Below are positions 1 to 64,000 of a stretch of DNA of 64,000 nt, piece after piece (position 1 is the first letter of the stretch; every line of letters begins with the position of its first letter). The position numbers and the translations under genes were made by a program. Under the pieces are notes generated by a model. The model saw nothing but the letters and a program-made list of their open reading frames with translations. It did no database searches and was not told where the DNA came from. This DNA comes from [Ruminococcus] lactaris ATCC 29176 (GTDB lineage Bacteria > Bacillota > Clostridia > Lachnospirales > Lachnospiraceae). The stretch spans positions 1,922,001-1,986,000 of the forward strand of contig NZ_CP102292.1 in the NCBI RefSeq assembly GCF_025152405.1, given 5' to 3'.

Positions 1-148
1 AATACGCAACTGACCATTTTTTCAGATATAGGATATCACTATTTTTTTTCGTCTTCAATATGGTTTTAAATTTAGGGTGGCAAAAATCCGAGGCCGGGTT
101 TATAATGATTTATAGTAATTTTTACTCAGAAAAATGGAGGTAGAGATC

Positions 149-523
149 ATGTTAAAATATGTAGAAACCAAAGAGGCTCCGGCTGCGATCGGACCATATT
201 CCCAGGGAGTTGTTGTGAATGGATTTGCTTTCTTTTCAGGACAGGTTCCTCTTTCGCCACAGACAGGTGAAGTGGTCGGAACTACCATTGAGGAACAGGC
301 TGAACAGGTCATGAAGAATATCAAAGGACTGCTTGACAGTCAGAATGCAGCATTTACAGATGTTGTAAAGACAACTTGTTTCCTTGCTGATATTGCTGAT
401 TTTGCAGCATTCAATGCCGTATATGCAAAATATTTCACCGGAAATCCGGCCCGCTCCTGCGTTGCTGTAAAGGATCTTCCCAAAGGAGTCCTCTGCGAAG
501 TAGAAGTGATCGCCGCTGTATAA
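149..523 (+). CDS. ridA: RidA family enamine/imine deaminase
   Basis: This 124-residue protein belongs to the RidA/YjgF/YER057c family. Its members hydrolyse reactive enamine and imine intermediates, such as 2-aminoacrylate, released by PLP enzymes in the cytosol. The sequence shows the family's N-terminal AIGPYSQG block, the FFSGQVPL core strand, and the C-terminal ARSCVAVKDLPKG stretch with the arginine that binds the substrate carboxylate. The length is typical for the family. An in-frame ATG lies 15 bases upstream, but the GGAGGT ribosome site at about 138-143 fits the ATG at 149. It is a single-gene unit ended by a strong hairpin. Family assignment is firm; the physiological substrate is not visible. 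Confidence 0.95.
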   Translation: MLKYVETKEAPAAIGPYSQGVVVNGFAFFSGQVPLSPQTGEVVGTTIEEQAEQVMKNIKGLLDSQNAAFTDVVKTTCFLADIADFAAFNAVYAKYFTGNPARSCVAVKDLPKGVLCEVEVIAAV

Positions 524-585
524 GAATTTTACTGTGAAGCTTTTTGCAGCAGTTTTTTCCTTCAGTGCCAATCAGGACTATACTG

Positions 586-668
586 AAAAAGATGCTTTTC
601 TTTGATCTGACCTTTACTCCCGACCGGGTGTATCTGCCATTTCCGGAAAAGCATCTTTTCTTTTTTTA
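586..668 (+). terminator. Rho-independent terminator after ridA
   Basis: Inverted arms AAAGATGCTTTTC (near 588-600) and GAAAAGCATCTTTT (646-659) are followed by a run of T. The opposite strand also carries an A-rich/T-rich flank, so the hairpin may serve the convergent nadE transcript too. Confidence 0.8.
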
Positions 669-696
669 CATTTTCTCTTTATCGTATCTTTTCTTT

Positions 697-2607
697 TTAT
701 AAAGTCTCCAGTTCTTTCATCCATACAGCAACGCAGGCATCACTCGGCATTCTCCAGTCACCACGCGGAGAAAGTGCCACAGTTCCCACTTTCGGGCCAT
801 CCGGCAGACAGGATCTCTTAAACTGCTGGGAGAAAAATCTCCTGCAGAATGTCTTCAGCCACTTCAGGATCGTTTCCCTGTCGTATTCCCCCTCAAAAGT
901 ACTGCAGGCAAGACGATAGATCTTTGCAGGCTCATATCCAAAGCGAAGCATAAAATATAAGAAGAAGTCATGCAATTCATACGGTCCCACCAGATCTTCT
1001 GTCTTCTGTGCGATGTCTCCGTCTTTTGGCGGAAGTAATTCCGGGCTTACCGGAGTGTCCAGTACATCATACAGTACTTCCCGGAGCTGCTCATCTTCCG
1101 TATCATCCGCAGCATATTTGACCAGATGGCGTACCAATGTCTTAGGCACAGAGGCATTCACCCCGTACATGGACATATGATCGCCATTGTAGGTTGCCCA
1201 GCCAAGTGCAAGCTCTGACATATCGCCTGTCCCGATAACCATGCCCCACGTCTTATTCGCAAGATCCATCAATACCTGCGTTCTCTCGCGTGCCTGTCCA
1301 TTCTCATAAGTGACACTGTGATCCTCGGGATCGTGTCCGATATCCCGGAAATGGATATTCACCGCCTCGGCGATCGGCACCTCTATCAGAGTTGCCCCGA
1401 CCTTTTTCGACATCTCACAGGCATTCTGATAGGTACGGTCTGTCGTTCCAAAACACGGCATCGTCACCGCAAGAATATCTTTTTTATCCCTTCCAAGCAT
1501 ATCAAATGCTTTCGCAGTAACCAGGAGGGCAAGCGTAGAATCCAGCCCACCGGAAATTCCTACCACTGCGGTTCTCGCATTGGTATGGGCAAGACGCTTC
1601 TTCAGTCCCATTGCCTGGATCGTCAGGATCTCCTCGCATCGTGCAGCTCTCGTCTGTTCATCTGACGGAACAAACGGCTTCTTTGGAAATGTTCTCGTCA
1701 GAGAAGTTTCTCCTTTTTCTATCTGGAATCCTACCCGGATCAGGCTGCGTTCCTTTGCTGTCTGAAATGTCGTATTCTTTCTTCTTTCTCCCGTAATTCT
1801 CTCAAGGTCAAACTCCGAGTAAATAATTTCATTTCTATAGCGACCGCTTTCTTTCAGGATTGTTCCATTTTCTGCGATAATATTATGTCCGCCAAAGACA
1901 AGATCCGTTGTTGATTCTCCTTCTCCTGCATTTGCATAAATATATCCTGCGATCAGTCGTGCAGACTGCCCTGCGATCAGCTCTCTGCGATACGTATCCT
2001 TTCCGATCGTCTCATCGCTTGCGGAACAGTTTACGATCACAGTTGCTCCTTCCAGTGCCGCACCGATACTCGGCGGAACCGGTGACCACACATCCTCGCA
2101 GATCTCCGCTGCAACGATCAGATCTTCCATTTCTGCTGCCTGGAAAAGAATCTGTGGTCCGAACGGGATCTCTTCTCCGTTAAAAGAAATATATCTCGCC
2201 TTCTCCGGTCCGGGAGTAAACTGACGCATCTCATAAAATTCCCCGTAATTCGGAAGAAATGTCTTTGTCGTCAGTCCCAGGATCTTTCCATGATTCAGGG
2301 CTGCTGCCACATTGTAAAGCTTTCCATCCACCTCAAGCGGAACTCCCACAAACACCAGCAGATCCCTGTCTCTGGTAAACTCTGCGATCTCCAACAGAGC
2401 CTTTTTCGCTGCCTTCAGTAAAACCGCATGGTCAAACAGGTCACTGCACGTATATCCTGTCACACACAGTTCCGGGAACACCAGTATTTTTGCGTTCGCC
2501 TTTTCTGCTTCTTCAATCCCTCTGCAAATATTCTCTTTATTAAACTCTACATCTGCGACCCGGATATCCGGTGTTGCCGCAGCAACCTTTACAAATCCAT
2601 GTCTCAT
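697..2607 (-). CDS. nadE: Glutamine-dependent NAD(+) synthetase
   Basis: This 636-residue two-domain enzyme makes NAD+ from nicotinate adenine dinucleotide, using ATP and ammonia taken from glutamine. The N-terminal half is a nitrilase-type glutaminase. FPELCVTGY carries the catalytic Glu, and EICEDVWSP (near residue 176) the nucleophilic Cys. The C-terminal half is the synthetase with the PP-loop GISGGLDS and the downstream STFEGEYDRE region. The length matches the long bacterial glutamine-using form rather than the short ammonia-only form. The start has an AAGGAGA site just upstream. It is convergent with ridA and lies downstream of hslO in the same orientation. Assignment is secure. Confidence 0.96.
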   Translation of the reverse strand: MRHGFVKVAAATPDIRVADVEFNKENICRGIEEAEKANAKILVFPELCVTGYTCSDLFDHAVLLKAAKKALLEIAEFTRDRDLLVFVGVPLEVDGKLYNVAAALNHGKILGLTTKTFLPNYGEFYEMRQFTPGPEKARYISFNGEEIPFGPQILFQAAEMEDLIVAAEICEDVWSPVPPSIGAALEGATVIVNCSASDETIGKDTYRRELIAGQSARLIAGYIYANAGEGESTTDLVFGGHNIIAENGTILKESGRYRNEIIYSEFDLERITGERRKNTTFQTAKERSLIRVGFQIEKGETSLTRTFPKKPFVPSDEQTRAARCEEILTIQAMGLKKRLAHTNARTAVVGISGGLDSTLALLVTAKAFDMLGRDKKDILAVTMPCFGTTDRTYQNACEMSKKVGATLIEVPIAEAVNIHFRDIGHDPEDHSVTYENGQARERTQVLMDLANKTWGMVIGTGDMSELALGWATYNGDHMSMYGVNASVPKTLVRHLVKYAADDTEDEQLREVLYDVLDTPVSPELLPPKDGDIAQKTEDLVGPYELHDFFLYFMLRFGYEPAKIYRLACSTFEGEYDRETILKWLKTFCRRFFSQQFKRSCLPDGPKVGTVALSPRGDWRMPSDACVAVWMKELETL

Positions 2608-2691
2608 ATGCTTCTCCTTTCGCTGATCCGTTCCTCAGTCCGGATTTTTATCATTTTCATTCTCAGTCCGTTCCTGCAGAACTTTAAAAAT

Positions 2692-3567
2692 TTATCTGCT
2701 CTTTTTTAATAATTCTTTTAATTCATCCACTGAATAATGATAGGCTGTATTACAGAAGTGACATTTTACTTCAATCTCTTTTCCTTCATCAATCATCTCC
2801 TGAATTTCCTTCTTTCCAATACTGATGATTGCTTTTTCAATTCTCTTTTTAGAACAGTTACAGTAGAACTGTGTCGGCATCGTATCCGTGATCTCAAGAT
2901 CTAGTCCTTCCAGCACCTGCTCCAGCATTTGTTCCGGCGTATGTCCATCATCAAGCATAGCTGTGACAGAACGGATCTTTTTAATATTTTCTTCCAGTTT
3001 ATTTAATACTTCATCTTCAATAAAAGGCATAACCTGAACAATAAATCCTCCGGCAACTCTGACCGTATTATCTCCGTTCATCAGTACACCCAGTCCTACG
3101 GAAGACGGAACCTGCTCAGACGTTGCAAAGTAGTACGTCAGATCTTCTGCGATCTCACCGGTCTGAAGGATTGTCTGACCGGAATATGGTTCTTTCAGTC
3201 CCATATCTTTGATGATCGTCATAACTCCCTGGCCCAATGCTCCGCCTACATCCAGCTTTCCATTCTTTGGTGGCAGCATGACATCCGGATTAAATACATA
3301 TCCTTTTACATTTCCCTGACTGTCTGCCGTCACTGTCAGCCCCTCAATATCTCCGGAACATTTGATCTGGATCGTCAGCATATCGGTATCATTCTTCATC
3401 ATGCTTCCCATCATGACTCCACCGGTCAGAAGCCGTCCCAGAGCTGCTGTTGCAACCGGACTTGTCTGATGATGGACTCTCGCCTCTTCTACCAGGTTCG
3501 TTGTTACTGCGGCAAAAGCACGGATCTGCGTATTTCCTGCGGTTGCCCTGACAATATAATCTTTCAT
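2692..3567 (-). CDS. hslO: Hsp33 family redox-regulated chaperone
   Basis: This 291-residue cytosolic holdase is activated by oxidation through a C-terminal zinc centre. The N-terminal substrate-binding domain contains the family GGRLL-like segment (here ALGRLLTGGVMMGSMMK). The C-terminus has the four zinc cysteines as FYCNCSKKR and CHFCNTAYHY, in the expected CxC...CxxC arrangement. The length is normal for the family. AAAGGAAAAG lies just upstream of the ATG. A methyltransferase gene precedes it by 34 bases on the same strand, so the two may be cotranscribed. The chaperone role is inferred from the family. Confidence 0.96.
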   Translation of the reverse strand: MKDYIVRATAGNTQIRAFAAVTTNLVEEARVHHQTSPVATAALGRLLTGGVMMGSMMKNDTDMLTIQIKCSGDIEGLTVTADSQGNVKGYVFNPDVMLPPKNGKLDVGGALGQGVMTIIKDMGLKEPYSGQTILQTGEIAEDLTYYFATSEQVPSSVGLGVLMNGDNTVRVAGGFIVQVMPFIEDEVLNKLEENIKKIRSVTAMLDDGHTPEQMLEQVLEGLDLEITDTMPTQFYCNCSKKRIEKAIISIGKKEIQEMIDEGKEIEVKCHFCNTAYHYSVDELKELLKKSR

Positions 3568-3601
3568 TCTTCTTTTCCTTTCTCATCATAAAATTTCTTG
3601 C

Positions 3602-4372
3602 TTATTTCTGTAACTTTCCATATTCTCTTGCTATGATATAGATCCGTTCACTTTTTTCTGTCGGTGCTTCATGGGTAAATGCATCATAAGCAGTCTCAAA
3701 GATCAGCCCTGAACCTTGAATCAGCTCTTTCATCTCGTCTAATGTATAACCCCTCTGATAATGCGTCTCCTGATACTTCCGGTACAAATTTTTCTCTTTT
3801 CCCTCTTCCCTGATAAACAGCGTCAGATCATATTCATTGATCTTTTCCTCATCATAGTAATAGTTATCCCAGATAAAACTACATTCACCACGGTCTTCCG
3901 CTATAACGGTATCTCCCATTACTTCCTTATATTTATATACTGTATTAAAATCAAAAATAAAGACGCCTTCAGGATCTAAGTAATTATTCACCAGCCGGAA
4001 TACCTCTTTCAGCTCTTCAGGCTCTGTAATATAATTTACCGAATCACAGACACTCACTGCCGCACGCACTGTACCGTACAATTCAAATTCCCGCATATCC
4101 TGCAACAGATACAGAATATCCTGCCCTGACTGTACTCTTTTTTCCATGGCAAGCTCCAGCATATCCTCTGAATTGTCCACTCCGATCATATCATATCCGA
4201 ATGCTGCCAGCCGCTCTGTCATCGCACCTGTCCCACATCCCAGATCCAATACGATCCCTTCTTCAATTCCATGCTCCAGAAGCAGACCATGGAGATAGCT
4301 GCTCCACTCTTCATAAGGTACATTGTCCATGAAAATATCATAGACTGCTGCAAACCCCGTATATGCTTCCAT
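3602..4372 (-). CDS. Class I SAM-dependent methyltransferase
   Basis: This 256-residue protein has a Rossmann-type methyltransferase core. Motif I, VLDLGCGTGAMTERL, lies near residues 42-56 and is followed by the acidic loop VDNSEDML that would bind the ribose of S-adenosylmethionine. The ending and the FYxYDxF-like N-terminus (YTGFAAVYDIF) are typical of the unnamed methyltransferases often found next to hslO in Lachnospiraceae. A GGAGGTT site lies nine bases before the ATG. The substrate cannot be told from sequence; a small molecule or quinone-like acceptor is possible, but this is only family inference. It probably heads a transcript with hslO. Confidence 0.85.
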   Translation of the reverse strand: MEAYTGFAAVYDIFMDNVPYEEWSSYLHGLLLEHGIEEGIVLDLGCGTGAMTERLAAFGYDMIGVDNSEDMLELAMEKRVQSGQDILYLLQDMREFELYGTVRAAVSVCDSVNYITEPEELKEVFRLVNNYLDPEGVFIFDFNTVYKYKEVMGDTVIAEDRGECSFIWDNYYYDEEKINEYDLTLFIREEGKEKNLYRKYQETHYQRGYTLDEMKELIQGSGLIFETAYDAFTHEAPTEKSERIYIIAREYGKLQK

Positions 4373-4637
4373 CCGATGTAACCTCCATTTCTCTGTAAAA
4401 ATGACATACTTCTTTTTATTTTATCACATATTTCGTGTAATATCTATTCTCAAAATCAAGTCTTTACGAAGTTGCTGCCAGGTCTTTCTGACCCGTTTTC
4501 TACGATTTCATCCATATTTGGACATTATTTCCTTGACATTTTAATCTTTTTCGCTTTCTTTTATCACTTTATCATGATATAATAGTGAAGCTATGCTAAT
4601 CATTAGCAAGAAATATACAAAAGAAAGGAAAAGAGAA

Positions 4638-6539
4638 ATGGACAACAACAAGAAAGACTTCAAGCCGTATATTCCAGCCGACAAAGTCGTTCCTGAATTT
4701 ACGGTAACAGCACTCTTGATTGGTATCCTTCTGGCAATCGTATTTGGGGCAGCGAACGCATATCTCGGACTCCTCGTAGGTATGACTGTGTCCGCCTCTA
4801 TCCCGGCAGCAGTTATTTCTATGGGTATAATACGTGTGATTCTCCGTAAGGATTCCATTCTTGAGAACAACATGGTACAGACGATCGGTTCTGCCGGTGA
4901 GTCTGTCGCAGCAGGAGCAATTTTTACACTTCCTGCATTATTCCTCTGGGCAGAGGAAGGAAAAATTGATTTTCCAAGTATTCTTACGATCTTCCTGATC
5001 GCATTATTCGGAGGTGTCCTGGGCGTTTGCTTTATGGTTCCTCTCCGTCAGGCTCTGATCGTAGAAGAACATGGAACACTTCCATTCCCTGAGGGAACTG
5101 CATGTGCAGAAGTACTTCTGGCAGGCGAAGAGGGAGGTTCTAAAGCCGGCACTGTATTTGCAGGACTGGGGATTGCAGCAGTGTACAAATTCCTTGCAGA
5201 CGGAACACAGCTCTTTAAGAGTGAGATTGGTCATGCATTTGAAAGCTACAAAGGATCTCAGGTTGGTATCCAGGTACTTCCTGCCCTCGCAGGTGTAGGT
5301 TATATCTGTGGACCGAAGATCTCAAGTTATATGTTTGCCGGTGGAACACTCAGTTGGTTTGTACTGATGCCGATGATCGCATTATTCGGTGCAGATGCAA
5401 CCATCTTCCCGGCAAGTAAAACAGTAACAGAACTTCTTACTATGGAAGGCGGCGGCCCAAGTGCTTTGTGGAGCAATTACATTAAATACATCGGAGCAGG
5501 AGCTGTTGCAACAGGTGGTATCATCAGTCTGATCAAGAGTCTTCCTCTGATCATAAGAACATTTAAACAGGCTATTGACAGTATGAAGAATAAAAATGCA
5601 GCACATAAGGGACTCCGTACAGAGCAGGATCTTCCGATCCCGGTTCTGATTGCAGTCGCACTTGTGATCGCAGTACTGATCTGGCTGATTCCGACATTCC
5701 CTGTGAATCTGATCGGTGCATTAATCATTGTAGTATTTGGATTTTTCTTTGCTACAGTATCCTCCCGTATGGTAGGTCTGATCGGTTCTTCCAACAACCC
5801 GGTATCCGGAATGACGATCGCAACACTGCTTTTTGCAACTGTTATCCTCAAGGCTACCGGTACAACTGGTATTACAGGTATGGTAGGAGCTATTTCCATC
5901 GGTGGCATCATCTGTATCGTTGCAGCAATCGCCGGTGATGCTTCTCAGGACTTAAAGACCGGATTTATTGTAGGTGCTACACCGAAGAAACAGCAGCTCG
6001 GTGAGATCATCGGTGTGGTTGCTTCCGCAGCAGCAATTGGATTTGTTCTCTATCTTCTGAATGAGGCATGGGGATATGGTACAGAAAAGATTCCGGCAGC
6101 TCAGGCTACTATGATGAAGATGCTCGTTGAGGGTATCATGAACGGTGAACTTCCATGGGCCCTTATCTTTATCGGTGTGTTTATCGCCATCGTAGTTGAG
6201 ATTCTTCATATGCCGGTTATGCCATTTGCAGTTGGTATGTATCTGCCGTTCTCCTTAAGTGCAGGTATCATGGCTGGTGGTGTTGTACGCATCCTGGTTG
6301 AAAAGAGAAAAGGAACAGAGAAGGAAAAGAAAGCCCGCACAGACCGTGGACTGCTCTTTACTTCCGGTATGATCGCAGGAGAAGGGATCGTTGGTATCCT
6401 CCTTGCAGTATTTGCAGTTTTTAAGATCGACAGCAAGATCGTTCTGCCGTTCCAGTTACCACAGATCGGCAGTCTGATCCTTTTCATCGCATTACTTGCA
6501 TTACTTTACAGAGTATGCATGAAAGCAGATAAGGAATAA
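4638..6539 (+). CDS. OPT family oligopeptide transporter
   Basis: This 633-residue polytopic membrane protein belongs to the OPT superfamily, which imports oligopeptides or metal-peptide chelates by secondary transport. About 14-16 hydrophobic segments are visible. Family signatures include the N-terminal GAANAYLGLLVGMTVSASIP and the mid-protein SSNNPVSGMTIATLL, both typical of prokaryotic OPT proteins. An in-frame ATG at 4593 would add 15 charged residues, but AAAGGAAAAG precedes 4638 at good spacing, so I chose 4638. It starts a three-gene unit with a PqqD-like protein and a small membrane protein. The substrate is unknown; the PqqD neighbour suggests peptides. Confidence 0.93.
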   Translation: MDNNKKDFKPYIPADKVVPEFTVTALLIGILLAIVFGAANAYLGLLVGMTVSASIPAAVISMGIIRVILRKDSILENNMVQTIGSAGESVAAGAIFTLPALFLWAEEGKIDFPSILTIFLIALFGGVLGVCFMVPLRQALIVEEHGTLPFPEGTACAEVLLAGEEGGSKAGTVFAGLGIAAVYKFLADGTQLFKSEIGHAFESYKGSQVGIQVLPALAGVGYICGPKISSYMFAGGTLSWFVLMPMIALFGADATIFPASKTVTELLTMEGGGPSALWSNYIKYIGAGAVATGGIISLIKSLPLIIRTFKQAIDSMKNKNAAHKGLRTEQDLPIPVLIAVALVIAVLIWLIPTFPVNLIGALIIVVFGFFFATVSSRMVGLIGSSNNPVSGMTIATLLFATVILKATGTTGITGMVGAISIGGIICIVAAIAGDASQDLKTGFIVGATPKKQQLGEIIGVVASAAAIGFVLYLLNEAWGYGTEKIPAAQATMMKMLVEGIMNGELPWALIFIGVFIAIVVEILHMPVMPFAVGMYLPFSLSAGIMAGGVVRILVEKRKGTEKEKKARTDRGLLFTSGMIAGEGIVGILLAVFAVFKIDSKIVLPFQLPQIGSLILFIALLALLYRVCMKADKE

Positions 6540-6546
6540 GGATTTC

Positions 6547-6900
6547 ATGAAAAAGAAAGACAGTAAAAACTATCTGGATTTTGTTCCGGAAAAGAATCCG
6601 GAAATTGAATATGAAGCAGATGAGGACGGTATTATTACCGTCCTTATCGAATGGAAAGGATTTTATCATAAAATCGCACAAAAGCTGTTCCGACGCCCGA
6701 GAGTCAGTGATATCCGGCTTGATGAGCTTGGAAGCTTTGTATGGAATGCGGTCGACGGGAAAAAGGATGTCCATCAGATTTCCAAAGAACTCGAACAGCA
6801 GTTTCCGAAAATGGAAAAGCCTGTTCCCCGTCTGATCAAATACCTCGAAATACTACACGATAATCATCTCATCTACTGGAAAGGAGAAAAACATAAATAA
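6547..6900 (+). CDS. PqqD-like (RiPP recognition element) protein
   Basis: This 117-residue protein resembles PqqD, the winged-helix fold that binds leader peptides in RiPP biosynthesis. Visible hallmarks are the IRLDELGSFVWNAVDGKKDV segment (residues about 57-76), matching the family's LNETAxxIWxLIDGxRTV pattern, followed by a helix rich in Glu and a C-terminal LHDNHLIYW strand. It begins seven bases after the transporter stop, with AAGGA before the ATG, and its stop overlaps the next gene as TAATG. No precursor peptide or radical SAM enzyme adjoins it, so a role in peptide recognition linked to the transporter is inference only. Confidence 0.8.
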   Translation: MKKKDSKNYLDFVPEKNPEIEYEADEDGIITVLIEWKGFYHKIAQKLFRRPRVSDIRLDELGSFVWNAVDGKKDVHQISKELEQQFPKMEKPVPRLIKYLEILHDNHLIYWKGEKHK

Positions 6901-7259
6901 TGGAAACGATCCTGAAATACCTTCCTTATGTTCTTCTTTTTGCAGTGGCAACGATGATCGTCTATGGCTGGGGACTCTGGCGTACTTCACGACAGAATCA
7001 GGACCTCGCCAATATGCTCAGTGCCAAAGGAATCTCCGCAGTGAAAAAAGCTCTGAAAAAGAAAGGTCCTTTAACCAGAAAAGAGTTAGAACCTTTTGTA
7101 AAAGATCTTACTGCAAAGCAGCCTTTTATGCAGGATTCCATCGGAGTCACTGATCCAAAAAAGTTCCTGGACTCCATTTTGCCTTATATGATCAAGCAGA
7201 AAATGATCCTCGAGGAACGTCAGAATGGAAAGATTTTTTATAAGATTCGTAAGGATTAA
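6900..7259 (+). CDS. Small membrane-anchored protein, unknown function
   Basis: I do not recognise a named family for this 119-residue protein. Residues about 7-27 form a single hydrophobic segment (YVLLFAVATMIVYGWGLW). A basic, probably cytosolic domain follows, with KKALKKKGPLTRKELEPFV and a C-terminal IKQKMILEERQNGKIFYKI reminiscent of a winged-helix end. The start overlaps the stop of the PqqD-like gene by one base, implying translational coupling, and a strong terminator follows. The constant linkage suggests it works with the transporter and the PqqD-like protein, perhaps as a membrane adaptor, but nothing in the sequence proves this. Confidence 0.75.
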   Translation: METILKYLPYVLLFAVATMIVYGWGLWRTSRQNQDLANMLSAKGISAVKKALKKKGPLTRKELEPFVKDLTAKQPFMQDSIGVTDPKKFLDSILPYMIKQKMILEERQNGKIFYKIRKD

Positions 7260-7310
7260 AGCAGTCTGTGAATGATCCTGGATTATCCTGATCATACTCT
7301 GCTCTTTCCG

Positions 7311-7380
7311 AAAAAAGGAGGAAACTCTGACGCGGTGTCGGTTCAAACCGATACCGTTCAGGTTTCCTCCTTTTTCTTTT
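7311..7380. terminator. Bidirectional terminator between transporter operon and pepD
   Basis: Outer arms AAAAAAGGAGGAAAC and GTTTCCTCCTTTTT enclose a second perfect-type hairpin, CGGTGTCGGTT/ACCGATACCG with one wobble. A T-run on each strand suits the convergent genes. Confidence 0.9.
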
Positions 7381-7442
7381 TCAGACTTTATATAACTCAG
7401 CTCTCTCTGGCTGTTCTTTACCGGATTGCGGAACAGATTTTC

Positions 7443-8900
7443 CTACTTTGCCAGCCGTGAAAGAATATCTTTTAAGAACTCATAGAATCTTTCAAAAGAA
7501 TCCAACGTCAGATATTCATCCGGAGTATGACAGTTGGCGATCGTCGGTCCGATCGCGATCGCATCCAGTCCTTTGATCGCATCAGAGAACAATCCGCACT
7601 CCAGTCCCGCATGGATTGCTTCAATCTTCAGATCCTCCCCAAATAATTCTTTATAGCTTTCCTTACAGATCTCACGAACCGGAGAGTCTTCTTTAAAGCT
7701 CCATCCCGGATACTCTGAACTATGGCTTACTGTAAAGCCAAAAGTTTCTGCCAGTGTATTCAGACGTTCTTTTGTATCTTCCTGAAGTGATGCAACAGAA
7801 GAACGTGGAGAAAAGATCATAACGATCCGGTCTTCCTCTGTTCTGACCACACCCAGATTCAATGATACAACTACAAATCCATCCATTTTGATATTCCGCT
7901 TCTGAATCCCGTTCGGGGCAAGACGCATCGCACAAATAAATTCTTTTGCTGCATCCTGTGGGATTGCTTCAGCAGTACGGTTTGTCTCACAGGAAATCTC
8001 ACAGGAGAAATCCGGCTCAGCCGGTGTCAGTTCCTCTGCATAAGTTTCTGCCAGCTCACATGCCAGTTCTTCTGCCTTCGCAGCTTCTTCATCGGATTCA
8101 TAGATCAGAGATGCCTCACACTCTCTCGGAATCGCATTATCTTTCGTTCCTCCGTTAAAGCTTACAAGCTGTCCTTTTGTCTCTTTTAATAATCTCTGTA
8201 TCATTCTTGCCATCAGAAGATCTGCATTCTGCCGCTCTTTATCAATATCCTGACCGGAATGTCCTCCTAAGAGTCCTTCGACTTTCAGCGTGAGAAGGCT
8301 TCCCTGCACGGTAGTTCTCTTAATCTCTTTTGTAAACTGAACTCGGAGACCGCCTGCACAGCTTACCGTTGCAACTCCCTCATCCTCTGAATCCATATTG
8401 ATCATGGTTCTTGCTTTCAGCACCGACTTGTCCAATGCTTTCGCACCGTTGAGTCCTACTTCTTCCTCTGTCGTGAATACACATTCTACCGGAGGATGTT
8501 CGATCTCATCATCATCCAGCACCATCAACATCAGGGCTACGGCAACTCCGTTGTCCCCGCCAAGCGTCGTTCCATTTGCCGTCAGTCTGCCATCCCGGAT
8601 GATCAGATCCAGCCCATCTTTTTCAAAATCATGCTCTACCCCTGCACGCTTCTCGCAGACCATATCCATATGACCCTGAAGCATAACCGGTGCATGATCC
8701 TCTGCCCCTCTGCTTCCCGCTTTTTTAATGACTACATTATAAGCATCGTCCTGGATCACCTCCAGACCTCTGTCCTTTGCAAATTTCACAAGATAATCAC
8801 TGATTCCTTTTTCATTTCCCGAACCTCTTGGGATCGCACTGATCTCTTCAAAGAAATGAAATAACTTTTCCGGCTCATAACCTGTAATTTTATAATCCAT
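7443..8900 (-). CDS. pepD: Aminoacyl-histidine dipeptidase (M20 family)
   Basis: This 485-residue cytosolic metallopeptidase is related to PepD, which hydrolyses Xaa-His dipeptides such as carnosine. Metal-binding motifs of the M20 clan are visible: QGHMDMVCEK with the His and Asp ligands, TLGGDNGVAVA with the bridging Asp, and FTTEEEVGLNGA with the catalytic Glu pair. HAGLECGLF near the C-terminus supplies a further ligand Glu, and the terminal histidine lies in IGPTIANCHTPDE. The length is typical. It is convergent with the transporter operon and apparently transcribed alone. Confidence 0.93.
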   Translation of the reverse strand: MDYKITGYEPEKLFHFFEEISAIPRGSGNEKGISDYLVKFAKDRGLEVIQDDAYNVVIKKAGSRGAEDHAPVMLQGHMDMVCEKRAGVEHDFEKDGLDLIIRDGRLTANGTTLGGDNGVAVALMLMVLDDDEIEHPPVECVFTTEEEVGLNGAKALDKSVLKARTMINMDSEDEGVATVSCAGGLRVQFTKEIKRTTVQGSLLTLKVEGLLGGHSGQDIDKERQNADLLMARMIQRLLKETKGQLVSFNGGTKDNAIPRECEASLIYESDEEAAKAEELACELAETYAEELTPAEPDFSCEISCETNRTAEAIPQDAAKEFICAMRLAPNGIQKRNIKMDGFVVVSLNLGVVRTEEDRIVMIFSPRSSVASLQEDTKERLNTLAETFGFTVSHSSEYPGWSFKEDSPVREICKESYKELFGEDLKIEAIHAGLECGLFSDAIKGLDAIAIGPTIANCHTPDEYLTLDSFERFYEFLKDILSRLAK

Positions 8901-9077
8901 TACTTTTCCTCTTTTCTTCTAAATATTTCTGAGGTTTTCCCCATTTTGTCCACGCATTGATTATAACAGATTTGATTTTAGAATGCACTCTATAATTTAA
9001 TCTTTCCTGTTTCTTAACAGTATATGTAGGGAACCCCACTATTTACTCAATTTTATTATGAAGTTTTTCTATTTGAC

Positions 9078-9106
9078 TTGACACGCCCCGGTCTGTGGAC
9101 TACAAT
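9078..9106 (+). promoter_or_regulatory. Sigma-A type promoter of the M-box/mgtE transcript
   Basis: TTGACA (9078-9083), a 17-base spacer and TACAAT (9101-9106) lie directly upstream of the riboswitch, giving a predicted transcript start near 9113. Confidence 0.8.
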
Positions 9107-9120
9107 AATTAAGGAATTTA

Positions 9121-9310
9121 AATAACTACATCATTTCGGTAGGTGAGGTTACCACAGGGATTGGATGATTCGGCTTATGTCGTTAAATCCGAAGATTGCT
9201 ACCGCGGAATTGTGGAGACACGATGAGCTGGTTAGCAGGCTGCGTCGCGAAGGCGCAACTTAATGCAATTTATATGCCCTGTGATGCTAAAGCTTGAACG
9301 GTGCTATTAT
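9121..9310 (+). promoter_or_regulatory. M-box (ykoK) magnesium riboswitch
   Basis: The leader carries M-box landmarks in order: GTAGGTGAGGTTACC near 9139, GATTGCTACCGCGG near 9194, GCTGGTTAGCAGGCTGCG near 9228, a run AACTTAATGCAA, and TGTGATGCTAAAGCTTGAACGG near the 3' end. It is followed by an intrinsic terminator and then mgtE, the classical arrangement in which Mg2+ binding favours termination. Identification is from remembered family motifs; a covariance-model scan would be the formal test. Confidence 0.88.
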
Positions 9311-9325
9311 TTAGTTGGGGTTCAG

Positions 9326-9360
9326 ACTCCGTCATTGTTCAGGCATTGACGGAGTTTTTA
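9326..9360 (+). terminator. Expression-platform terminator of the M-box
   Basis: ACTCCGTCA and TGACGGAGT form a nine-base-pair hairpin followed by TTTTTA. It is the natural OFF-state terminator of the upstream riboswitch. Confidence 0.88.
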
Positions 9361-9415
9361 TATTTTAAAGATACTTCACGAAATGATTTTTCTAAGATAA
9401 AAGGGAGGTGAGGTC

Positions 9416-9601
9416 ATGGACTCTGGTGCCAGTGGTTACCACATATGCAGCTTAATGGTAAATAATGACAGAATGAGAGGGATCTATCATGAACAAAGAG
9501 ATTTTTATCAAGCTTCTCCAGCAGCGTCAGTTCAAAGCTGTCAGAAGTATCCTGGACGTAATGAACGAAGTGGACATTGCCTCACTTCTCTCGAAACTTG
9601 A
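9416..9601 (+). CDS. Possible upstream leader ORF overlapping mgtE
   Basis: A 61-codon reading frame starts at an ATG preceded by GGGAGGTGAGG, a better ribosome site than that of mgtE itself. It runs past the mgtE start in another frame, ending 113 bases inside it. It lies downstream of the riboswitch terminator. The peptide resembles nothing I know, and its second half simply mirrors mgtE sequence. It could be a regulatory leader affecting mgtE translation, or a chance frame. Confidence 0.3.
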   Translation: MDSGASGYHICSLMVNNDRMRGIYHEQRDFYQASPAASVQSCQKYPGRNERSGHCLTSLET

Positions 9602-10820
9602 TGACAAAGAGCTTGCTCTTGCATTTCGCCTGATTCCCAAAGATAAAGCTGCGGAAGTATTTTCCAATATGGATACTTCCATGCAGTCCTATCTGGTGGA
9701 AATGTTCACAGAAAAAGAGTTAAAAGAACTTTTAGATGACCTGTATATGGATGATACGGTCGATATGCTTGAAGAACTTCCGGCTAACCTGGTCAACCGT
9801 ATCCTCAACACCGTCAGTGCGACAGACCGTAAGATGATCAACCAGCTTCTGAACTATCCGGATGACAGTGCCGGAAGCATTATGACAACCGAATATGTTG
9901 ATCTGCGTGATACAATGACCGTGGGACAGGCCATGGCTCATATCAAGCGTACCGGAATCCATAAAGAGACGATCTATACCTGCTACGTCACAGAACGCAG
10001 AAAGCTGGTCGGCATCGTCAGTGCCAAAGATCTGATGACGACCGAGGATGATGTTCCGATCAAAGACCTGATGGAGACGGAGATTATTTCTGTAACGACC
10101 CATAATGACCAGGAATATGTAGCCCAGCTTTTCACCAAATACGATCTGCTGGCACTTCCTGTCCTGGATGCCGATGGACTGATGGTCGGAATCGTTACTT
10201 TCGATGATGCAATGGATGTCATGGTCGATGAGGCAACCGAGGATATCACAAAAATGGCTGCTATCAATCCAAGTGAAAAAACTTATTTTGATACTTCTGT
10301 CTTCCAGCATGCCATGAACCGTATCCCCTGGCTTCTGATCCTGATGCTTACTTCCATTATCACCGGAACGATCATCACGAAATATGAGAACGCTTTTGCT
10401 GCAATCCCACTTCTGGTTTCCTTCATCCCTATGCTGATGGATACCGGCGGAAACTGTGGTTCCCAGAGTGCAACCCTGATCATCCGTGGAATTGCACTGG
10501 ATGAGATCCATTTTAAAGATCTCTTCAAGGTTGTATTCAAGGAGTTCCGTATCTCCCTGATCGTAGGAGCTGCACTTTCTATTGTGAATGGACTCCGGAT
10601 CCTGATCCAGTATCGGAATCCGTCCCTTGCACTGGTGATTGCATTCTCTCTGATCGGAACAGTCATTATGGCTAAGATGGTCGGATGTATGCTTCCACTG
10701 CTCGCAAAGAAGGTTCATCTTGACCCGGCGATCATGGCTTCTCCGCTGATCACGACACTGGTAGATACGTTCTCGATTCTTATCTACTTTAATATTGCAA
10801 CGTTGTTGTTTAAGTTGTAA
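9489..10820 (+). CDS. mgtE: MgtE family magnesium transporter
   Basis: This 443-residue protein is an Mg2+ channel of the inner membrane. An N-terminal superhelical domain (about residues 1-130, with DKELALAFRLIPKDKAAEVF) is followed by two CBS domains (about 135-255, with DLMETEIISVT). The C-terminal five-helix pore contains PLLVSFIPMLMDTGGNCGSQSATLIIRG, the family signature. The cytosolic domains sense Mg2+ and gate the pore in characterised relatives. GAGAGGG lies 12 bases before the ATG. The M-box riboswitch upstream supports the magnesium assignment independently. Confidence 0.96.
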   Translation: MNKEIFIKLLQQRQFKAVRSILDVMNEVDIASLLSKLDDKELALAFRLIPKDKAAEVFSNMDTSMQSYLVEMFTEKELKELLDDLYMDDTVDMLEELPANLVNRILNTVSATDRKMINQLLNYPDDSAGSIMTTEYVDLRDTMTVGQAMAHIKRTGIHKETIYTCYVTERRKLVGIVSAKDLMTTEDDVPIKDLMETEIISVTTHNDQEYVAQLFTKYDLLALPVLDADGLMVGIVTFDDAMDVMVDEATEDITKMAAINPSEKTYFDTSVFQHAMNRIPWLLILMLTSIITGTIITKYENAFAAIPLLVSFIPMLMDTGGNCGSQSATLIIRGIALDEIHFKDLFKVVFKEFRISLIVGAALSIVNGLRILIQYRNPSLALVIAFSLIGTVIMAKMVGCMLPLLAKKVHLDPAIMASPLITTLVDTFSILIYFNIATLLFKL

Positions 10821-11223
10821 GAAATAAAGAGCCGGAAGGCTATTGACCAGGATAAGCAATCTGCAAACTGCAGGATTTGATATCTTAGTCGATAACCTTC
10901 CGGCTCTTCTTCTTATTTTTAAATTTGCATTGTTGAGTGAATATGCTGTGGAGCTAAAAACTTCTTATCGAGATGGTCAGCGGAAAGCAGGGTGTTCCTG
11001 AGCAGGTGCATTAGCAGGAGCGTTCCGAAGACACTTTGCAGCGTTTGTTAGAGAAAGTAAATCGAGTGCCATTGCACGAAGATTTCCACTTTCGAGTTAC
11101 AAACGGTCAACGGGCTGAGGTAAAGCGAGCCTGCACTGCGAAGGAATATCCCTGCTTTCCGCGTCCGCTTCGCCACAAAGAAGCTTTCTGATTTACAAGC
11201 GTATCACCCCGACAACTACAAAT
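10821..11223 (-). repeat. Structured 3' element, copy A (downstream of tex)
   Basis: Non-coding element read on the minus strand from the tex stop codon. Terminal arms AAATTTG (11219-11225, overlapping the stop) and CAAATTT (10921-10927) close it. Inside, GCGGAAAGCAGGG pairs with CCCTGCTTTCCGC (11150-11162 with 10980-10992, 13 base pairs). Nested helices follow: GCAGTGCA with TGCA-C-CTGC, CGTTTGT with ACAAACG, GAAAGT..AAATC with GATTTACTTTC, and a GTGC-GCAC hairpin. A bidirectional terminator hairpin occupies 10829-10907. It is about 96% identical to copy C. No protein is encoded. Confidence 0.85.
10829..10907. terminator. Bidirectional terminator within copy A
   Basis: AGAGCCGGAAGG and CCTTCCGGCTCT form the base of a long hairpin whose helix continues through TATTGAC/GTCGATA with one mismatch. 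TCTTCTTATTTTT follows on the plus strand (end of mgtE) and a weaker T-rich stretch on the minus strand (end of tex). Confidence 0.75.
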
Positions 11224-13374
11224 TTATATTCCCCGCATCGTCAACTGAATCCTTTTTTTCTTCATATCCACACTCATTACCTTTACATCCACAATATCAC
11301 CCACGCTGACAGCCTCCAGTGGATGTTTTATAAACTTATCCGTAATCTGGGAAATATGCACCAGTCCGTCCTGATGGACTCCGATATCCACAAATGCACC
11401 GAAATCAATGACATTTCTTACTGTTCCTTTCAGAACCATTCCCTCTTTCAGATCTTTCATTTCAAGTACATCGGTACGAAGAATCGGCTTTGGCATTTCA
11501 TCACGTGGATCACGTGCCGGTTTTTCCAGCTCTTTTACAATATCTCGCAACGTGATCTCTCCGATCTCCAGTTCTTCTGCCAGCTTTTTATAATCTCTGA
11601 TCGTCAATGATAACCCTGTTAATTTATGGTTTGTGATATCCTCTGCTTTGTATCCCTGCTTCTTCAGGAGCTTTTCTGCCGCTTCATAAGATTCAGGATG
11701 AACTGCTGTCGCATCCAGCGGATTTTTTCCACCCTGGATCCTCATGAATCCCGCACACTGCTCATAGGCTTTTGGCCCCAGCTTCGGTACTTTTAAAAGT
11801 TCCCGTCTGTCGGCAAACTTTCCATTTTCTTCCCGGTAAGCAACAATATTTTTTGCGATTGCACTGCTGATTCCTGAAATATATGCAAGCAACGGTGCAG
11901 AAGCCGTATTCAGATCCACGCCTACTTTATTCACACAATCCTCAACCACACCATTTAATGATTCACCGAGCTTCTTCTGATTCATATCATGCTGATACTG
12001 ACCTACTCCGATTGCTTTCGGATCAATCTTCACCAGTTCAGCCAGCGGATCCTGCAGTCTTCTTGCGATCGATGCAGCACTTCTCTGTCCTACATCAAAC
12101 TTCGGAAATTCCTCGCTTGCCAACTTACTTGCTGAATAAACAGAGGCCCCCGCCTCATTTACGATCACATACTGTACCTTTTCAGGAATTTCTTTCAATA
12201 ATTCTACAATAAATTCTTCTGACTCTCTTGAAGCCGTTCCATTTCCAAGAGAAATCAGAGAAATATGGTACTTTGGAATAATCTTTTTCAGAAGATCCTT
12301 ACTCGCCTGGATCTTCTTCGGTGTTGTAGGAGCCGTCGGATAAATAACCGTCGTTCCGATCACCTTTCCGGTCTCATCAACAACAGCCAGCTTACATCCT
12401 GTACGGAATGCGGGATCCCATCCAAGTACCACTTTTCCTGCGATCGGTGGCTGCATCAGAAGCTGGTGCAGATTTTTTCCAAATACTTCAATCGCTCCAT
12501 TCTCCGCACGTTCTGTCAATTCGCTTCGTATCTCACGCTCGATGGCCGGAGCGATCAGACGGTTATAACTGTCAGCCACCGTCTCTTTTAATACTTCCGT
12601 TGTATATGGATTTTCGTTCACGATCACTTTCTTTTCCAGATAACGCAGGATTTCTTCTTCCGGTGCCTGCACTTTTACTGTCAGAAATTTCTCCTTTTCT
12701 CCTCGGTTTAATGCAAGAATCCGATGCCCTGCCAGCTTTTCCGCAGGTTCTTCAAATTCATAATACATTTCATAAACTGACTCTGCCTCAGGATCTTTTG
12801 CTGTAGAAATAACTTTTCCTTTATTCATCGTAATCTTTCTGATCCAGCTCCGGTAATCTGCGTTATCTGAGATGGACTCGGCAATGATATCTCTCGCCCC
12901 TGCAACAGCCTCTGACGCTGATACAACACTCTTCTCCTGAGAAATATACGCTTCTGCGATCTTTTCCAATGGTTCCATACTTTTCTGCAACATAATAACT
13001 GCTGCCAGTGGTTCTAACCCCTTTTCCTTTGCGATGGTCGCCCTGGTACGACGCTTCGGTCGGTATGGCCGGTACAGATCCTCCACGGAAACCAGTGTCT
13101 CTGCAGCAAGAATCTGCTGCTTTAATTCTTCCGTCAGCTTCCCCTGTTCCTCTATACTGGAAAGCACCTGCTCTTTCTTTTCTTCCAGATTTCTCAAATA
13201 AATCAAACGCTCATACAGCTTTCTGAGCTGCTCATCATTCAGAGAACCGGTCACTTCTTTTCTGTATCGTGAAATAAACGGAATGGTATATCCTTCGTCA
13301 ATGAGATTTACCGCGGCATCCACCTGCCACCTTTTCACCCCAAGTTCTTCTGTCACTTTCTGATTAATATCCAT
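11224..13374 (-). CDS. tex: Tex family transcription accessory/RNA-binding protein
   Basis: This 716-residue cytosolic protein has the full Tex architecture. An N-terminal helical region contains the YqgF-like RNase H fold (VVLGWDPAFRTGCKLAVVD, near residues 318-336). A helix-hairpin-helix pair follows (SGISSAIAKNIVAYREENG and LLKVPKLGPKAYEQCAGF). The C-terminal S1 RNA-binding domain reads GMVLKGTVRNVIDFGAFVDIG and HQDGLVHISQI. Tex binds nucleic acids and the transcription machinery; its exact role in Clostridia is not settled. The start has AGAGAGGATC upstream. Its TAA stop is also the outer edge of structured element copy A. Confidence 0.95.
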   Translation of the reverse strand: MDINQKVTEELGVKRWQVDAAVNLIDEGYTIPFISRYRKEVTGSLNDEQLRKLYERLIYLRNLEEKKEQVLSSIEEQGKLTEELKQQILAAETLVSVEDLYRPYRPKRRTRATIAKEKGLEPLAAVIMLQKSMEPLEKIAEAYISQEKSVVSASEAVAGARDIIAESISDNADYRSWIRKITMNKGKVISTAKDPEAESVYEMYYEFEEPAEKLAGHRILALNRGEKEKFLTVKVQAPEEEILRYLEKKVIVNENPYTTEVLKETVADSYNRLIAPAIEREIRSELTERAENGAIEVFGKNLHQLLMQPPIAGKVVLGWDPAFRTGCKLAVVDETGKVIGTTVIYPTAPTTPKKIQASKDLLKKIIPKYHISLISLGNGTASRESEEFIVELLKEIPEKVQYVIVNEAGASVYSASKLASEEFPKFDVGQRSAASIARRLQDPLAELVKIDPKAIGVGQYQHDMNQKKLGESLNGVVEDCVNKVGVDLNTASAPLLAYISGISSAIAKNIVAYREENGKFADRRELLKVPKLGPKAYEQCAGFMRIQGGKNPLDATAVHPESYEAAEKLLKKQGYKAEDITNHKLTGLSLTIRDYKKLAEELEIGEITLRDIVKELEKPARDPRDEMPKPILRTDVLEMKDLKEGMVLKGTVRNVIDFGAFVDIGVHQDGLVHISQITDKFIKHPLEAVSVGDIVDVKVMSVDMKKKRIQLTMRGI

Positions 13375-13635
13375 AATTTATGATCCTCTCTTTTCTTCGG
13401 ATTCTGATAATAAGCACTTTTCTTCTGCTATGCTTTTTCTATTTCATATTTCCGCTGTCTATTCCCCATTTTATCATATTCCACCCGAAAGAATCTACCG
13501 GAATCCTGGAAAATATCCCCGGATTACGCTATAATATCATCTGTGTCTGAATGGATACGATTTATTTTTATCAGCCTTTGACTCTCAAATAGTTTCTTTT
13601 GAAATAAATAGTTTTCTTTGAAAGGATTTTTATAT

Positions 13636-14523
13636 ATGGAACGAACTATTACTTATCAGATTTCAGAATCAGAACACGGACTACGTGTAGAACAATATCT
13701 CCGTCATAAAGGCTATTCCTATCAGAATCTGACTCAGCTTAAGAAAATGCCTGAAAGTATTCTGATCAACGGAATCTGGTCTTATATGCGAAGTACACTT
13801 TCCTGCGGCGATACTCTGACGGTCCATATTCAGGAATCTGAATACTCCGAACATATCCCACCTGTTCAACTGCCTTTGGATATCATTTATGAGGATGATG
13901 ATCTGCTTGTTGTAAATAAACCGGCAGGAATGCCTATTCATCCTTCGCTGAATAACTATAAAAATTCACTTGCAAATGCACTTATGTATTATTATAAAGA
14001 ACAGGGAAAGCCATTTATTTTCCGCTGTACCAACCGACTTGACCGTGATACTTCAGGGCTGACTGTAATCGCCAAGCATCTTGTCAGTTCCAGTATCCTA
14101 TCCTTCATGGCAGTCCGTCATGAAATCCACAGAGAGTACCTGGCGATCGTCCGGGGGGCAGTTTCTCCTGCTTCCGGAACGATCAATGCACCTCTTGCCC
14201 GTACCGGCAGCTCTATAATTGAGCGAAAAGTTGACTTTGAACATGGAGAGCATGCTGTCACGCACTATAAAGTATTAAAGGAACAGAACCAGCACAGTCT
14301 TGTCTCCCTTATTTTAGAAACCGGCCGTACCCATCAGATCCGTGTACATCTTCAGTATCTCGGACATCCACTGGTCGGGGATTATCTCTATAATCCTGAT
14401 ATGGAATATATCAACCGGCAGGCTCTCCATTCCTGGAAACTTTCATTCATTCATCCGATCACCGGTGAGGCAATGCATTTTGAAGCACCACTGCCGGAGG
14501 ATATGAGGAAAGTGTTGGGATAA
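13636..14523 (+). CDS. RluA family 23S/tRNA pseudouridine synthase
   Basis: This 295-residue enzyme isomerises uridine to pseudouridine in RNA. An S4-like N-terminal region is followed by the catalytic domain with IIYEDDDLLVVNKPAGMPIHPS. The RLDRDTSGLTVIAKH motif holds the catalytic Asp, and ETGRTHQIRVHLQYLGHPLVGD is the conserved C-terminal signature. I chose the ATG at 13636 because AAAGGA lies nine bases upstream; a TTG 18 bases earlier is possible. The specific RNA target is not visible. It stands alone, convergent with nagA, and its TAA runs directly into structured element copy B. Confidence 0.93.
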   Translation: MERTITYQISESEHGLRVEQYLRHKGYSYQNLTQLKKMPESILINGIWSYMRSTLSCGDTLTVHIQESEYSEHIPPVQLPLDIIYEDDDLLVVNKPAGMPIHPSLNNYKNSLANALMYYYKEQGKPFIFRCTNRLDRDTSGLTVIAKHLVSSSILSFMAVRHEIHREYLAIVRGAVSPASGTINAPLARTGSSIIERKVDFEHGEHAVTHYKVLKEQNQHSLVSLILETGRTHQIRVHLQYLGHPLVGDYLYNPDMEYINRQALHSWKLSFIHPITGEAMHFEAPLPEDMRKVLG

Positions 14524-14845
14524 ATTTGTAGTTGTCGGGGTGAAAATATCGCGACAGCAGGAAGTGTTTCTGACAGAAGAGCGTCCATATCCACACTTGT
14601 TGTTGCATCGCAGTGCAGGACCCGCTTTACCTCAGCCCGTTGACAACTTGTAACAGGAATGTGGAAACACTCGTGCAGAGGCACTCCTGTTTACGTTCCT
14701 TAACAAGTTGGGCAAAGTGTCTTCGGAACGCTCCCTGTCAATGCACTGCTCACGCAACAGCAAGGGCGGATATTAGGCTTTTCAAATTAGAAAATTTTCC
14801 CTCATGCCAGAACAGTTTCTCCCAACAAAGACGAAATTTTAATAA
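14524..14845 (+). repeat. Structured 3' element, copy B (diverged, downstream of rluA-like gene)
   Basis: Read on the plus strand from the rluA-like stop, this segment aligns with copies A and C at both ends and in internal blocks, including TTTACCTCAGCCCGTTGAC and GTGTCTTCGGAACGCTCC. Most helix sequences differ, yet they still pair: CTTGTTGTTGC with GCAACAGCAAG, ATATCC with GGATAT, GCAGTGCA with TGCACTGC, AACTTGT with ACAAGTT, and GGAATG with CGTTCC. The closing arms are AAATTT (ending at 14527) and AAATTT (14834-14839). It lacks its own terminator and abuts the one in copy C. Confidence 0.8.
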
Positions 14846-15249
14846 GAAATAAAGAGCCGGATGGCTATTGACCAGGATAAGCAATCTGCAAACTGCAGGA
14901 TTTGATATCTTAGTCGATAACCTTCCGGCTCTTCTTCTTATTTTTAAATTTGCATTGTTGAGTGAATATGCTGTGGAGCTAAAAACTTCTTATCGAGATG
15001 GTCAGCGGAAAGCAGGGTGTTCCTGAGCAGGTGCATTAGCAGGAGCGTTCCGAAGACACTTTGCAGCGTTTGTTAGAGAAAGTAAATCGAGTGCCATTGC
15101 ACGAAGATTTCCACTTTCGAGTTACAAACGGTCAACGGGCTGAGGTAAAGCGGGCCTGCACTGCGAAGGAATATCCCTGATTTCCGCGTCCGCTTCGCCA
15201 TAAAGAAGTCTTTTGCTTTACAAGCGTATCATTCCAACAAATACAAATT
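14846..15249 (-). repeat. Structured 3' element, copy C (downstream of nagA)
   Basis: Near-identical to copy A over its whole length, including the terminator hairpin at 14854-14932, with roughly fifteen differences seen by eye, clustered at the nagA-proximal end. It is read on the minus strand from the nagA stop. The long helix is kept with one change: CCCTGATTTCCGC at 15175-15187 turns one pair into a U-G wobble in the nagA direction. It lies head to head with copy B, so the two form an imperfect inverted repeat between convergent genes. Confidence 0.85.
14854..14932. terminator. Shared terminator between rluA-like gene and nagA
   Basis: Same hairpin as in copy A, with one arm change (GAGCCGGATGG against CCTTCCGGCTC) that opens a single mismatch. 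TCTTCTTATTTTT follows on the plus strand. Confidence 0.7.
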
Positions 15250-16374
15250 TTACATCATTTCCCCAAAACTGATCGTTCCTTTTAACTCCAGTTCCTCATC
15301 CAGTAATACAAAGTCTGCATCTTTTCCAGTCTTAATCGCACCTTTCTGAGTCAGTCCAAACTCTTTTGCCTGATTTCCTGAAGACATCTTTACAGCATCT
15401 TCAATCGATACACCGGTAAACTTGATAATATTCTGGAACGCTTTAATATAAGTCAGTACACTTCCGGCGATTGTTCCATCCTCCAGGCGTGCAGTACCGT
15501 CTTTTACATAGACAACCTGTCCACCCAGTTCACTTTTACCTTCCGGCATTCCTTTTGCACGCATGGAGTCTGTGATAAGTTCGATTCCGTCACTGCCCTT
15601 TACTTTATGTGCCAATGCGATCATCTGCGGTCTGATATGGATACCGTCACAGATCAGCTCTGTATTAACGCCATCGGTCAGAAGACCATATCCGGTAACT
15701 CCCGGCTCTCTGTGCTTCAGACCTCTCTGTGCGTTATAAAGATGAGTCACATGGCAGGCTCTGGATGCCACAAGCTGGTCATAAGTTGCATCGGAATGTC
15801 CAGCACTTGGAACGATCCGGTTGGAAAGACACCAGTTCTCAAATTCTTCCGTTGCCTCCTCCGGTGCATAAGTAACCACACGGATACGGTTTCCGCTTAA
15901 CTCATTCCAGTGAGCAAGTGCTTTCTCATCTGGTTTCTTAATATAAGAAGCATCCTGTGCCCCTTTATAGTTGACTGAAATAAACGGTCCTTCCAGGTGG
16001 ATTCCCTGGATGATCGGATTTTTTTCCGCTGCTTCTTTGATCTGCACCATGGCTTTTTCAATATTATCATAAGTCTGCGTCATCGTTGTGCAGAAGTAAG
16101 TTGTGATTCCCTCTTTGGCTGCCATCTGACGTACCATCCAGTCAATCTCATCTGCGGAAGCATCCATGCTGTCTTTTCCGTATCCTCCATGACTATGCAC
16201 ATCAACAAATCCCGGGATCACATAAGTCGCATCTGTCTCAATGATCTCATCGTCTTCCTGCGGTACGAAATTTCTCATTTCGTCTACTTCTGAGATTCTC
16301 TGGTTGAATCGGACATATCCATTGTCAATTTTTCCGTTTCCTGTATATATTATTTTATTTTTTAATACTTTCAT
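15250..16374 (-). CDS. nagA: N-acetylglucosamine-6-phosphate deacetylase
   Basis: This 374-residue amidohydrolase removes the acetyl group from GlcNAc-6-phosphate, feeding amino-sugar catabolism and cell-wall recycling. Visible are the metal motif FVDVHSHGGYGKD, the HLEGPFISVNYKGAQD segment with a ligand Glu, SAGHSDATYDQ, THLYNAQRG, and the catalytic Asp in ELITDSMRAKGM. I chose the ATG at 16374 because AAAGGAAG lies eight bases upstream; an upstream extension lacks a good site. No nagB adjoins it. Its stop codon overlaps the edge of structured element copy C. Confidence 0.93.
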   Translation of the reverse strand: MKVLKNKIIYTGNGKIDNGYVRFNQRISEVDEMRNFVPQEDDEIIETDATYVIPGFVDVHSHGGYGKDSMDASADEIDWMVRQMAAKEGITTYFCTTMTQTYDNIEKAMVQIKEAAEKNPIIQGIHLEGPFISVNYKGAQDASYIKKPDEKALAHWNELSGNRIRVVTYAPEEATEEFENWCLSNRIVPSAGHSDATYDQLVASRACHVTHLYNAQRGLKHREPGVTGYGLLTDGVNTELICDGIHIRPQMIALAHKVKGSDGIELITDSMRAKGMPEGKSELGGQVVYVKDGTARLEDGTIAGSVLTYIKAFQNIIKFTGVSIEDAVKMSSGNQAKEFGLTQKGAIKTGKDADFVLLDEELELKGTISFGEMM

Positions 16375-16457
16375 GAGTTTCTTCCTTTCTTCCATCACAC
16401 ATTTTTCAACACTTCTGCCTAAACCACTGATTAATTATATTGTCCCTGTTCTCTGAT

Positions 16458-16967
16458 CTAGCGTTCCATCATACTGATTGATTCAATTCCGACACTTCCG
16501 CCACGCACAACTTCAATACTCTTAAACTCTTCTTTCATCAGCTTCACTACTGCATCATTCTTTGTCGCAGTCTGCACAAACTCGATCAAAAGACTGTCCT
16601 TTCCATAATCGATCACTTTTGCCTTAAAAGTTGTCGCAATCTGAAAAATCTCTACCTTATCTTCCGGTGTACATTTGAAGACTTTTACATAGAGGATCTC
16701 TTTCATTCTTACAAAAACATCGGTAAAATCAATGACTTTTATTACTTCGATCATACGGTTTAACTGCTTTTTGATCTGTTCAAAAGTCTCATCATCACTG
16801 ACTGTAGCAATGGTCATCCTGGATACGCTTGGATCTTCTGTCGTTCCAACAGTCAGACTGTCCAGATTATAAGATTTGCCTGAAAATAACCCGGAAATCT
16901 TTGACAGAACTCCAACCTGGTTTTCTACATACAGAGAAATCCATCTTTTCTTCATACTACTTTCCAT
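16458..16967 (-). CDS. ilvN: Acetolactate synthase small (regulatory) subunit
   Basis: This 169-residue protein is the regulatory subunit of acetohydroxyacid synthase, the first shared step of branched-chain amino acid synthesis. The N-terminal ACT domain begins RWISLYVENQVGVLSKISGLFSG, and the C-terminal domain contains DYGKDSLLIEFVQT. The ACT domain binds valine in relatives. The start at 16967 follows AAGGAAG with eight-base spacing. The gene begins 26 bases after the ilvB stop, so the two form one unit under the leader at 18712-18843. Confidence 0.93.
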   Translation of the reverse strand: MESSMKKRWISLYVENQVGVLSKISGLFSGKSYNLDSLTVGTTEDPSVSRMTIATVSDDETFEQIKKQLNRMIEVIKVIDFTDVFVRMKEILYVKVFKCTPEDKVEIFQIATTFKAKVIDYGKDSLLIEFVQTATKNDAVVKLMKEEFKSIEVVRGGSVGIESISMMER

Positions 16968-16992
16968 CTTTTTCACTTCCTTTCCTAGCATC

Positions 16993-18711
16993 CTAGCAGT
17001 CCATGATCATATCTTCCAGCGTACCGTTCGGTTTTACCATCGGATAAACCAGTTCCTCCGGATCGATGATAAACTCGATCAGTGTCGGGATTTTCGTCTC
17101 TTTTTTTGCCTGTTCAAATGCTGCCGCAATATCCTCTTTTCTCATAACCCGGATACCTTTCGCTCCATAACTTTCTGCCAGTTTTACAAAATCCGGCGTA
17201 TATTCCGGCATCTCCTTTCCATTAGTACGACGGTATAATGCACCTGCTTTCAGATTCGTCATACCATAACGCTTTCCGTAGAAAAGCTTCTGCCACTGTC
17301 GTACCATTCCAAGATATTCATTATTAAATACACACAGGATCAACGGAAGTTCCTCCAGCACCGCAGTCGCAAATTCCTGAATATTCATCTGCATACCACC
17401 GTCTCCTGAAATAGCAATAACTTTTTTATCCGGATTTCCCAGTGCTGCACCGATCGCTGCAGGGAACCCGTATCCCATCGTTCCAAGTCCGCCTGATGTG
17501 ACAAGCTGCTTGTCATTTGTAATCTCAATATACTGAGTCGTAAACATCTGATGCTGCCCGACATCTGTTGCAATGATTGCATTGTCAAACTGACGGTTGA
17601 TCTCCTCAATGATGTCCTGTGGTCCCATCGCCTGACGATTTTTCATCGTAAGCGGATGCTCCATCTTCCATTCTTCAATCTTTTTCGTCCATTTCTTCGT
17701 CTCACATTTTTCTACATACTCATTCATTTTCGTGATCGCCTCTTTGGCATCTGCAACAATCGGTACATCTACATGGATATTCCTGGAAATGGATGCTGTA
17801 TCAATATCAATATGTACAATCTGTGCATTTGGAGCAAACTGATGCAGTTTTCCTGTAATACGGTCGTTAAATCTTGTTCCGATAGAGAAAAGCAGGTCAC
17901 ACTCACTGACCGCCATATTAGCTCCGTATGCCCCATGCATTCCAAGATTTCCTACAAAAAGTGGATGATTCGTCGGGATCGCCCCTCTTCCCATGATCGT
18001 CGTAACCACCGGAACCTGCGTCTTTTCAACTACTTCTGTAAATACGCCGTTCGCACGTGCAATATTCACACCACCGCCGGCAAGGAACAGTGGTTTCTTT
18101 GCCTTTTTCAGCATTTTCAATGCACGCTTAAGCTGTCCCATATGCACACTCGTATTCGGCTTATACCCACGGATATTCACCGAATCAGGATACACAGCAC
18201 TTCCGAGTTCCGCCATCACATCTTTTGGAAGATCAACCAGAACCGGTCCCGGTCTTCCTGTTCTTGCAATATAAAATGCCTCTTTAATGATCCGTCCCAG
18301 ATCTTCCCTCTTGCGGACTGTGACACCATATTTCGTAATGCTGCGGGTAATTCCTACAATATCTACTTCCTGAAAGGCATCATTTCCGATCAGAGGTCTC
18401 GCTACCTGTCCTGTAAAACACACAAGCGGTACACTGTCATAATTTGCCGTGGCAAGTCCGGTCACCAGATTGGTTGCTCCCGGTCCGCTCGTTACCAGAC
18501 AGACTCCGACTTTTCCCGTTGTCCTTGCATATGCATCTGCCTCATGAACCAGTGCCTGCTCATGTCTTGGAAGGATCACACGGATCTCATCCTGCTTATA
18601 CAGCTCATCACTGATATCGATCGTACAGGCTCCCGGATATCCGAAAAGTGTATCAACACCTTCCTCCTTCAAAGCTCTGACAAGTAACTTATTTCCTGTA
18701 ATCTGTCTCAA
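16993..18711 (-). CDS. ilvB: Acetolactate synthase large subunit
   Basis: This 572-residue thiamine-diphosphate enzyme condenses pyruvate with pyruvate or 2-oxobutyrate. The N-terminal PYR domain has FGYPGACTIDISDEL, with the family's glycine-rich stretch and a catalytic Glu in LPRHEQALVHEADAYAR. The C-terminal PP domain has SGDGGMQMNIQEF followed by FNNEYLGMVRQWQ, which binds Mg2+ and ThDP. I place the start at a TTG (18711), because GGGAGG sits eight bases upstream; the longer frame would begin inside the leader terminator. It is the first gene of ilvBN. Confidence 0.93.
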   Translation of the reverse strand: MRQITGNKLLVRALKEEGVDTLFGYPGACTIDISDELYKQDEIRVILPRHEQALVHEADAYARTTGKVGVCLVTSGPGATNLVTGLATANYDSVPLVCFTGQVARPLIGNDAFQEVDIVGITRSITKYGVTVRKREDLGRIIKEAFYIARTGRPGPVLVDLPKDVMAELGSAVYPDSVNIRGYKPNTSVHMGQLKRALKMLKKAKKPLFLAGGGVNIARANGVFTEVVEKTQVPVVTTIMGRGAIPTNHPLFVGNLGMHGAYGANMAVSECDLLFSIGTRFNDRITGKLHQFAPNAQIVHIDIDTASISRNIHVDVPIVADAKEAITKMNEYVEKCETKKWTKKIEEWKMEHPLTMKNRQAMGPQDIIEEINRQFDNAIIATDVGQHQMFTTQYIEITNDKQLVTSGGLGTMGYGFPAAIGAALGNPDKKVIAISGDGGMQMNIQEFATAVLEELPLILCVFNNEYLGMVRQWQKLFYGKRYGMTNLKAGALYRRTNGKEMPEYTPDFVKLAESYGAKGIRVMRKEDIAAAFEQAKKETKIPTLIEFIIDPEELVYPMVKPNGTLEDMIMDC

Positions 18712-18843
18712 ATTCTGTACCTCCCTATCTCCAAAAGAAAACCCCAAGCATGAACGTCATGCTCAGGGCGAATATTTCATCCTTGTTGCCACCTGATCTC
18801 AGAGAATCTCTCTCCTCTCTGCTGACACGTCAACGCGAAATTT
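18712..18843 (-). promoter_or_regulatory. ilvBN attenuation leader
   Basis: The roughly 130-base leader holds a terminator hairpin, CCCTGAGCATGA against TCATGCTTGGGG (18742-18768), followed by a T-run. An alternative helix pairs TCAGG..GGC with GCCCTGA, sharing bases with the terminator, so the two are mutually exclusive. A further hairpin CAGAGA/TCTCTG lies upstream. The GGTGGCAACAAGG stretch resembles the antiterminator half of a T-box, but there is no room for a T-box Stem I with specifier codon. No leader peptide rich in Ile, Leu or Val is evident. The signal sensed is unknown. Confidence 0.65.
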
Positions 18844-18849
18844 ATATAT

Positions 18850-18878
18850 ATTATAATTTGTATAAATAGGCTTGTCAA
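18850..18878 (-). promoter_or_regulatory. Promoter of ilvBN
   Basis: On the minus strand TTGACA (18873-18878), a 17-base spacer and TATAAT (18850-18855) form a consensus sigma-A promoter, starting the short leader. Confidence 0.9.
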
Positions 18879-18918
18879 CGTTCAATTCTTGATGTATTTT
18901 ATTTGCCCGTGCTTCCTT

Positions 18919-19743
18919 TTATCTTGCCCGGTTACGGATCATTCCGATGCATGAATACACAATCAATGCCGCTAAATTGGCAAGGACCACACTTGCTCCT
19001 GCTGGAGTCGCACCTACATAGGAGATTGTCAGTCCTGCGATCAGACAAACCACTGACAATACAGCTGAATTAAGGATAACACTCTTGAACGTTCTACATA
19101 CTCTCATGGATGTCAGTGCCGGGAAAATAATCAGACTGGAGATCAACAACGCTCCCATCATCCGCATTCCAAGCACAATCGTCACTGCTGTAAGAACTGC
19201 GATCAACATATTATAAAGACCTGCTTTCACCCCCGTTGCCCTTGCAAATGTCTCATCAAAGGTAATTGCAAAAATCTTATGATAGAAGAATATAAATAAA
19301 ATCAATACAATAACCGAAAGTATCACACTCAGCTTCAGATCATCCGAACTCATCGCCAGAATACTTCCAAACATATAATTGTATACATCGGTATTCATTC
19401 CCGTTGTCAACGAGATCACCATAACACCAATCGCCAGAGAACTGGTGGAGATCAGTGCGATCGCTGCATCGCCTTTGATCTTCGCATTACTGTTGATCCG
19501 CAGAAGCAGGACTGCCGCCACGATTACAATCGGGATCGCTACTGCAAGTGGTGCTGCATTCATTGCTGCTGCAATCGCCATTGCACCAAATCCCACATGG
19601 GAAAGTCCATCACCGATCATAGAATAACGCTTCAATACCAGACTCACACCAAGAAGAGCAGAACAAAGTGCCACCAGTGAACCAACAAGAAACGCTCTGG
19701 TCATAAAAGGATACGACATCATCTCTATAATTTCCTGTATCAT
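18919..19743 (-). CDS. znuB: Zinc/manganese-type ABC transporter permease
   Basis: This 274-residue membrane protein belongs to the ABC-3 permease family (ZnuB/AdcB/MntB). About eight hydrophobic segments are visible, with the family stretches GDGLSHVGFGAMAIA (near residue 44) and SLIIFPALTSM. It would form the channel through which zinc or manganese passes. The ATG follows CGGAGGTGAG and lies two bases after the ATPase stop. Family membership is firm. Zinc is favoured over manganese because the partner binding protein has a His/Asp-rich loop. Confidence 0.9.
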   Translation of the reverse strand: MIQEIIEMMSYPFMTRAFLVGSLVALCSALLGVSLVLKRYSMIGDGLSHVGFGAMAIAAAMNAAPLAVAIPIVIVAAVLLLRINSNAKIKGDAAIALISTSSLAIGVMVISLTTGMNTDVYNYMFGSILAMSSDDLKLSVILSVIVLILFIFFYHKIFAITFDETFARATGVKAGLYNMLIAVLTAVTIVLGMRMMGALLISSLIIFPALTSMRVCRTFKSVILNSAVLSVVCLIAGLTISYVGATPAGASVVLANLAALIVYSCIGMIRNRAR

Positions 19744-19745
19744 TG

Positions 19746-20447
19746 CTACTCACCTCCGAGAAATGCTTTTCCTGCCCGGCTCTTTTTATACTGCGAAGCC
19801 TTTCCAAAATAAAGTACCGTCTCCTGCAAATGCAGAATATGGCTTGCATACTCCACTGCACTTTCAATATCATGTGAAACCATCACCACTGCGATTCCTG
19901 ATTCCCGGTTGATCTTTTGGATCAGTTGGTAAAATTCTGCTGTAACGATTGGATCCAGTCCTGTCACCGGCTCATCCAAAAGCAGCAGTTTTTTCGTCGC
20001 ACATAACGCTCTCGCAAGAAGGACTCTCTGCTTCTGACCACCGGACAGATCCCGGAAACACTGGCCTCTCAGATCTGTGATCCCGAGCATCTCCATCTTT
20101 TCTGCCGCCTCTGCTTTGTCCGTCGCTGTATAGAAAGGTCTGAATCCGCGGCTGTTCAGTCTCCCGGAAAGTACCACCTCATAGACACTGGCCGGGAAAT
20201 CTTTCTGAAAATCGTTCTGCTGTGGAAGATAACCGATTTCTTTCTGCTTCAGACCATCTCCAAATTCAATTTTACCGCTGTCCACTGCTTTCAATCCAAG
20301 CAGACTCTTTACCAGCGTACTCTTACCCGAACCATTCTCACCGACAATACAAAGATAGTCTCCCTGGCCGATCTCAAAATTCAGATCCCGGACGACGGTC
20401 TGACCCTCATAGCCGATCGATACATTCTCACATTTTATCAGTGCCAT
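19746..20447 (-). CDS. znuC: Zinc-type ABC transporter ATPase
   Basis: This 233-residue ATP-binding subunit drives the metal importer. Walker A is GENGSGKSTLVKSLLG (near residue 37), the signature is LSGGQKQRVLLARAL, and Walker B is KLLLLDEPVTGLD, with the switch His in VMVSHDIESAV. The start overlaps the last ten bases of the binding-protein gene, and the stop is two bases before the permease start, so the three subunits are translated together. Confidence 0.92.
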   Translation of the reverse strand: MALIKCENVSIGYEGQTVVRDLNFEIGQGDYLCIVGENGSGKSTLVKSLLGLKAVDSGKIEFGDGLKQKEIGYLPQQNDFQKDFPASVYEVVLSGRLNSRGFRPFYTATDKAEAAEKMEMLGITDLRGQCFRDLSGGQKQRVLLARALCATKKLLLLDEPVTGLDPIVTAEFYQLIQKINRESGIAVVMVSHDIESAVEYASHILHLQETVLYFGKASQYKKSRAGKAFLGGE

Positions 20448-21466
20448 CCGTTCAAAACCTCCTTCAGTGTCTCCACATTTTTCTCCATCATACTCAGATA
20501 AGTTTCCCCATCTTTAAATTCCTGTGCCGTCAGATTATGACAACTGTAAAATACCTTTACATCCGTTCCGGTTGCTTCTGCAATGGCTTTAGCAATATTA
20601 TCGTTGCTCAATTCCATTTTCAGAACCGTCGGTACTTTTTCTTCTTTTACTTTATTGATCAGAAATGCCATTGTTGCCGCACTTGGCTCTGTATCCGATG
20701 CACAGCCCGAAAATGCAGCATAATAATCCAGTCCGTATTCTTCTGCCAGATACCGGAACGGAAACCGGTCTCCAAAAATAAGCAGTCTGGAATCTGCATT
20801 CTCAACTACTTCCCGGAACTGCCCGTCCAGTTCCTGAAGTTTTTCTTCATACTCCGCGGCATTTTCTTTATAAACTGCTGCATTTTTCTGATCCAGTTCC
20901 TCCAGTTGATCTGCCAGCACTTCCACGATCTTTTCCGCATTTACAGGTGAAGTCCATACATGCTCATCAATCTCATGGACGGAATGTGACTCCTCATCAT
21001 GGGAATCCTGATCCTGTCCGTCTTCATGGTCATGATCACGTTCTTCCTTCATGCCTTCTTTCTGCTCTTCTTCCACTGTATCCACACAGTCCGTCAGTTT
21101 CAATGTCTTTCGGCCATTATCTGGCATGGACTCCAGGATATCCTCCACCCATGCATCATTTTCTCCTCCGACATAAATGAACAGGTCACAGTTCTGGATC
21201 GCTATGATATCCTGGGGTGTCGGCTCATAAGAATGGGTTTCCTCGCCCGGCTTCAATAACATCTGAAGCTCCACCTGATCTCCTGCGATCTGACGTACAA
21301 AATCATATTGAGGAAAAATTGTCGTAACAACCTTAAGCTTTTTCTCAGCTTCTGTTACCTTTTTTTGTGACTGTCCTCCTGGCTGTCCTGCTCCGCATCC
21401 CGTCAAAATCATTCCCACCGACAGAATCCCTGCGATGAGTACACTACAGATTTTTCTTTTCTTCAA
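20438..21466 (-). CDS. znuA: Zinc-binding lipoprotein of ABC transporter (ZnuA/AdcA-like)
   Basis: This 342-residue cluster A-I solute-binding protein captures metal outside the membrane. A lipoprotein signal ends in MILTGCG, giving a lipidated Cys near residue 24. Metal ligands appear as GEETHSYEPTPQD, DEHVWTSPVNAEKI and FGDRFPFRYLAEEYG. Between them is a flexible stretch rich in His, Asp and Glu (near residues 140-165), typical of zinc rather than manganese binders. I place the start at a TTG (21466) preceded by AAAGGTG. Longer starts would overlap the dfrA coding region. Confidence 0.88.
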   Translation of the reverse strand: MKKRKICSVLIAGILSVGMILTGCGAGQPGGQSQKKVTEAEKKLKVVTTIFPQYDFVRQIAGDQVELQMLLKPGEETHSYEPTPQDIIAIQNCDLFIYVGGENDAWVEDILESMPDNGRKTLKLTDCVDTVEEEQKEGMKEERDHDHEDGQDQDSHDEESHSVHEIDEHVWTSPVNAEKIVEVLADQLEELDQKNAAVYKENAAEYEEKLQELDGQFREVVENADSRLLIFGDRFPFRYLAEEYGLDYYAAFSGCASDTEPSAATMAFLINKVKEEKVPTVLKMELSNDNIAKAIAEATGTDVKVFYSCHNLTAQEFKDGETYLSMMEKNVETLKEVLNGWH

Positions 21467-21482
21467 TCCTGCACCTTTCTTC

Positions 21483-21971
21483 CTATCGACGCTCATATCT
21501 GGTAAATGCAAATTCCAGGTCAAAGCAGGTTTGCTCATCACCTTCCTCTGTCATTTCCCAATCTTCCAGTTCATCCAGATTCGGGAAAAATGTATCCGCC
21601 TGAAATGCATGGTCGATCTTTGTTACATAAATTGTATCCAAATATGGAAGCATCATACGATATACGCTTTCGCCTCCGATCACATAAATCTCGTCGGTAT
21701 CATACTTCTTCAGCTCTTCCAATAATTCTTTTTCAGAATGTACGATAATCGCATCTTTCACTGCATAATCCTTATTTGCAGTAAGCACAATATTCGTACG
21801 ATTTTTAAGTGGAAGTCCATTTGGGAAACTTTCCAGTGTCTTTCGACCCATAACTACAACGTGTCCTGTGGTAGTCTGTCGAAAAAACTTCATATCAGAC
21901 GGAATGCTCACCAGTAATCTGTTCTGATATCCGATTCCCCAATTCCTATCTGCTGCTACGATTGCTTTCAT
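21483..21971 (-). CDS. folA: Dihydrofolate reductase
   Basis: This 162-residue enzyme reduces dihydrofolate to tetrahydrofolate with NADPH. The family fingerprint AADRNWGIGYQNRLLVSIPSD is at the N-terminus, GRKTLESFPNGLPLKNRTN gives the NADPH-binding stretch, and YVIGGESVYRMMLPY the conserved Gly-Gly turn. The catalytic acidic residue lies in the PSDMKFF segment. TAAGGAGGAAG precedes the ATG. It starts 21 bases after thyA, the classical pairing in which reductase regenerates the folate oxidised by thymidylate synthase. Confidence 0.95.
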   Translation of the reverse strand: MKAIVAADRNWGIGYQNRLLVSIPSDMKFFRQTTTGHVVVMGRKTLESFPNGLPLKNRTNIVLTANKDYAVKDAIIVHSEKELLEELKKYDTDEIYVIGGESVYRMMLPYLDTIYVTKIDHAFQADTFFPNLDELEDWEMTEEGDEQTCFDLEFAFTRYERR

Positions 21972-21992
21972 CTGTCCTCTTCCTCCTTAACC

Positions 21993-22841
21993 CTAAATCG
22001 CAACCGGAATATTTTTAATCTGCGGATGCGTTTCATAATCTTCCAGCCTTACATCATCCGGCGTAAAATCATAAAAATCTTTCACTTCCGGATTCAGCCA
22101 GAATTTCGGTGCCGGAAGAGGCTCTCTTGAGATCAGTTCCTCGATCAGAGGAATATGCCGGTCATAAATATGTGCGTCTGCAATTACATGAACCAGTTCC
22201 CCTGCTTTCATGCCACATACCTGTGCAAACATATGCAGCAGAACAGCATACTGGCATACATTCCAGTTATTTGCTGTCAGCACATCCTGCGAACGCTGGT
22301 TTAAAATTCCGTTCAGAGTCAGTTGTTCACTGCCCTCCTCTTTCGTTACATTAAACGTCATACTGTATGCACACGGATACAGATTCATCTCATGCAGATC
22401 TTCATGCACGTAAAGATTCGTCATGATCCTGCGGCTGTAGGGATTTTCTTTCAGATCATATAAAACTCTGTCTACCTGATCCATCATCCCCTCTTTATAC
22501 TGATGCTTCACCTGCATCTGATAACCATAGGCCTTTCCAATAGAACCATTTTCATCTGCCCAGCTATCCCAGATATGACTTTTCAGTTCATGCACATTAT
22601 TTGACTTTTTCTGCCAGATCCATAAAAGCTCATCTACACAACTCTTGATTGCTGTCCTGCGTAATGTCAGTGCCGGGAACTCCTTTGAAAGGTCATACCG
22701 GTTCACTACTCCGAATTTTTTTATTGTATAAGCTGCTGTGCCGTCTTCCCATTTCGGACGGACTTTTTCGCCTTCTGTGCTGGTTCCATTTTCAATAATA
22801 TCCCTGCACATATTTATAAATACTTTATCTGCGTAACTCAT
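21993..22841 (-). CDS. thyA: Thymidylate synthase
   Basis: This 282-residue enzyme methylates dUMP to dTMP using methylene-tetrahydrofolate. Visible are FPALTLRRTAIKSCVDELLWIW, the nucleophile region LHEMNLYPCAYSMTFNV with the catalytic Cys, the NQRSQDVLTANNWNVCQYA block, and HVIADAHIYDRHI, which contacts the nucleotide. The start at 22841 follows CAGGAGAACAGG; the longer frame overlaps the upstream marR gene and has no good site. It is cotranscribed with dfrA. Confidence 0.95.
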   Translation of the reverse strand: MSYADKVFINMCRDIIENGTSTEGEKVRPKWEDGTAAYTIKKFGVVNRYDLSKEFPALTLRRTAIKSCVDELLWIWQKKSNNVHELKSHIWDSWADENGSIGKAYGYQMQVKHQYKEGMMDQVDRVLYDLKENPYSRRIMTNLYVHEDLHEMNLYPCAYSMTFNVTKEEGSEQLTLNGILNQRSQDVLTANNWNVCQYAVLLHMFAQVCGMKAGELVHVIADAHIYDRHIPLIEELISREPLPAPKFWLNPEVKDFYDFTPDDVRLEDYETHPQIKNIPVAI

Positions 22842-22894
22842 CCTGTTCTCCTGTCTTTCAGTCTCTCTTTTCTGCCATAAGCTCAATACTTCTT

Positions 22895-23329
22895 TCACGG
22901 ATCAGCGACATTATATAGAAGCTTTTCCAGATTTCTCATCAGTGCATCTACTTCTCTTTTGCTCATCCCGCGGGTCAGTTCCCGATCCAGCTTTCTCCGC
23001 TCTGCCTCCATCCGCCTTTGTATATCATAGGCTTTCTCCGTAAGGTAAATATTTTTCTTTCTTTTATCTTTTGCATTTGGAACACAGAGAATGTATCCTT
23101 TTTCATCCAACCGCTTCAAAAGACCGGTCACCGTTGGATTTTTCAGACTGAGGTGACGTTCTACATCCCGCTGGCTTATCTCATCTTTACTGGTATGAAA
23201 TAAGTAATCGAGTACTGCACACTGGGAAGAAGTAAGCCCCAGCTTTTTCACCTTTTCATTCAACTCTTTTTCAAATACATTATTGATCTGCTTGATCATA
23301 AAACCGATCGGCTGACTTCTCCGTTCCAT
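22895..23329 (-). CDS. MarR family transcriptional regulator
   Basis: This 144-residue winged-helix repressor-type protein has the helix-turn-helix DEISQRDVERHLSLKNPTVTGLLKRLDEKGYI and the wing PNAKDKRKKNIYLTEKA, typical of MarR. The start at 23329 follows CGGAGGTGTACGG. It lies between hom and thyA in a run that continues to the zinc transporter. I looked for the His/Glu/Cys metal ligands of the zinc repressor AdcR and did not see them, so I do not call it a zinc regulator. Its target is unknown. Confidence 0.88.
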   Translation of the reverse strand: MERRSQPIGFMIKQINNVFEKELNEKVKKLGLTSSQCAVLDYLFHTSKDEISQRDVERHLSLKNPTVTGLLKRLDEKGYILCVPNAKDKRKKNIYLTEKAYDIQRRMEAERRKLDRELTRGMSKREVDALMRNLEKLLYNVADP

Positions 23330-23429
23330 CCGTACACCTCCGTTCTCTTCCACTCTTTTCCTGCAACGCTCCCCGCACAGTCCTTTTCTGTACCGGTCAT
23401 CCGGTTCTTTCTAATACACTCTGATTCCT

Positions 23430-24707
23430 TTAATACTCTCGGATAATACTGCTGATCTCCTGGATACTCGGAATCTCCATCAGTGCTTTCAGTGCCTCCT
23501 GCATATTGCATTCCTTCACACGCTCCGTCACGATAACCAGCTCTGCTGCTTCCGGTGCAGAATGTTCCTGGACTACCCTCGTAATACTTACTTTATGGTC
23601 TCCAAATACCTCTGCAATAGCGGCAAGTACTCCCGGTTCATTTGCGACCTGCATACGGATAAAGAACTTGTTCTTCACCTGACCAAATTCCTTGATCGGC
23701 AGATCTTTATAGCAGGTACAACTGATCCTTCCCGTACAGCCATATCCGATATTTCTTACCACATCAATCACATCGCCCATTACGGCACTGGCTGTCGGAA
23801 ATTCACCTGCACCCCTTCCGTAAAACATGGCATCATCCACTGCATCTCCATGAACAAAAACTGCATTGAAAGAATCCCGTACAGAAGCAAGTGGATGCTC
23901 TTTCCGGATCATCATCGGATAGACTCCGACCTCGATTCCATTTTCTGTATTATGTGCAACACCCAGAAGCTTGATGACGCTGTCAAATTCCTTTGCATAT
24001 GCAATATCCCTTGCCGTAATCTTCGTAATTCCTTCTGTATGTACATTAAAGAATACAACTCTGGAATGAAATGCGATGGATGCCATGATCGCCACTTTTC
24101 TTCCCGCATCCAGTCCTTCCACGTCCGCAGTAGGGTCTGCCTCTGCAAATCCAAGTTCCTGTGCCTTTTTCAGTGCATCTGCAAAATCCATTCCCTCTTC
24201 TGTCATCTTGGTAAGGATATAATTGGTCGTACCGTTCACAATCCCAACTATCTCTGAAATATCATTGGCTGCCAGACATTGCTTCAACGGACGGATGATC
24301 GGGATGCCTCCTGCTACCGCCGCCTCGAATAAGAAATCCACCTGATTCTTCTGTGCTGTATCAAGAAGGACATGCCCTTCCTCTGCGATCAGATCTTTAT
24401 TCGCAGAAACTACATTCTTCCCGGCTTCCAGTGCCTCCAGGATCATCGTCTTTGCAGGCTCAAGTCCACCCATCACTTCGATCACGACAGAGATTTCATC
24501 GTCCTCAAGAATCTCTTTCCAGTTATCCGTAAGAAGCTCCTGCTCCACACCTTCACGCTTTTTCTGCATATTCCGCACAAGGATCTTCTTTACTTCCAGC
24601 TTCGCACCGGCCGTTCTTTCCATCACATCCGCTCTCTTCTGGATCAGTTTATATACACCTGTCCCTACAGTACCAAGACCGAGGATTGCAACTTTAATCG
24701 TATTCAA
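23430..24707 (-). CDS. hom: Homoserine dehydrogenase
   Basis: This 425-residue enzyme reduces aspartate semialdehyde to homoserine on the way to threonine and methionine. The N-terminal NAD(P)-binding fold shows ILGLGTVGTGVYKLI. The central domain has VGIVNGTTNYILTKM and AEADPTADVEGLDAGRK with the catalytic Asp and Lys region. A C-terminal ACT domain (about residues 345-425, IRMQVANEPGVLAAIAEVFG) suggests feedback by threonine. The start is a TTG at 24707 with GAGGTG seven bases upstream. It heads the minus-strand run that includes marR. Confidence 0.93.
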   Translation of the reverse strand: MNTIKVAILGLGTVGTGVYKLIQKRADVMERTAGAKLEVKKILVRNMQKKREGVEQELLTDNWKEILEDDEISVVIEVMGGLEPAKTMILEALEAGKNVVSANKDLIAEEGHVLLDTAQKNQVDFLFEAAVAGGIPIIRPLKQCLAANDISEIVGIVNGTTNYILTKMTEEGMDFADALKKAQELGFAEADPTADVEGLDAGRKVAIMASIAFHSRVVFFNVHTEGITKITARDIAYAKEFDSVIKLLGVAHNTENGIEVGVYPMMIRKEHPLASVRDSFNAVFVHGDAVDDAMFYGRGAGEFPTASAVMGDVIDVVRNIGYGCTGRISCTCYKDLPIKEFGQVKNKFFIRMQVANEPGVLAAIAEVFGDHKVSITRVVQEHSAPEAAELVIVTERVKECNMQEALKALMEIPSIQEISSIIREY

Positions 24708-24827
24708 TGAACTACACCTCTTTCATCAAAATTCTGAACGCTTCAGTTTAACGCTCTAAGTATACCATGATTTTTTCTTCTTAAAAAGCCTAAACTATTA
24801 AGAAAATATTTTTTTCACAAAAAAATA

Positions 24828-24856
24828 TTGACAATTTTTCCACGATATAGTAATAT
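24828..24856 (+). promoter_or_regulatory. Promoter of the tRNA-Gly pair
   Basis: TTGACA (24828-24833), 17 bases and TAATAT (24851-24856) precede the first tRNA by 24 bases. Confidence 0.8.
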
Positions 24857-24880
24857 ATTTATTGTTCGTCGGAGCAATAT

Positions 24881-24953
24881 GCGACAGTGGCTCAGTTGGT
24901 AGAGTACAACCTTGCCAAGGTTGGGGTCGCGGGTTCGAACCCCGTCTGTCGCT
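24881..24953 (+). tRNA. tRNA-Gly (anticodon GCC)
   Basis: A complete cloverleaf can be drawn. The acceptor GCGACAG pairs with CTGTCGC, and the discriminator is T. The D-arm is GGCTCAGTTGGTAGAGT. The anticodon stem CAACC/GGTTG encloses TTGCCAA with anticodon GCC, and the T-arm contains GGGTTCGAACCC. CCA is not encoded. It is identical to the next tRNA. Confidence 0.97.
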
Positions 24954-25000
24954 CTCATTTATCAATTTTATAGTTTGGTTGTTCTTTGAACAATCTGTAT

Positions 25001-25073
25001 GCGACAGTGGCTCAGTTGGTAGAGTACAACCTTGCCAAGGTTGGGGTCGCGGGTTCGAACCCCGTCTGTCGCT
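25001..25073 (+). tRNA. tRNA-Gly (anticodon GCC), second copy
   Basis: All 73 bases match the copy 120 bases upstream. The 47-base spacer carries no promoter of its own, so both are probably cut from one precursor ending at the hairpin at 25080. Confidence 0.97.
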
Positions 25074-25079
25074 CTGAAG

Positions 25080-25117
25080 GCACTTGAGTTCCCGAAAGAC
25101 TTCAAGTGCTTTTTTCT
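25080..25117 (+). terminator. Terminator of the tRNA-Gly transcript
   Basis: GCACTTGA and TCAAGTGC form the stem, followed by six T and TCTTT. Confidence 0.88.
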
Positions 25118-25148
25118 TTACCATAGATCATTTTAGGAGGTATGATTC

Positions 25149-25427
25149 ATGAAATTTATATATCCCGCTGTATTTAAAAAGAAAACTGACGGAGGATACG
25201 CTGCTTACTTTCCTGATCTTGAGTTCTGCGAAGCATCCGGTGAGACACTGGATGATGCCATCGACAACGCAAATGAAGCTGCCAGAACCTGGATCACGGT
25301 AGAACTCGAAGAGGACGAGCCGATTCTTCCTCATGTCTCCGATCCGGAAGATATTCTCCTTGCCGAAGATGAACTGATCCGCAATATTTCTGTCAATATC
25401 CGTTTTTACGAAGGCTGGGACGAATAA
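25149..25427 (+). CDS. HicB-like protein without adjacent HicA
   Basis: This 92-residue protein matches the HicB antitoxin fold, a degenerate RNase H-like domain. It has YPAVFKKKTDGGYAAYFPDLEFCEASGETLDDAIDNA near the start, the standard pattern YPAvf...dGgYsvxFPDLpgcxTxGdtleEA. The C-terminal segment is short and lacks an obvious DNA-binding helix-turn-helix. An AGGAGGT site precedes the ATG. No HicA-type toxin (small double-stranded-RNA-binding-like protein) lies on either side, so this may be a solitary regulator or a relic. It is ended by a strong terminator. Confidence 0.85.
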   Translation: MKFIYPAVFKKKTDGGYAAYFPDLEFCEASGETLDDAIDNANEAARTWITVELEEDEPILPHVSDPEDILLAEDELIRNISVNIRFYEGWDE

Positions 25428-25487
25428 CCTTTCACAGCACAAAAGAACCATTTCTATTATCACACTATAGAAATGATACGCGAAAAA

Positions 25488-25535
25488 GACGGGAACAGCA
25501 GAGCCAATCCGCTGTTCCCGTCTTTTTATTTTTGT
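25488..25535. terminator. Terminator between hicB-like gene and ABC transporter
   Basis: GACGGGAACAGC and GCTGTTCCCGTC make a 12-base-pair perfect stem followed by TTTTTATTTTT; the A-rich 5' flank lets it serve the convergent transcript as well. Confidence 0.92.
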
Positions 25536-25560
25536 GGAAAGCTACTTTTTTATGAAAGAC

Positions 25561-26334
25561 CTAGTTACCACATTCAATACTGATCTCATTAAATTTATCC
25601 AGGATCTGCTCCACCTCAAGATGTGCTTTTTCTTCTCCCTTTAAATCCATCACAATCCCGCCCTGATGCATCATCAGAAGACGGTTCCCATATTCTACCG
25701 CATAACGCAGGTTGTGAGTAACCATGATGGTTGTCAGATGCTTTTCTCTGACGATCTTATCTGTCAGTTCCATGATCAGCTCTGCTGTCTTTGGATCAAG
25801 TGCTGCTGTATGCTCATCCAGGATCAGGAAATCAATGGGTGTCATGGTTGACATCAGAAGTGCGATTGCCTGACGCTGTCCACCGGAAAGTACTCCGACT
25901 TTTACATCCATTTTATTTTCCAGTCCCAGGCCTAGCTGGCTCAACATTTCCCGGTACTCTTCTCTTCTCGCCTTATTGATTCCTGCACCAAGTCCAAAGA
26001 ATTTTCCTTTATTATCTGCCAGAGACATATTCTCCAGAATGGTCATCGACGGGCAGGTTCCCATCGATGGGTTCTGATATACACGTCCGATGTTACGGTT
26101 TCTTTTAAATTCCTTTTTATTTGTAATATCTTTCCCATTCATCAGGATCTTTCCGCCATCTACAGGAATACTTCCACAAAGGATATTCAGCATCGAGGTT
26201 TTTCCTGAACCGTTACTTCCCACAACCGATACAAACTCTCCGTCTGCTACCGTCAGGTCAAATCCGTCAAACAGGCACATCTCATTGACTGTTCCGGGAT
26301 TATAATATTTATCGATTTTCTTTAATTCAAGCAT
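25561..26334 (-). CDS. ABC transporter ATP-binding protein (TrpZ-like)
   Basis: This 257-residue ATPase belongs to an importer of the type sometimes annotated TrpXYZ. Walker A is GSNGSGKTSMLNILCG, the signature is LSGGQRQAIALLMSTM, and Walker B is DFLILDEHTAALDPK, followed by the switch His in MVTHNLRYAVEYG. Its start overlaps the permease stop by eight bases, so the subunits are coupled. The substrate cannot be read from the ATPase; the T-box upstream of the operon points to an amino acid. Confidence 0.88.
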   Translation of the reverse strand: MLELKKIDKYYNPGTVNEMCLFDGFDLTVADGEFVSVVGSNGSGKTSMLNILCGSIPVDGGKILMNGKDITNKKEFKRNRNIGRVYQNPSMGTCPSMTILENMSLADNKGKFFGLGAGINKARREEYREMLSQLGLGLENKMDVKVGVLSGGQRQAIALLMSTMTPIDFLILDEHTAALDPKTAELIMELTDKIVREKHLTTIMVTHNLRYAVEYGNRLLMMHQGGIVMDLKGEEKAHLEVEQILDKFNEISIECGN

Positions 26335-27208
26335 TTTTCTTCACCTTCTTCTTTCTGTCTCTTCCGATCACCAAAATCAGAAGGAATAAAACTGCCGTGA
26401 TCAGTTTCATATCCTGCGGCTCAAAAAACTTTAAGGCTGCAGCAACACAGGCTTTATAAATAATGGAACCGATCAGAACAGCCGTTGTGGTTTTCAGGAA
26501 TGAAAAATTCTTGAACAGGCTTGTTCCGATGATCACGCTCGCAAGTCCGATAACAATGGCACCTGTACCACTGGAAATTTCAAAAACTCTCTGTTCCTGA
26601 CAGAAAATAGATCCTGCCAGGGAAACCAGTCCATTGGCGATCGCAAGTCCGAGGATCTTGACATTCCCCTCATCTTTTGCAAGAGAAGTGACCAGCACTT
26701 CATTATCACCGACTGCACGGAGAAGGAATCCCGACTTTGTCTTCATATAAAGATCTAAAAGGACTTTGCTTACTACCGCAATGATCAGAACGATCACCAG
26801 AACCTTATACGAGGATGCTCCTCCCTGAAAGATCCCATTTACGGCTGCATTGTCAAAAATACTGTCCTCGCCAAAGATCGGTACATTTGCCGTTCCTGCC
26901 AGCCGGAGGTTGATCGTCCATAATGCTGTCATCATAATAATACCGGACAGCAGATCACGCACCTTACATTTCACATGGATCAGACCGGTACAGATCCCGG
27001 CAAGAACACCGATCAGAAATGATGCCGGAAGTGTGAGATACGGGTTCACACCTTTCGTGATCATTGTTGCAGTCAGTGCTGCTCCCAGCGGAAAACTTCC
27101 ATCCACTGTCAGATCCGGGAAATCCAGAATCTTATATGTTATGTATACTCCAAGGGCGAGTATTCCATAAATCAGCCCCTGCTCCAATATTGTTATATAA
27201 ATCCCCAT
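26327..27208 (-). CDS. ABC transporter permease (TrpY-like)
   Basis: This 293-residue inner-membrane protein has about eight hydrophobic helices and the branched-chain/ribose-type permease look: ILGLAIANGLVSLAGSIFCQEQ and ATTAVLIGSIIYKA. It resembles the permeases paired with PF04392 binding proteins. I chose the ATG at 27208 because CCGGAGGCG lies upstream at proper distance; the longer frame overlaps the end of the binding-protein gene. It is the middle gene of a three-gene operon. Confidence 0.86.
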   Translation of the reverse strand: MGIYITILEQGLIYGILALGVYITYKILDFPDLTVDGSFPLGAALTATMITKGVNPYLTLPASFLIGVLAGICTGLIHVKCKVRDLLSGIIMMTALWTINLRLAGTANVPIFGEDSIFDNAAVNGIFQGGASSYKVLVIVLIIAVVSKVLLDLYMKTKSGFLLRAVGDNEVLVTSLAKDEGNVKILGLAIANGLVSLAGSIFCQEQRVFEISSGTGAIVIGLASVIIGTSLFKNFSFLKTTTAVLIGSIIYKACVAAALKFFEPQDMKLITAVLFLLILVIGRDRKKKVKKNA

Positions 27209-27233
27209 CACTCTACGCCTCCGGATTCTTTCA

Positions 27234-28259
27234 TTATTTTGTAATCTCATCAAAGCTTTCTACAGCTTTGTCCTGAAGATCCTCCGGAACTGTGATTCCG
27301 AGATTCTTCGCTACTTCATTATTTACATAAAAACCAGGTTCTGTAATTGTCTCAAACTGCATATCAGATGCTTTCTTCTCACCTTTCAGGATCTTGGCTG
27401 CCATCTTTCCCGTCTGCTTTCCAAGTGCCACATAATCCAGTCCTTCTGCTGCAAGGCATCCGATCTTCACCTGTTCGATCTCACTTCCGAATACCGGAAT
27501 TTTCTTTGCATTTGCCTTGTCAAGGATCGTTGCCAGAGAAGCTACAACTGTATTGTCTGTCAGGTTCGTCAGGCAGTCAACTTCTCCGAGAAGTTCATCT
27601 GCCGCAAGAGAAATATCTGCGGTCTGGCTAATACCTTTTTCTACGATCTCAAATCCATAGTCTCCTGCAAGATCATCATATTTTGCAAGAGCGGATACGG
27701 AATTTGCCTCACTTGTCGTATAAAGGATACCGATCTTCTTTGCATCCGGCATCATCTCACGGATCATTTCAAGCTGTGCCTTGATCGGAAGCTCATCACT
27801 CGTTCCTGTTACATTTCCGACTGCTGTTCCGTCATCTTTTGCAAGCTTTGCCGCAACCGGGTCTGTGACTGCTGTATAAACAACCGGGATTTCTGAATCC
27901 ATCGCTGAATTGTATGCTGCCTGTGCACTCGGAGTTGCGATTGCACAGATCAGATCCACTTTATCGGATACAAATGAATCACTGATCTGCTTTGCTGTAC
28001 CCTGATCTGCCGCTGCATTCTTTACAGAAACTGTCAGGTTCTTACCCTCTTCAATTCCCTCTTCTTTCAGCCCTTCAAGGAATCCTTCCCTGCAGTTATC
28101 CAGTGAACCATGCTCTGCAAACTGGGAAATTCCGATCGTATAAGTCTTTTCTCCATCGGAGGAAGCTTTTTTATCCTCTCCTGATGTTCCTGAGCCGCAT
28201 CCTGCCAGGCTCATTACCATTACCGCACCTAAAACTACTGCTAAAATTCTTTTCTTCAT
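27234..28259 (-). CDS. ABC transporter substrate-binding lipoprotein (TrpX-like, PF04392 type)
   Basis: This 341-residue extracellular binding protein has a lipoprotein signal ending in MSLAGCGSG, so Cys21 should be lipidated. The mature part shows the family landmarks IGISQFAEHGSLDNCREGF, LICAIATPSAQAAYN, IPVVYTAVTDPVAAKL, KKIGILYTTSEANS and IPVFGSEIEQVKIG. Relatives bind amino acids such as tryptophan or other small ligands. It is the first gene after a T-box leader, so expression should rise when one tRNA is uncharged. Ligand identity is unresolved. Confidence 0.88.
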   Translation of the reverse strand: MKKRILAVVLGAVMVMSLAGCGSGTSGEDKKASSDGEKTYTIGISQFAEHGSLDNCREGFLEGLKEEGIEEGKNLTVSVKNAAADQGTAKQISDSFVSDKVDLICAIATPSAQAAYNSAMDSEIPVVYTAVTDPVAAKLAKDDGTAVGNVTGTSDELPIKAQLEMIREMMPDAKKIGILYTTSEANSVSALAKYDDLAGDYGFEIVEKGISQTADISLAADELLGEVDCLTNLTDNTVVASLATILDKANAKKIPVFGSEIEQVKIGCLAAEGLDYVALGKQTGKMAAKILKGEKKASDMQFETITEPGFYVNNEVAKNLGITVPEDLQDKAVESFDEITK

Positions 28260-28346
28260 AATACTTTGTCTCCTTTTTTCTTTTCATTTTCTGCAAAAGC
28301 AAAGGAGCCGATCTTGGATACAGGCTTTCATTTCCGGCTGATGCAA

Positions 28347-28617
28347 CAAAAAACCGCCTCAAGCGAAATGCTTGAGACGGTAATAAATTTCTTTACTATC
28401 GCGGTACCACTCAAATTGACCTGCGTCCACTTTCTCACGTACTAACATACGCTCCTGATTGATAACGGGTTCGGTTCCCGGCGACTCCTACTCTTTTCAT
28501 TTCAGGCCACCCTCGAAAGTCCATTCGGAATTAAAATCCTTACAGCAATCCCACCACCTGCTGCTCTCTGCAAATTCTTTTAAAACTTACTTCTCTTCCT
28601 CATCGGTTTTTGCTTTT
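28347..28617 (-). promoter_or_regulatory. T-box riboswitch leader for the ABC transporter
   Basis: Read on the minus strand, the leader has Stem I features (GATGAGG, AAGTAAG, AGAGAGC, GGTGGTGGGA, GAATGGACTTTCGAG). Then CCTGAAATGAAAAGAGTAGG holds the specifier region, and AGTGGTACCGCG is the T-box proper (28401-28412). The terminator CCGTCTCAAGC/GCTTGAGGCGG plus a T-run lies at 28347-28380. By position relative to GAA and AGAGTAGG the specifier could be AUG (methionine), but I cannot exclude a neighbouring triplet. A uniform T-box model would settle the codon. Confidence 0.9.
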
Positions 28618-28627
28618 GATGAACTCT

Positions 28628-28656
28628 ATTCTAGTCTTCCTTACTTCATTTGTCAA
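28628..28656 (-). promoter_or_regulatory. Promoter of the T-box/ABC transporter transcript
   Basis: TTGACA (28651-28656), a 17-base spacer and TAGAAT (28628-28633) on the minus strand, just after the aspS 3' end. Confidence 0.85.
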
Positions 28657-28718
28657 GAAGATTTTTATTTTCTTTCTCACATTCTCATTCTCAGCCTGAT
28701 TCATCCTGAAGAGAACTT

Positions 28719-30509
28719 TTATTTTTCTTCTGTGACAACTTCCAGTCCCAGCTCCTCCAACTGCTTTGTATCTGCCGGCGTAGGAGCTTCCGTCATCAGA
28801 CAGGATGCGTCCTTGATCTTCGGGAATGCAATTACGTCACGGATACTGTCCTGCTTTGCCATCAGCATCACCAGACGGTCCAGTCCGTAAGCAAGTCCTG
28901 CGTGCGGTGGAACTCCGTATTTAAATGCATCTAACAGGAAACCGAACTGGCTGTATGCCTGCTCATCTGTAAATCCAAGTGCATGGAACATCTTCTCCTG
29001 AATGTCATCCTGGAAGATTCTGACACTTCCTCCGCCGATCTCATTTCCATTGAGGACGATATCGTATGCTTTTGCACGTACCCTGCCCGGATCAGACTCA
29101 ATATACTGAAGATCTTCTTCCATCGGCATCGTAAATGGATGATGCATCGCAACAAAACGGTTCTGCTCTTCGCTCCACTCAAGAAGCGGGAACTCTGTGA
29201 TCCATACAAAACGATATTCATTTTTATCAAGGAGTTCAAGCTGCTTCGCAAGCTCTATACGCAATGCTCCCAGTGAATCCCATACTACTTTATTTTTATC
29301 AGCAGCAAATAACAGCAGATCTCCTGCTTCTCCGTTCATTGCTGCGATCAGTGCCTGCATCTGCTCCTCTGTCATAAACTTGGCAAAAGAAGATTTCACG
29401 GTTCCGTCTTCCTGAATGGCAACATATGCCAGCCCTTTTGCACCGTAATCTTTTACAAATGCTGTCAGCTTGTCGATCTTCTTTCTTGGCATGCCGCCCT
29501 GTCCTTTGGCATTGATACCACGAACACTTCCACCATTCTCCAGTGCTGCTGTAAAGACACCGAAACCACAGTCCTTTACCACTTCACTTACATCCGTCAG
29601 TTCCATTCCAAATCTGAGATCCGGCTTATCTGATCCAAAACGATCCATTGCTTCCTGCCAGGTCATTCTCTGGATCGGAAGCTGTACCTCTACATCCAGC
29701 ACTTCCCGGAACAGTTTCTTCAGATATCTTTCGTTGACATCGATCACATCATCCACATCTACAAAGGACAACTCCATATCGATCTGCGTAAACTCCGGCT
29801 GTCTGTCTGCACGAAGATCCTCATCACGGAAACATCTTGCAATCTGGATATAACGATCCACGCCAGAGCACATCAGAAGCTGCTTGTAAAGCTGCGGAGA
29901 CTGCGGAAGACCGTAGAAAGAACCCGGATGCACACGGCTTGGCACAAGGTAATCTCTTGCCCCTTCCGGTGTTGTCTTTCCAAGCATCGGAGTTTCCACT
30001 TCAAGGAATCCTTCTTCTGCAAAATACTGACGGGTCAGCGTCATAACCTGACTCTTCATTTTAAGATTTCTCTGAAGATCCGGTCTTCTTAAATCCAGAT
30101 AACGGTATTTGAGACGGATTTCTTCTTTTGTCTTTGAATTTTCCTCAATCGGGAACGGAGGAGTCATTGCCTCGGAAAGAATCCTCAGTTCACTTGGGAT
30201 CACCTCGATCTCTCCTGTTGCAATCTTATCATTTACAGCTCCCGAACGTCTTGCGACCTTACCAACAATCGCCACAACATACTCTGAACGGAGGGATGCC
30301 GCTTTCTCGATCAGAGCCGGTTCTGTCGTCCCCTCCTCACAGACTACCTGGATAATTCCGGAACGGTCTCTGACATCTGTGAATACGAGACCTCCTTTAT
30401 TTCTGTTCTTCTGTACCCATCCCATGATGGTCACTGTCTCACCGACATTCACTGCAGACAACTCGCCACAACGGTGAGTTCTCTTCAGCCCCTGCATTGA
30501 TTCAGCCAT
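28719..30509 (-). CDS. aspS: Aspartyl-tRNA synthetase
   Basis: This 596-residue class II synthetase has an N-terminal OB-fold anticodon-binding domain (VNVGETVTIMGWVQKNRNKGGLVFTDVRDRSGIIQVV). The catalytic core shows motif 2, QIARCFRDEDLRADRQPEFTQID, and motif 3, GLAYGLDRLVMLM. A bacterial GAD insertion lies in the middle (about residues 285-420). The size is typical of bacterial AspRS. It follows hisS by about 100 bases and ends the rel-hemZ-hisS-aspS block. AAAGGATG precedes the ATG. Confidence 0.96.
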   Translation of the reverse strand: MAESMQGLKRTHRCGELSAVNVGETVTIMGWVQKNRNKGGLVFTDVRDRSGIIQVVCEEGTTEPALIEKAASLRSEYVVAIVGKVARRSGAVNDKIATGEIEVIPSELRILSEAMTPPFPIEENSKTKEEIRLKYRYLDLRRPDLQRNLKMKSQVMTLTRQYFAEEGFLEVETPMLGKTTPEGARDYLVPSRVHPGSFYGLPQSPQLYKQLLMCSGVDRYIQIARCFRDEDLRADRQPEFTQIDMELSFVDVDDVIDVNERYLKKLFREVLDVEVQLPIQRMTWQEAMDRFGSDKPDLRFGMELTDVSEVVKDCGFGVFTAALENGGSVRGINAKGQGGMPRKKIDKLTAFVKDYGAKGLAYVAIQEDGTVKSSFAKFMTEEQMQALIAAMNGEAGDLLLFAADKNKVVWDSLGALRIELAKQLELLDKNEYRFVWITEFPLLEWSEEQNRFVAMHHPFTMPMEEDLQYIESDPGRVRAKAYDIVLNGNEIGGGSVRIFQDDIQEKMFHALGFTDEQAYSQFGFLLDAFKYGVPPHAGLAYGLDRLVMLMAKQDSIRDVIAFPKIKDASCLMTEAPTPADTKQLEELGLEVVTEEK

Positions 30510-30614
30510 TGTATCTCATCCTTTCCTTTTTACTTTCTTCCTGTTCTGTCTATCGCTGCTTTTTATTGCTGCTTTTTCTATCGCAGCTCTTTCTTTTCGC
30601 TCTGCTCTACCGTC

Positions 30615-31880
30615 TTACAGGCTGTCCACAGAATCACGGTAGCACTCTGTGATCTCTGTATATCCCTGCTCTGCAAGCTGCTCTTTCTGGAACTTTTTAT
30701 TTTTCTTCATATTCACGATCATCACCTGACGGCCATTTTCACGCTCTTTCTTTGCAAGTGCCAGCACTTTCAGCATGCCTTCCTGCGGCATATTTTTCTC
30801 GATCAGGAATGCTTTCTTTTCCTTACTTGTAGGCACTTTGTATCCACGTTCCATCAGCAGCATGACAATCCGCTCAAATCCGATGGAAAATCCTACTGCC
30901 GGTGTATCCTGACCCGTAAACTTTCCGATCATCTTATCATAACGACCGCCTCCGCCGACGGAACCTCCAAACTCATCCATGGAAATCTCAAAGATTGTTC
31001 CTGTATAGTAGGACATTCCACGTACCAGTGTCGGATCAAAGAACATACGGAACTCTGCCTCTTTTGCACTCTCTACACTTGTAATGATCCTCTCAAGTGA
31101 ATCTGCTGCTTCTGCCGGAAGAAATCCCTTCAGCCTCTCCTTACAGGAACGCACTCCTGCAACATCATTCGTAATCTCCTTGAATAACTGCAGATATTTC
31201 TCAACTGACTCTTCCGCATAACCATTTTCTTTCAGCTCTGCGGCAACACCTTCCAGACCAATCTTATCCATCTTGTCCAGTGTAATAAAAACATTATCAT
31301 AATCTTCCTCTGCAAATCCGCTGTAAGCTGCCATCGCCTTAAGGAAACGGCGATCATTGATACGGATTGTAAAATTCTTGAAATCCAGCTTTCCGAGAAG
31401 TGCTGTTGTCGCAAGGATCAGCTCGATCTCTGCCAGATTGGATGGCTCGCCAAGGATATCAATATCGCACTGCATAAACTGACGAAACCGGCCTCTCTGC
31501 GGACGGTCAGCACGCCATACATTTCCCATCTGAAGTGCCTTAAAAGGTGCCGGAAGCTCATTGGAGTGGTTCGCATAATAACGGGAAAGCGGCACAGTCA
31601 GGTCATACCTGAGTCCTCCGTCTACCAGATCCGCCTCTTCTTTTGCCTCTGCCAGCTTCAGTTTCTCACCACGCTTTAAGATCTTAAAGATCAGCTTTTC
31701 ATTATCTCCGCCCTGCTTACTGCAAAGATTCTCGATATGTTCTACGCACGGTGTCTCAATGGATGAAAATCCAAATGTCCTGTATGTCTCTTTGATCAGA
31801 CTGATCACATAATCCCGGATCTCCATTTCGCCCGGAAGAATATCTTTCATTCCGGTAACCGGTTTTCTCTTTAATGCCAT
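30615..31880 (-). CDS. hisS: Histidyl-tRNA synthetase
   Basis: This 421-residue class II enzyme charges tRNA-His. Motif 1 region GMKDILPGEMEIRDYV, motif 2 QMGNVWRADRPQRGRFRQFMQCDID, and the histidine-specific signatures VRGMSYYTGTIFE and GGGGRYDKMI are all present; the C-terminal anticodon domain is complete. The ATG at 31880 fits the AAGGAGA site better than one six bases upstream. Its start overlaps the end of hemZ by about ten bases, indicating coupling. Confidence 0.95.
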   Translation of the reverse strand: MALKRKPVTGMKDILPGEMEIRDYVISLIKETYRTFGFSSIETPCVEHIENLCSKQGGDNEKLIFKILKRGEKLKLAEAKEEADLVDGGLRYDLTVPLSRYYANHSNELPAPFKALQMGNVWRADRPQRGRFRQFMQCDIDILGEPSNLAEIELILATTALLGKLDFKNFTIRINDRRFLKAMAAYSGFAEEDYDNVFITLDKMDKIGLEGVAAELKENGYAEESVEKYLQLFKEITNDVAGVRSCKERLKGFLPAEAADSLERIITSVESAKEAEFRMFFDPTLVRGMSYYTGTIFEISMDEFGGSVGGGGRYDKMIGKFTGQDTPAVGFSIGFERIVMLLMERGYKVPTSKEKKAFLIEKNMPQEGMLKVLALAKKERENGRQVMIVNMKKNKKFQKEQLAEQGYTEITECYRDSVDSL

Positions 31881-33316
31881 AACCATTCTCCTTTTCGCTC
31901 TATCATCTCATCAATACGATGGATATACTCCATAATATTTTTCACATTCTCGATGCGGATCAGATTCGTCTTTTTTCCACCTGCCGTCTGAATCTTCTCC
32001 GGCAATACGAGCTTGGTCGAAGCTCCTGCTCCTGCTGCCAGGATGGTCTGCTTTTCTTCCATAATAAGTATATTGTAAATTCCGGCTTTGTCAACCTCTG
32101 CATAACCAACATTCTCAAAATTTCCCGCAATATTTTTCTGACGGTACAGATAATACGGCTTTAACCCCATCTCTTCTGCACATTCAGCCGCATCCTCTAC
32201 CATCCCGGAAATCTCAGAATGCAGATCCATCGTTCTGCCCTCCTGCCCGAATTTTGCCGCCCGTTTGATTGCCAGTGCATGCACCGTCAGACTGTCAGGA
32301 GCAAGTGCTTTGATTCTTCTCAATGTATCCTGCATATCTACCCTTGTCTCGCCCGGAAGTCCTGCGATCAGATCCATATTGATATTATCAAATCCAAGCT
32401 TTCGTGCCATACAAAAAATGCGTTCTACCTCTTCAACGGTATGCTTTCTTCCGACCAGATCTAGCGTCTTTTGCTGCATCGTCTGTGGATTGACAGAAAT
32501 TCTCGTCACCGGATATCTGCGGATCACTTCCAGCTTTTCTCTCGTAATGCTGTCTGGTCTGCCTGCCTCCACTGTAAACTCTTTCAGTTCAGACAGATCA
32601 AAACAGTTTCGGATTGTTCCGAGAAGACGATCTAACTGTCCCGCCTCCAGTGTCGTCGGAGTTCCTCCACCGACATACACCGTATCCGGTTTCCGTTCTC
32701 CTGCCATCCTGCCAAGTGCTTTCAGTTCCTTGATCAGTGCATCCAGATAGGCATCAATCTTATCTTTCCACTCGCCGACCGGAGAAGAACTGAAAGAACA
32801 GTAGGAACAGATACTCGGACAGAACGGAATCCCGACATAAAGGCTGAATCCTTCGCTGACATCCAGCTTTCCAAGCTGCTCCTTTTCCCTGCACGCAATC
32901 TCATAAGCAAGCTCTGCCTTTTCTTTCGTAACACAGTATTCTTCCTCAAGGAACCTCTTGATCTGTGCCTGATCCATTCCGTCTTCCAGCTTCTGCATCA
33001 CAAGCTTCGTAGGTCTGACTCCCGTGAGCATTCCCCATGCCAGTTCTCTGTCGCATTCTTCGGAAAGAAACCGATAGACCTGCCGGGTCACTTCCCGCTT
33101 TTCTGTCTGTTCCTCCTCCGGAGTCATTTTTCTGTCTGCCATCGTCAGACTTCTCTCTGCAAGGGAAAAGCAAGCTCCTCCCGGTAACTGCATCCATACC
33201 AGCGGCTCTTGCTCTTCATCAACAGTCTGCACGATCTCCTCCTCAGGGAAAAAAGCTTTTGTGACATGATATACATTATAGGTAAATTTATTTTTCTTAC
33301 TTTTTATCTCTATCAT
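31871..33316 (-). CDS. hemZ: Coproporphyrinogen dehydrogenase-like radical SAM enzyme (HemZ)
   Basis: This 481-residue radical SAM protein is of the HemN/HemZ group. The cluster motif is VGIPFCPSICSYCSF (CxxxCxxC, near residues 172-182), followed by YVGGGTPTTLEAGQLDRL and the SVNPQTMQQKTLDLVGRKHTV segment typical of the family. An N-terminal extension of about 160 residues is a HemZ feature. Real coproporphyrinogen oxidation is not proven, and many relatives act on other substrates. It sits in the usual clostridial order between the MBL hydrolase and hisS. Confidence 0.88.
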   Translation of the reverse strand: MIEIKSKKNKFTYNVYHVTKAFFPEEEIVQTVDEEQEPLVWMQLPGGACFSLAERSLTMADRKMTPEEEQTEKREVTRQVYRFLSEECDRELAWGMLTGVRPTKLVMQKLEDGMDQAQIKRFLEEEYCVTKEKAELAYEIACREKEQLGKLDVSEGFSLYVGIPFCPSICSYCSFSSSPVGEWKDKIDAYLDALIKELKALGRMAGERKPDTVYVGGGTPTTLEAGQLDRLLGTIRNCFDLSELKEFTVEAGRPDSITREKLEVIRRYPVTRISVNPQTMQQKTLDLVGRKHTVEEVERIFCMARKLGFDNINMDLIAGLPGETRVDMQDTLRRIKALAPDSLTVHALAIKRAAKFGQEGRTMDLHSEISGMVEDAAECAEEMGLKPYYLYRQKNIAGNFENVGYAEVDKAGIYNILIMEEKQTILAAGAGASTKLVLPEKIQTAGGKKTNLIRIENVKNIMEYIHRIDEMIERKGEWLWH

Positions 33317-33339
33317 TCTTTTCCTATTCTGTTATTTTT

Positions 33340-33960
33340 TTAGATAAAAGGATTAATCTCTTTTTCATAGCCAATCGTAGACTCATCCATATGCCCCGGA
33401 TACAGCTTTGTCTCATCCGGCAGAATCATCAGCTTTTCTCTGATAGAATGTGCCAGATCCCGGCTGCTTCCTGTAGGAAGATCTGTCCTTCCGATCGAAC
33501 CACAAAACAAAGTGTCTCCGCAAAACAGTGCTTCATCCTCCGGAAGATAATAGCAGCATCCGCCTACTGTATGTCCCGGTGTATGGATCACGTGAATTTC
33601 TGTTCCTGCACATTCAACTGTCTGTCCGTCTTCCAAAGCTTTTGCTCCTGTATATGCACAATGATATCCGTACATAGATGAAGCATTCAGTCTGTCATCT
33701 GCCAGTAACGGCTGTTCCTCTCTGCCGACATAAACCGGAACATCAAATGCTTTCAGAAAATCTTCTATTCCCATAATATGGTCAAAATGTCCATGTGTCA
33801 GGAACAGTGCCTTCATCTGATATCCCTGCTCCCTGATATGATCCACATACGCCTTAGGACAATATGCCATATCAACTGCAAAGCACTCCTTTGTATCCTC
33901 ATTTACTACCACATAACAGTTCGTTTCAATCGGTCCAAGTACAAATCTCTCAATTTTCAT
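33340..33960 (-). CDS. MBL-fold metallo-hydrolase (glyoxalase II-like)
   Basis: This 206-residue cytosolic hydrolase has the metal motif LFLTHGHFDHIMG (HxHxDH). Further ligands appear in VIHTPGHTVGG and LFCGDTLFCGSIGRTD, plus a terminal LYPGHMDESTIGYEK. The size is close to YcbL/GloB-like proteins rather than full-length glyoxalase II. The start at 33960 follows GAGGGGA; the longer frame has no site. It follows rel in the conserved block. The substrate is unknown; thioesters are common in relatives. Confidence 0.9.
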   Translation of the reverse strand: MKIERFVLGPIETNCYVVVNEDTKECFAVDMAYCPKAYVDHIREQGYQMKALFLTHGHFDHIMGIEDFLKAFDVPVYVGREEQPLLADDRLNASSMYGYHCAYTGAKALEDGQTVECAGTEIHVIHTPGHTVGGCCYYLPEDEALFCGDTLFCGSIGRTDLPTGSSRDLAHSIREKLMILPDETKLYPGHMDESTIGYEKEINPFI

Positions 33961-34001
33961 ATTTTTCCCCTCTGATCTGTTCAGGCTGTCTGACATTCTT
34001 A

Positions 34002-36308
34002 TCAGCCTGTCGTTCTTTCTATATCAATGACATTTTCAATCTGCCTTAACTTTTTAATTACCCGGTTCAGCTCCTCACGTCCATGGACGATAAAGCCCAT
34101 ATCCATCGTTGCGGTTCCTTTTTTACTCGTTCTCGTATTCATGGACTTTACATCGATCTTTTCTTCCGTAAATACTTTTGTGATATCCAGAAGAAGTCCT
34201 CTTCTGTCGTCTGCATAAAGCTTCAGCTCTGCAAGATACTGCCCTCCCTCTTCCGTATCACCCGGATCTTCCCATTCGGCAGTGATCAGACGGGATCTCT
34301 CTGCCGCAGACAGATTGATCACATTGACGCAGTCTGTCCTGTGGATAGACATACCTCTTCCTCTCGTAACAAAACCGACGATCTCATCTCCCGGAACCGG
34401 ATTGCAGCACTTGGAAAAACGCACTGCCATATCATTGATTCCCTTGACAACAATTCCGCTCTTGGATCTGGCAATATGCACTTTCTGCTTATTTGCCTCA
34501 GAAATCTTCTCCAGGATATTTTCATCCGTGATCTCTTTCTTATGATCCTTTTCATATTCTTCCAGCAGACGGTTTACAACCTGACCTTCCTTCAGTCCGC
34601 CATGTCCGATTGCTGCAAGCACCGCATCCCAGTCACGGAACCCATATTTCCGCTGAACGATCTGCTCGTATTTCGGCTTCAGTATATTGACAAGATCTAT
34701 AGATTTACTGCGGCAGTAATTGCCGATCAGTTCCTTTCCACGGATAATATTATCTTCTTTAAATTCTCTTTTAAACCACTGGTTGATCTTATTCTTCGCC
34801 TGCGTACTTTTTACAATATTCAGCCAGTCTCTGCTTGGTCCTTTGGAATTCTGGGACGTCAGGATTTCGATCCTGTCACCATTCTGGATCTTATAATCAA
34901 TATTTACAAGCCGTCCATTCACTCTCGCACCGATCATTTTATTACCGACAGCACTGTGGATCGCATAAGCAAAATCCACCGGTGTGGAACCATTCGGCAG
35001 ATTCTTGACATCTCCGTTTGGTGTAAAGCAGTAAACATCCTCCTGGAAGAGATCCAGATCCCCTTTCAGCAGACTTAAGAACTCCCGGTTATCCGACATA
35101 TCTCTCTGCCACTCCAGGATCTGACGCAGCCAGTTCAGCTTCTCTTCCTGGGAATTCAGGCCCTTGGCATTACTTCCTCCGGTTTCTTTGTATTTCCAGT
35201 GTGCCGCAATACCATATTCTGCTGTCTTATGCATCTCCTCTGTCCGGATCTGGATTTCAAACGGCTGTCCTGCCGGTCCCATCAGTGTCGTATGAAGAGA
35301 CTGGTACATATTTGCCTTTGGCATGGCGATATAGTCCTTGAATCTTCCCGGAATCGGAGTATACATCTCATGGATCACTCCCAGTGCGGCATAACAGTCC
35401 TTCACTGAGTCCACAATGATCCGCACAGCGAACAGATCATACACCTGATCCAACGTCTTATTCTGGTTCACCATCTTCTTATAAATACTGAAGAAATGCT
35501 TCACTCTTCCATAAACCTTGGCTTTGATCGATGCATTTTCCATATGCTTTGAAACTTCCGCAACGATCTGCTGCACAAATTCTTCACGCTCTGTCTTGCG
35601 GGCATTCAGATCCTTTACCAGTTGATAGTATACTTCCGGCTGATAATATTTTAAAGAAAGATCATCCAACTCCGTCTTGATCTTGGAAATACCGAGTCTC
35701 TGTGCAATCGGTGCATAGATATCCATCGTCTCACGGGCCTTTTCTTTCTGCTTCGCCTCGGTCATAAATTCCAGAGTCCGCATATTATGAAGACGGTCTG
35801 CCAGCTTGATGATAATCACACGGATATCCTTTGCCATTGCCAGGAACATCTTTCTTAAGTTCTCTGCCTGTACTTCCAGTTTATCCTGTGAATAACTCAA
35901 CTGCCCTAACTTCGTGACTCCGTCTACGAGCAATGCGACCTCTTCCCCAAACTCACGCGTAATATCATCCAGCGTCATCTCCGTGTCTTCCACTACGTCA
36001 TGCAGCATACCGGCAACGATCGTCTCTTTATCCATCTCCAGTTCAGCAAGAATGATCCCGACCCACAAAGGATGGATAATATATGGCTCTCCTGACTTGC
36101 GTACCTGATCTTTATGAGCTTCTTTTCCGATACGGTATGCCTTTTCGATCATTGTAATATCCGCTGACGGATGATACTTACGTACCCGGGCAATCAGTGC
36201 CTGGTACAACTGTTCCGGATCCTGGTAATCTTCTGGTGCTTTCACCGCATGTCCATCCACCATTTCAAGATTTTTATTCAGCTCTTCATACTCCAGAGTG
36301 CCTGCCAT
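34002..36308 (-). CDS. rel: Bifunctional (p)ppGpp synthetase/hydrolase
   Basis: This 768-residue Rel protein makes and degrades the stringent-response alarmones. Order of domains: HD hydrolase (ML HDVVEDTEMT, about 80-200), synthetase (RFKDYIAMPKANMYQSLHTT, about 250-370), TGS (DLFQEDVYCFTPNGDVKNLP, about 410-470), the conserved helical/zinc-finger region (FSKCCNPVPGDEIVGFVTRG) and a C-terminal ACT domain. The RFKD motif is of the Gram-positive Rel type. I chose the ATG at 36308 after AAAGGGGA. The usual apt gene between recJ and rel is absent here. Confidence 0.96.
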   Translation of the reverse strand: MAGTLEYEELNKNLEMVDGHAVKAPEDYQDPEQLYQALIARVRKYHPSADITMIEKAYRIGKEAHKDQVRKSGEPYIIHPLWVGIILAELEMDKETIVAGMLHDVVEDTEMTLDDITREFGEEVALLVDGVTKLGQLSYSQDKLEVQAENLRKMFLAMAKDIRVIIIKLADRLHNMRTLEFMTEAKQKEKARETMDIYAPIAQRLGISKIKTELDDLSLKYYQPEVYYQLVKDLNARKTEREEFVQQIVAEVSKHMENASIKAKVYGRVKHFFSIYKKMVNQNKTLDQVYDLFAVRIIVDSVKDCYAALGVIHEMYTPIPGRFKDYIAMPKANMYQSLHTTLMGPAGQPFEIQIRTEEMHKTAEYGIAAHWKYKETGGSNAKGLNSQEEKLNWLRQILEWQRDMSDNREFLSLLKGDLDLFQEDVYCFTPNGDVKNLPNGSTPVDFAYAIHSAVGNKMIGARVNGRLVNIDYKIQNGDRIEILTSQNSKGPSRDWLNIVKSTQAKNKINQWFKREFKEDNIIRGKELIGNYCRSKSIDLVNILKPKYEQIVQRKYGFRDWDAVLAAIGHGGLKEGQVVNRLLEEYEKDHKKEITDENILEKISEANKQKVHIARSKSGIVVKGINDMAVRFSKCCNPVPGDEIVGFVTRGRGMSIHRTDCVNVINLSAAERSRLITAEWEDPGDTEEGGQYLAELKLYADDRRGLLLDITKVFTEEKIDVKSMNTRTSKKGTATMDMGFIVHGREELNRVIKKLRQIENVIDIERTTG

Positions 36309-36491
36309 ATCGACTTCCCCTTTCACTCATCCTTTGTATCTGAATCTGTACACCAGATTATCTGCTTTTGGGTACATTTCAACTTAATATCATTAAGTAT
36401 AACACCATTTTCCCCATTTTCAAACAACAACTTCCAACTGTTGTGCAATTTGAGCATATTGCACGTGAAATTCCGATAATTCACTCTTTCA

Positions 36492-38204
36492 TTACTGATA
36501 ATTTACAATTTCAAGCTGAATACTTCTTTTTCCCATATATTCGTTGATCTTCGGGTAAAAAGTCAGAGGCATTACTTTTCTTTGTTCCATCACTTTCAGG
36601 CAGTCTTCTACATCTCCGAAATAAATCCCATCCATCTGCATGCCTCGTTCATTTCTCAGCCTGCACTTTAATACATTCCGGTTCTTTCCAAAGATCCTCG
36701 GATCGATCACACTGAGATTTCTTTCCGCAAATTTAGGCTTTTCATTTCCCATGCCAAAAGGCTCTAATCTTTTCAGTTCTGCGATCAGGTTCTCATCAAT
36801 ATATTCAAACGGAAGGCATAAATCAATCGATACCCGCTCCTGCATATCCTCCTCTGTCAGTTGTGCCAGTTCATTGATCTTCTTTCTGAATAATCCAATC
36901 TTTTCCTCAGGCAGAGAAAGACCGGCTGCCAGTTTATGTCCGCCGAACCGGGTGAACAGTTCCGCACACCGGTTCATCTCTGCAAACATATCATATGCTT
37001 CAATGGAACGTCCTGATCCTTTTGCTCCATTTTCTGTCTTTGTCAATACGAAAGTCGGACGATAATAACGTTCTTTCAGTCTTCCTGCAATGATCCCGGC
37101 AATACTTTCATGGCAGTCCGGCAGATAGACAACCAGGACACAGTCTTCCTTCAGAGCGGAAGTTTCAATCATTTCAACTGCCCGTTCCACACCTTTTTCT
37201 GTCATTTCCTTCCGGCTTTCATTGAGTGCTTTCAGATCTTCTGCCATCATCACTGCTTCTCTGCGTCCCGGTGCATTGAGCAGTTCCAATGCTCTTTTTG
37301 CCGTATCAAGTCTTCCACAGGCATTGATACATGGACCGATGACAAAACCAATATGATAGGTATTCAGATTTTCCACATCGATTCCAGTACATTCAAACAA
37401 TGCCTTCAGCCCTTCATTTTTCGTCTTTTTCAGCATTTCCAGACCCGTCCTGACAAAAATCCTGTTCTCTCCTGTCAGATTTACCACATCGCCGATCGTA
37501 GCGATCGCGACATTCTCGATCAGATATTCTGCTTTTGCCGGATCCATCTCCAGTTCCTCCAGCAATACCCGCACCAGTTTATAGGCAACCCCTGCTCCGC
37601 AAAGCTCTTTATATGGATAATTGCAGTCTTTCTGATGTGGATCGATCACCGCATCTGCTGCGGGGATCTGATAAATGCGAACACCATTTTCTTCTTTAAA
37701 TTTCACTTCATGATGATCCGTCACGATCACCGTCATCCCTTTTTCTTTTCCATATGCAATCTCCTCAATTGCCGCGATTCCATTATCACAGGTGAGGATC
37801 GTATCAACCCCATCCTGGTATGCACGGTCAACTAATGCCCGGTTCAGACCATAGCCATCTTTGATCCTGTGCGGAATATCTGTATCCACATCCGCACCTG
37901 CCAGTTCCAGTCCTTTCTGCAAAATATAAGTAGAATTCACCCCATCAATATCATAATCACCTATGATGCGGATTTTTTTCTCTTCTGCAATCTTCTCTTT
38001 CAAAATTGAAACCGCACATTCCATATCTTTCATCAGCCGTCCGTCATAAAGATCTTCTGGTGTGCCATTCAGATACAGATTGATTTCCTCATCTGTCCTG
38101 ACTTCCCGGTTTCTCATGATCCTTGCGATTACTGTGGAAACTCCATATTTCCTGGCAATTCCGTTGAAATCTGCTTTTTTCATATTGATAAACCACTTTG
38201 CCAT
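36492..38204 (-). CDS. recJ: Single-stranded-DNA exonuclease RecJ
   Basis: This 570-residue DHH-superfamily nuclease digests single-stranded DNA 5' to 3' in repair and recombination. The DHH core shows IRIIGDYDIDGVNSTYIL, VDTILTCDNGIAAIEEI and VIVTDHHEVK. The DHHA1 domain has GSGRSIEAYDMFAEM and FGGHKLAAGLSLPEE, followed by an OB-like C-terminus. Lys, Asp and His ligands look intact. It starts after CAGGAGAA and lies between secDF and rel in the standard clostridial arrangement. Confidence 0.93.
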   Translation of the reverse strand: MAKWFINMKKADFNGIARKYGVSTVIARIMRNREVRTDEEINLYLNGTPEDLYDGRLMKDMECAVSILKEKIAEEKKIRIIGDYDIDGVNSTYILQKGLELAGADVDTDIPHRIKDGYGLNRALVDRAYQDGVDTILTCDNGIAAIEEIAYGKEKGMTVIVTDHHEVKFKEENGVRIYQIPAADAVIDPHQKDCNYPYKELCGAGVAYKLVRVLLEELEMDPAKAEYLIENVAIATIGDVVNLTGENRIFVRTGLEMLKKTKNEGLKALFECTGIDVENLNTYHIGFVIGPCINACGRLDTAKRALELLNAPGRREAVMMAEDLKALNESRKEMTEKGVERAVEMIETSALKEDCVLVVYLPDCHESIAGIIAGRLKERYYRPTFVLTKTENGAKGSGRSIEAYDMFAEMNRCAELFTRFGGHKLAAGLSLPEEKIGLFRKKINELAQLTEEDMQERVSIDLCLPFEYIDENLIAELKRLEPFGMGNEKPKFAERNLSVIDPRIFGKNRNVLKCRLRNERGMQMDGIYFGDVEDCLKVMEQRKVMPLTFYPKINEYMGKRSIQLEIVNYQ

Positions 38205-38314
38205 CTGTCATTTTCTCCTGTTCTTCACTTAAACGAACAGAAGCCCGTCCGACTTTACTGCCGGAACAGGCTTCCTGTGAATATCTGCCATAAAGCAGGC
38301 TGAAACTTCAATGC

Positions 38315-40705
38315 TTATTTATTTTTCTTTTTCTTATCTTTAAAGGATTTTTTCTTCCCTTTTTTCTTGCCGCTCTTTGCAGTATTTCCATCAGCCGGAG
38401 CTTCGGAACTATCTACCTGTTCAGCCTTCTTTGTATCAGCAATGGCTTTTGTTCCGTTAGAAACTGTGGCAGCCTTTGCACCGATCTTCGTCTTCATTAC
38501 ATACCAGAGTGCACCGGTAATGCATACAGATGTATAAGCACCACATACGATACCTACCATCAGAGGTGCTGCAAATTCTTTGATGGAGCTGACACCAAGG
38601 ATATAAAGTACAACAACCATGATAAATGTCGTAATATTGGTATAGAGTGTTCTTGTCAGTGTCTGCGTAATGCAGCGGTTTACAAGATCCTTCAGATCTT
38701 CTGCCTTGGACTTCGTCTTCAGCTCTTCTCTGATACGGTCAAAGATAACGATCGTACCATTGATAGAATATCCTACGATTGTAAGCATAACCGCAATGAA
38801 TGTATTTCCGACAGATACTCTTGCGATCACATAGAATCCAAGAACTACCAGTACGTCATGTACCAGTGCAATGACAGCACTTGTCGCAAACCGGATATCC
38901 TTGAAACGGAACCAGATATAAAGCAGCATACAGATCGTAGCAATGATCACAGCAATGACTGCATCCACACGCATCTCAGAACTTACTGTGGAACTGATAT
39001 TTTCAGTTGCAATATCTTTTGTCTCAACACCATAATTCTCATTCAGATAAGATGCGAGAGCCTCTCTCTTTGTCAGATCCAGCGTCTGCGTCTTAAATAC
39101 AACCTGGTTCGTTCCCTTTACCGTCTGAACCTGGATATTCTTATCTCCGGTGATCTCTTCCATACTCGGGATCATATTTTTATCGATCTCATCAAGAGTA
39201 TATTCTTTATCAAATGTAACATTCGTGGATGTTCCTCCGACAAAGTCAAGGCTGTAGTTCATTGCCCCGATTCCCCTTGCATGGTTCACGCCCATCATGA
39301 CCGGTCCGCACAGGCAGAGGATGATTGACAGAACAAAGAAGATTTTCTTCTTTCCAAGGAAGTCAAATGGTTTACGTTCTTTCAGATGTCTTCCGTAAGC
39401 TTTTACATTATGGATACCAGCTCCGTAGAAAGAGAAAATGATCAGTCTCGTGATCACCAGTGCTGTAAACATGGAGATTACGATACCAAGTGCCAGTGTC
39501 TGTGCAAATCCCTTGACAGATCCACTTCCGCGAAGCCACAGCACACCTGCTGCGATCAGCGTTGTCACATTTCCATCAATGATGGCTGACATTGCTTTAT
39601 GGAAACCGGATTTCAATGCTGCATGAACAGACTTGCCGGCTGTAAGTTCTTCTTTCACACGTGCGAAAATAATTACGTTCGCATCCACCGCCATACCAAT
39701 ACCAAGGATGATACCGGCAATACCAGGCAATGTCAGTGTAATATCAAATGCATTCAGGAGAAGCAGTGTGATCTCTGTATAAAGCAGCAGTGCCATACTG
39801 GCTGCAAGTCCCGGAAGAAGATATACCCAGCACATGAAAATACATACCAGTGCAAGACCAATTGCACCGGCGATCAGGCTTGTGCTTACTGCTTCCTGAC
39901 CAAGCTGTGCTCCTACTACTTCTGAACTCAGCTCTTCCAGTTCTACATTCAGACCACCGATACGGATCGTAGACGCAATATTATCCGCCTCTTCATAAGT
40001 CATAGAACCCGTGATCTGTGCTTTTCCATTCTCAATTACCGTATTAACTTTCGGCACACTGATCAGTTCGCCATCATAATAGATTGCAATCGTATCATTG
40101 CTGTTATTAACAGCTTCCTGGGTTGCCTCTTTGAACTTTTCAGCACCTTCTGTTGTCAGTTCCAGATCCACACCGTACTCTTTACTTCCAGTCGTGGAAT
40201 CAGAGATCTGTCCGGCAGAAGCAGTCTTTACTTCTGATCCGGTCAGTACGATTGAGTCGCTTTCTTTGAGTTCGTCGATTGTCTTATTCAGCACATAACC
40301 CGAAGAACCAAGCGTATAGTTCTCTTCACCGGCACTGTTCTTATGCTTGATAAAGTAAAGTGAACCCGGCTGTCCCAGTTCTTCCAGGATCGCATTTGCA
40401 TCATTTACTCCAGGGATCTCAATACTGATACGGTTATCTCCTACCTGATAAGCCTGAGCCTCTGTACTGTACTGTTCTACACGCTTCTGCAGCTTGTATA
40501 CAGTATCATCCATGTCCTTCTGGGACGGATTGTCTCCCTTAACCTGATAAGTGATACTTACACCACCTTCAAGATCAAGGCCGAGATTGATGTTCTTCGC
40601 AGCTCCTGTTCCTTTCAGGTCAACACCATACATACAAGATACTCCAAAGAGTACCGTTACGGCAATGACGAGGAACAGGCTGAGAAAACTTTTACCTTTT
40701 TTCAT
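38315..40705 (-). CDS. secDF: Fused protein translocase subunit SecDF
   Basis: This 796-residue membrane protein joins SecD and SecF, which use proton motive force to help SecYEG export proteins. SecD starts with a transmembrane helix and NLGLDLEGGVSITYQV. The conserved pore region is GIILGIGMAVDANVIIFARVKEEL. SecF begins near residue 450 with NYSLDFVGGTSTNV and contains GYSINGTIVIFDRIREEL. Twelve hydrophobic segments are expected and roughly seen. A lysine-rich tail ends the protein. It lies 16 bases before scfB in the reading direction. Confidence 0.95.
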   Translation of the reverse strand: MKKGKSFLSLFLVIAVTVLFGVSCMYGVDLKGTGAAKNINLGLDLEGGVSITYQVKGDNPSQKDMDDTVYKLQKRVEQYSTEAQAYQVGDNRISIEIPGVNDANAILEELGQPGSLYFIKHKNSAGEENYTLGSSGYVLNKTIDELKESDSIVLTGSEVKTASAGQISDSTTGSKEYGVDLELTTEGAEKFKEATQEAVNNSNDTIAIYYDGELISVPKVNTVIENGKAQITGSMTYEEADNIASTIRIGGLNVELEELSSEVVGAQLGQEAVSTSLIAGAIGLALVCIFMCWVYLLPGLAASMALLLYTEITLLLLNAFDITLTLPGIAGIILGIGMAVDANVIIFARVKEELTAGKSVHAALKSGFHKAMSAIIDGNVTTLIAAGVLWLRGSGSVKGFAQTLALGIVISMFTALVITRLIIFSFYGAGIHNVKAYGRHLKERKPFDFLGKKKIFFVLSIILCLCGPVMMGVNHARGIGAMNYSLDFVGGTSTNVTFDKEYTLDEIDKNMIPSMEEITGDKNIQVQTVKGTNQVVFKTQTLDLTKREALASYLNENYGVETKDIATENISSTVSSEMRVDAVIAVIIATICMLLYIWFRFKDIRFATSAVIALVHDVLVVLGFYVIARVSVGNTFIAVMLTIVGYSINGTIVIFDRIREELKTKSKAEDLKDLVNRCITQTLTRTLYTNITTFIMVVVLYILGVSSIKEFAAPLMVGIVCGAYTSVCITGALWYVMKTKIGAKAATVSNGTKAIADTKKAEQVDSSEAPADGNTAKSGKKKGKKKSFKDKKKKNK

Positions 40706-40721
40706 CTCTCATTTTCCTTTC

Positions 40722-42116
40722 TTACTTGTCTGCCAACGCAGCTTTTATCATGATCGCACATTCCACACGCTTTCTTTCCATCTCGCAGCTCACTTCATAT
40801 GTATCATTGATGGTATGGTGGAACTTGTAAGAATTTGCCATACAGCCACCACTGCAGTAAAACCTTGCAAAGCAGGTCTTACAGCTCTCTTTCGAGTAAA
40901 CGCTGCATCCGCGAAATTCTTCCGCAATCTCCGGTTTCACAATGCCCTCATCGACATTTCCCATGAGGAACTCTTCCTGGCCTACAAACTGATGACACGG
41001 ATACAGATCTCCCCACGGTGTCACAGCCAGGTATTCGGTTCCGGATCCACATCCGGAAAGACGCTTCGACACACACGGACCTCCTTCAAGGTCGATCATA
41101 AAGTGGAAGAAATTGAATCCTCTTCCGCTCTTTTCCCTGTCGATGATCATCTTTGCCAGTCTGTCATATTCTTCAAAGATCTGTGGAAGATCTTCTTTCT
41201 GGATTGCATATGGATCTGTATCTTCCCCGACAACCGGCTCAATCGATACCTGCTCAAATCCAAGATCTGCAAAATGCTCCACATCTTTTGAAAAATCAAG
41301 ATTATTTCTTGTAAATGTACCACGTATATAATATTTCTGCTGATTCCGGCTCTCTGCCAGTTTCTGGAACTTCGGAACGATCAGATCATAACTTCCCTTT
41401 CCATTTCTGAACGGACGCATCCGGTCATTGACTTCCTTTCGTCCGTCAAGACTCAGCACTACATTATCCATCTCACGGTTCACGAACTCCTGTACTTCCT
41501 CATTCAGAAGTACACCATTGGTTGTCAGTGTAAAACGGAAATGCTTATCATACTGCTTCTCCAGCTCTCTTCCATAAGCAACCAGTTCCTTGACAACCTT
41601 CCAGTTCATCAGAGGTTCACCGCCAAAGAAATCTACTTCAAGATTTCTTCTGCTTCCTGAATTTGCCACCAGGAAATCCAGTGCTTTCTTTCCCACTTCA
41701 TAGGACATCAAAGCACGTCTTCCGTGGTACTCTCCTTCTTCTGCAAAGCAGTACTGACAGGCAAGGTTGCAGTCATGTGCGATATGCAGACATAACGCCT
41801 TGACTACGGTTTTTCTCTGCTTGACAATACCGATTAAATTTTCATAAATATCCTTTGTAAAGAGTCTTCCCTGCTCTGTCAGCTCTGTCACCGCATCCAG
41901 AATATCCTTCAGGTCTTCCTCCGTATATCTGTCCCCGAGCTTTTCTTTCAACACCGTTTCCGTCTCCGGTGCCTTCAGCGTCTCCGGTGTATGTTCTGCG
42001 TTCATTTCATTCAGGACTGCAATCACATCATAAGCTTCCTGATCCACTACATGAACTGCACCACTGTTCACATCAAGAACGATATTATATCCATTATTCT
42101 GATACTGATGTATCAC
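40722..42116 (-). CDS. scfB: Radical SAM/SPASM maturase of SCIFF peptide
   Basis: This 464-residue enzyme installs thioether crosslinks in the SCIFF peptide encoded just upstream. A leader-binding N-terminal domain (about 1-100) is followed by the radical SAM motif HDCNLACQYCFAEEG (near residues 110-124). The C-terminal SPASM domain contains CGSGTEYLAVTPWGDLYPCHQF and CKTCFARFYCSGGCMANS, supplying auxiliary Fe-S ligands. The start is a GTG at 42116 preceded by GTGAGGT. Position between scfA and secDF is the conserved clostridial pattern. Confidence 0.95.
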   Translation of the reverse strand: MIHQYQNNGYNIVLDVNSGAVHVVDQEAYDVIAVLNEMNAEHTPETLKAPETETVLKEKLGDRYTEEDLKDILDAVTELTEQGRLFTKDIYENLIGIVKQRKTVVKALCLHIAHDCNLACQYCFAEEGEYHGRRALMSYEVGKKALDFLVANSGSRRNLEVDFFGGEPLMNWKVVKELVAYGRELEKQYDKHFRFTLTTNGVLLNEEVQEFVNREMDNVVLSLDGRKEVNDRMRPFRNGKGSYDLIVPKFQKLAESRNQQKYYIRGTFTRNNLDFSKDVEHFADLGFEQVSIEPVVGEDTDPYAIQKEDLPQIFEEYDRLAKMIIDREKSGRGFNFFHFMIDLEGGPCVSKRLSGCGSGTEYLAVTPWGDLYPCHQFVGQEEFLMGNVDEGIVKPEIAEEFRGCSVYSKESCKTCFARFYCSGGCMANSYKFHHTINDTYEVSCEMERKRVECAIMIKAALADK

Positions 42117-42167
42117 ACCAATACCTCACTTTCTGTATTTTATAACTTTCCCTTAAGACAAGCATAA

Positions 42168-42189
42168 GGCAGCGACTCTCATCGCTGCC
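42168..42189 (-). other. Hairpin between scfA and scfB
   Basis: GGCAGCGA and TCGCTGCC form a perfect eight-base-pair stem in the short scfA-scfB gap, without a T-run. It may stabilise the scfA end or lower scfB expression relative to the precursor. Confidence 0.6.
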
Positions 42190-42219
42190 CTCCCTTCAAG
42201 ATTCCGGGTCAATGCCGCA

Positions 42220-42363
42220 TTATTTTCTGTTCTCGCAAGTCTGGTTTCCTACTGTACAGGATGTCTTGCATGCTGACTGACAGGATGTCTGGCACTCACC
42301 GCATCCGCCTTTTTTTACTGTATGATTCAGTGTCTGAGTATTCAGCGTCTTAATATGCTTCAT
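42220..42363 (-). CDS. scfA: SCIFF ribosomally made precursor peptide
   Basis: This 47-residue peptide has a leader-like N-terminus, MKHIKTLNTQTLNH, and a core with exactly six cysteines at positions 21, 24, 28, 32, 36 and 43, matching 'six cysteines in forty-five residues'. The adjoining radical SAM enzyme is expected to link Cys sulfur to a residue alpha-carbon. A GGAGGAAT site precedes the ATG. SCIFF is nearly universal in Clostridia, yet its function is unknown. The ORF is too short for most automatic calls. Confidence 0.96.
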   Translation of the reverse strand: MKHIKTLNTQTLNHTVKKGGCGECQTSCQSACKTSCTVGNQTCENRK

Positions 42364-42494
42364 TTCTATTCCTCCTCTATCGAACATATTGCTTTTGCTA
42401 TTATAGCATAAGGCGGTGCTTTTTTAAAGAGTTTTTTCCTCTTTTACAGAATCAGGAACATTTTCAATTTAGCTTTTACAGAATCACTCAGCAA

Positions 42495-42881
42495 TCAGGA
42501 AACCATTCCTCCCAGCATTCCTCCACCTGCACATAAAAGAAGTGTTGTAAGAAGGCTTCCCATTTCAGCCTGCAGTGAATGATAGATTCCAAAAGAGATC
42601 AGCATCAGCAGCCCCCAGTACAGCACTCCTGTCAGAAGTCCCCACAGGAATTTATGCGTCATGGAAAGTTTCCCCATTACAAATCCTCCTGAAAACGTTG
42701 CGATTACGTAGATCAGGATCACTCCAATATTTACCTTCTGTTCACTCAGCCCCATCTTATAAAGCAGAAGCGTCAGGATAAGTAAAAAGATGCCGGTAAC
42801 AACATACGCAATAAGCAACGATTTCACCATATCTGACGCCGTCTTTTTCAACTGAAACTGATTCTCATTTTTCCTGTCCAT
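42495..42881 (-). CDS. TIGR04086 family membrane protein
   Basis: This 128-residue protein has four hydrophobic segments (SLLIAYVVTGIFLLILTLLL, VILIYVIATFSGGFVMG, WGLLTGVLYWGLLMLISFG and LLTTLLLCAGGGMLGGM). It matches the small membrane proteins found beside the SCIFF locus in Clostridia. GGGAGGAGA precedes the ATG. Its function is not known; the conserved position suggests a link with SCIFF or with protein export, but that is inference from neighbourhood only. Confidence 0.85.
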   Translation of the reverse strand: MDRKNENQFQLKKTASDMVKSLLIAYVVTGIFLLILTLLLYKMGLSEQKVNIGVILIYVIATFSGGFVMGKLSMTHKFLWGLLTGVLYWGLLMLISFGIYHSLQAEMGSLLTTLLLCAGGGMLGGMVS

Positions 42882-42973
42882 CTGTCTCCTCCCGGGTTTC
42901 TCATAAACTACAGTACTCTCTCCAACTGCTATAGTTTATGAGCTGATCCCCGAAATTATGACATCGGATCATC

Positions 42974-43513
42974 TTATCCCATCTGCCTTCCCAGAAAATC
43001 TGCTGCCCCCTGAGCCATTTTCTCATCCAGCTCAGGATTTTTCTTTTCTTCTTTTTCCAGAAGCAGCACAGCCCCTGTCACATCGCCTCCACTGATGATG
43101 GGGCAGATTGTCTCCAGACAGAACTCTCCCATCCCCTGTACCGCCTGAACATAGTGCTTCTCTCCTATTTTCGCAGTACGTTGCTTTCGCTCCTGTATCA
43201 TATGCTCCAGTTCTTCACTGATATACTGCCCTTTCAGCTCTCTGCTCCCTGCCCCCGACGCTGCAACCACCTGATCCAGATCGGTAATGCAGACGGTACA
43301 ACCCAGTGTTCTTGCAATACTCTCTGCTAAAATAGCTGCATTCGCCCCCAGTTCTCCCACCGGGGAATACTTTTTTAAAATAATCTTTCCTTCTCTGTCT
43401 GTAAAAATTTCAAGCGGATCGCCTTCCCTGATCCTCAGTGTCTTTCTGATTTCTTTTGGCACGACAACCCGTCCAAGATCGTCGATCCGCCTGACTATCC
43501 CTGTCGCTTTCAC
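42974..43513 (-). CDS. spoVT: Stage V sporulation protein T (AbrB-type regulator)
   Basis: This 179-residue transcription factor has an N-terminal swapped-hairpin AbrB domain, ATGIVRRIDDLGRVVVPKEI, and a C-terminal GAF-like domain (about 56-178). In spore formers SpoVT tunes sigma-G dependent genes during late sporulation. Length and both domains match. The start is a GTG at 43513 with TTGGAGGAA upstream. Its presence is one reason to see the host as a spore former. Confidence 0.92.
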   Translation of the reverse strand: MKATGIVRRIDDLGRVVVPKEIRKTLRIREGDPLEIFTDREGKIILKKYSPVGELGANAAILAESIARTLGCTVCITDLDQVVAASGAGSRELKGQYISEELEHMIQERKQRTAKIGEKHYVQAVQGMGEFCLETICPIISGGDVTGAVLLLEKEEKKNPELDEKMAQGAADFLGRQMG

Positions 43514-43607
43514 AAATATTTTCCTCCAATTCCATACCTCGGCATGAATCTTTCCACGCTTTTGCTATATATTAGTTTTGGAGTTAGTATGTGGAAATCA
43601 TGGGGGA

Positions 43608-44198
43608 TTATACAAGAATATTTCCCTTTTCTATATTCTCCCGGAGCAGTTGATTGATCACTTCATATAATCTCACTGATCCCTTCTGTGTCTTACTCTG
43701 TCTGCCGTATACCTGCTCTGCCGTCACTTGATGCTCTCGCCAGTCCGCACCACCATTACTGTTATTTAAAAGCAGAGGCTGAAGATTATCCATTGCATGT
43801 GCAAATTTTGATTCCGCACTTTCATACGCTTCAAACTCATCAAATAATGCAATCATCTCTTCTTTCTGTTCCGATGGAAGAAGTGAGAAGATTCTTTCCT
43901 TTGCAGTATCTTCTCTTGCTTTCTGCGTCTTCAGATTTTCAGCATCATACGCATAAGTATCACCTGCGTCAATCTCCACAATATCATGGATCAGGCACAT
44001 CAGCATCACCCTTGCAATATCTATCTCTTCATTTGAATATTCTCTTAACAGATATGCCATGATTGCCATATGCCATGCATGCTCTGCATCATTTTCATTT
44101 CTTCCGTGTCCTGAAAGATGCGTCTGACGGAAAATATTTTTTTCCTTATCAATCTCCAGTACAAACTCTAACTGCTGCTTTAATCTTTCATCTGTCAT
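43608..44198 (-). CDS. HD domain phosphohydrolase (YfbR-like)
   Basis: This 196-residue cytosolic protein has the HD metal site spread over NDAEHAWHMAIMAYLL, MCLIHDIVEIDAGD and a later Asp in KFAHAMDNLQPLLLN. These motifs are typical of 5'-deoxynucleotidase YfbR and relatives that hydrolyse nucleoside monophosphates. GGAGGAG precedes the ATG. It marks the last clearly native gene before the GC-rich island. Substrate assignment is by family only. Confidence 0.88.
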   Translation of the reverse strand: MTDERLKQQLEFVLEIDKEKNIFRQTHLSGHGRNENDAEHAWHMAIMAYLLREYSNEEIDIARVMLMCLIHDIVEIDAGDTYAYDAENLKTQKAREDTAKERIFSLLPSEQKEEMIALFDEFEAYESAESKFAHAMDNLQPLLLNNSNGGADWREHQVTAEQVYGRQSKTQKGSVRLYEVINQLLRENIEKGNILV

Positions 44199-44250
44199 GT
44201 TCGGTCTCCTCCATGTGCATTGATTTAATCTGACTTTTCTGATTTCTTCA

Positions 44251-44421
44251 TTATATCACAAAAAGAAAAGTCTGCCAGATTTTCATCCGATCTTCCCAGG
44301 AAGCCGGAATATCAGTCTTCAGATAGGTGAGGATGTCCGCCGTTGTTGTATAATGCCCGGCATCCGTGTTTTGCCAAAGGTATTTCAATATGTGTAACAG
44401 TCTGCTCTTGGATTCTGCCAT
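44251..44421 (-). pseudogene. N-terminal fragment of a WYL-type transcriptional regulator
   Basis: A 56-codon frame starts at an ATG with CAGGAGTG upstream. It encodes SKSRLLHILKYLWQNTDAG followed by TTTADILTYLK, matching the helix-turn-helix start of WYL-domain regulators. The normal protein is about 300 residues, so nearly all is missing; the frame ends soon after IPASWEDRMKIW. It lies exactly at the left edge of the GC-rich island and may mark an insertion or deletion junction. Confidence 0.7.
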
Positions 44422-44453
44422 AGCGTCACTCCTGTTGTTTTTTGCGGAAGCCC

Positions 44454-44924
44454 TTATTTCTTTGAGCTTCTTTTCAGCTCGTATGTCCCGCCGACCGTGC
44501 CCTCGTCACCGATCAAGGTAAGGGTATTTCCGTCAACGGTAAATTCATATTCGGAATCCCGCACCGACTCATTGGCGTAATCGATCATGAGCTTGTTGCC
44601 GTCGATGGTATAGGTGAATTCGTAGGATATGGAGGGCAGCTCCATTGCACCGCTTCCGCTGCCGTCAAAGGAATAGGTGGTCGTTCCGTCGAACTCCCAT
44701 GTGCCTGCAAGTGCGTCCGTGCCGCCGGAGCAGCCTTTTGCCAGCAGTATAATGCCAACGATGATTACCGCCAGTGCGGCGATCGCACCGCAAAGCACCA
44801 TACGGTGCTGCGTCTGTTTTTTCTTCCTTTTTCTGATTCTCTCTACCGTTCGATCTGACTCGTTCGGGAATCGTCCCGGCGGTTGCTGCCTGACGGGGCG
44901 GTTCGATTGATAATCCTGCATCAT
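44454..44924 (-). CDS. Membrane-anchored protein with a lipocalin-like DUF5640-type domain
   Basis: This 156-residue protein has a basic cytosolic start, one transmembrane helix (near residues 44-62, LCGAIAALAVIIVGIILLA) and an outer domain. The domain begins TDALAGTWEFDGTTTYSFDGSG and continues YEFTYTIDGNKLMIDY and TLTLIGDEGTVGGTYEL, the repeated beta-strand pattern of DUF5640-like domains. The ATG at 44924 follows GGAGAA; two further ATGs upstream or adjacent are possible. It is downstream of the giant surface protein and shares its richer GC content. Function unknown. Confidence 0.75.
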   Translation of the reverse strand: MMQDYQSNRPVRQQPPGRFPNESDRTVERIRKRKKKQTQHRMVLCGAIAALAVIIVGIILLAKGCSGGTDALAGTWEFDGTTTYSFDGSGSGAMELPSISYEFTYTIDGNKLMIDYANESVRDSEYEFTVDGNTLTLIGDEGTVGGTYELKRSSKK

Positions 44925-45004
44925 GTGGTTCTTCTCCATTCCAAGCGAAAGGGCGATGACGGCAATGTCCGTCACCACCCTTTGCTCAAAGGTTCGCAGC
45001 TGAT

Positions 45005-48000
45005 TTATTCAGCGTTTTCTTTCTTCTTTTTGCTGTAAACGGTGATGCCGATCACTGCACCGCCGCTGATAAACAGCAGTGCAATCCAGAGGATCATATT
45101 GCTGTTGTCACCGGTTTTTGGGCCTTCTGCACCGGTGTTCGAGTTGGTTTGCGTAGGATCGGTCGGTTTTGTTGTGGAGCCGGTAGCCAGAATCTCAACT
45201 GCCGCCTTCTTGTAGCCGCAAACCTTGCACTCCTCATGCTTGGAGCCCTTTTGGGTTGCGGTCGCTTCCTTATCAACAACCCACTTGAAGTCGTGTGCCG
45301 CCTTATCGGCCTTATCTCCGCAGGAGCACTCATGCCAGTGGTTGTCGGCATCGTACTTCCAGTCGGAGCCGTAGCTGTGAGTATGCTCACCGCCGCCGGT
45401 TGCCGGGATAGTTTCGGTTGTCATCGTATAACTGCAGACGGTGCATTCCTTATGCTTTGAGCCGCTTGTGGTAGCTGTTGCCGGGGTGTCGATAATCCAT
45501 TCACCGGCGGTATGTGCCGCCTTATCGGCCTTATCTCCGCAGGAGCACTCATGCCAGTGGTTGTCGGCATCGTACTTCCAGTCGGAGCCGTAGCTGTGAG
45601 TATGCTCACCGCCGCCGGTTGCCGGGATGGTTTCGGTTGCCATCATATAACCGCAGACGGTGCATTCCTTATGCTTTGAGCCGCTTGTGGTAGCTGTTGC
45701 CGGGGTGTCGATGATCCATTCACCGGCGGTATGTGCCGCCTTGCTGTCCTCGATGATCACGCCGCAGCCGACAACGGTGCACTCTTTCCAGTGATCGGTA
45801 TGATCGGACTTCCAGTCGGAAACGCTATGACCTGTTGCCGCAAGGATTACGCTTGTCTTGTCGGTAATTTCGGATGCACCGGTTGCATCCTCAAACCACT
45901 TGTCACAGCCGTCGCAGGTGTAATATGCCGTGTTGCCTTTCTCCGTGCAAGTAGGAGCCTTTGCGGGAACGAGGGTCAGATTGTGCGTATGCGGTACGGT
46001 CTTGTCATATCCGCAGGTGTCGCAGATGTTATCGCTGCCGTAATCGTGAGCCGCCTCGTCCTTCTTTTCGTGGCAGCGAGAGCATTCTTTCCAATGATTG
46101 TCTGTGTCCTTGCTCCAATCGCTTGCCCATGCGTGCCCGAGCTGTGTACCGGCTGCCGTAAAGGTTTCTGTTGTGCTGATCTCTCCGCAGGAGCAGCTCT
46201 TGAAATATACTGCATCGTTGGTGCAGTCGGCAGCCGACTTGAGGGTTTCCGGCTTCTGAATTTCCTGATCGTAGGTATGGGTATGAGGAATTGCCTTGTA
46301 TGTTACAATAACGGTTTTGTCTGCGTCCATCGTAACATTCAGGATATTGGAAAGTACGTCTGTTACAACGCCGTTCACAGTAACAAGGTCGATTTCATAG
46401 CCGTCATCAGGGGTAAAGGTAACCGTTTCGGTGGAACCTTCGGTCAGTCCGGTTTTGCTTGCGGAAATCGTTCCGTGACCGCCGTTTACCTGTGTTGTGA
46501 GGCTATAGGTGGTGACCGGTGCGTTCTTGTAGGTCGCTTTCACGCTGACTTCACTGTCAGGCATTATGAAAGTAGTGGTTTCACTGTTCGCATCTTCAAG
46601 AGTAGCGCTGCCGCTTTCTACTACCCACTTATCAAACACCTTACCGTCAGGAGCCGCATTTGCGGTCAGAGTAATGGTTGTGCCTTGCGCCGCTTTACTG
46701 ATTTCGCTTCCTGCACCGATTGTCGCTTTGCCGTCCGTTACGATGATGGAATACTCTTTACTCTCCCAGATTGCATAGAAGGTAGTATCCGAGCTTACTT
46801 CATAGGTCGTGCCGGAAATAACCGAACCGTCGGCACTGGTTGACCAGCCCTTGAATTGCTTGCCTTCCGGTTCAGTAAAACCGCAGGCGGGCAGGGTGTA
46901 ATTTGCCCCGGCCTTGACGGTCACGGAATCCATAGTGCCCGTGCCGCCGTTGCCGTTAAAGGTGATGGTCACGCTATGGCTGCTGGAATCAAACTGCGCA
47001 GTCAGCCTGGTTACGACCGCCGGAACGTTATCGCCGGGTGCGTACAGGTTCCCATCGCTGCCAAGCCACTTAAAGTAGCTGCCTGTATTTCCGTCCGGGC
47101 GGGTCAGACCGTCGGACGCAGGTGCGGTAAAGCTCTCGCCTGTTTTCACAATAATCTGGATAGTATCCGGGCTTCCGCCTAATTTGCCTCCGCCCAGGTC
47201 GAGGGTGACGGCTTTCAGGCCGTCAGTGCCCAGAGTGTCCGGGTTCAGGACTTCCAGGACGGGGCGGAAACCGAAGTACGGGAAGTCAAGCGTAGTATTG
47301 GCGTCGGCAAATTTACGGGGCGAATGGTACCCGCGAACCACACGGTTCGATAGCGTATAGGGTGAAGTATCTTGTCCCCAGGACTCCATCTTTCCCCAGT
47401 TTTTGATATATCCGCCGTTCTTGTCCAGTATCCTGTCCCATTCGTTGCTTTGGGGCGTGCCGAGTGAATAATTGCTTGTAGCGGCACTTCCTCCGGACGG
47501 CGCACGCATCGTATATTCCACGCTGCCGGCAGCGTAGCCTTTGCCAAAAATCAGCCCTTCGGCATGCAGCTTATCCCAGCTTACCGCATGCGTTACGGCA
47601 TAGTCCGCCACGAACAGGCTGTGGGCATATTCGTTCTGCTGTGCATACTCCTCGGTGGTTGCCATCTCTGATGTGAGCTTGTAGGCGTCCACTGTCCCGG
47701 CGTAGGTAAAGGGAACATAGTGCATTGTACTGTCCGGTAGTGCGTCATTCGCCGTGCCGGGAATGCTCTCGCCTGAGAGGTCAAAGTAATAGGTGCCACC
47801 GGGAGCGAGGGTAAACTGCTCCTTGCTTATATCCTTGAAGATAGCTTTGACCTCCACATTGTTGTCCGGCATGGTAAACCTGCCGTTGGTGATTACAAGC
47901 CCTGCCGGAGATTCGACCTGCCACATCTTGAAGTGGTAGCCTGTATCGGGCGTGGCGGTCAGGATGATCTCGGTACCGAACACGGCTTTTGCATAAGAGG

Positions 48001-51000
48001 CTGAAGCCGTGCCGCCGCCCTCTGTAATGATGGTTACGGTATAGGTGTCAGAATCAAACTGTGCCGTCAGTCTGGTTACGTCTGCCGGAACATTGTCGCC
48101 CGGTGCGTAGAGCTTGCCATTGCTGTCACGCCACTTAAAGTAGCTGCCTGTATTTCCGTCCGGGCGGGTCAGACCGTCGGACGCAGGCGCGGTAAAGCTC
48201 TCGCCTGTTTTCACAATAATCTGGATAGTATCCGGGCTTCCGCCTAATTTGCCTCCGCCCAGGTCGAGGGTGACGGCTTTCAGGCCGTCAGTGCCCAGAG
48301 TGTCCGGGTTCAGGACTTCCAGGACGGGGCGGAAACCGAAGTACGGGAAGTCAAGCGTAGTATTGGCGTCGGCAAATTTACGGGGCGAATGGTACCCGCG
48401 AACCACACGGTTCGATAGCGTATAGGGTGAAGTATCTTGTCCCCAGGACTCCATCTTTCCCCAGTTTTTGATATATCCGCCGTTCTTGTCCAGTATCCTG
48501 TCCCATTCGTTGCTTTGGGGCGTGCCGAGTGAATAATTGCTTGTAGCGGCACTTCCCCCGGACGGCGCACGCATCGTATATTCCACGCTGCCGGCAGCGT
48601 AGCCTTTGCCAAAAATCAGCCCTTCGGCATGCAGCTTATCCCAGCTTACCGCATGCGTTACGGCATAGTCCGCCACGAACAGGCTGTGGGCATATTCGTT
48701 CTGCTGTGCATACTCCTCGGTGGTTGCCATCTCTGATGTGAGCTTGTAGGCGTCCACTGTCCCGGCGTAGGTAAAGGGAACATAGTGCATTGTACTGTCC
48801 GGCAGTGCGTCATTCGCTGTGCCGGGAATGCTCTCGCCTGAGAGGTCAAAGTAATAGGTGCCGCCGGGAGCGAGGGTAAACTGCTCCTTGCTCATATCCT
48901 CGAAGATGGCTTTGACCTCCACATTGCTGCCCGGCATGAGGAACTTATCGTCTTTGATAGTCACGCCGCCGCTCATGACCTCCCACTCCTTGAAGTGATA
49001 GCCGGTGTTTGGCGTGGCGGTCAGGGTGATCTCCGTACCAGCCACGGCTTTTGCATGAGAGGTGGAAGCCGTGCCGTTGCCGCCGCTGGTCACGGTTATG
49101 GTATACTCGGCAGGTGCAGGCGGCGTGACGGTGCGCTCGTAGCCGCATACATTGCAGATCGTATCCGCGTCATCGGTGTAGTCGTGTGCAGCCTTGTCCT
49201 TGATGCTCTTGTTCCTATTCGGGCAGTCATAGTCGGTGCATTCGTGCCAGTGGCTCGTGCCGTCCTTGCTCCAGTCGCTGTAGCTGTGCTCATGGTGCCG
49301 CCTGTATGTTCTGACTGTCGCCGTAGTCTCGTTTCCCGCGTTGTCAGTCGCGACCACGGTATATTCCGCTCCCGCGTCATTGTTGCCGCCATCCGGCGCG
49401 GGGAGACGATAGGTGGGGCCGTCTTGCGGCACACCGTTGATGGTCACGGACTTGACGCCGGAGGACGTCTCTCCCGATGCAGCCGGGTCGCTCACGGTGA
49501 AGGTGTACGCACCGGGCTTTCCATCGAGGGTATCCTCGACGGTGTAGCTTTCGCCGTCCGTCAGAGTTTCCATAACCGGGGCTTTCGTGTCCCTCTCAAG
49601 CACATGACCGCACACAGTGCAGAACTGCTCCTGATTGCTCCAGTCGCCGGGGATGTGCTTTCCGTTTTGCTTGGACATCTCCGCGGCGGGGTCTCGTGCA
49701 CCGCAGTTCTTGCAGGCCCAGATGTGGCAGCCATCCCTGTTCGCCCAGCCAAATTCATGGCTACATGTGCTTTCCACGCAGCGCAGCTCCAGCTTGCTAA
49801 TTACTCTGCCGTAATTGTAGGCATACGGCAGGCTCAGCCGCTGCAGGTCCACGCGCCCATTTTCGTTGGGTATGAGAAGCTCCGTCGTGGTGCCCCAGTC
49901 CATCTCATACGGTCCCTGGCTGCGGTGCCACTGCCACCCTGTCGCGCTCAGCCGCACGGACTTCCCGTCCGAGGCTCCGATTTTGATGTTCTCTTCATAC
50001 AACAGATCTTCCTGATTTTTCATCGCTGACATGTAGTGCGTCCGGTTTGAGCCTCTTCCGACCGCGGATGCAGACAGCTCTGTATAATCGGAGCTCGGAT
50101 AAAGCGGAAAGGCCAGCGCAGTCAGCGTTGTGTCCTTGATTAAAATGTTCCAGCTGTCGCCGTTCATGCCACCGCCGATGCCCGCACCGAAGTAGCCCTG
50201 TGCCTGCACCACGCCGCCGGTGATGGAAATGTCACAGCCCGAACCGTCTCTTCCGCCGCCGATACCCGCGCCGGCATAGTTACTAAAAGCTAAGACCGCT
50301 CCACCGGAAATCTCGATATGATGTGCATCCTCCCGCTCGTTCAGTCCGTCTTGATCGCCACTGCCGATTCCTGCTCCGGCTGACCTGCTGCTGGAAACCA
50401 CCGTGCCGCCCCTGATATAAATAAAGCGTCCGGGGCCGCCCTGTCCGCCGCCGATCCCTGCGCCTTGCGAAACGGAGGTCGCCGTCAGCTTGCCGGAATA
50501 CACATAAATCTGCTCGCCGACGCCGCCGTTTGCACCGCCGCCGATACCCGCAGCGAATGGGCCGCTGGTCGCAGAAATCTCACCGCTATAGATATCCGTC
50601 GCCAGAGAGCCGAAATGAAGGTTCACGCCGTGTCCCTGCGAGAATTTCTTGATTCCGACCTTTGAGCCTCCGATGCCAGCGCCATAAGTGCCGCCCTTAC
50701 ACGTGAACTTTGTCCCCGTCCGCACCAGAACCCGGAGATAACCATCGGTTTTGTTTTTCTGCAGTGCGGCGAAGTTCTCCGTGCCGATCAGCTCGCTGTC
50801 CCCGCCGATAAAGTACAGACAGGCAGAGGCACCGCCGTAAAGCTCGATGGCAGGGCCGTCCTTGGGTGCCTGAAGGCGGACGCCGTCCAGAAATATGTGC
50901 GGTGTATTGTTCTTGCCATCGATTTTGATCCGGTATTGAAAATACCAGTTTGGATCTGCGGATCCCTTAATCAGATAGGTCTTGCTGTCCTTGATTTTCA

Positions 51001-51169
51001 ATTCTTTGTTCTGCTTCGTAAGGTCCACTGTCTTGTCAAACGTCGTTGGGACGGAAAGCTTGACATCCGGTAGCTCACCCGCAGCAAAGGCCGTTGTCGG
51101 CAGCATGGTCAGCACCATGGTCAGCACCATGCAGCACAGCAGCAGGATACTGAGTATTCGTTTTTTCAT
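45005..51169 (-). CDS. Giant repeat-rich cell-surface protein with sortase-like signal
   Basis: This 2054-residue secreted protein starts with a signal peptide (LSILLLCCMVLTMVLTML...AFA). Residues about 155-340 carry repeated GAGIGGG turns, suggesting a beta-helix. Cys/His-rich segments, an Ig-like region and InlB-type repeats (TITVTSGGNGTAS...GYHFKEWEV) follow. Two near-identical 355-residue-period modules lie near 755-1020 and 1110-1375, then a Listeria-Bacteroides repeat (GWSTSADGSVISGTTYEV), then HWHEC and KECTVCGY motifs. The tail EGPKTGD, a hydrophobic helix and KKKK resembles a cell-wall sorting signal. GGAGGAG precedes 51169. An adhesin-like role is inferred. Confidence 0.85.
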   Translation of the reverse strand: MKKRILSILLLCCMVLTMVLTMLPTTAFAAGELPDVKLSVPTTFDKTVDLTKQNKELKIKDSKTYLIKGSADPNWYFQYRIKIDGKNNTPHIFLDGVRLQAPKDGPAIELYGGASACLYFIGGDSELIGTENFAALQKNKTDGYLRVLVRTGTKFTCKGGTYGAGIGGSKVGIKKFSQGHGVNLHFGSLATDIYSGEISATSGPFAAGIGGGANGGVGEQIYVYSGKLTATSVSQGAGIGGGQGGPGRFIYIRGGTVVSSSRSAGAGIGSGDQDGLNEREDAHHIEISGGAVLAFSNYAGAGIGGGRDGSGCDISITGGVVQAQGYFGAGIGGGMNGDSWNILIKDTTLTALAFPLYPSSDYTELSASAVGRGSNRTHYMSAMKNQEDLLYEENIKIGASDGKSVRLSATGWQWHRSQGPYEMDWGTTTELLIPNENGRVDLQRLSLPYAYNYGRVISKLELRCVESTCSHEFGWANRDGCHIWACKNCGARDPAAEMSKQNGKHIPGDWSNQEQFCTVCGHVLERDTKAPVMETLTDGESYTVEDTLDGKPGAYTFTVSDPAASGETSSGVKSVTINGVPQDGPTYRLPAPDGGNNDAGAEYTVVATDNAGNETTATVRTYRRHHEHSYSDWSKDGTSHWHECTDYDCPNRNKSIKDKAAHDYTDDADTICNVCGYERTVTPPAPAEYTITVTSGGNGTASTSHAKAVAGTEITLTATPNTGYHFKEWEVMSGGVTIKDDKFLMPGSNVEVKAIFEDMSKEQFTLAPGGTYYFDLSGESIPGTANDALPDSTMHYVPFTYAGTVDAYKLTSEMATTEEYAQQNEYAHSLFVADYAVTHAVSWDKLHAEGLIFGKGYAAGSVEYTMRAPSGGSAATSNYSLGTPQSNEWDRILDKNGGYIKNWGKMESWGQDTSPYTLSNRVVRGYHSPRKFADANTTLDFPYFGFRPVLEVLNPDTLGTDGLKAVTLDLGGGKLGGSPDTIQIIVKTGESFTAPASDGLTRPDGNTGSYFKWRDSNGKLYAPGDNVPADVTRLTAQFDSDTYTVTIITEGGGTASASYAKAVFGTEIILTATPDTGYHFKMWQVESPAGLVITNGRFTMPDNNVEVKAIFKDISKEQFTLAPGGTYYFDLSGESIPGTANDALPDSTMHYVPFTYAGTVDAYKLTSEMATTEEYAQQNEYAHSLFVADYAVTHAVSWDKLHAEGLIFGKGYAAGSVEYTMRAPSGGSAATSNYSLGTPQSNEWDRILDKNGGYIKNWGKMESWGQDTSPYTLSNRVVRGYHSPRKFADANTTLDFPYFGFRPVLEVLNPDTLGTDGLKAVTLDLGGGKLGGSPDTIQIIVKTGESFTAPASDGLTRPDGNTGSYFKWLGSDGNLYAPGDNVPAVVTRLTAQFDSSSHSVTITFNGNGGTGTMDSVTVKAGANYTLPACGFTEPEGKQFKGWSTSADGSVISGTTYEVSSDTTFYAIWESKEYSIIVTDGKATIGAGSEISKAAQGTTITLTANAAPDGKVFDKWVVESGSATLEDANSETTTFIMPDSEVSVKATYKNAPVTTYSLTTQVNGGHGTISASKTGLTEGSTETVTFTPDDGYEIDLVTVNGVVTDVLSNILNVTMDADKTVIVTYKAIPHTHTYDQEIQKPETLKSAADCTNDAVYFKSCSCGEISTTETFTAAGTQLGHAWASDWSKDTDNHWKECSRCHEKKDEAAHDYGSDNICDTCGYDKTVPHTHNLTLVPAKAPTCTEKGNTAYYTCDGCDKWFEDATGASEITDKTSVILAATGHSVSDWKSDHTDHWKECTVVGCGVIIEDSKAAHTAGEWIIDTPATATTSGSKHKECTVCGYMMATETIPATGGGEHTHSYGSDWKYDADNHWHECSCGDKADKAAHTAGEWIIDTPATATTSGSKHKECTVCSYTMTTETIPATGGGEHTHSYGSDWKYDADNHWHECSCGDKADKAAHDFKWVVDKEATATQKGSKHEECKVCGYKKAAVEILATGSTTKPTDPTQTNSNTGAEGPKTGDNSNMILWIALLFISGGAVIGITVYSKKKKENAE
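45302..45674 (-). repeat. Tandem 219-base repeat in surface-protein gene
   Basis: Two almost identical in-frame copies (starting 45302 and 45521) encode 73-residue units with HWHECSCGDKADKAAH and a KECTVC turn; a third, diverged unit follows towards the N-terminus. Confidence 0.85.
47065..47870 (-). repeat. Long direct repeat, copy 2, in surface-protein gene
   Basis: About 806 bases that match 48130-48935 at an exact offset of 1065 bases (355 codons), with only scattered, mostly silent differences. The unit begins within the GSYFKW segment and ends in the VEVKAIF region. Confidence 0.92.
48130..48935 (-). repeat. Long direct repeat, copy 1, in surface-protein gene
   Basis: Partner of the copy at 47065-47870. 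The near identity outside a diverged 260-base spacer suggests recent duplication or ongoing gene conversion; loss or gain of a unit would stay in frame. Confidence 0.92.
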
Positions 51170-51519
51170 TGGCTTTTCTCCTCCTTTTCGTGTCGGGCGT
51201 GCTTGTTCGCCGCACCTTTTTTCTGTTTTTCTCTGATTCTGAGCCGGAAGCACAGTGCGGTGATGACCACCGCCGCCGCGAATGACACAACGGCCACCAG
51301 TACATAGCCGCCTGCGTCCTCCCGCAGCAGCATCGTGCCGAAGCTGCCCCATGCGGCGGCCTGTCCCGGAGCGATAAGTGCGTCTGCCGCCTGCATCAGC
51401 ACCGCGAACAGCAGCATACACGCGGCGCTCAGCCCATATATGCCGCACCGCTGCCTTCGGCGGGTGTTTTCCCGCACCCGCTGCTTGACGAGTGCGACCC
51501 GTCTTGCGGTATTGTACAT
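51166..51519 (-). CDS. Small two-helix membrane protein coupled to the surface protein
   Basis: This 117-residue protein has a basic start and two hydrophobic segments (about 27-46, YGLSAACMLLFAVLMQAADA, and 72-91, GGYVLVAVVSFAAAVVITAL), then a charged tail. I do not recognise a family. A GGAGG site lies upstream, and its TGA stop overlaps the ATG of the giant surface protein as ATGA, so the two should be translated together. It could help insert or assemble the large product, but nothing in the sequence shows this directly. Confidence 0.75.
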   Translation of the reverse strand: MYNTARRVALVKQRVRENTRRRQRCGIYGLSAACMLLFAVLMQAADALIAPGQAAAWGSFGTMLLREDAGGYVLVAVVSFAAAVVITALCFRLRIREKQKKGAANKHARHEKEEKSQ

Positions 51520-51625
51520 ATCGTTTGAACCTCCTCACTGGATTTTTTGAAATGCGGCTTAAAAACCCCTTCACTTATATAGGTACAAAAAATCGAAAAA
51601 ACTCTCACCCAAAACGCAAAATTTT

Positions 51626-51860
51626 TCAAAAAAATTTGAGAGCCGCCAAAAAGCAGCTCTCAAGGAGTGAATATTCGGTTATTTCCTCCGCGATAAGCGG
51701 AAAACGGACCATCTTCCCGCCGCCTACGATCAGGCCGCAGAGGACGTGCATGGCTCCCGTGCCGAAGCCCCGGAAGAAGATGAAGGAGAAGCGGTCAGCA
51801 CCGTTCTGGATGAGATAGCACACATTTTCAAAGGTGGCGAAGGCGAGGGCAATCGGGACG
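51626..51860 (-). pseudogene. C-terminal fragment of a PrsW-type membrane protease
   Basis: The frame reads ALAFATFENVCYLIQNG and FRGFGTGAMHVLCGLIVGG, the glutamate- and histidine-bearing core of PrsW family intramembrane metalloproteases. About 75 residues remain of a normal 200 or more. Its 5' end is fused out of frame to a helix-turn-helix gene start. The last codons run through a terminator-like hairpin. Confidence 0.65.
51628..51663 (-). terminator. Terminator at the end of the PrsW fragment
   Basis: On the minus strand TTGAGAGC and GCTCTCAA form the stem, followed by ATTTTTTTG. It would shield the downstream surface-protein operon from read-through. Confidence 0.7.
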
Positions 51861-51966
51861 CACCGGGGATCCGCCCCTCGGTGCAATACTGATTGACCCG
51901 CCGCTCCGATACGCCCCAACGGTAGGACGCCTCCCGAATGGAGATATAGCCCTTGATCCCGTTCAT
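51855..51966 (-). pseudogene. N-terminal fragment of an excisionase-like HTH protein
   Basis: After GGAGGTG and an ATG, about 37 codons encode NGIKGYISIREASYRWGVSE and YCTEGRIPGASRL, the usual start of small MerR/Xis-like helix-turn-helix proteins found on integrative elements. The expected continuation (a GRSWxIP segment) is replaced by sequence from the PrsW gene in another frame, so this is a deletion junction rather than an intact gene. Confidence 0.7.
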
Positions 51967-51981
51967 ACCGCACCTCCGCAT

Positions 51982-52331
51982 GGATAATACTCAACACAAT
52001 ACATTATGTACGAATATCCGAATAAAAGTAAGCCCACACGGACGACTTTTCACGAAGTTTTTTCGGGGTTGTCAAATTCATCTGCGATCAATAATCGGGA
52101 GACGGTGTTGCATATCCGTCCGGCAGTATCCGAAACAGAGGGTATATTTGCAGATTTTTCTCCATGATCAGGGCTGTGTCATATTTGAGTGAAGTCAATT
52201 CATGCAGTTTTGTTCAGCCTGTACATATCCTGCATTTGGTGGTCACTCTCGGCTGTTTTCGCGGCAGGAAGAAAAAGCAACGGTCGATTTGCTTTCAAGC
52301 CGCTTGGACGGTTCATTGCTTCGCCCCCGTT
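51982..52331. other. Gap without recognisable gene
   Basis: About 350 bases between the HTH fragment and the relaxase remnant. Short frames on both strands show no family resemblance, good start sites or hairpins. It looks like decayed element sequence. Confidence 0.5.
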
Positions 52332-53453
52332 TCACATTTCTCTTTTTGGCGAGGCAGATAGGAGCATTTCCGTTCCCCCTTCGCCTTTCGTATGACCAGG
52401 TTCTATGCGGCTTATATGTGGCGATGTATCACTCAACCTTTTTATCATATACCTTTTTATTTGAACTGCAGATGGGTTCAAACCGCCATTTTCGAATAAT
52501 CCGCCGCATCGGCAATACCGAAAAAATGCTTCCGCAGCAGCGTTGAAAACAGCATAAAAGAAAGACTCGTCATTCTCCGGTATCTCATGTTTTTCCTGAA
52601 ACTCGTCATATGCCTCATATACAGAAACATCCGGTTTTCTGGTCGGCTGTGACTCCTGTGTTGGTACCTGCTTTTTAGCCTTAGAAGCAGACTCTTTCAC
52701 TTCGTCCTCATCCTCTTCCCATCTAGGATAATCCTTCATGGACTGATAGGTTCTCTCAAGCATATTTACCACATCATGGATGTTCTGCGTGGTCGGGTCA
52801 TTCATGGCAAGTCTGATAAACACACGTATTTCATCCTTAAAAGATAGTTTTCCACGCTTTTCCATCTGGCTCTCCGCAAAGGTGCGTTCCTCTCTGGTCT
52901 TATCCGGATTGTAGAAGCTGTCACGAACAGAGTGCGTCAAGCTCCGGCTCCTGCACTGTTCTCCAAAATACTCCGACATTTCCACCAGTTCCTTCGGACC
53001 TCTCCGAAAGGAAGAACCATCCTTCTGGTTACAGTTATTTACCAGAAAATGCACGTGAACATGCTCCGTATCCACATGAACCGCAACCAATACCTCAAAT
53101 CCCTTTTTCCAGAAGAACTTATGAGCGAAGTCCTCCGCTATCTTGTAAGCATCTTCATAAGTCAGTTTATCATTGTCCTCCGGATGAAAGGATATGGACA
53201 GCTTCTGTGCAAGAAGATCCCGCGGGAAGAACCGACTATACTTCTTCTGATGCATTTTCCTTGTCATAAGGACACTGTTTGCAAAGTTATCCCGATTGCA
53301 GCCAAAGGCATTATATAACTCCGACTTTGTCTTGATAACACCGGAACTTAGCTGTTCCTTCTTCTTCCCCAGAATATAATCTGCAGCACTGTGAAGCTGT
53401 GCTGCAGACTTGCATGGAGCATATTTTACATTGACATTTCCATATACTGCCAT
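52332..53453 (-). CDS. Relaxase/mobilization nuclease, C-terminally truncated
   Basis: This 373-residue frame encodes a MobA/VirD2-like relaxase that nicks DNA at an origin of transfer. The N-terminus has a Tyr-rich start (VYGNVNVKYAPCKSAAQL), and the histidine triad is seen in HVDTEHVHVHFLVNNCN (near residues 127-143). Residues up to about 320 look normal. The last 50 (from GGLFENGGLN) look unrelated and low in similarity, so the true C-terminus was probably lost. No MobC-like partner, oriT or integrase remains nearby, so the element is likely immobile. Confidence 0.8.
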   Translation of the reverse strand: MAVYGNVNVKYAPCKSAAQLHSAADYILGKKKEQLSSGVIKTKSELYNAFGCNRDNFANSVLMTRKMHQKKYSRFFPRDLLAQKLSISFHPEDNDKLTYEDAYKIAEDFAHKFFWKKGFEVLVAVHVDTEHVHVHFLVNNCNQKDGSSFRRGPKELVEMSEYFGEQCRSRSLTHSVRDSFYNPDKTREERTFAESQMEKRGKLSFKDEIRVFIRLAMNDPTTQNIHDVVNMLERTYQSMKDYPRWEEDEDEVKESASKAKKQVPTQESQPTRKPDVSVYEAYDEFQEKHEIPENDESFFYAVFNAAAEAFFRYCRCGGLFENGGLNPSAVQIKRYMIKRLSDTSPHISRIEPGHTKGEGGTEMLLSASPKREM

Positions 53454-53623
53454 CTAACTCACCACCTTTTCATATAGTTTTAATACTGAGTCTTCATCTT
53501 TTTCCCCTTTTTCAGTTTGTATTTCTTTTCATCTTTGGCAAAGATTTTTGTCTGATTCGGAACTTCCATTTTCAGCAATTTCACCCGGACAAATAATTTT
53601 TTGGGTATTTCTTAAGAAAAGAA

Positions 53624-53653
53624 TTGTAAAGTACATGTAAAGTGTTCTATAAT
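53624..53653 (+). promoter_or_regulatory. Promoter upstream of structured leader and Na/Pi cotransporter
   Basis: TTGTAA (53624-53629), an 18-base spacer and TATAAT (53648-53653); transcription would start near 53660 and include the structured segment that follows. Confidence 0.65.
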
Positions 53654-53677
53654 GGATGGCGTACGTATTAAAAAGAT

Positions 53678-53870
53678 GTCGGGGTCAAAAGCCCCCGACT
53701 ATGATACCTACGGATTGTTACACACTACGTGCTCCCACAATCCTACCCAACATTCGCATATCATGGTGCTTACGCCCCACTTTTATGCTCATATTGGGGC
53801 GGGTCACAAGGTCATTCTACCACTAGTGTGCGAGCACACATGGTGTCAGACCTTTTGACCCTGGTATCAT
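53678..53870 (+). other. Compact multi-hairpin RNA-like element before nptA
   Basis: Closing helix ATGATACC (53701-53708) with GGTATCAT (53863-53870) encloses four helices: GGATTGT/ACAATCC (53712-53743), GCCCCA/TGGGGC (53774-53800), GGTC/GACC, and the perfect GTGTGC-GA-GCACAC (53826-53839). Just upstream GTCGGGG/CCCCGAC (53678-53699) forms a hairpin, but GGGTCAAAAG (53682-53691) can instead pair perfectly with CTTTTGACCC (53852-53861). It does not encode a protein and may be a leader RNA or an intergenic repeat. Confidence 0.6.
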
Positions 53871-53923
53871 TAAAAATAACGTAACACGTCAACTTAATAA
53901 CTTAAGAAAAAGGAAAAAAGAAA

Positions 53924-55738
53924 ATGGGAATTACAATGATTTTGTCATTGCTCAGCGGAGTTGCCCTCTTCCTCTACGGAATGGCACTGATGGGGGACAG
54001 TCTTAAGAAAGTTGCCGGTAATAAACTGGAGCTGATCTTATATAAATTAACGAACTCCCCGATCAAAGGATTGCTGCTGGGTACAGTTGTAACTGCAATC
54101 ATCCAGTCTTCATCAGCAACGACTGTCATGGTTGTCGGCTTCGTCAACTCCGGTATGATGAAAGTTGCTCAGGCGATCGGTATTATTATGGGAGCCAACA
54201 TCGGTACAAGTATCACCGGATGGATCTTATGTCTGTCCTACATTGATGGCTCCAACGGCATCGCCCAGCTTCTGTCCACTGCGACAATTTCAGCCATCGT
54301 TGCGATCATCGGTATCATCTTACGTACATTCGTGAAGAAAAAGCCCTATACAGATGTGGGAGATATCATGCTTGGATTCGCCATTCTCATGGTTGGTATG
54401 CAGACAATGAGCGGTGCGGTTTCTCCATTAAAAGAGAATCCTCACTTTGTCAGTCTTCTGACTATGTTCAAGAATCCATTTATGGGTATTCTGGTCGGTA
54501 TCGCATTTACCGCAGTCCTTCAGAGTGCATCTGCTTCTGTCGGTATCCTGCAGGCACTGTCGATCACTGGTTCGATTACTTTTGCAGCAGCTCTTCCGAT
54601 CACCATGGGAATCGGTGTCGGTGCAGCCTGTCCTGTTCTGCTCTCTTCCATCGGAACGAACAAGAATGGAAAACGTACAGCACTGATCTATCTGCTGAAT
54701 GATTTATTCGGAATGATCTTCTGGTCAATCGTATTTTATTCGATCAATGCAGTGGTTCACTTTACTTTTATGGATGAAGTTATGACTCCATTCCGTACTG
54801 CACTTTTGAACTCTGTATTCAGGATTCTGACGATTCTCGTACTTGCACCTTTCATCAGCAAGATTGAGAAGCTCGTCTTTATTCTGATCAAAGACACTGA
54901 AGAGGACAATGAAGAGCAGGCAGATTTTGATCTTCTTGAAGAACGTTTCCTGAACTATCCGCCACTGGCGATCAGCCAGAGTCAGCTTGCAGTCAATGGA
55001 ATGGCAAAGAATGCACGGAAAAATATCATGCGGGCTTTTGCACTGCTCTCTGATTTTTCCGACAGCAAGTTTAATAAAATTCAGGAAAAAGAAAATCTCA
55101 TTGATAAATACGAAGATAAACTCGGAACTTATCTGATGCAGTTAAGTATGCATGATCTGACACCGGATCAGGCAAAGCAGACATCCAAGTTCCTGCATAC
55201 GATCAGTGACTTTGAGCGTCTCGGCGACCATGCAGTGAACATTTCCAAGGTAGCACAGGAACTTCATGAGAAATCACGTACTTTCTCTGAAGCCGCCAAA
55301 TATGAACTGGATGTTCTTGAACAGGCTCTCGTTGAGATCACAGATCTCACTGTCAACTCTTTTGTAGATGAAGATCTTAACACCGCTGCCACAGTAGAGC
55401 CGCTGCGTGAGCTGATCGGCATTCTCTGCAATGACCTGAAAATGCGTCATATTAAAAGACTTCGGAATGGTCAGTGCGACCTGAATACCGGATTCGCATT
55501 TAATGACCTGCTGACCAACTATGAACGAATCGCAGCCCATTGTTCCAATATAGCAGTTGCCATTCTGGAACTGGATTCTTCAAACTTTGATATGCATGAG
55601 TATACAAAGAGCGTCCGTAAGCTAAAAGATGACCGTTACCTTTCTGCTTTTGAAAAGTATGAAGAGAAATACGATATCAATGGCTACAGGCCAAAAGAAG
55701 AAACTGAAAAAAGGATTATAGAACCGAAAGAGAAATAG
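53924..55738 (+). CDS. Na+/phosphate cotransporter family protein with PhoU-like domain
   Basis: This 604-residue protein belongs to the NptA/YjbB group. The membrane half contains two inverted family repeats, recognised by TAIIQSSSATTVMVVGFVNSG (near residue 56) and FTAVLQSASASVGILQALS (near 198), which in relatives carry sodium and phosphate. The C-terminal 230 residues form PhoU-like helical bundles (DFERLGDHAVNISKVAQEL and NYERIAAHCSNIAVAI). Phosphate import or export and its control are inferred from the family. AAAAAGGAAAA lies before the ATG. It is a one-gene unit behind a 260-base leader. Confidence 0.92.
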   Translation: MGITMILSLLSGVALFLYGMALMGDSLKKVAGNKLELILYKLTNSPIKGLLLGTVVTAIIQSSSATTVMVVGFVNSGMMKVAQAIGIIMGANIGTSITGWILCLSYIDGSNGIAQLLSTATISAIVAIIGIILRTFVKKKPYTDVGDIMLGFAILMVGMQTMSGAVSPLKENPHFVSLLTMFKNPFMGILVGIAFTAVLQSASASVGILQALSITGSITFAAALPITMGIGVGAACPVLLSSIGTNKNGKRTALIYLLNDLFGMIFWSIVFYSINAVVHFTFMDEVMTPFRTALLNSVFRILTILVLAPFISKIEKLVFILIKDTEEDNEEQADFDLLEERFLNYPPLAISQSQLAVNGMAKNARKNIMRAFALLSDFSDSKFNKIQEKENLIDKYEDKLGTYLMQLSMHDLTPDQAKQTSKFLHTISDFERLGDHAVNISKVAQELHEKSRTFSEAAKYELDVLEQALVEITDLTVNSFVDEDLNTAATVEPLRELIGILCNDLKMRHIKRLRNGQCDLNTGFAFNDLLTNYERIAAHCSNIAVAILELDSSNFDMHEYTKSVRKLKDDRYLSAFEKYEEKYDINGYRPKEETEKRIIEPKEK

Positions 55739-55782
55739 AATCAAAAATAATCATAAAAGGCAACCGGCCCTGGAAATGATAT

Positions 55783-55822
55783 ATACCCTCTTTACTGGAC
55801 AACCAGTAAGGAGGGTATTTTT
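55783..55822 (+). terminator. Terminator after the Na/Pi cotransporter
   Basis: ATACCCTC-TTACTGG pairs with CCAGTAA-GAGGGTAT around a short loop, followed by TTTT. Confidence 0.9.
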
Positions 55823-55863
55823 ATGTGCAATATTTTATGTGCAATATTTTTATGTACAATATC
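55823..55863. repeat. Three short tandem repeats
   Basis: ATGTGCAATATTTT occurs twice and ATGTACAATAT once in direct succession, running into the end of the thrE-like gene. A simple slippage repeat, with no evident role. Confidence 0.75.
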
Positions 55864-57181
55864 GAAATGTCTTATCTGTCAGAATCCTTGCAAAGATCAG
55901 CCCCAGTGGTAATGCCGCAACGATCAGTATCGCGGATGCAAACCAGGACGCAGATGCAGACAATGACATCATTCCCAGATTATAAAATCCCCGGTATAAA
56001 TAAAGTCCGGGTACCATGATTACGATTGACGGCACTGTCACAGAGATTCTCGGATATCCAACCCTGCTTTTGATCAGAGAAGCCAGCAGACCTGCAGCCA
56101 AAGCCCCCATGAATGCCGCTGCTGCCGGTGGACATGCCGTAAGATCCACCAGCTCCAGCCTGAACGTATTTGCAACTGCTCCGATCCCTGCTGCAACCGC
56201 AGCCAGACGAACCGGACTGTTAAACATAACAGAGAAACCAAACACTCCACAGAAACTCGCCAGAAGCCGAAACAGAATCCACGCTTCCAGTGGCAATGAC
56301 ATTTTTTCAAAATCAACCGGCTGTAAATGAAGGATCAGTGCCATAATCCAGGCTGACATTGTTGCCACAAGAACAACGATCAAGGCGTAAGTAAACCGTT
56401 CGACCCCGGAACGCATATCCAGCTTCGCAAGGTCTATCCCGCTTGTAATAAAAGGAAAACCCGGTATAATAAAAAGCATGGCACAAATGTATCCTGCCTC
56501 ATGCTGCACTGATACCCCCCATGCTACTTCAGCGATTTTCAGAAATCCTGCATATACAAGACATGCCAGTGCTACTGAAGATACAATTCCCAAAAAGAGT
56601 GTAAAATGATGCTTTGTCAACTTGCACCTGAGAAAATTCCCAAGCCCCGCTCCGGAAAAAGCACAGAACATTTCGATTGGACCTCCTCCAAGCAGAAACG
56701 TAAATCCACCACATGCCAACGCTGCTGCGAACCCCAGTGCCACAGGAGAATAAAGGCCATGAATCCGCTCGATCTCATCCAATAACTGATGTAACTGTTC
56801 CCCTGACATACTGCATCCTTCTTTTTCAAACTCACGTATAAAATGTTCCAGGCGATTCAGTTTTGACGTATTAACGCCTGTGTTTGTCAGACATAATGAC
56901 TGCGTAAATCCCTGTTCTCCGTCAAAACAGGTATATTCGATCGACATCAGACCTATATCTGCAGTGCAAGTGATCCCCATGACTTCTGATAATGTATTCA
57001 TAGAACTTCTCACTCTCCACGCTCCCGTACCACAGGAAAGAAGCATGATACCGACCCGCCCGACAATGGATGCCTTTTCCGTCAGGCTTGCTTCTGTAAC
57101 CGGCCGTTCTTCTCCGCCTGCATCCGTATATTCATGCCAGAGAATCTCCATATGATTTTTTATAATTCTTTCTGTCCCCAT
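55850..57181 (-). CDS. Threonine/serine exporter family protein (fused ThrE domains)
   Basis: This 443-residue protein joins both ThrE modules. The N-terminal part (about 1-265) has a soluble start with VGRVGIMLLSCGTGAWRVRSSM and then five hydrophobic helices. It includes ALACGGFTFLLGGGPIEMFCAF and IPGFPFITSGIDLAKLDM, a recognised family signature. The C-terminal ThrE_2 part (about 290-443) has TVPSIVIMVPGLYLYRG. Relatives export threonine and serine, although this is demonstrated in few species. GGGGAG precedes the ATG. It follows an unknown gene by 18 bases. Confidence 0.88.
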   Translation of the reverse strand: MGTERIIKNHMEILWHEYTDAGGEERPVTEASLTEKASIVGRVGIMLLSCGTGAWRVRSSMNTLSEVMGITCTADIGLMSIEYTCFDGEQGFTQSLCLTNTGVNTSKLNRLEHFIREFEKEGCSMSGEQLHQLLDEIERIHGLYSPVALGFAAALACGGFTFLLGGGPIEMFCAFSGAGLGNFLRCKLTKHHFTLFLGIVSSVALACLVYAGFLKIAEVAWGVSVQHEAGYICAMLFIIPGFPFITSGIDLAKLDMRSGVERFTYALIVVLVATMSAWIMALILHLQPVDFEKMSLPLEAWILFRLLASFCGVFGFSVMFNSPVRLAAVAAGIGAVANTFRLELVDLTACPPAAAAFMGALAAGLLASLIKSRVGYPRISVTVPSIVIMVPGLYLYRGFYNLGMMSLSASASWFASAILIVAALPLGLIFARILTDKTFRYCT

Positions 57182-57199
57182 TTTTTCACTCCCCTGCTC

Positions 57200-58003
57200 C
57201 TATTCCAGATCCAGGCCAGCACTTCCGGTTCTTTTCAGTAACTTTTCCCTGCAGGTCAGGACAATTCCATCAATTTCGTGCAGATGATGAAGCATCTTTT
57301 TCTCAAATTCATGAATCGGAAGCAGGATTCCGATCTCATCAAATTCTTTTTTCTTCCTCACTCCGGTCTCCTGTCCATAATAAACGATAGCCCGTGGTGC
57401 CTCCATCTGAATTTCATGAAATGTATCCCAGACCATTGCATAAGCCTGTGCCTCTGTCAGCCCCAGACTGCACGTATCCGGTAGTGCATAAAGAGCCAGT
57501 ACTCCTCTTTGTCTGTTCTCTTTCGTTTCCTCTATCTGCATCCCTTCCGTATAGGAACGAATCAGATCATATCCATCTGCCAGATATACTTTTGAACGGG
57601 GTGCACACTCATGTAACTGATAAGTATTTCTGAACTTCTCGTACTCTCTCCCCGAAACCTCCTTCTCTTTTCCGGGAAGCAGATTTCCATCAACATCTGT
57701 CAATAAGACCGGATTTTCTCCTGCTTTTCCGTGAAATTTCTTAGGGATCAAATATGCTTCCCTCAGCAGATCAAACATACTTCTTCCACACAATTCCAGC
57801 AACAATGCACTGATATCTCCATTCTTGTATGCCTGAAATAAAACTTCGGTAAAATGCTCTGCCTGATTTTTTTCAAAAATCTGTTCATCTTCCAAATGTT
57901 CATAAACCACTTCTCTTAACTGCTCACAGGAAGCCGGAGATGCCACTATTTTTGAAAAAATCGCCTCAACAGCTTCTTCTCTGGGTAAAACTGTATGCAT
58001 CAT
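57200..58003 (-). CDS. Uncharacterised soluble protein upstream of thrE-like gene
   Basis: This 267-residue protein has no signal peptide or membrane segment and I recognise no named domain with certainty. It is mixed alpha/beta, with the middle stretch ENPVLLTDVDGNLLPGKEKE and the later AQAYAMVWDTFHEIQME. Similar unnamed proteins, some labelled DUF5688, are common in Lachnospiraceae; that label is only a possibility here. AAGAAGGAAAG lies before the ATG pair. The 18-base gap to the exporter indicates one transcript, so it may serve the same process. Confidence 0.65.
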   Translation of the reverse strand: MMHTVLPREEAVEAIFSKIVASPASCEQLREVVYEHLEDEQIFEKNQAEHFTEVLFQAYKNGDISALLLELCGRSMFDLLREAYLIPKKFHGKAGENPVLLTDVDGNLLPGKEKEVSGREYEKFRNTYQLHECAPRSKVYLADGYDLIRSYTEGMQIEETKENRQRGVLALYALPDTCSLGLTEAQAYAMVWDTFHEIQMEAPRAIVYYGQETGVRKKKEFDEIGILLPIHEFEKKMLHHLHEIDGIVLTCREKLLKRTGSAGLDLE

Positions 58004-58109
58004 AATTGCTTTCCTTCTTTCTTTTTTGTTCTAGTTTCAGTATAGAAAGCACTCTTACCAAAGTCAAACTGACAGCCACAGTTTTTTCTACATGGTCATT
58101 ATGTAATTT

Positions 58110-59006
58110 TTATATAATTCCATTTTCTTTCAACAACATTCTTTTCAGTGTCTCCGCTGCAACTCCCGGCGGGAAATTATGGTTTTCCACAAGACAGATC
58201 TCCCGGGCAGGTATTTTTTCTTCCATCCGGATCTCCTGGATCTGATTCGATTTCAAAAGATCTTTCACATATAAATCCGGAAGGAATCCAATCCCAAGTC
58301 CATTCAAGATCAACGGAAGAATCAGATCCATCGTTTCTACTTCAATATCCGGCTCCAATACAACATCATGCTCCAAAAAGAATTTTGAATAAAAAGAATA
58401 TGTGGTACTTTTCCTTCCAAGACAGATCAACGGTTCATTCCTGATATCTTCCAGTCTTTTTATCTTCGTGTTCTGCACCGTTGCCTGACTTCCTACAAGG
58501 ATCTCCCGAAACTCCATTAAGACTGCGGATCTCAGCGGTTTTTTTACTGTAAGCGGAGTCGTGACAACCGCCAGATCAACCGCCCCTTCTTTCACTGCCT
58601 GAACCGCCTGCGGTGTGGAATGATTTAACAGTCGGATCCTGATCCCCGGATAATTTTTATGAAATTTTTCGAGAACCGGAAGTAACAGCAGATGTAAGGC
58701 GATCTCACTTGCACTGATCGTAATATATCCCTGATCCATCCTCTGTTCATTCATCAGTTCAACTTCTGCCATATGCAGATGCTGATATGCCACAGACACA
58801 TGCTGATACAATTTTCTTCCTTCCTGGGTCAACTGCACTCCTCTGTTCGACCTGACAAAGAGCTTACACCCTAATTGATTTTCCAGATTATTTATAAACC
58901 TGGTAATATTGGGCTGGTTACTCATCAATATTTTTGCTGCTTTTGAAAAGCTCTGATAGGTTGCAACATAATAGAAAATCCGATAATAATCATAAGTGAT
59001 CTCCAT
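58110..59006 (-). CDS. LysR family transcriptional regulator
   Basis: This 298-residue regulator has the N-terminal winged helix YRIFYYVATYQSFSKAAKIL and SNQPNITRFINNLENQLGCKLF typical of LysR, followed by a two-lobed ligand-binding domain (about 90-298). GGAGG precedes the ATG at 59006. It is divergent from the small HPr-like gene at 59148, and 142 bases separate them, so that gene is a likely target. The inducer is not predictable. Confidence 0.92.
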   Translation of the reverse strand: MEITYDYYRIFYYVATYQSFSKAAKILMSNQPNITRFINNLENQLGCKLFVRSNRGVQLTQEGRKLYQHVSVAYQHLHMAEVELMNEQRMDQGYITISASEIALHLLLLPVLEKFHKNYPGIRIRLLNHSTPQAVQAVKEGAVDLAVVTTPLTVKKPLRSAVLMEFREILVGSQATVQNTKIKRLEDIRNEPLICLGRKSTTYSFYSKFFLEHDVVLEPDIEVETMDLILPLILNGLGIGFLPDLYVKDLLKSNQIQEIRMEEKIPAREICLVENHNFPPGVAAETLKRMLLKENGII

Positions 59007-59147
59007 ACTTCCTCCATGTATTAAATACATGTCTGCTATAGCAAATATGTATTTTTCTCATTTTTATACTCATTATATACTGTATGAAGAAAAAATCAAA
59101 TTTCATTCCATTTTATTTTCATATTTCAATACAGAAAGGCCACAGAT

Positions 59148-59390
59148 ATGATCAAGAAAAATATTAAATTCATCACTACCGGACAGTTTGTCACTTTTTA
59201 CAATACCTGCAAAGGTTTTTCCTCTGATGTACGTGTCAGAGACCTAGAAAACCAGCATCTCGATATCAATGCAAAAAAACTTTCCGAACTCGCAACAATT
59301 CCACTTGGACTTCCTTATGTACTGATCATTCACGGTGATGATGAAAAAAAAGCTGACAAGTTACTTCAAAAATACAGGACTGTATCATGA
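59148..59390 (+). CDS. HPr-like domain protein lacking the phospho-histidine
   Basis: This 80-residue protein follows the HPr fold pattern. TTGQFVTFYNTCKGFSSDVRV replaces the usual active-site loop, then DINAKKLSELATIPLGLPYVLIIHGDDEKKADKLL matches the HPr segment VNAKSIMGVMSLGL..GDEI...GEDE. The histidine expected near residue 15 (LHARPA) is absent. It therefore should not carry phosphate in a sugar phosphotransferase relay and may be a structural or regulatory relative. The similarity is moderate and judged by eye. Its divergence from a LysR gene suggests regulated expression. Confidence 0.6.
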   Translation: MIKKNIKFITTGQFVTFYNTCKGFSSDVRVRDLENQHLDINAKKLSELATIPLGLPYVLIIHGDDEKKADKLLQKYRTVS

Positions 59391-59453
59391 AGTTTCACTC
59401 ATCAGCTTAATCTGTTCCTGGTTGCAGAGTCAGGTTATTCTAGCATTATGTTA

Positions 59454-60572
59454 CTATTCACCCCATACTTCTTCTGCGATCTCTTTCACCAGTTTTAATT
59501 TTTCCCACTGCTGTTCCTCTGTCAGTTTATTTCCAATCTCACAGGATGCAAAGCCACACTGCGGACTCAGATACAGACGCTCCAGCGGAACATATTTTGC
59601 TGCTTCATTAATTCTGTGGATCACACGCTCCTTATCTTCAAGTTCCGGAGACTTTGTCGTGATCAGACCAAGAACAACTTTTTTATCCGGAGATACTTTT
59701 GCCAGCGGTGCAAATCCACCGGATCTCTCATCATCATATTCCAGGAACAGTGCATCTACATTTTCCTTTGCAAATACATAGTCTGCTACTGTATCATACG
59801 GACCACTTGTAAAAAATGTAGAGTGATAGTTTCCTCTGCAAATGTGAGAAGTGATCACCATATCTTCCGGCTTTCCTTCTACGGCAAGGTTATTCACTTT
59901 CAGAAGTTCTTTTTTCACCTCTTCCAGATCCAACCCCAGTAATTTATATCTCTGCTTTGCCGCATCTCCTACGATTGCTCCCCAGGTACAGTCATCTAAC
60001 TGCAGATTTCTGCATCCCGCATCATAAAACTGTCTGATGACTTCCTGATATGCTACCCCGATATCATGGATCAGTTCTTCATTCGTCGGATAATATTTTC
60101 TCGTATTGGCATAATTAGCCGGTACGATCATCTGCTGAAACATCTGAGCCGGTGCCGGGATCGTATACTTGGCAACTGTATTCTCATCCTCAAACTGCTT
60201 CAGAAATTTGAAGTACTCAACAAACGGATGTGGTTTTGCTTTTACCTTTCCTGTCAGATAAGTATCCTCCATTGATGCAAGCTCTTCATGAAACTGAACT
60301 CCGCCACCGGTCTGTTCATGTCCGACGCCTTCAAATCCCCACATAAAATCAAGATGCCAGTAGGTTCTTCTGAACTCACCGTCAGTAATCACATGATACC
60401 CCAGTTCTTTCTGCTTTTTCACCACATCCGTGATCGCAGCATCAATAATGCGGTCTTTTTCTTCTTCACTGATCTTTCCTTCAGCATAATCTGCCTTTGC
60501 CTGCTTCACTTCCTGTGGTCTTAAAAAACTTCCTACAAAATCGTATCTGCATGGTGTCTGATATTTACTCAT
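59454..60572 (-). CDS. MetE C-terminal-like (cobalamin-independent) methyltransferase
   Basis: This 372-residue protein matches the catalytic C-terminal half of MetE, a TIM barrel that transfers a methyl group to a thiol such as homocysteine. Zinc ligands look intact: ITSHICRGN (His and Cys), LEYDDERSGG (Glu) and LYLSPQCGFAS (Cys). The folate-binding N-terminal half of full-length MetE is missing, so the methyl donor may differ. I chose the ATG at 60572, nine bases after GGAGG; an ATG six bases upstream is too close. Confidence 0.88.
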   Translation of the reverse strand: MSKYQTPCRYDFVGSFLRPQEVKQAKADYAEGKISEEEKDRIIDAAITDVVKKQKELGYHVITDGEFRRTYWHLDFMWGFEGVGHEQTGGGVQFHEELASMEDTYLTGKVKAKPHPFVEYFKFLKQFEDENTVAKYTIPAPAQMFQQMIVPANYANTRKYYPTNEELIHDIGVAYQEVIRQFYDAGCRNLQLDDCTWGAIVGDAAKQRYKLLGLDLEEVKKELLKVNNLAVEGKPEDMVITSHICRGNYHSTFFTSGPYDTVADYVFAKENVDALFLEYDDERSGGFAPLAKVSPDKKVVLGLITTKSPELEDKERVIHRINEAAKYVPLERLYLSPQCGFASCEIGNKLTEEQQWEKLKLVKEIAEEVWGE

Positions 60573-60681
60573 TTTCATATCCTCCAATCTTTTTCTTCCT
60601 ATAGATTACCATGGCAAAAAAAGATTGAAAAATAGTTATTTTTGTCGGTTTGTCATAGTTTCAGGCTATTTCAAATATCTT

Positions 60682-62670
60682 CTACAGTAATCCTCCGATC
60701 TGAAGGAACAACGGAGCAAATACCAGCGAAACGACTGTCATCAGCTTGATCAGGATATTGATGGACGGACCTGAAGTATCCTTGAACGGATCTCCTACCG
60801 TATCTCCGACAACGGCTGCCTTATGGGCTTCACTTCCCTTACCGCCATGATGTCCTGTCTCAATATATTTCTTTGCATTATCCCATGCACCACCGGCATT
60901 TGACATAAAGATTGCCATCAGAACACCTGTCACGAGAGATCCTGACAGAAGTCCGCCAAGTGCATCAACACCAAGAACGACTCCGACAACGACCGGAACG
61001 ATGACTGCCATCAGACCCGGAAGAAGCATTTCGTGAAGAGCTGCCGTTGTGGAAATAGCCACACATGACTTATAGTCCGGCTTTTCTTCCCCTTTCATGA
61101 TGCCTGGTTTCTCACGGAACTGACGTCTTACTTCCTCGATCATCTTGTAGGCAGCTTTGGATACAGACTCCATTGTAAATGCCGAGAAGAGGAACGTCAG
61201 CATACCACCAATAAAGATACCGATGATTACCTTATAATCCAGAAGGTTGATCGTCTTCAGTTTCACGGTCTCAGCATAAGAAACGAACAGTGCAAGGGCT
61301 GTCAGTGCTGCTGAACCGATTGCAAATCCCTTTCCCATCGCTGCTGTCGTATTACCTACAGAGTCAAGTTTATCTGTAATGTCACGGACAGACTCATCCA
61401 GACCGGACATCTCTGCAATACCACCTGCATTGTCTGCGATCGGACCATATGCGTCTACTGCAACAGTGATCCCTGTTGTAGAAAGCATTCCGACTGCCGC
61501 AAGGGCAATTCCGTACAGACCGTTTACTTTATAAGATACAAAAATACCGACACAGATCAGAAGCAGCGGGATTGCTGTTGACTTCATACCAACTGCAAGA
61601 CCACTGATGATCGTTGTAGCAGCACCGGTTTCAGACTGTTCTCCAATTCCCTGTACCGGCTTATAATCTGCAGAAGTATAGTACTCGGTAATATTACCAA
61701 TGATCACACCAACGATCAGTCCTGCGATGACTGCGATTGCTGCATTCATATTTCCGAACAAGGTCCGGCTCAGTGCCAGAGAAGCAATCATTACAAGCAC
61801 AGAAGCAGCATAGCTTCCCTTTGTAAGTGCTTTCTGCGGATTTGCATTTTCTCCACCTCTTACAAAGAATGTGCCAATCATGGATGCGATCAGTCCACAG
61901 CCTGCGATTGCCAGTGGGAATAATACTCCAGAAACCTCACTTACTGCCACACCAAGTGTCAGTGCTGAAATTAGTGAACCACAATAGGACTCAAAAAGAT
62001 CAGCTCCCATACCGGCTACATCTCCTACATTATCACCTACATTATCAGCGATGACTGCCGGGTTACGCGGATCATCCTCCGGGATTCCTGCTTCTACTTT
62101 ACCGACCAGGTCAGCTCCGACATCAGCTGCCTTTGTATAGATACCTCCACCTACACGGGCAAATAACGCAATCGAAGATGCTCCCAGACTGAATCCAAAT
62201 AAGACATCTACATTTCTCGTTACAATGTACACCAGGCTCACTCCCAATGCACCAAGACCGGCTACGCACATACCCATTACTGCACCACCTGAGAATGCAA
62301 TGGAAAGAGCTTTATTCATTCCGCTCTCTTTTGCTGCATTAGCTGTCCTTACATTTGCCTTTGTGGCAACTGTCATTCCGCAGTAGCCTGCGACCGTTGA
62401 GAACAAAGCACCTACTACGAAGCAGATTGCTGTAACCCAGTTACCAATTCCGATTCCAATCAGTACAAAGAGTACGGCTACGAAGATGATCAGAATCTTG
62501 TACTCTGCTGTCAAAAAGGCTCTTGCACCTTCTGCGATTGCTGCTGCAATCTCTTTCATTCTTTCAGTTCCTGCAGACTGTCTGCCAACCTTCCTTGCAA
62601 GATACGCTGCAAAGATCAGGGCGATTACTGCTGCGACAGGAACCAGATACATATAGTTTTCCAACTTCAT
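60682..62670 (-). CDS. hppA: Membrane-bound ion-pumping pyrophosphatase
   Basis: This 662-residue protein couples pyrophosphate hydrolysis to Na+ or H+ pumping. Some 16 helices are visible. The substrate-binding signatures are [37 protein letters not shown] and, near the C-terminus, [34 protein letters not shown] has the Ala typical of potassium-dependent enzymes, where independent ones carry Lys. Many clostridial members pump sodium, which is inferred here rather than shown. GGGAGGTAG precedes the ATG. It follows the Amt gene in the same direction, after a terminator. Confidence 0.95.
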
Positions 62671-62853
62671 CTACCTCCCTTACTAGTTGTATCAACCTTA
62701 CTCTAACATAAAATCTTTCACTTTTTCCAAAATTTTATGTATTTTTTTAAGAGCATGACAACTTTTTTCTGGAATATTTCTGAGTTTCTTCATATTAATA
62801 ATACCAGGTCTTTTCATCTTTATACCATAGGATTTTTCATCTTTCGTAGTCTC

Positions 62854-62904
62854 AAAAAGGACTCCATCAAAAATCTTTTCCAGATTCTTAATGAAGTCCT
62901 TTTA
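62854..62904 (-). terminator. Terminator after the Amt-PII gene
   Basis: On the minus strand AGGACTTCATTAAGAATC pairs with GATTTTTGATGGAGTCCT, followed by TTTTTGAG. Confidence 0.85.
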
Positions 62905-62977
62905 TCCACTATCTTTTTTCTGTCATTCTTCCTATTCTTACCGTTATGTAATTTTAGGAAAAGCTATCTCTGCTTTT

Positions 62978-64000
62978 TTACTCCACATCCTTCAATGCTT
63001 CCAGATCTTCTTCACCTGTACGGACTTTTACAACCTTCTGTACATTGTAAACAAAAATCTTACCATCTCCGACATGACCTGTATAAAGAGTTTTCGTTGC
63101 TGTCTCAATGACTTTTTCAACCGGAATGTTTCCGACAATGACTTCCACTTTTACTTTTGGAAGTACGGTAACATCCATCTCAACTCCACGATATTTTTCT
63201 CCCGCACCTTTCTGGATTCCACATCCCATAACCTGCGTTACTGTCATTCCTGTTACACCCAGATTATTGAGAGCGGTTTTCAGCCGTTCATATTTGGTCA
63301 GTTTTGCGATAATAACGACTTTATGCATTCCTGTATCCAGATCTGCTGCACCTACAACCGGAACGGCTGCATTTCTCTGTACTTTGGATGCTGCATCATA
63401 ATCTGCCACACCCAGATCTGTATTTTCATTCTCAGCCATGGTTCCTTCTGTGATATCCATGATACTGAAGCCTGCATAGGCAGATGCAAGACCATGTTCT
63501 TTGGAATCAAGTCCGACAATTTCTTCTTCCTCTGATACCCGAAGTCCGATTGTTGCTTTAATCACTGCAAATACGATCGTCATCGTCACTGCCGTCCACG
63601 CAATCACTGCGATAATACCAACAAGCTGGATTCCAAGCTGTTTAAATCCACCACCGTAGAACAGTCCTTTGATCTCACATTCCGGAGCAGTAGTCGTTGC
63701 AAAAAGTCCGACTGCGATCGTTCCCCAGATTCCATTTAAGCAATGTACGGCAACTGCTCCGACCGGGTCATCCACATGTGCCACATAGTCACAGAACCAT
63801 ACACCAAAAACTACAAGTACACCTGAAACAGCTCCAATGATCAAGGCTCCAAGTGCATCTGTTACATCGCAGGGAGCTGTGATTGCTACCAGTCCTGCAA
63901 GTGATGCATTCAGGCACATCGATACATCCGGTTTTCCATATCTTAGCCATGTAAAGATCATGCAGACCACCGTTGCTACTGCCGGTGCGATCGTGGTTGT
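62978..64000 (-). CDS. amt: Ammonium transporter fused to a PII signalling domain, 5' end outside window
   Basis: The frame is open to the window edge; 340 codons before the stop are visible. The first 170 or so residues are the last Amt helices, including CLNASLAGLVAITAPCDV and VHCLNGIWGTIAVGLF. A linker is followed by a PII/GlnK domain (about the last 112 residues) with VVIIAKLTKYERLKTALNNLG and the signature KVKVEVIVGN. In the T-loop EKYRGVEMDV, the Tyr51 position of GlnK holds Met, so uridylylation there is impossible. The fusion probably lets the sensor domain gate its own channel. Confidence 0.9.
   Translation of the reverse strand, partial: TTTIAPAVATVVCMIFTWLRYGKPDVSMCLNASLAGLVAITAPCDVTDALGALIIGAVSGVLVVFGVWFCDYVAHVDDPVGAVAVHCLNGIWGTIAVGLFATTTAPECEIKGLFYGGGFKQLGIQLVGIIAVIAWTAVTMTIVFAVIKATIGLRVSEEEEIVGLDSKEHGLASAYAGFSIMDITEGTMAENENTDLGVADYDAASKVQRNAAVPVVGAADLDTGMHKVVIIAKLTKYERLKTALNNLGVTGMTVTQVMGCGIQKGAGEKYRGVEMDVTVLPKVKVEVIVGNIPVEKVIETATKTLYTGHVGDGKIFVYNVQKVVKVRTGEEDLEALKDVE

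Follow-up and report, generated by a model that had tools for sequence, protein, structure and literature searches.

Long palindromic arms adjoining stop codons in Ruminococcus lactaris and related species

The 2.73 Mb genome of Ruminococcus lactaris ATCC 29176 has 68 arms of ∼300 nt, arranged as 32 inverted pairs and four solo arms. The arms have a constant orientation and distance relative to the stop codon that they abut. In related species the same fold is found with different letters, partly beside the same genes. Dozens of near-identical elements at stop codons, together with the same fold in relatives, point to a type of gene-end element not recognised before, and selection on the folded shape is strongly supported.

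Arms in the window and in the genome

The window, i.e. the whole 64,000-nt stretch of DNA that was analysed, holds three of these arms, termed A, B and C. Arm A is solo, and B and C form a composite.

10827..10908, no strand assigned: central-type hairpin to the left of A, directly 3′ of the mgtE stop codon (mgtE ends at 10820), without a B partner
10921..11225, folded strand +: solo arm A, antisense to tex, with a 2-nt overlap with the tex stop codon (11224-11226)
10999..11145, +: conserved core of arm A (model R1)
14522..15250, no strand assigned: 729-bp composite of B, centre and C, with inverted terminal sequences and convergent genes (rluA-like and nagA) on either side
14522..14839, folded strand taken as -: arm B, antisense to the rluA-like gene, with a 2-nt overlap with its stop codon (14521-14523)
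14604..14752, -: conserved core of arm B (model R1)
14852..14933, no strand assigned: central hairpin of the B-C composite
14946..15250, folded strand +: arm C, antisense to nagA, whose stop codon starts at 15250
15024..15170, +: conserved core of arm C (model R1)

Arms A and C are 96% identical over 310 nt, with a single run of 300 identical nt. They are near-copies, and the three copies therefore amount to two independent sequences. Covariance model R1, built with A and B among its members and C left out, scores the three arms at E 3e-38 (A), 3e-42 (B) and 1e-38 (C).

The initial annotation described three copies of a structured 3′ RNA element. The structure is borne out; the count is superseded by the 68 arms, most of them in inverted pairs. 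All strings that it quoted were located, and A, B and C are real copies with blocks in common: GCGGAAAGCAGGG is at 10980 and 15005, CCCTGCTTTCCGC at 11150, the pair CTTGTTGTTGC/GCAACAGCAAG at 14596/14754 and GCAGTGCA at 14610. Pairing is kept despite changes in helix sequence, as had been proposed; CGTTTGT/ACAAACG (11042/11099 in A, 15067/15124 in C) corresponds to AACTTGT/ACAAGTT in B (14645/14703). One pair of a quoted helix is, however, broken in C (CCCTGATTTCCGC at 15175). The two long blocks are indeed common to all three arms, but not on the same strand. Only B has them on the + strand (14626 and 14717), and their reverse complements are at 11106 and 11017 in A and at 15131 and 15042 in C; B is thus inverted relative to A and C. 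Nor are the blocks simply unpaired; they are opposed to each other within a conserved irregular helix.

The composites contain a central hairpin flanked by T-rich sequence. Their outer ends, AAATTTGT.. and ..ACAAATTT, are terminal inverted repeats, as in the definition of MITEs, and the elements are also palindromic repeats outside genes that occur as inverted pairs, as REP/BIME sequences are. The elements lie beside ordinary chromosomal genes and not beside cassettes. IS630-like and Rpn-like genes are nested in elements of the family. The Rpn-like gene was considered as a general partner and rejected: among loci L091-118 and L133-312 it matched L282 only, in the R. lactaris genome itself.

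Fold, covariation and strand

Covariation was assessed with our own implementation of the statistic on 41 distinct arms from Mediterraneibacter and a small number of related taxa. An 'Aminicenantes' contig, taken to be a chance match, was removed once clustering was complete, and none of the covariation, strand and orientation counts includes it. Thirteen column pairs covary at E<0.05, and all 13 lie inside the predicted fold; the fold pairs 90.1% of cells, shuffles reach 69.1%, and sliding gives no more than 45.9%. The initial claim of selection on RNA shape is partly supported: selection on a folded shape has strong support from many homologues, and the folded molecule may be RNA or single-stranded DNA. 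For arm A, no shuffle out of 100 matches the native fold, with z values of -7.1 and -5.5 for the two strands. For arm B, none of 200 shuffles is as good on the + strand (z -4.8) and one of 200 on the - strand (z -2.9).

The element had been described as a 3′ RNA. Across the 41 distinct arms the fold favours not the mRNA 3′ UTR strand but the one antisense to the gene that the arm abuts, which is the more stable of the two in all 41 cores and in 39 of the 41 longer arms. In the B fragment 14522-14790 the + strand is the more stable (-98.0), compared with -87.8 for the - strand, the one assigned as folded. In relatives' arms the mRNA strand has A.C where the opposite strand has G.U, but a Watson-Crick-only mismatch test on arms of the R. 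lactaris genome runs in the opposite direction (G.U 23, A.C 38), and the G.U excess counted by pair on the structure, 19 to 10, is not significant (p 0.14). The strand preference is equally compatible with folded single-stranded DNA.

Gene ends, shared sites and known families

At 90 of 122 gene ends the arm is oriented antisense, and in 88 of these 90 the distance from stop codon to core is 44-122 nt; distances at the remaining 32 are scattered over 47-417 nt. The orientation count excludes four loci that lack the partner motif (L136, L140, L156 and L160). Of the 58 stop codons located in the R. lactaris genome, 36 are no more than 6 nt from the edge of the element. At some single-arm sites the downstream gene runs in the same direction, and no opposing gene was seen.

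Several sites are common to different species, and flanking partners at shared gene ends vary from species to species. Arms within the R. lactaris genome are near-identical (best match 0.996); likeness to arms of other species is ∼0.71, and no higher at shared sites than elsewhere. Copy number per genome is very uneven among species, from 0 to at least 54. Presence/absence differences between strains were not seen; within the same species, four of four sites are conserved. Searches of plasmids and of viral_contigs gave no match to the element, and four matches in a phage collection (unannotated faecal contigs) turned out to be fragments of R. lactaris DNA.

No Rfam family reaches threshold on these loci, in keeping with the initial remark that no named family with these blocks was known: at the gathering threshold of Rfam 15 there is no overlapping match in the window or in 12 loci of relatives, and nothing credible turned up at relaxed thresholds, where the region drew only weak, unrelated names. 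Literature searches, confined to one library of papers, listed no article on this element family. Palindromic structured RNA candidates from human microbiomes were reported in a computational screen of gut genomes (PMC8040213) and are likewise structured, palindromic and intergenic; the examples given in its text are 80-132 bp long and from Bacteroidetes.

Intrinsic (bidirectional) terminators between convergent genes resemble the elements in position, and composites have the central hairpin with T-rich flanks, but the arms are far longer and have a conserved non-canonical motif. Terminator-like sites number 2 and 3 in two window regions, compared with 1.1 and 0.5 in shuffles. No promoter-like site was found in two window regions, and divergent promoters in the centre are thus rejected; locus L139 likewise has none on the required strand. 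Any RNA would therefore have to arise from read-through.

Possible roles

The leading reading, proposed tentatively, is that the arm would be a structured RNA, made by read-through or antisense transcription, which shields the gene end from opposing transcription. The working form would be the folded strand antisense to the abutted gene. RNA polymerase arriving from the opposite direction, by read-through from a convergent neighbour or by antisense transcription, would produce a nascent RNA that folds into the arm at the border of the protected gene. With the conserved irregular helix as a presumed protein or RNase site, the fold would terminate or destroy the opposing transcript before antisense reaches the coding region, and two inverted arms with a central hairpin would guard both convergent genes. 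Arm copies may spread, and stay alike, through recombination or transposition. Transcription, termination or decay, and any bound factor are the steps that we infer. The fold with its covarying pairs, the more stable antisense strand, the orientation and distance at gene ends and the inverted pairing speak for this reading, as does the lack of intrinsic-terminator-like sites in three single-arm loci, set beside the apparent plain terminators at icd in some arm-free species. The better fold of the + strand in the B fragment, the terminator-like sites in the window copies and the single-arm sites with no opposing gene seen speak against it.

The main rival, only slightly less likely, is REP/BIME-like selfish DNA: non-autonomous palindromes moved in trans by an enzyme that recognises a folded single strand, with inverted pairs and gene-end positions being what selection lets survive. 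The dispersed copies in inverted pairs, the uneven copy number and the nested IS630-like and Rpn-like genes agree with this. REPs are also dispersed extragenic palindromes, often in inverted pairs, and are recorded downstream of genes and between convergent ones in the account of PMC3733652. They are, however, 20-40 bp long with a GTAG or CGTC tag, and GTAG types have RAYT transposases, whereas the arms here are ∼300 nt with conserved internal loops and adjoin stop codons. No RAYT tyrosine transposase was found in the genome; its single Y1_Tnp gene is followed by a TnpB-like gene and belongs to a TnpA-TnpB pair. Sites common to several species and conserved between strains also count against selfish DNA, and constant orientation with a near-zero stop-codon distance would be unexpected for free insertion.

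Long hairpins protect 3′ ends, and placement directly after stop codons in constant orientation would suit a 3′ UTR device working on the mRNA strand, where it would terminate, stabilise or process the transcript of the abutting gene. At icd the arm stands where some arm-free species have apparent plain terminators, as judged by eye. Such a device is nevertheless improbable: the mRNA strand gives the less stable fold in every core and carries the A.C mismatches in relatives, and no terminator-like site (stem plus T-run) was found in the three single-arm loci scanned (L139, L169 and L171). An attC-like recombination site that acts as a folded bottom strand and shuffles gene neighbours is very improbable. 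In attC a hairpin directly follows the gene, and the bottom strand folds and recombines (PMC2727003); the antisense folded strand, the varying partners at shared gene ends and the uniformity within one genome are in keeping with this. But the arms are ∼300 nt long, of other sequence and beside non-cassette genes, and plain homologous recombination between copies accounts for the shuffling. None of 15 integron integrase (TIGR02249) matches is over the cut-off, and 14 control genomes behave likewise. Long imperfect palindromes are liable to quasi-palindrome correction, which could yield matching changes between palindrome arms without selected function. This is the least probable explanation; correction would remove the conserved mismatched loops rather than maintain them, and it gives no reason to expect a preferred strand or rules of orientation and distance.

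We know of no described system in which an antisense-strand fold insulates transcription at gene ends. If insulation by the antisense fold is real, the way in which gut Firmicutes control convergent transcription could be tested directly. The broader proposal is rather unlikely: that the arms are genus-wide gene-end insulators, fixed at stop codons and working as the antisense strand, replacing intrinsic terminators at conserved genes, kept alike inside each genome by concerted evolution, and with at least two different arm architectures serving one function. Model R1 and the placement rule make annotation possible immediately. Shared positions and near-identical copies within one genome provide a natural case for concerted evolution of dispersed non-coding elements.

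Arms and composites in the chromosome

The initial annotation proposed three copies of a folded element, after tex (A), an rluA-like gene (B) and nagA (C). The copies exist as quoted, but they are not independent elements in the same orientation; A and C are almost identical, and B faces the other way:

10921-11225, + strand: arm A, solo (without a partner)
14522-14839, - strand: arm B, homologous to A and C on the - strand
14946-15250, + strand: arm C, right arm of a composite

On the - strand, B displays 83% identity with A and C over 64-66 nt, and 82% over a stretch of 45 nt. Between B and C lies a central hairpin, and together the three make up a composite of 729 bp. The composite has inverted repeats as its outer ends and overlaps the stop codon of the rluA-like gene at one edge and that of nagA at the other. 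The right end of solo arm A overlaps the tex stop codon, and a central-type hairpin is found to the left of A, close behind the mgtE stop codon. Three further segments of the window match Rfam families:

9128-9312, + strand: M-box riboswitch, 177 nt upstream of an mgtE-like gene
28370-28612, - strand: T-box leader, just over threshold
53702-53869, - strand: Clostridiales-1 RNA

When the R. lactaris genome was searched, A had 46 matches and B had 51; once split hits were merged and cross-hits removed, 36 arms of type A and 32 of type B remained. Every B-type arm is paired with an inverted A-type arm, always in the same arrangement, and the spacer between the two measures 38-1781 nt. Four A-type arms have no partner, and an extra A-type stub of ∼75 nt lies behind an Rpn-like gene near 479.8k. 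By eye, several composites (e.g. L131, L128 and L129) have at their centre a nested element of ∼200 bp, with ends GATGTCGGGG..GGCATC, which can face either way. An IS630-like transposase gene (DDE_3) is found inside two composite spacers and an Rpn-like gene (Transposase_31) inside one. Among the pieces of this genome that were compared, six Rpn-like copies lie between arms, and they look as if amplified by recombination between these arms:

Near 172.3k, 478.7k, 515.3k, 782.2k, 844.1k and 2166.2k: six Rpn-like genes (PF04754), at least 90% identical, with arms on both sides

Gene ends were located at 58 of 64 composite edges. Stop codons are within 6 nt of the element edge (-6 to +6) at 36 of these 58, the most common case (21) being a TAA formed with the first two bases of the arm, and 16 of 32 composites have both edges within 10 nt of stop codons.

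Conserved fold and strand preference

Arms were selected by an exact 13-nt block (the type-1 block) and a loose partner pattern; the invariance of the block is thus by construction. The 239 arms collected formed 42 clusters at 90% identity, or 41 after L274 was dropped. Covariation was assessed with our own code, modelled on R-scape, using a FastTree tree, a parsimony null (150 nulls) and a G-test with APC. It strongly supports the earlier proposal of selection on shape: in the 41 sequences, 13 pairs are significant at E<0.05, and all 13 are among the 52 predicted pairs. In A1, an alignment of distinct arms with a 44-pair structure, 90.1% of cells pair, compared with 69.1% when shuffled and 37.2-45.9% when slid; 35 pairs have changes on both sides, and the covariation score is 0.549 versus 0.183 (shuffled) and at most 0.154 (slid). 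The conserved blocks lie opposite one another in the fold; in our reading, CCGAA and UGAGG form a helix there that contains tandem G.A pairs.

The strand 5′-GGAGCGUUCCGAA..UGAGGURRAGC-3′ has the more stable core fold in 41 of 41 arms, by a mean of 12.6 kcal/mol, and is more stable in 39 of 41 longer arms, counts that are not independent because the arms are related. When 52 distinct arms from relatives were folded with Watson-Crick pairs only, the isolated mismatches numbered 72 G.U and 14 A.C on this folded strand, and 14 G.U and 65 A.C on the other. R. lactaris arms show the opposite trend (23 G.U, 38 A.C; 59 arms of two types, folded in the same way), and for the B fragment 14522-14790 the other strand gives the better fold. 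On the structure, itself derived on the folded strand, the counts are 113 G.U and 35 A.C; by pair, the G.U excess is 19 to 10 (p 0.14). G.T pairs also form in DNA, and therefore the mismatch tests choose a strand and not RNA over DNA.

Placement in relatives and possible role

For 104 arm clusters of relatives (L133-L281 less five), 122 gene ends were counted; the longest open frame close to each cluster served as the gene, and some of these genes are therefore spurious. At 90 ends the folded strand runs antisense to the gene, with 44-122 nt between stop codon and core in 88 of these; at the remaining 32 ends the distance is 47-417 nt.

The fold favoured on the antisense strand, the position at the stop codon and the doubling between convergent genes together suggest a device that acts on transcription arriving from the other side. 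Perhaps, then, the arm is an insulator acting on read-through or antisense RNA, a reading that is tentatively favoured. No promoter-like sites were found in the element regions of the window, and thus the RNA would need to come from read-through. That the arms are selfish DNA resembling REP/BIME elements is almost as likely, and such DNA could account for their spread in either case. Inverted pairs and gene-end positions are common to REPs and arms, according to PMC3733652, which also gives REPs as 20-40 bp and the GTAG types as accompanied by RAYTs; R. lactaris instead carries one TnpA-TnpB pair. Integron attC sites share bottom-strand folding with the arms, but no integron integrase scored above cut-off in the R. 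lactaris genome. Thousands of candidate structured RNAs are reported in PMC8040213; PMC7580957 concerns CRISPR arrays of R. lactaris, not the arm element.

Shared sites and distribution

The 192 element-adjacent genes of relatives gave 44 matches in the ∼7% of the R. lactaris genome compared, and 26 of the 44 (a raw count) also abut an element there. M. intestinigallinarum and M. surreyensis have a flanking gene in common at eight of 13 intestinigallinarum sites, and on both sides at four. Arm likeness was compared for the four relatives that offered two or more arm pairs suited to comparison:

Arm likeness between R. lactaris and relatives
Relative; shared sites; random
surreyensis; 0.707; 0.708
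intestinigallinarum; 0.695; 0.708
faecavium; 0.721; 0.719
faecis; 0.720; 0.714

The best paralogue inside R. lactaris has a mean likeness of 0.996. Shared-site arms are clearly more alike in four of the seven other such species pairs (e.g. catenae-quadrami, 0.924 versus 0.796), as expected of recent common descent. Therefore, old copies are gradually made alike by conversion, or else elements settle repeatedly at the same gene ends. At L162, L138 and L158, the two neighbouring genes of a single composite in a relative lie beside two separate composites in R. lactaris, a pattern that chromosome inversions with breakpoints at the elements would give. The icd gene was matched in 57 of 58 genomes; 30 loci were taken, and in 28 of them the stop codon could be located. 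Three of these (R. lactaris, [R.] faecis and M. intestinigallinarum) carry the type-1 block downstream, several others have a different long hairpin starting at the stop codon, and G003, G034, G024 and G379 have, by eye, sequences like a plain terminator.

Among 58 genus genomes, 32 contain the exact block GGAGCGTTCCGAA; so do 28 of the 299 family genomes, and the block is mostly present once. A scan of 84,980 genomes, one per species, for the block and a spaced partner (possibly excluding the window's own record) gave 109 stretches. Mediterraneibacter accounts for 98; the other 11 are from a Dorea MAG, Faecalicatena contorta, three MAGs and one chance-like contig. R1, a covariance model of the arm core, was searched independently of the exact block and with strict filters; it matches at least 44 of 58 genus genomes, at least 10 of 387 family genomes and at least eight of 334 genera, R. 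lactaris included. A weak R1 match at window 24700-24762 on the - strand (15.5 bits, E 0.0026), 63 nt long where the model has 148 positions, is probably chance.

The different hairpin seen at icd belongs to a second gene-end family of Mediterraneibacter (e.g. L302, L296 and L310), whose apical motif is AACTC-hairpin-CTCAGACA. Of the 58 genus genomes, 47 contain this pattern, among them G026, G005 and G360; G379 has the most copies, 229, versus 0 for the reversed control, and R. lactaris has one, although a single hit may arise by chance. Its small hairpin shows matching changes (variants GGCTCCGCC, GACTTCGTC and GCCTTTGGC), and no Rfam family matched this arm type at threshold. This suggests that the gene-end role persists, rather than one sequence.

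Four GenBank 'Bacteriophage sp.' records (L313-L316: MT839318.1, MT838801.1, MT839411.1 and MT838007.1), from human faecal samples in Mexico, are 99.4-99.8% identical to the R. lactaris chromosome across 1.6-1.9 kb, and their arms occupy the same four sites. They are bacterial chromosome pieces that begin or end inside repeats, and the species therefore occurs in the human gut.
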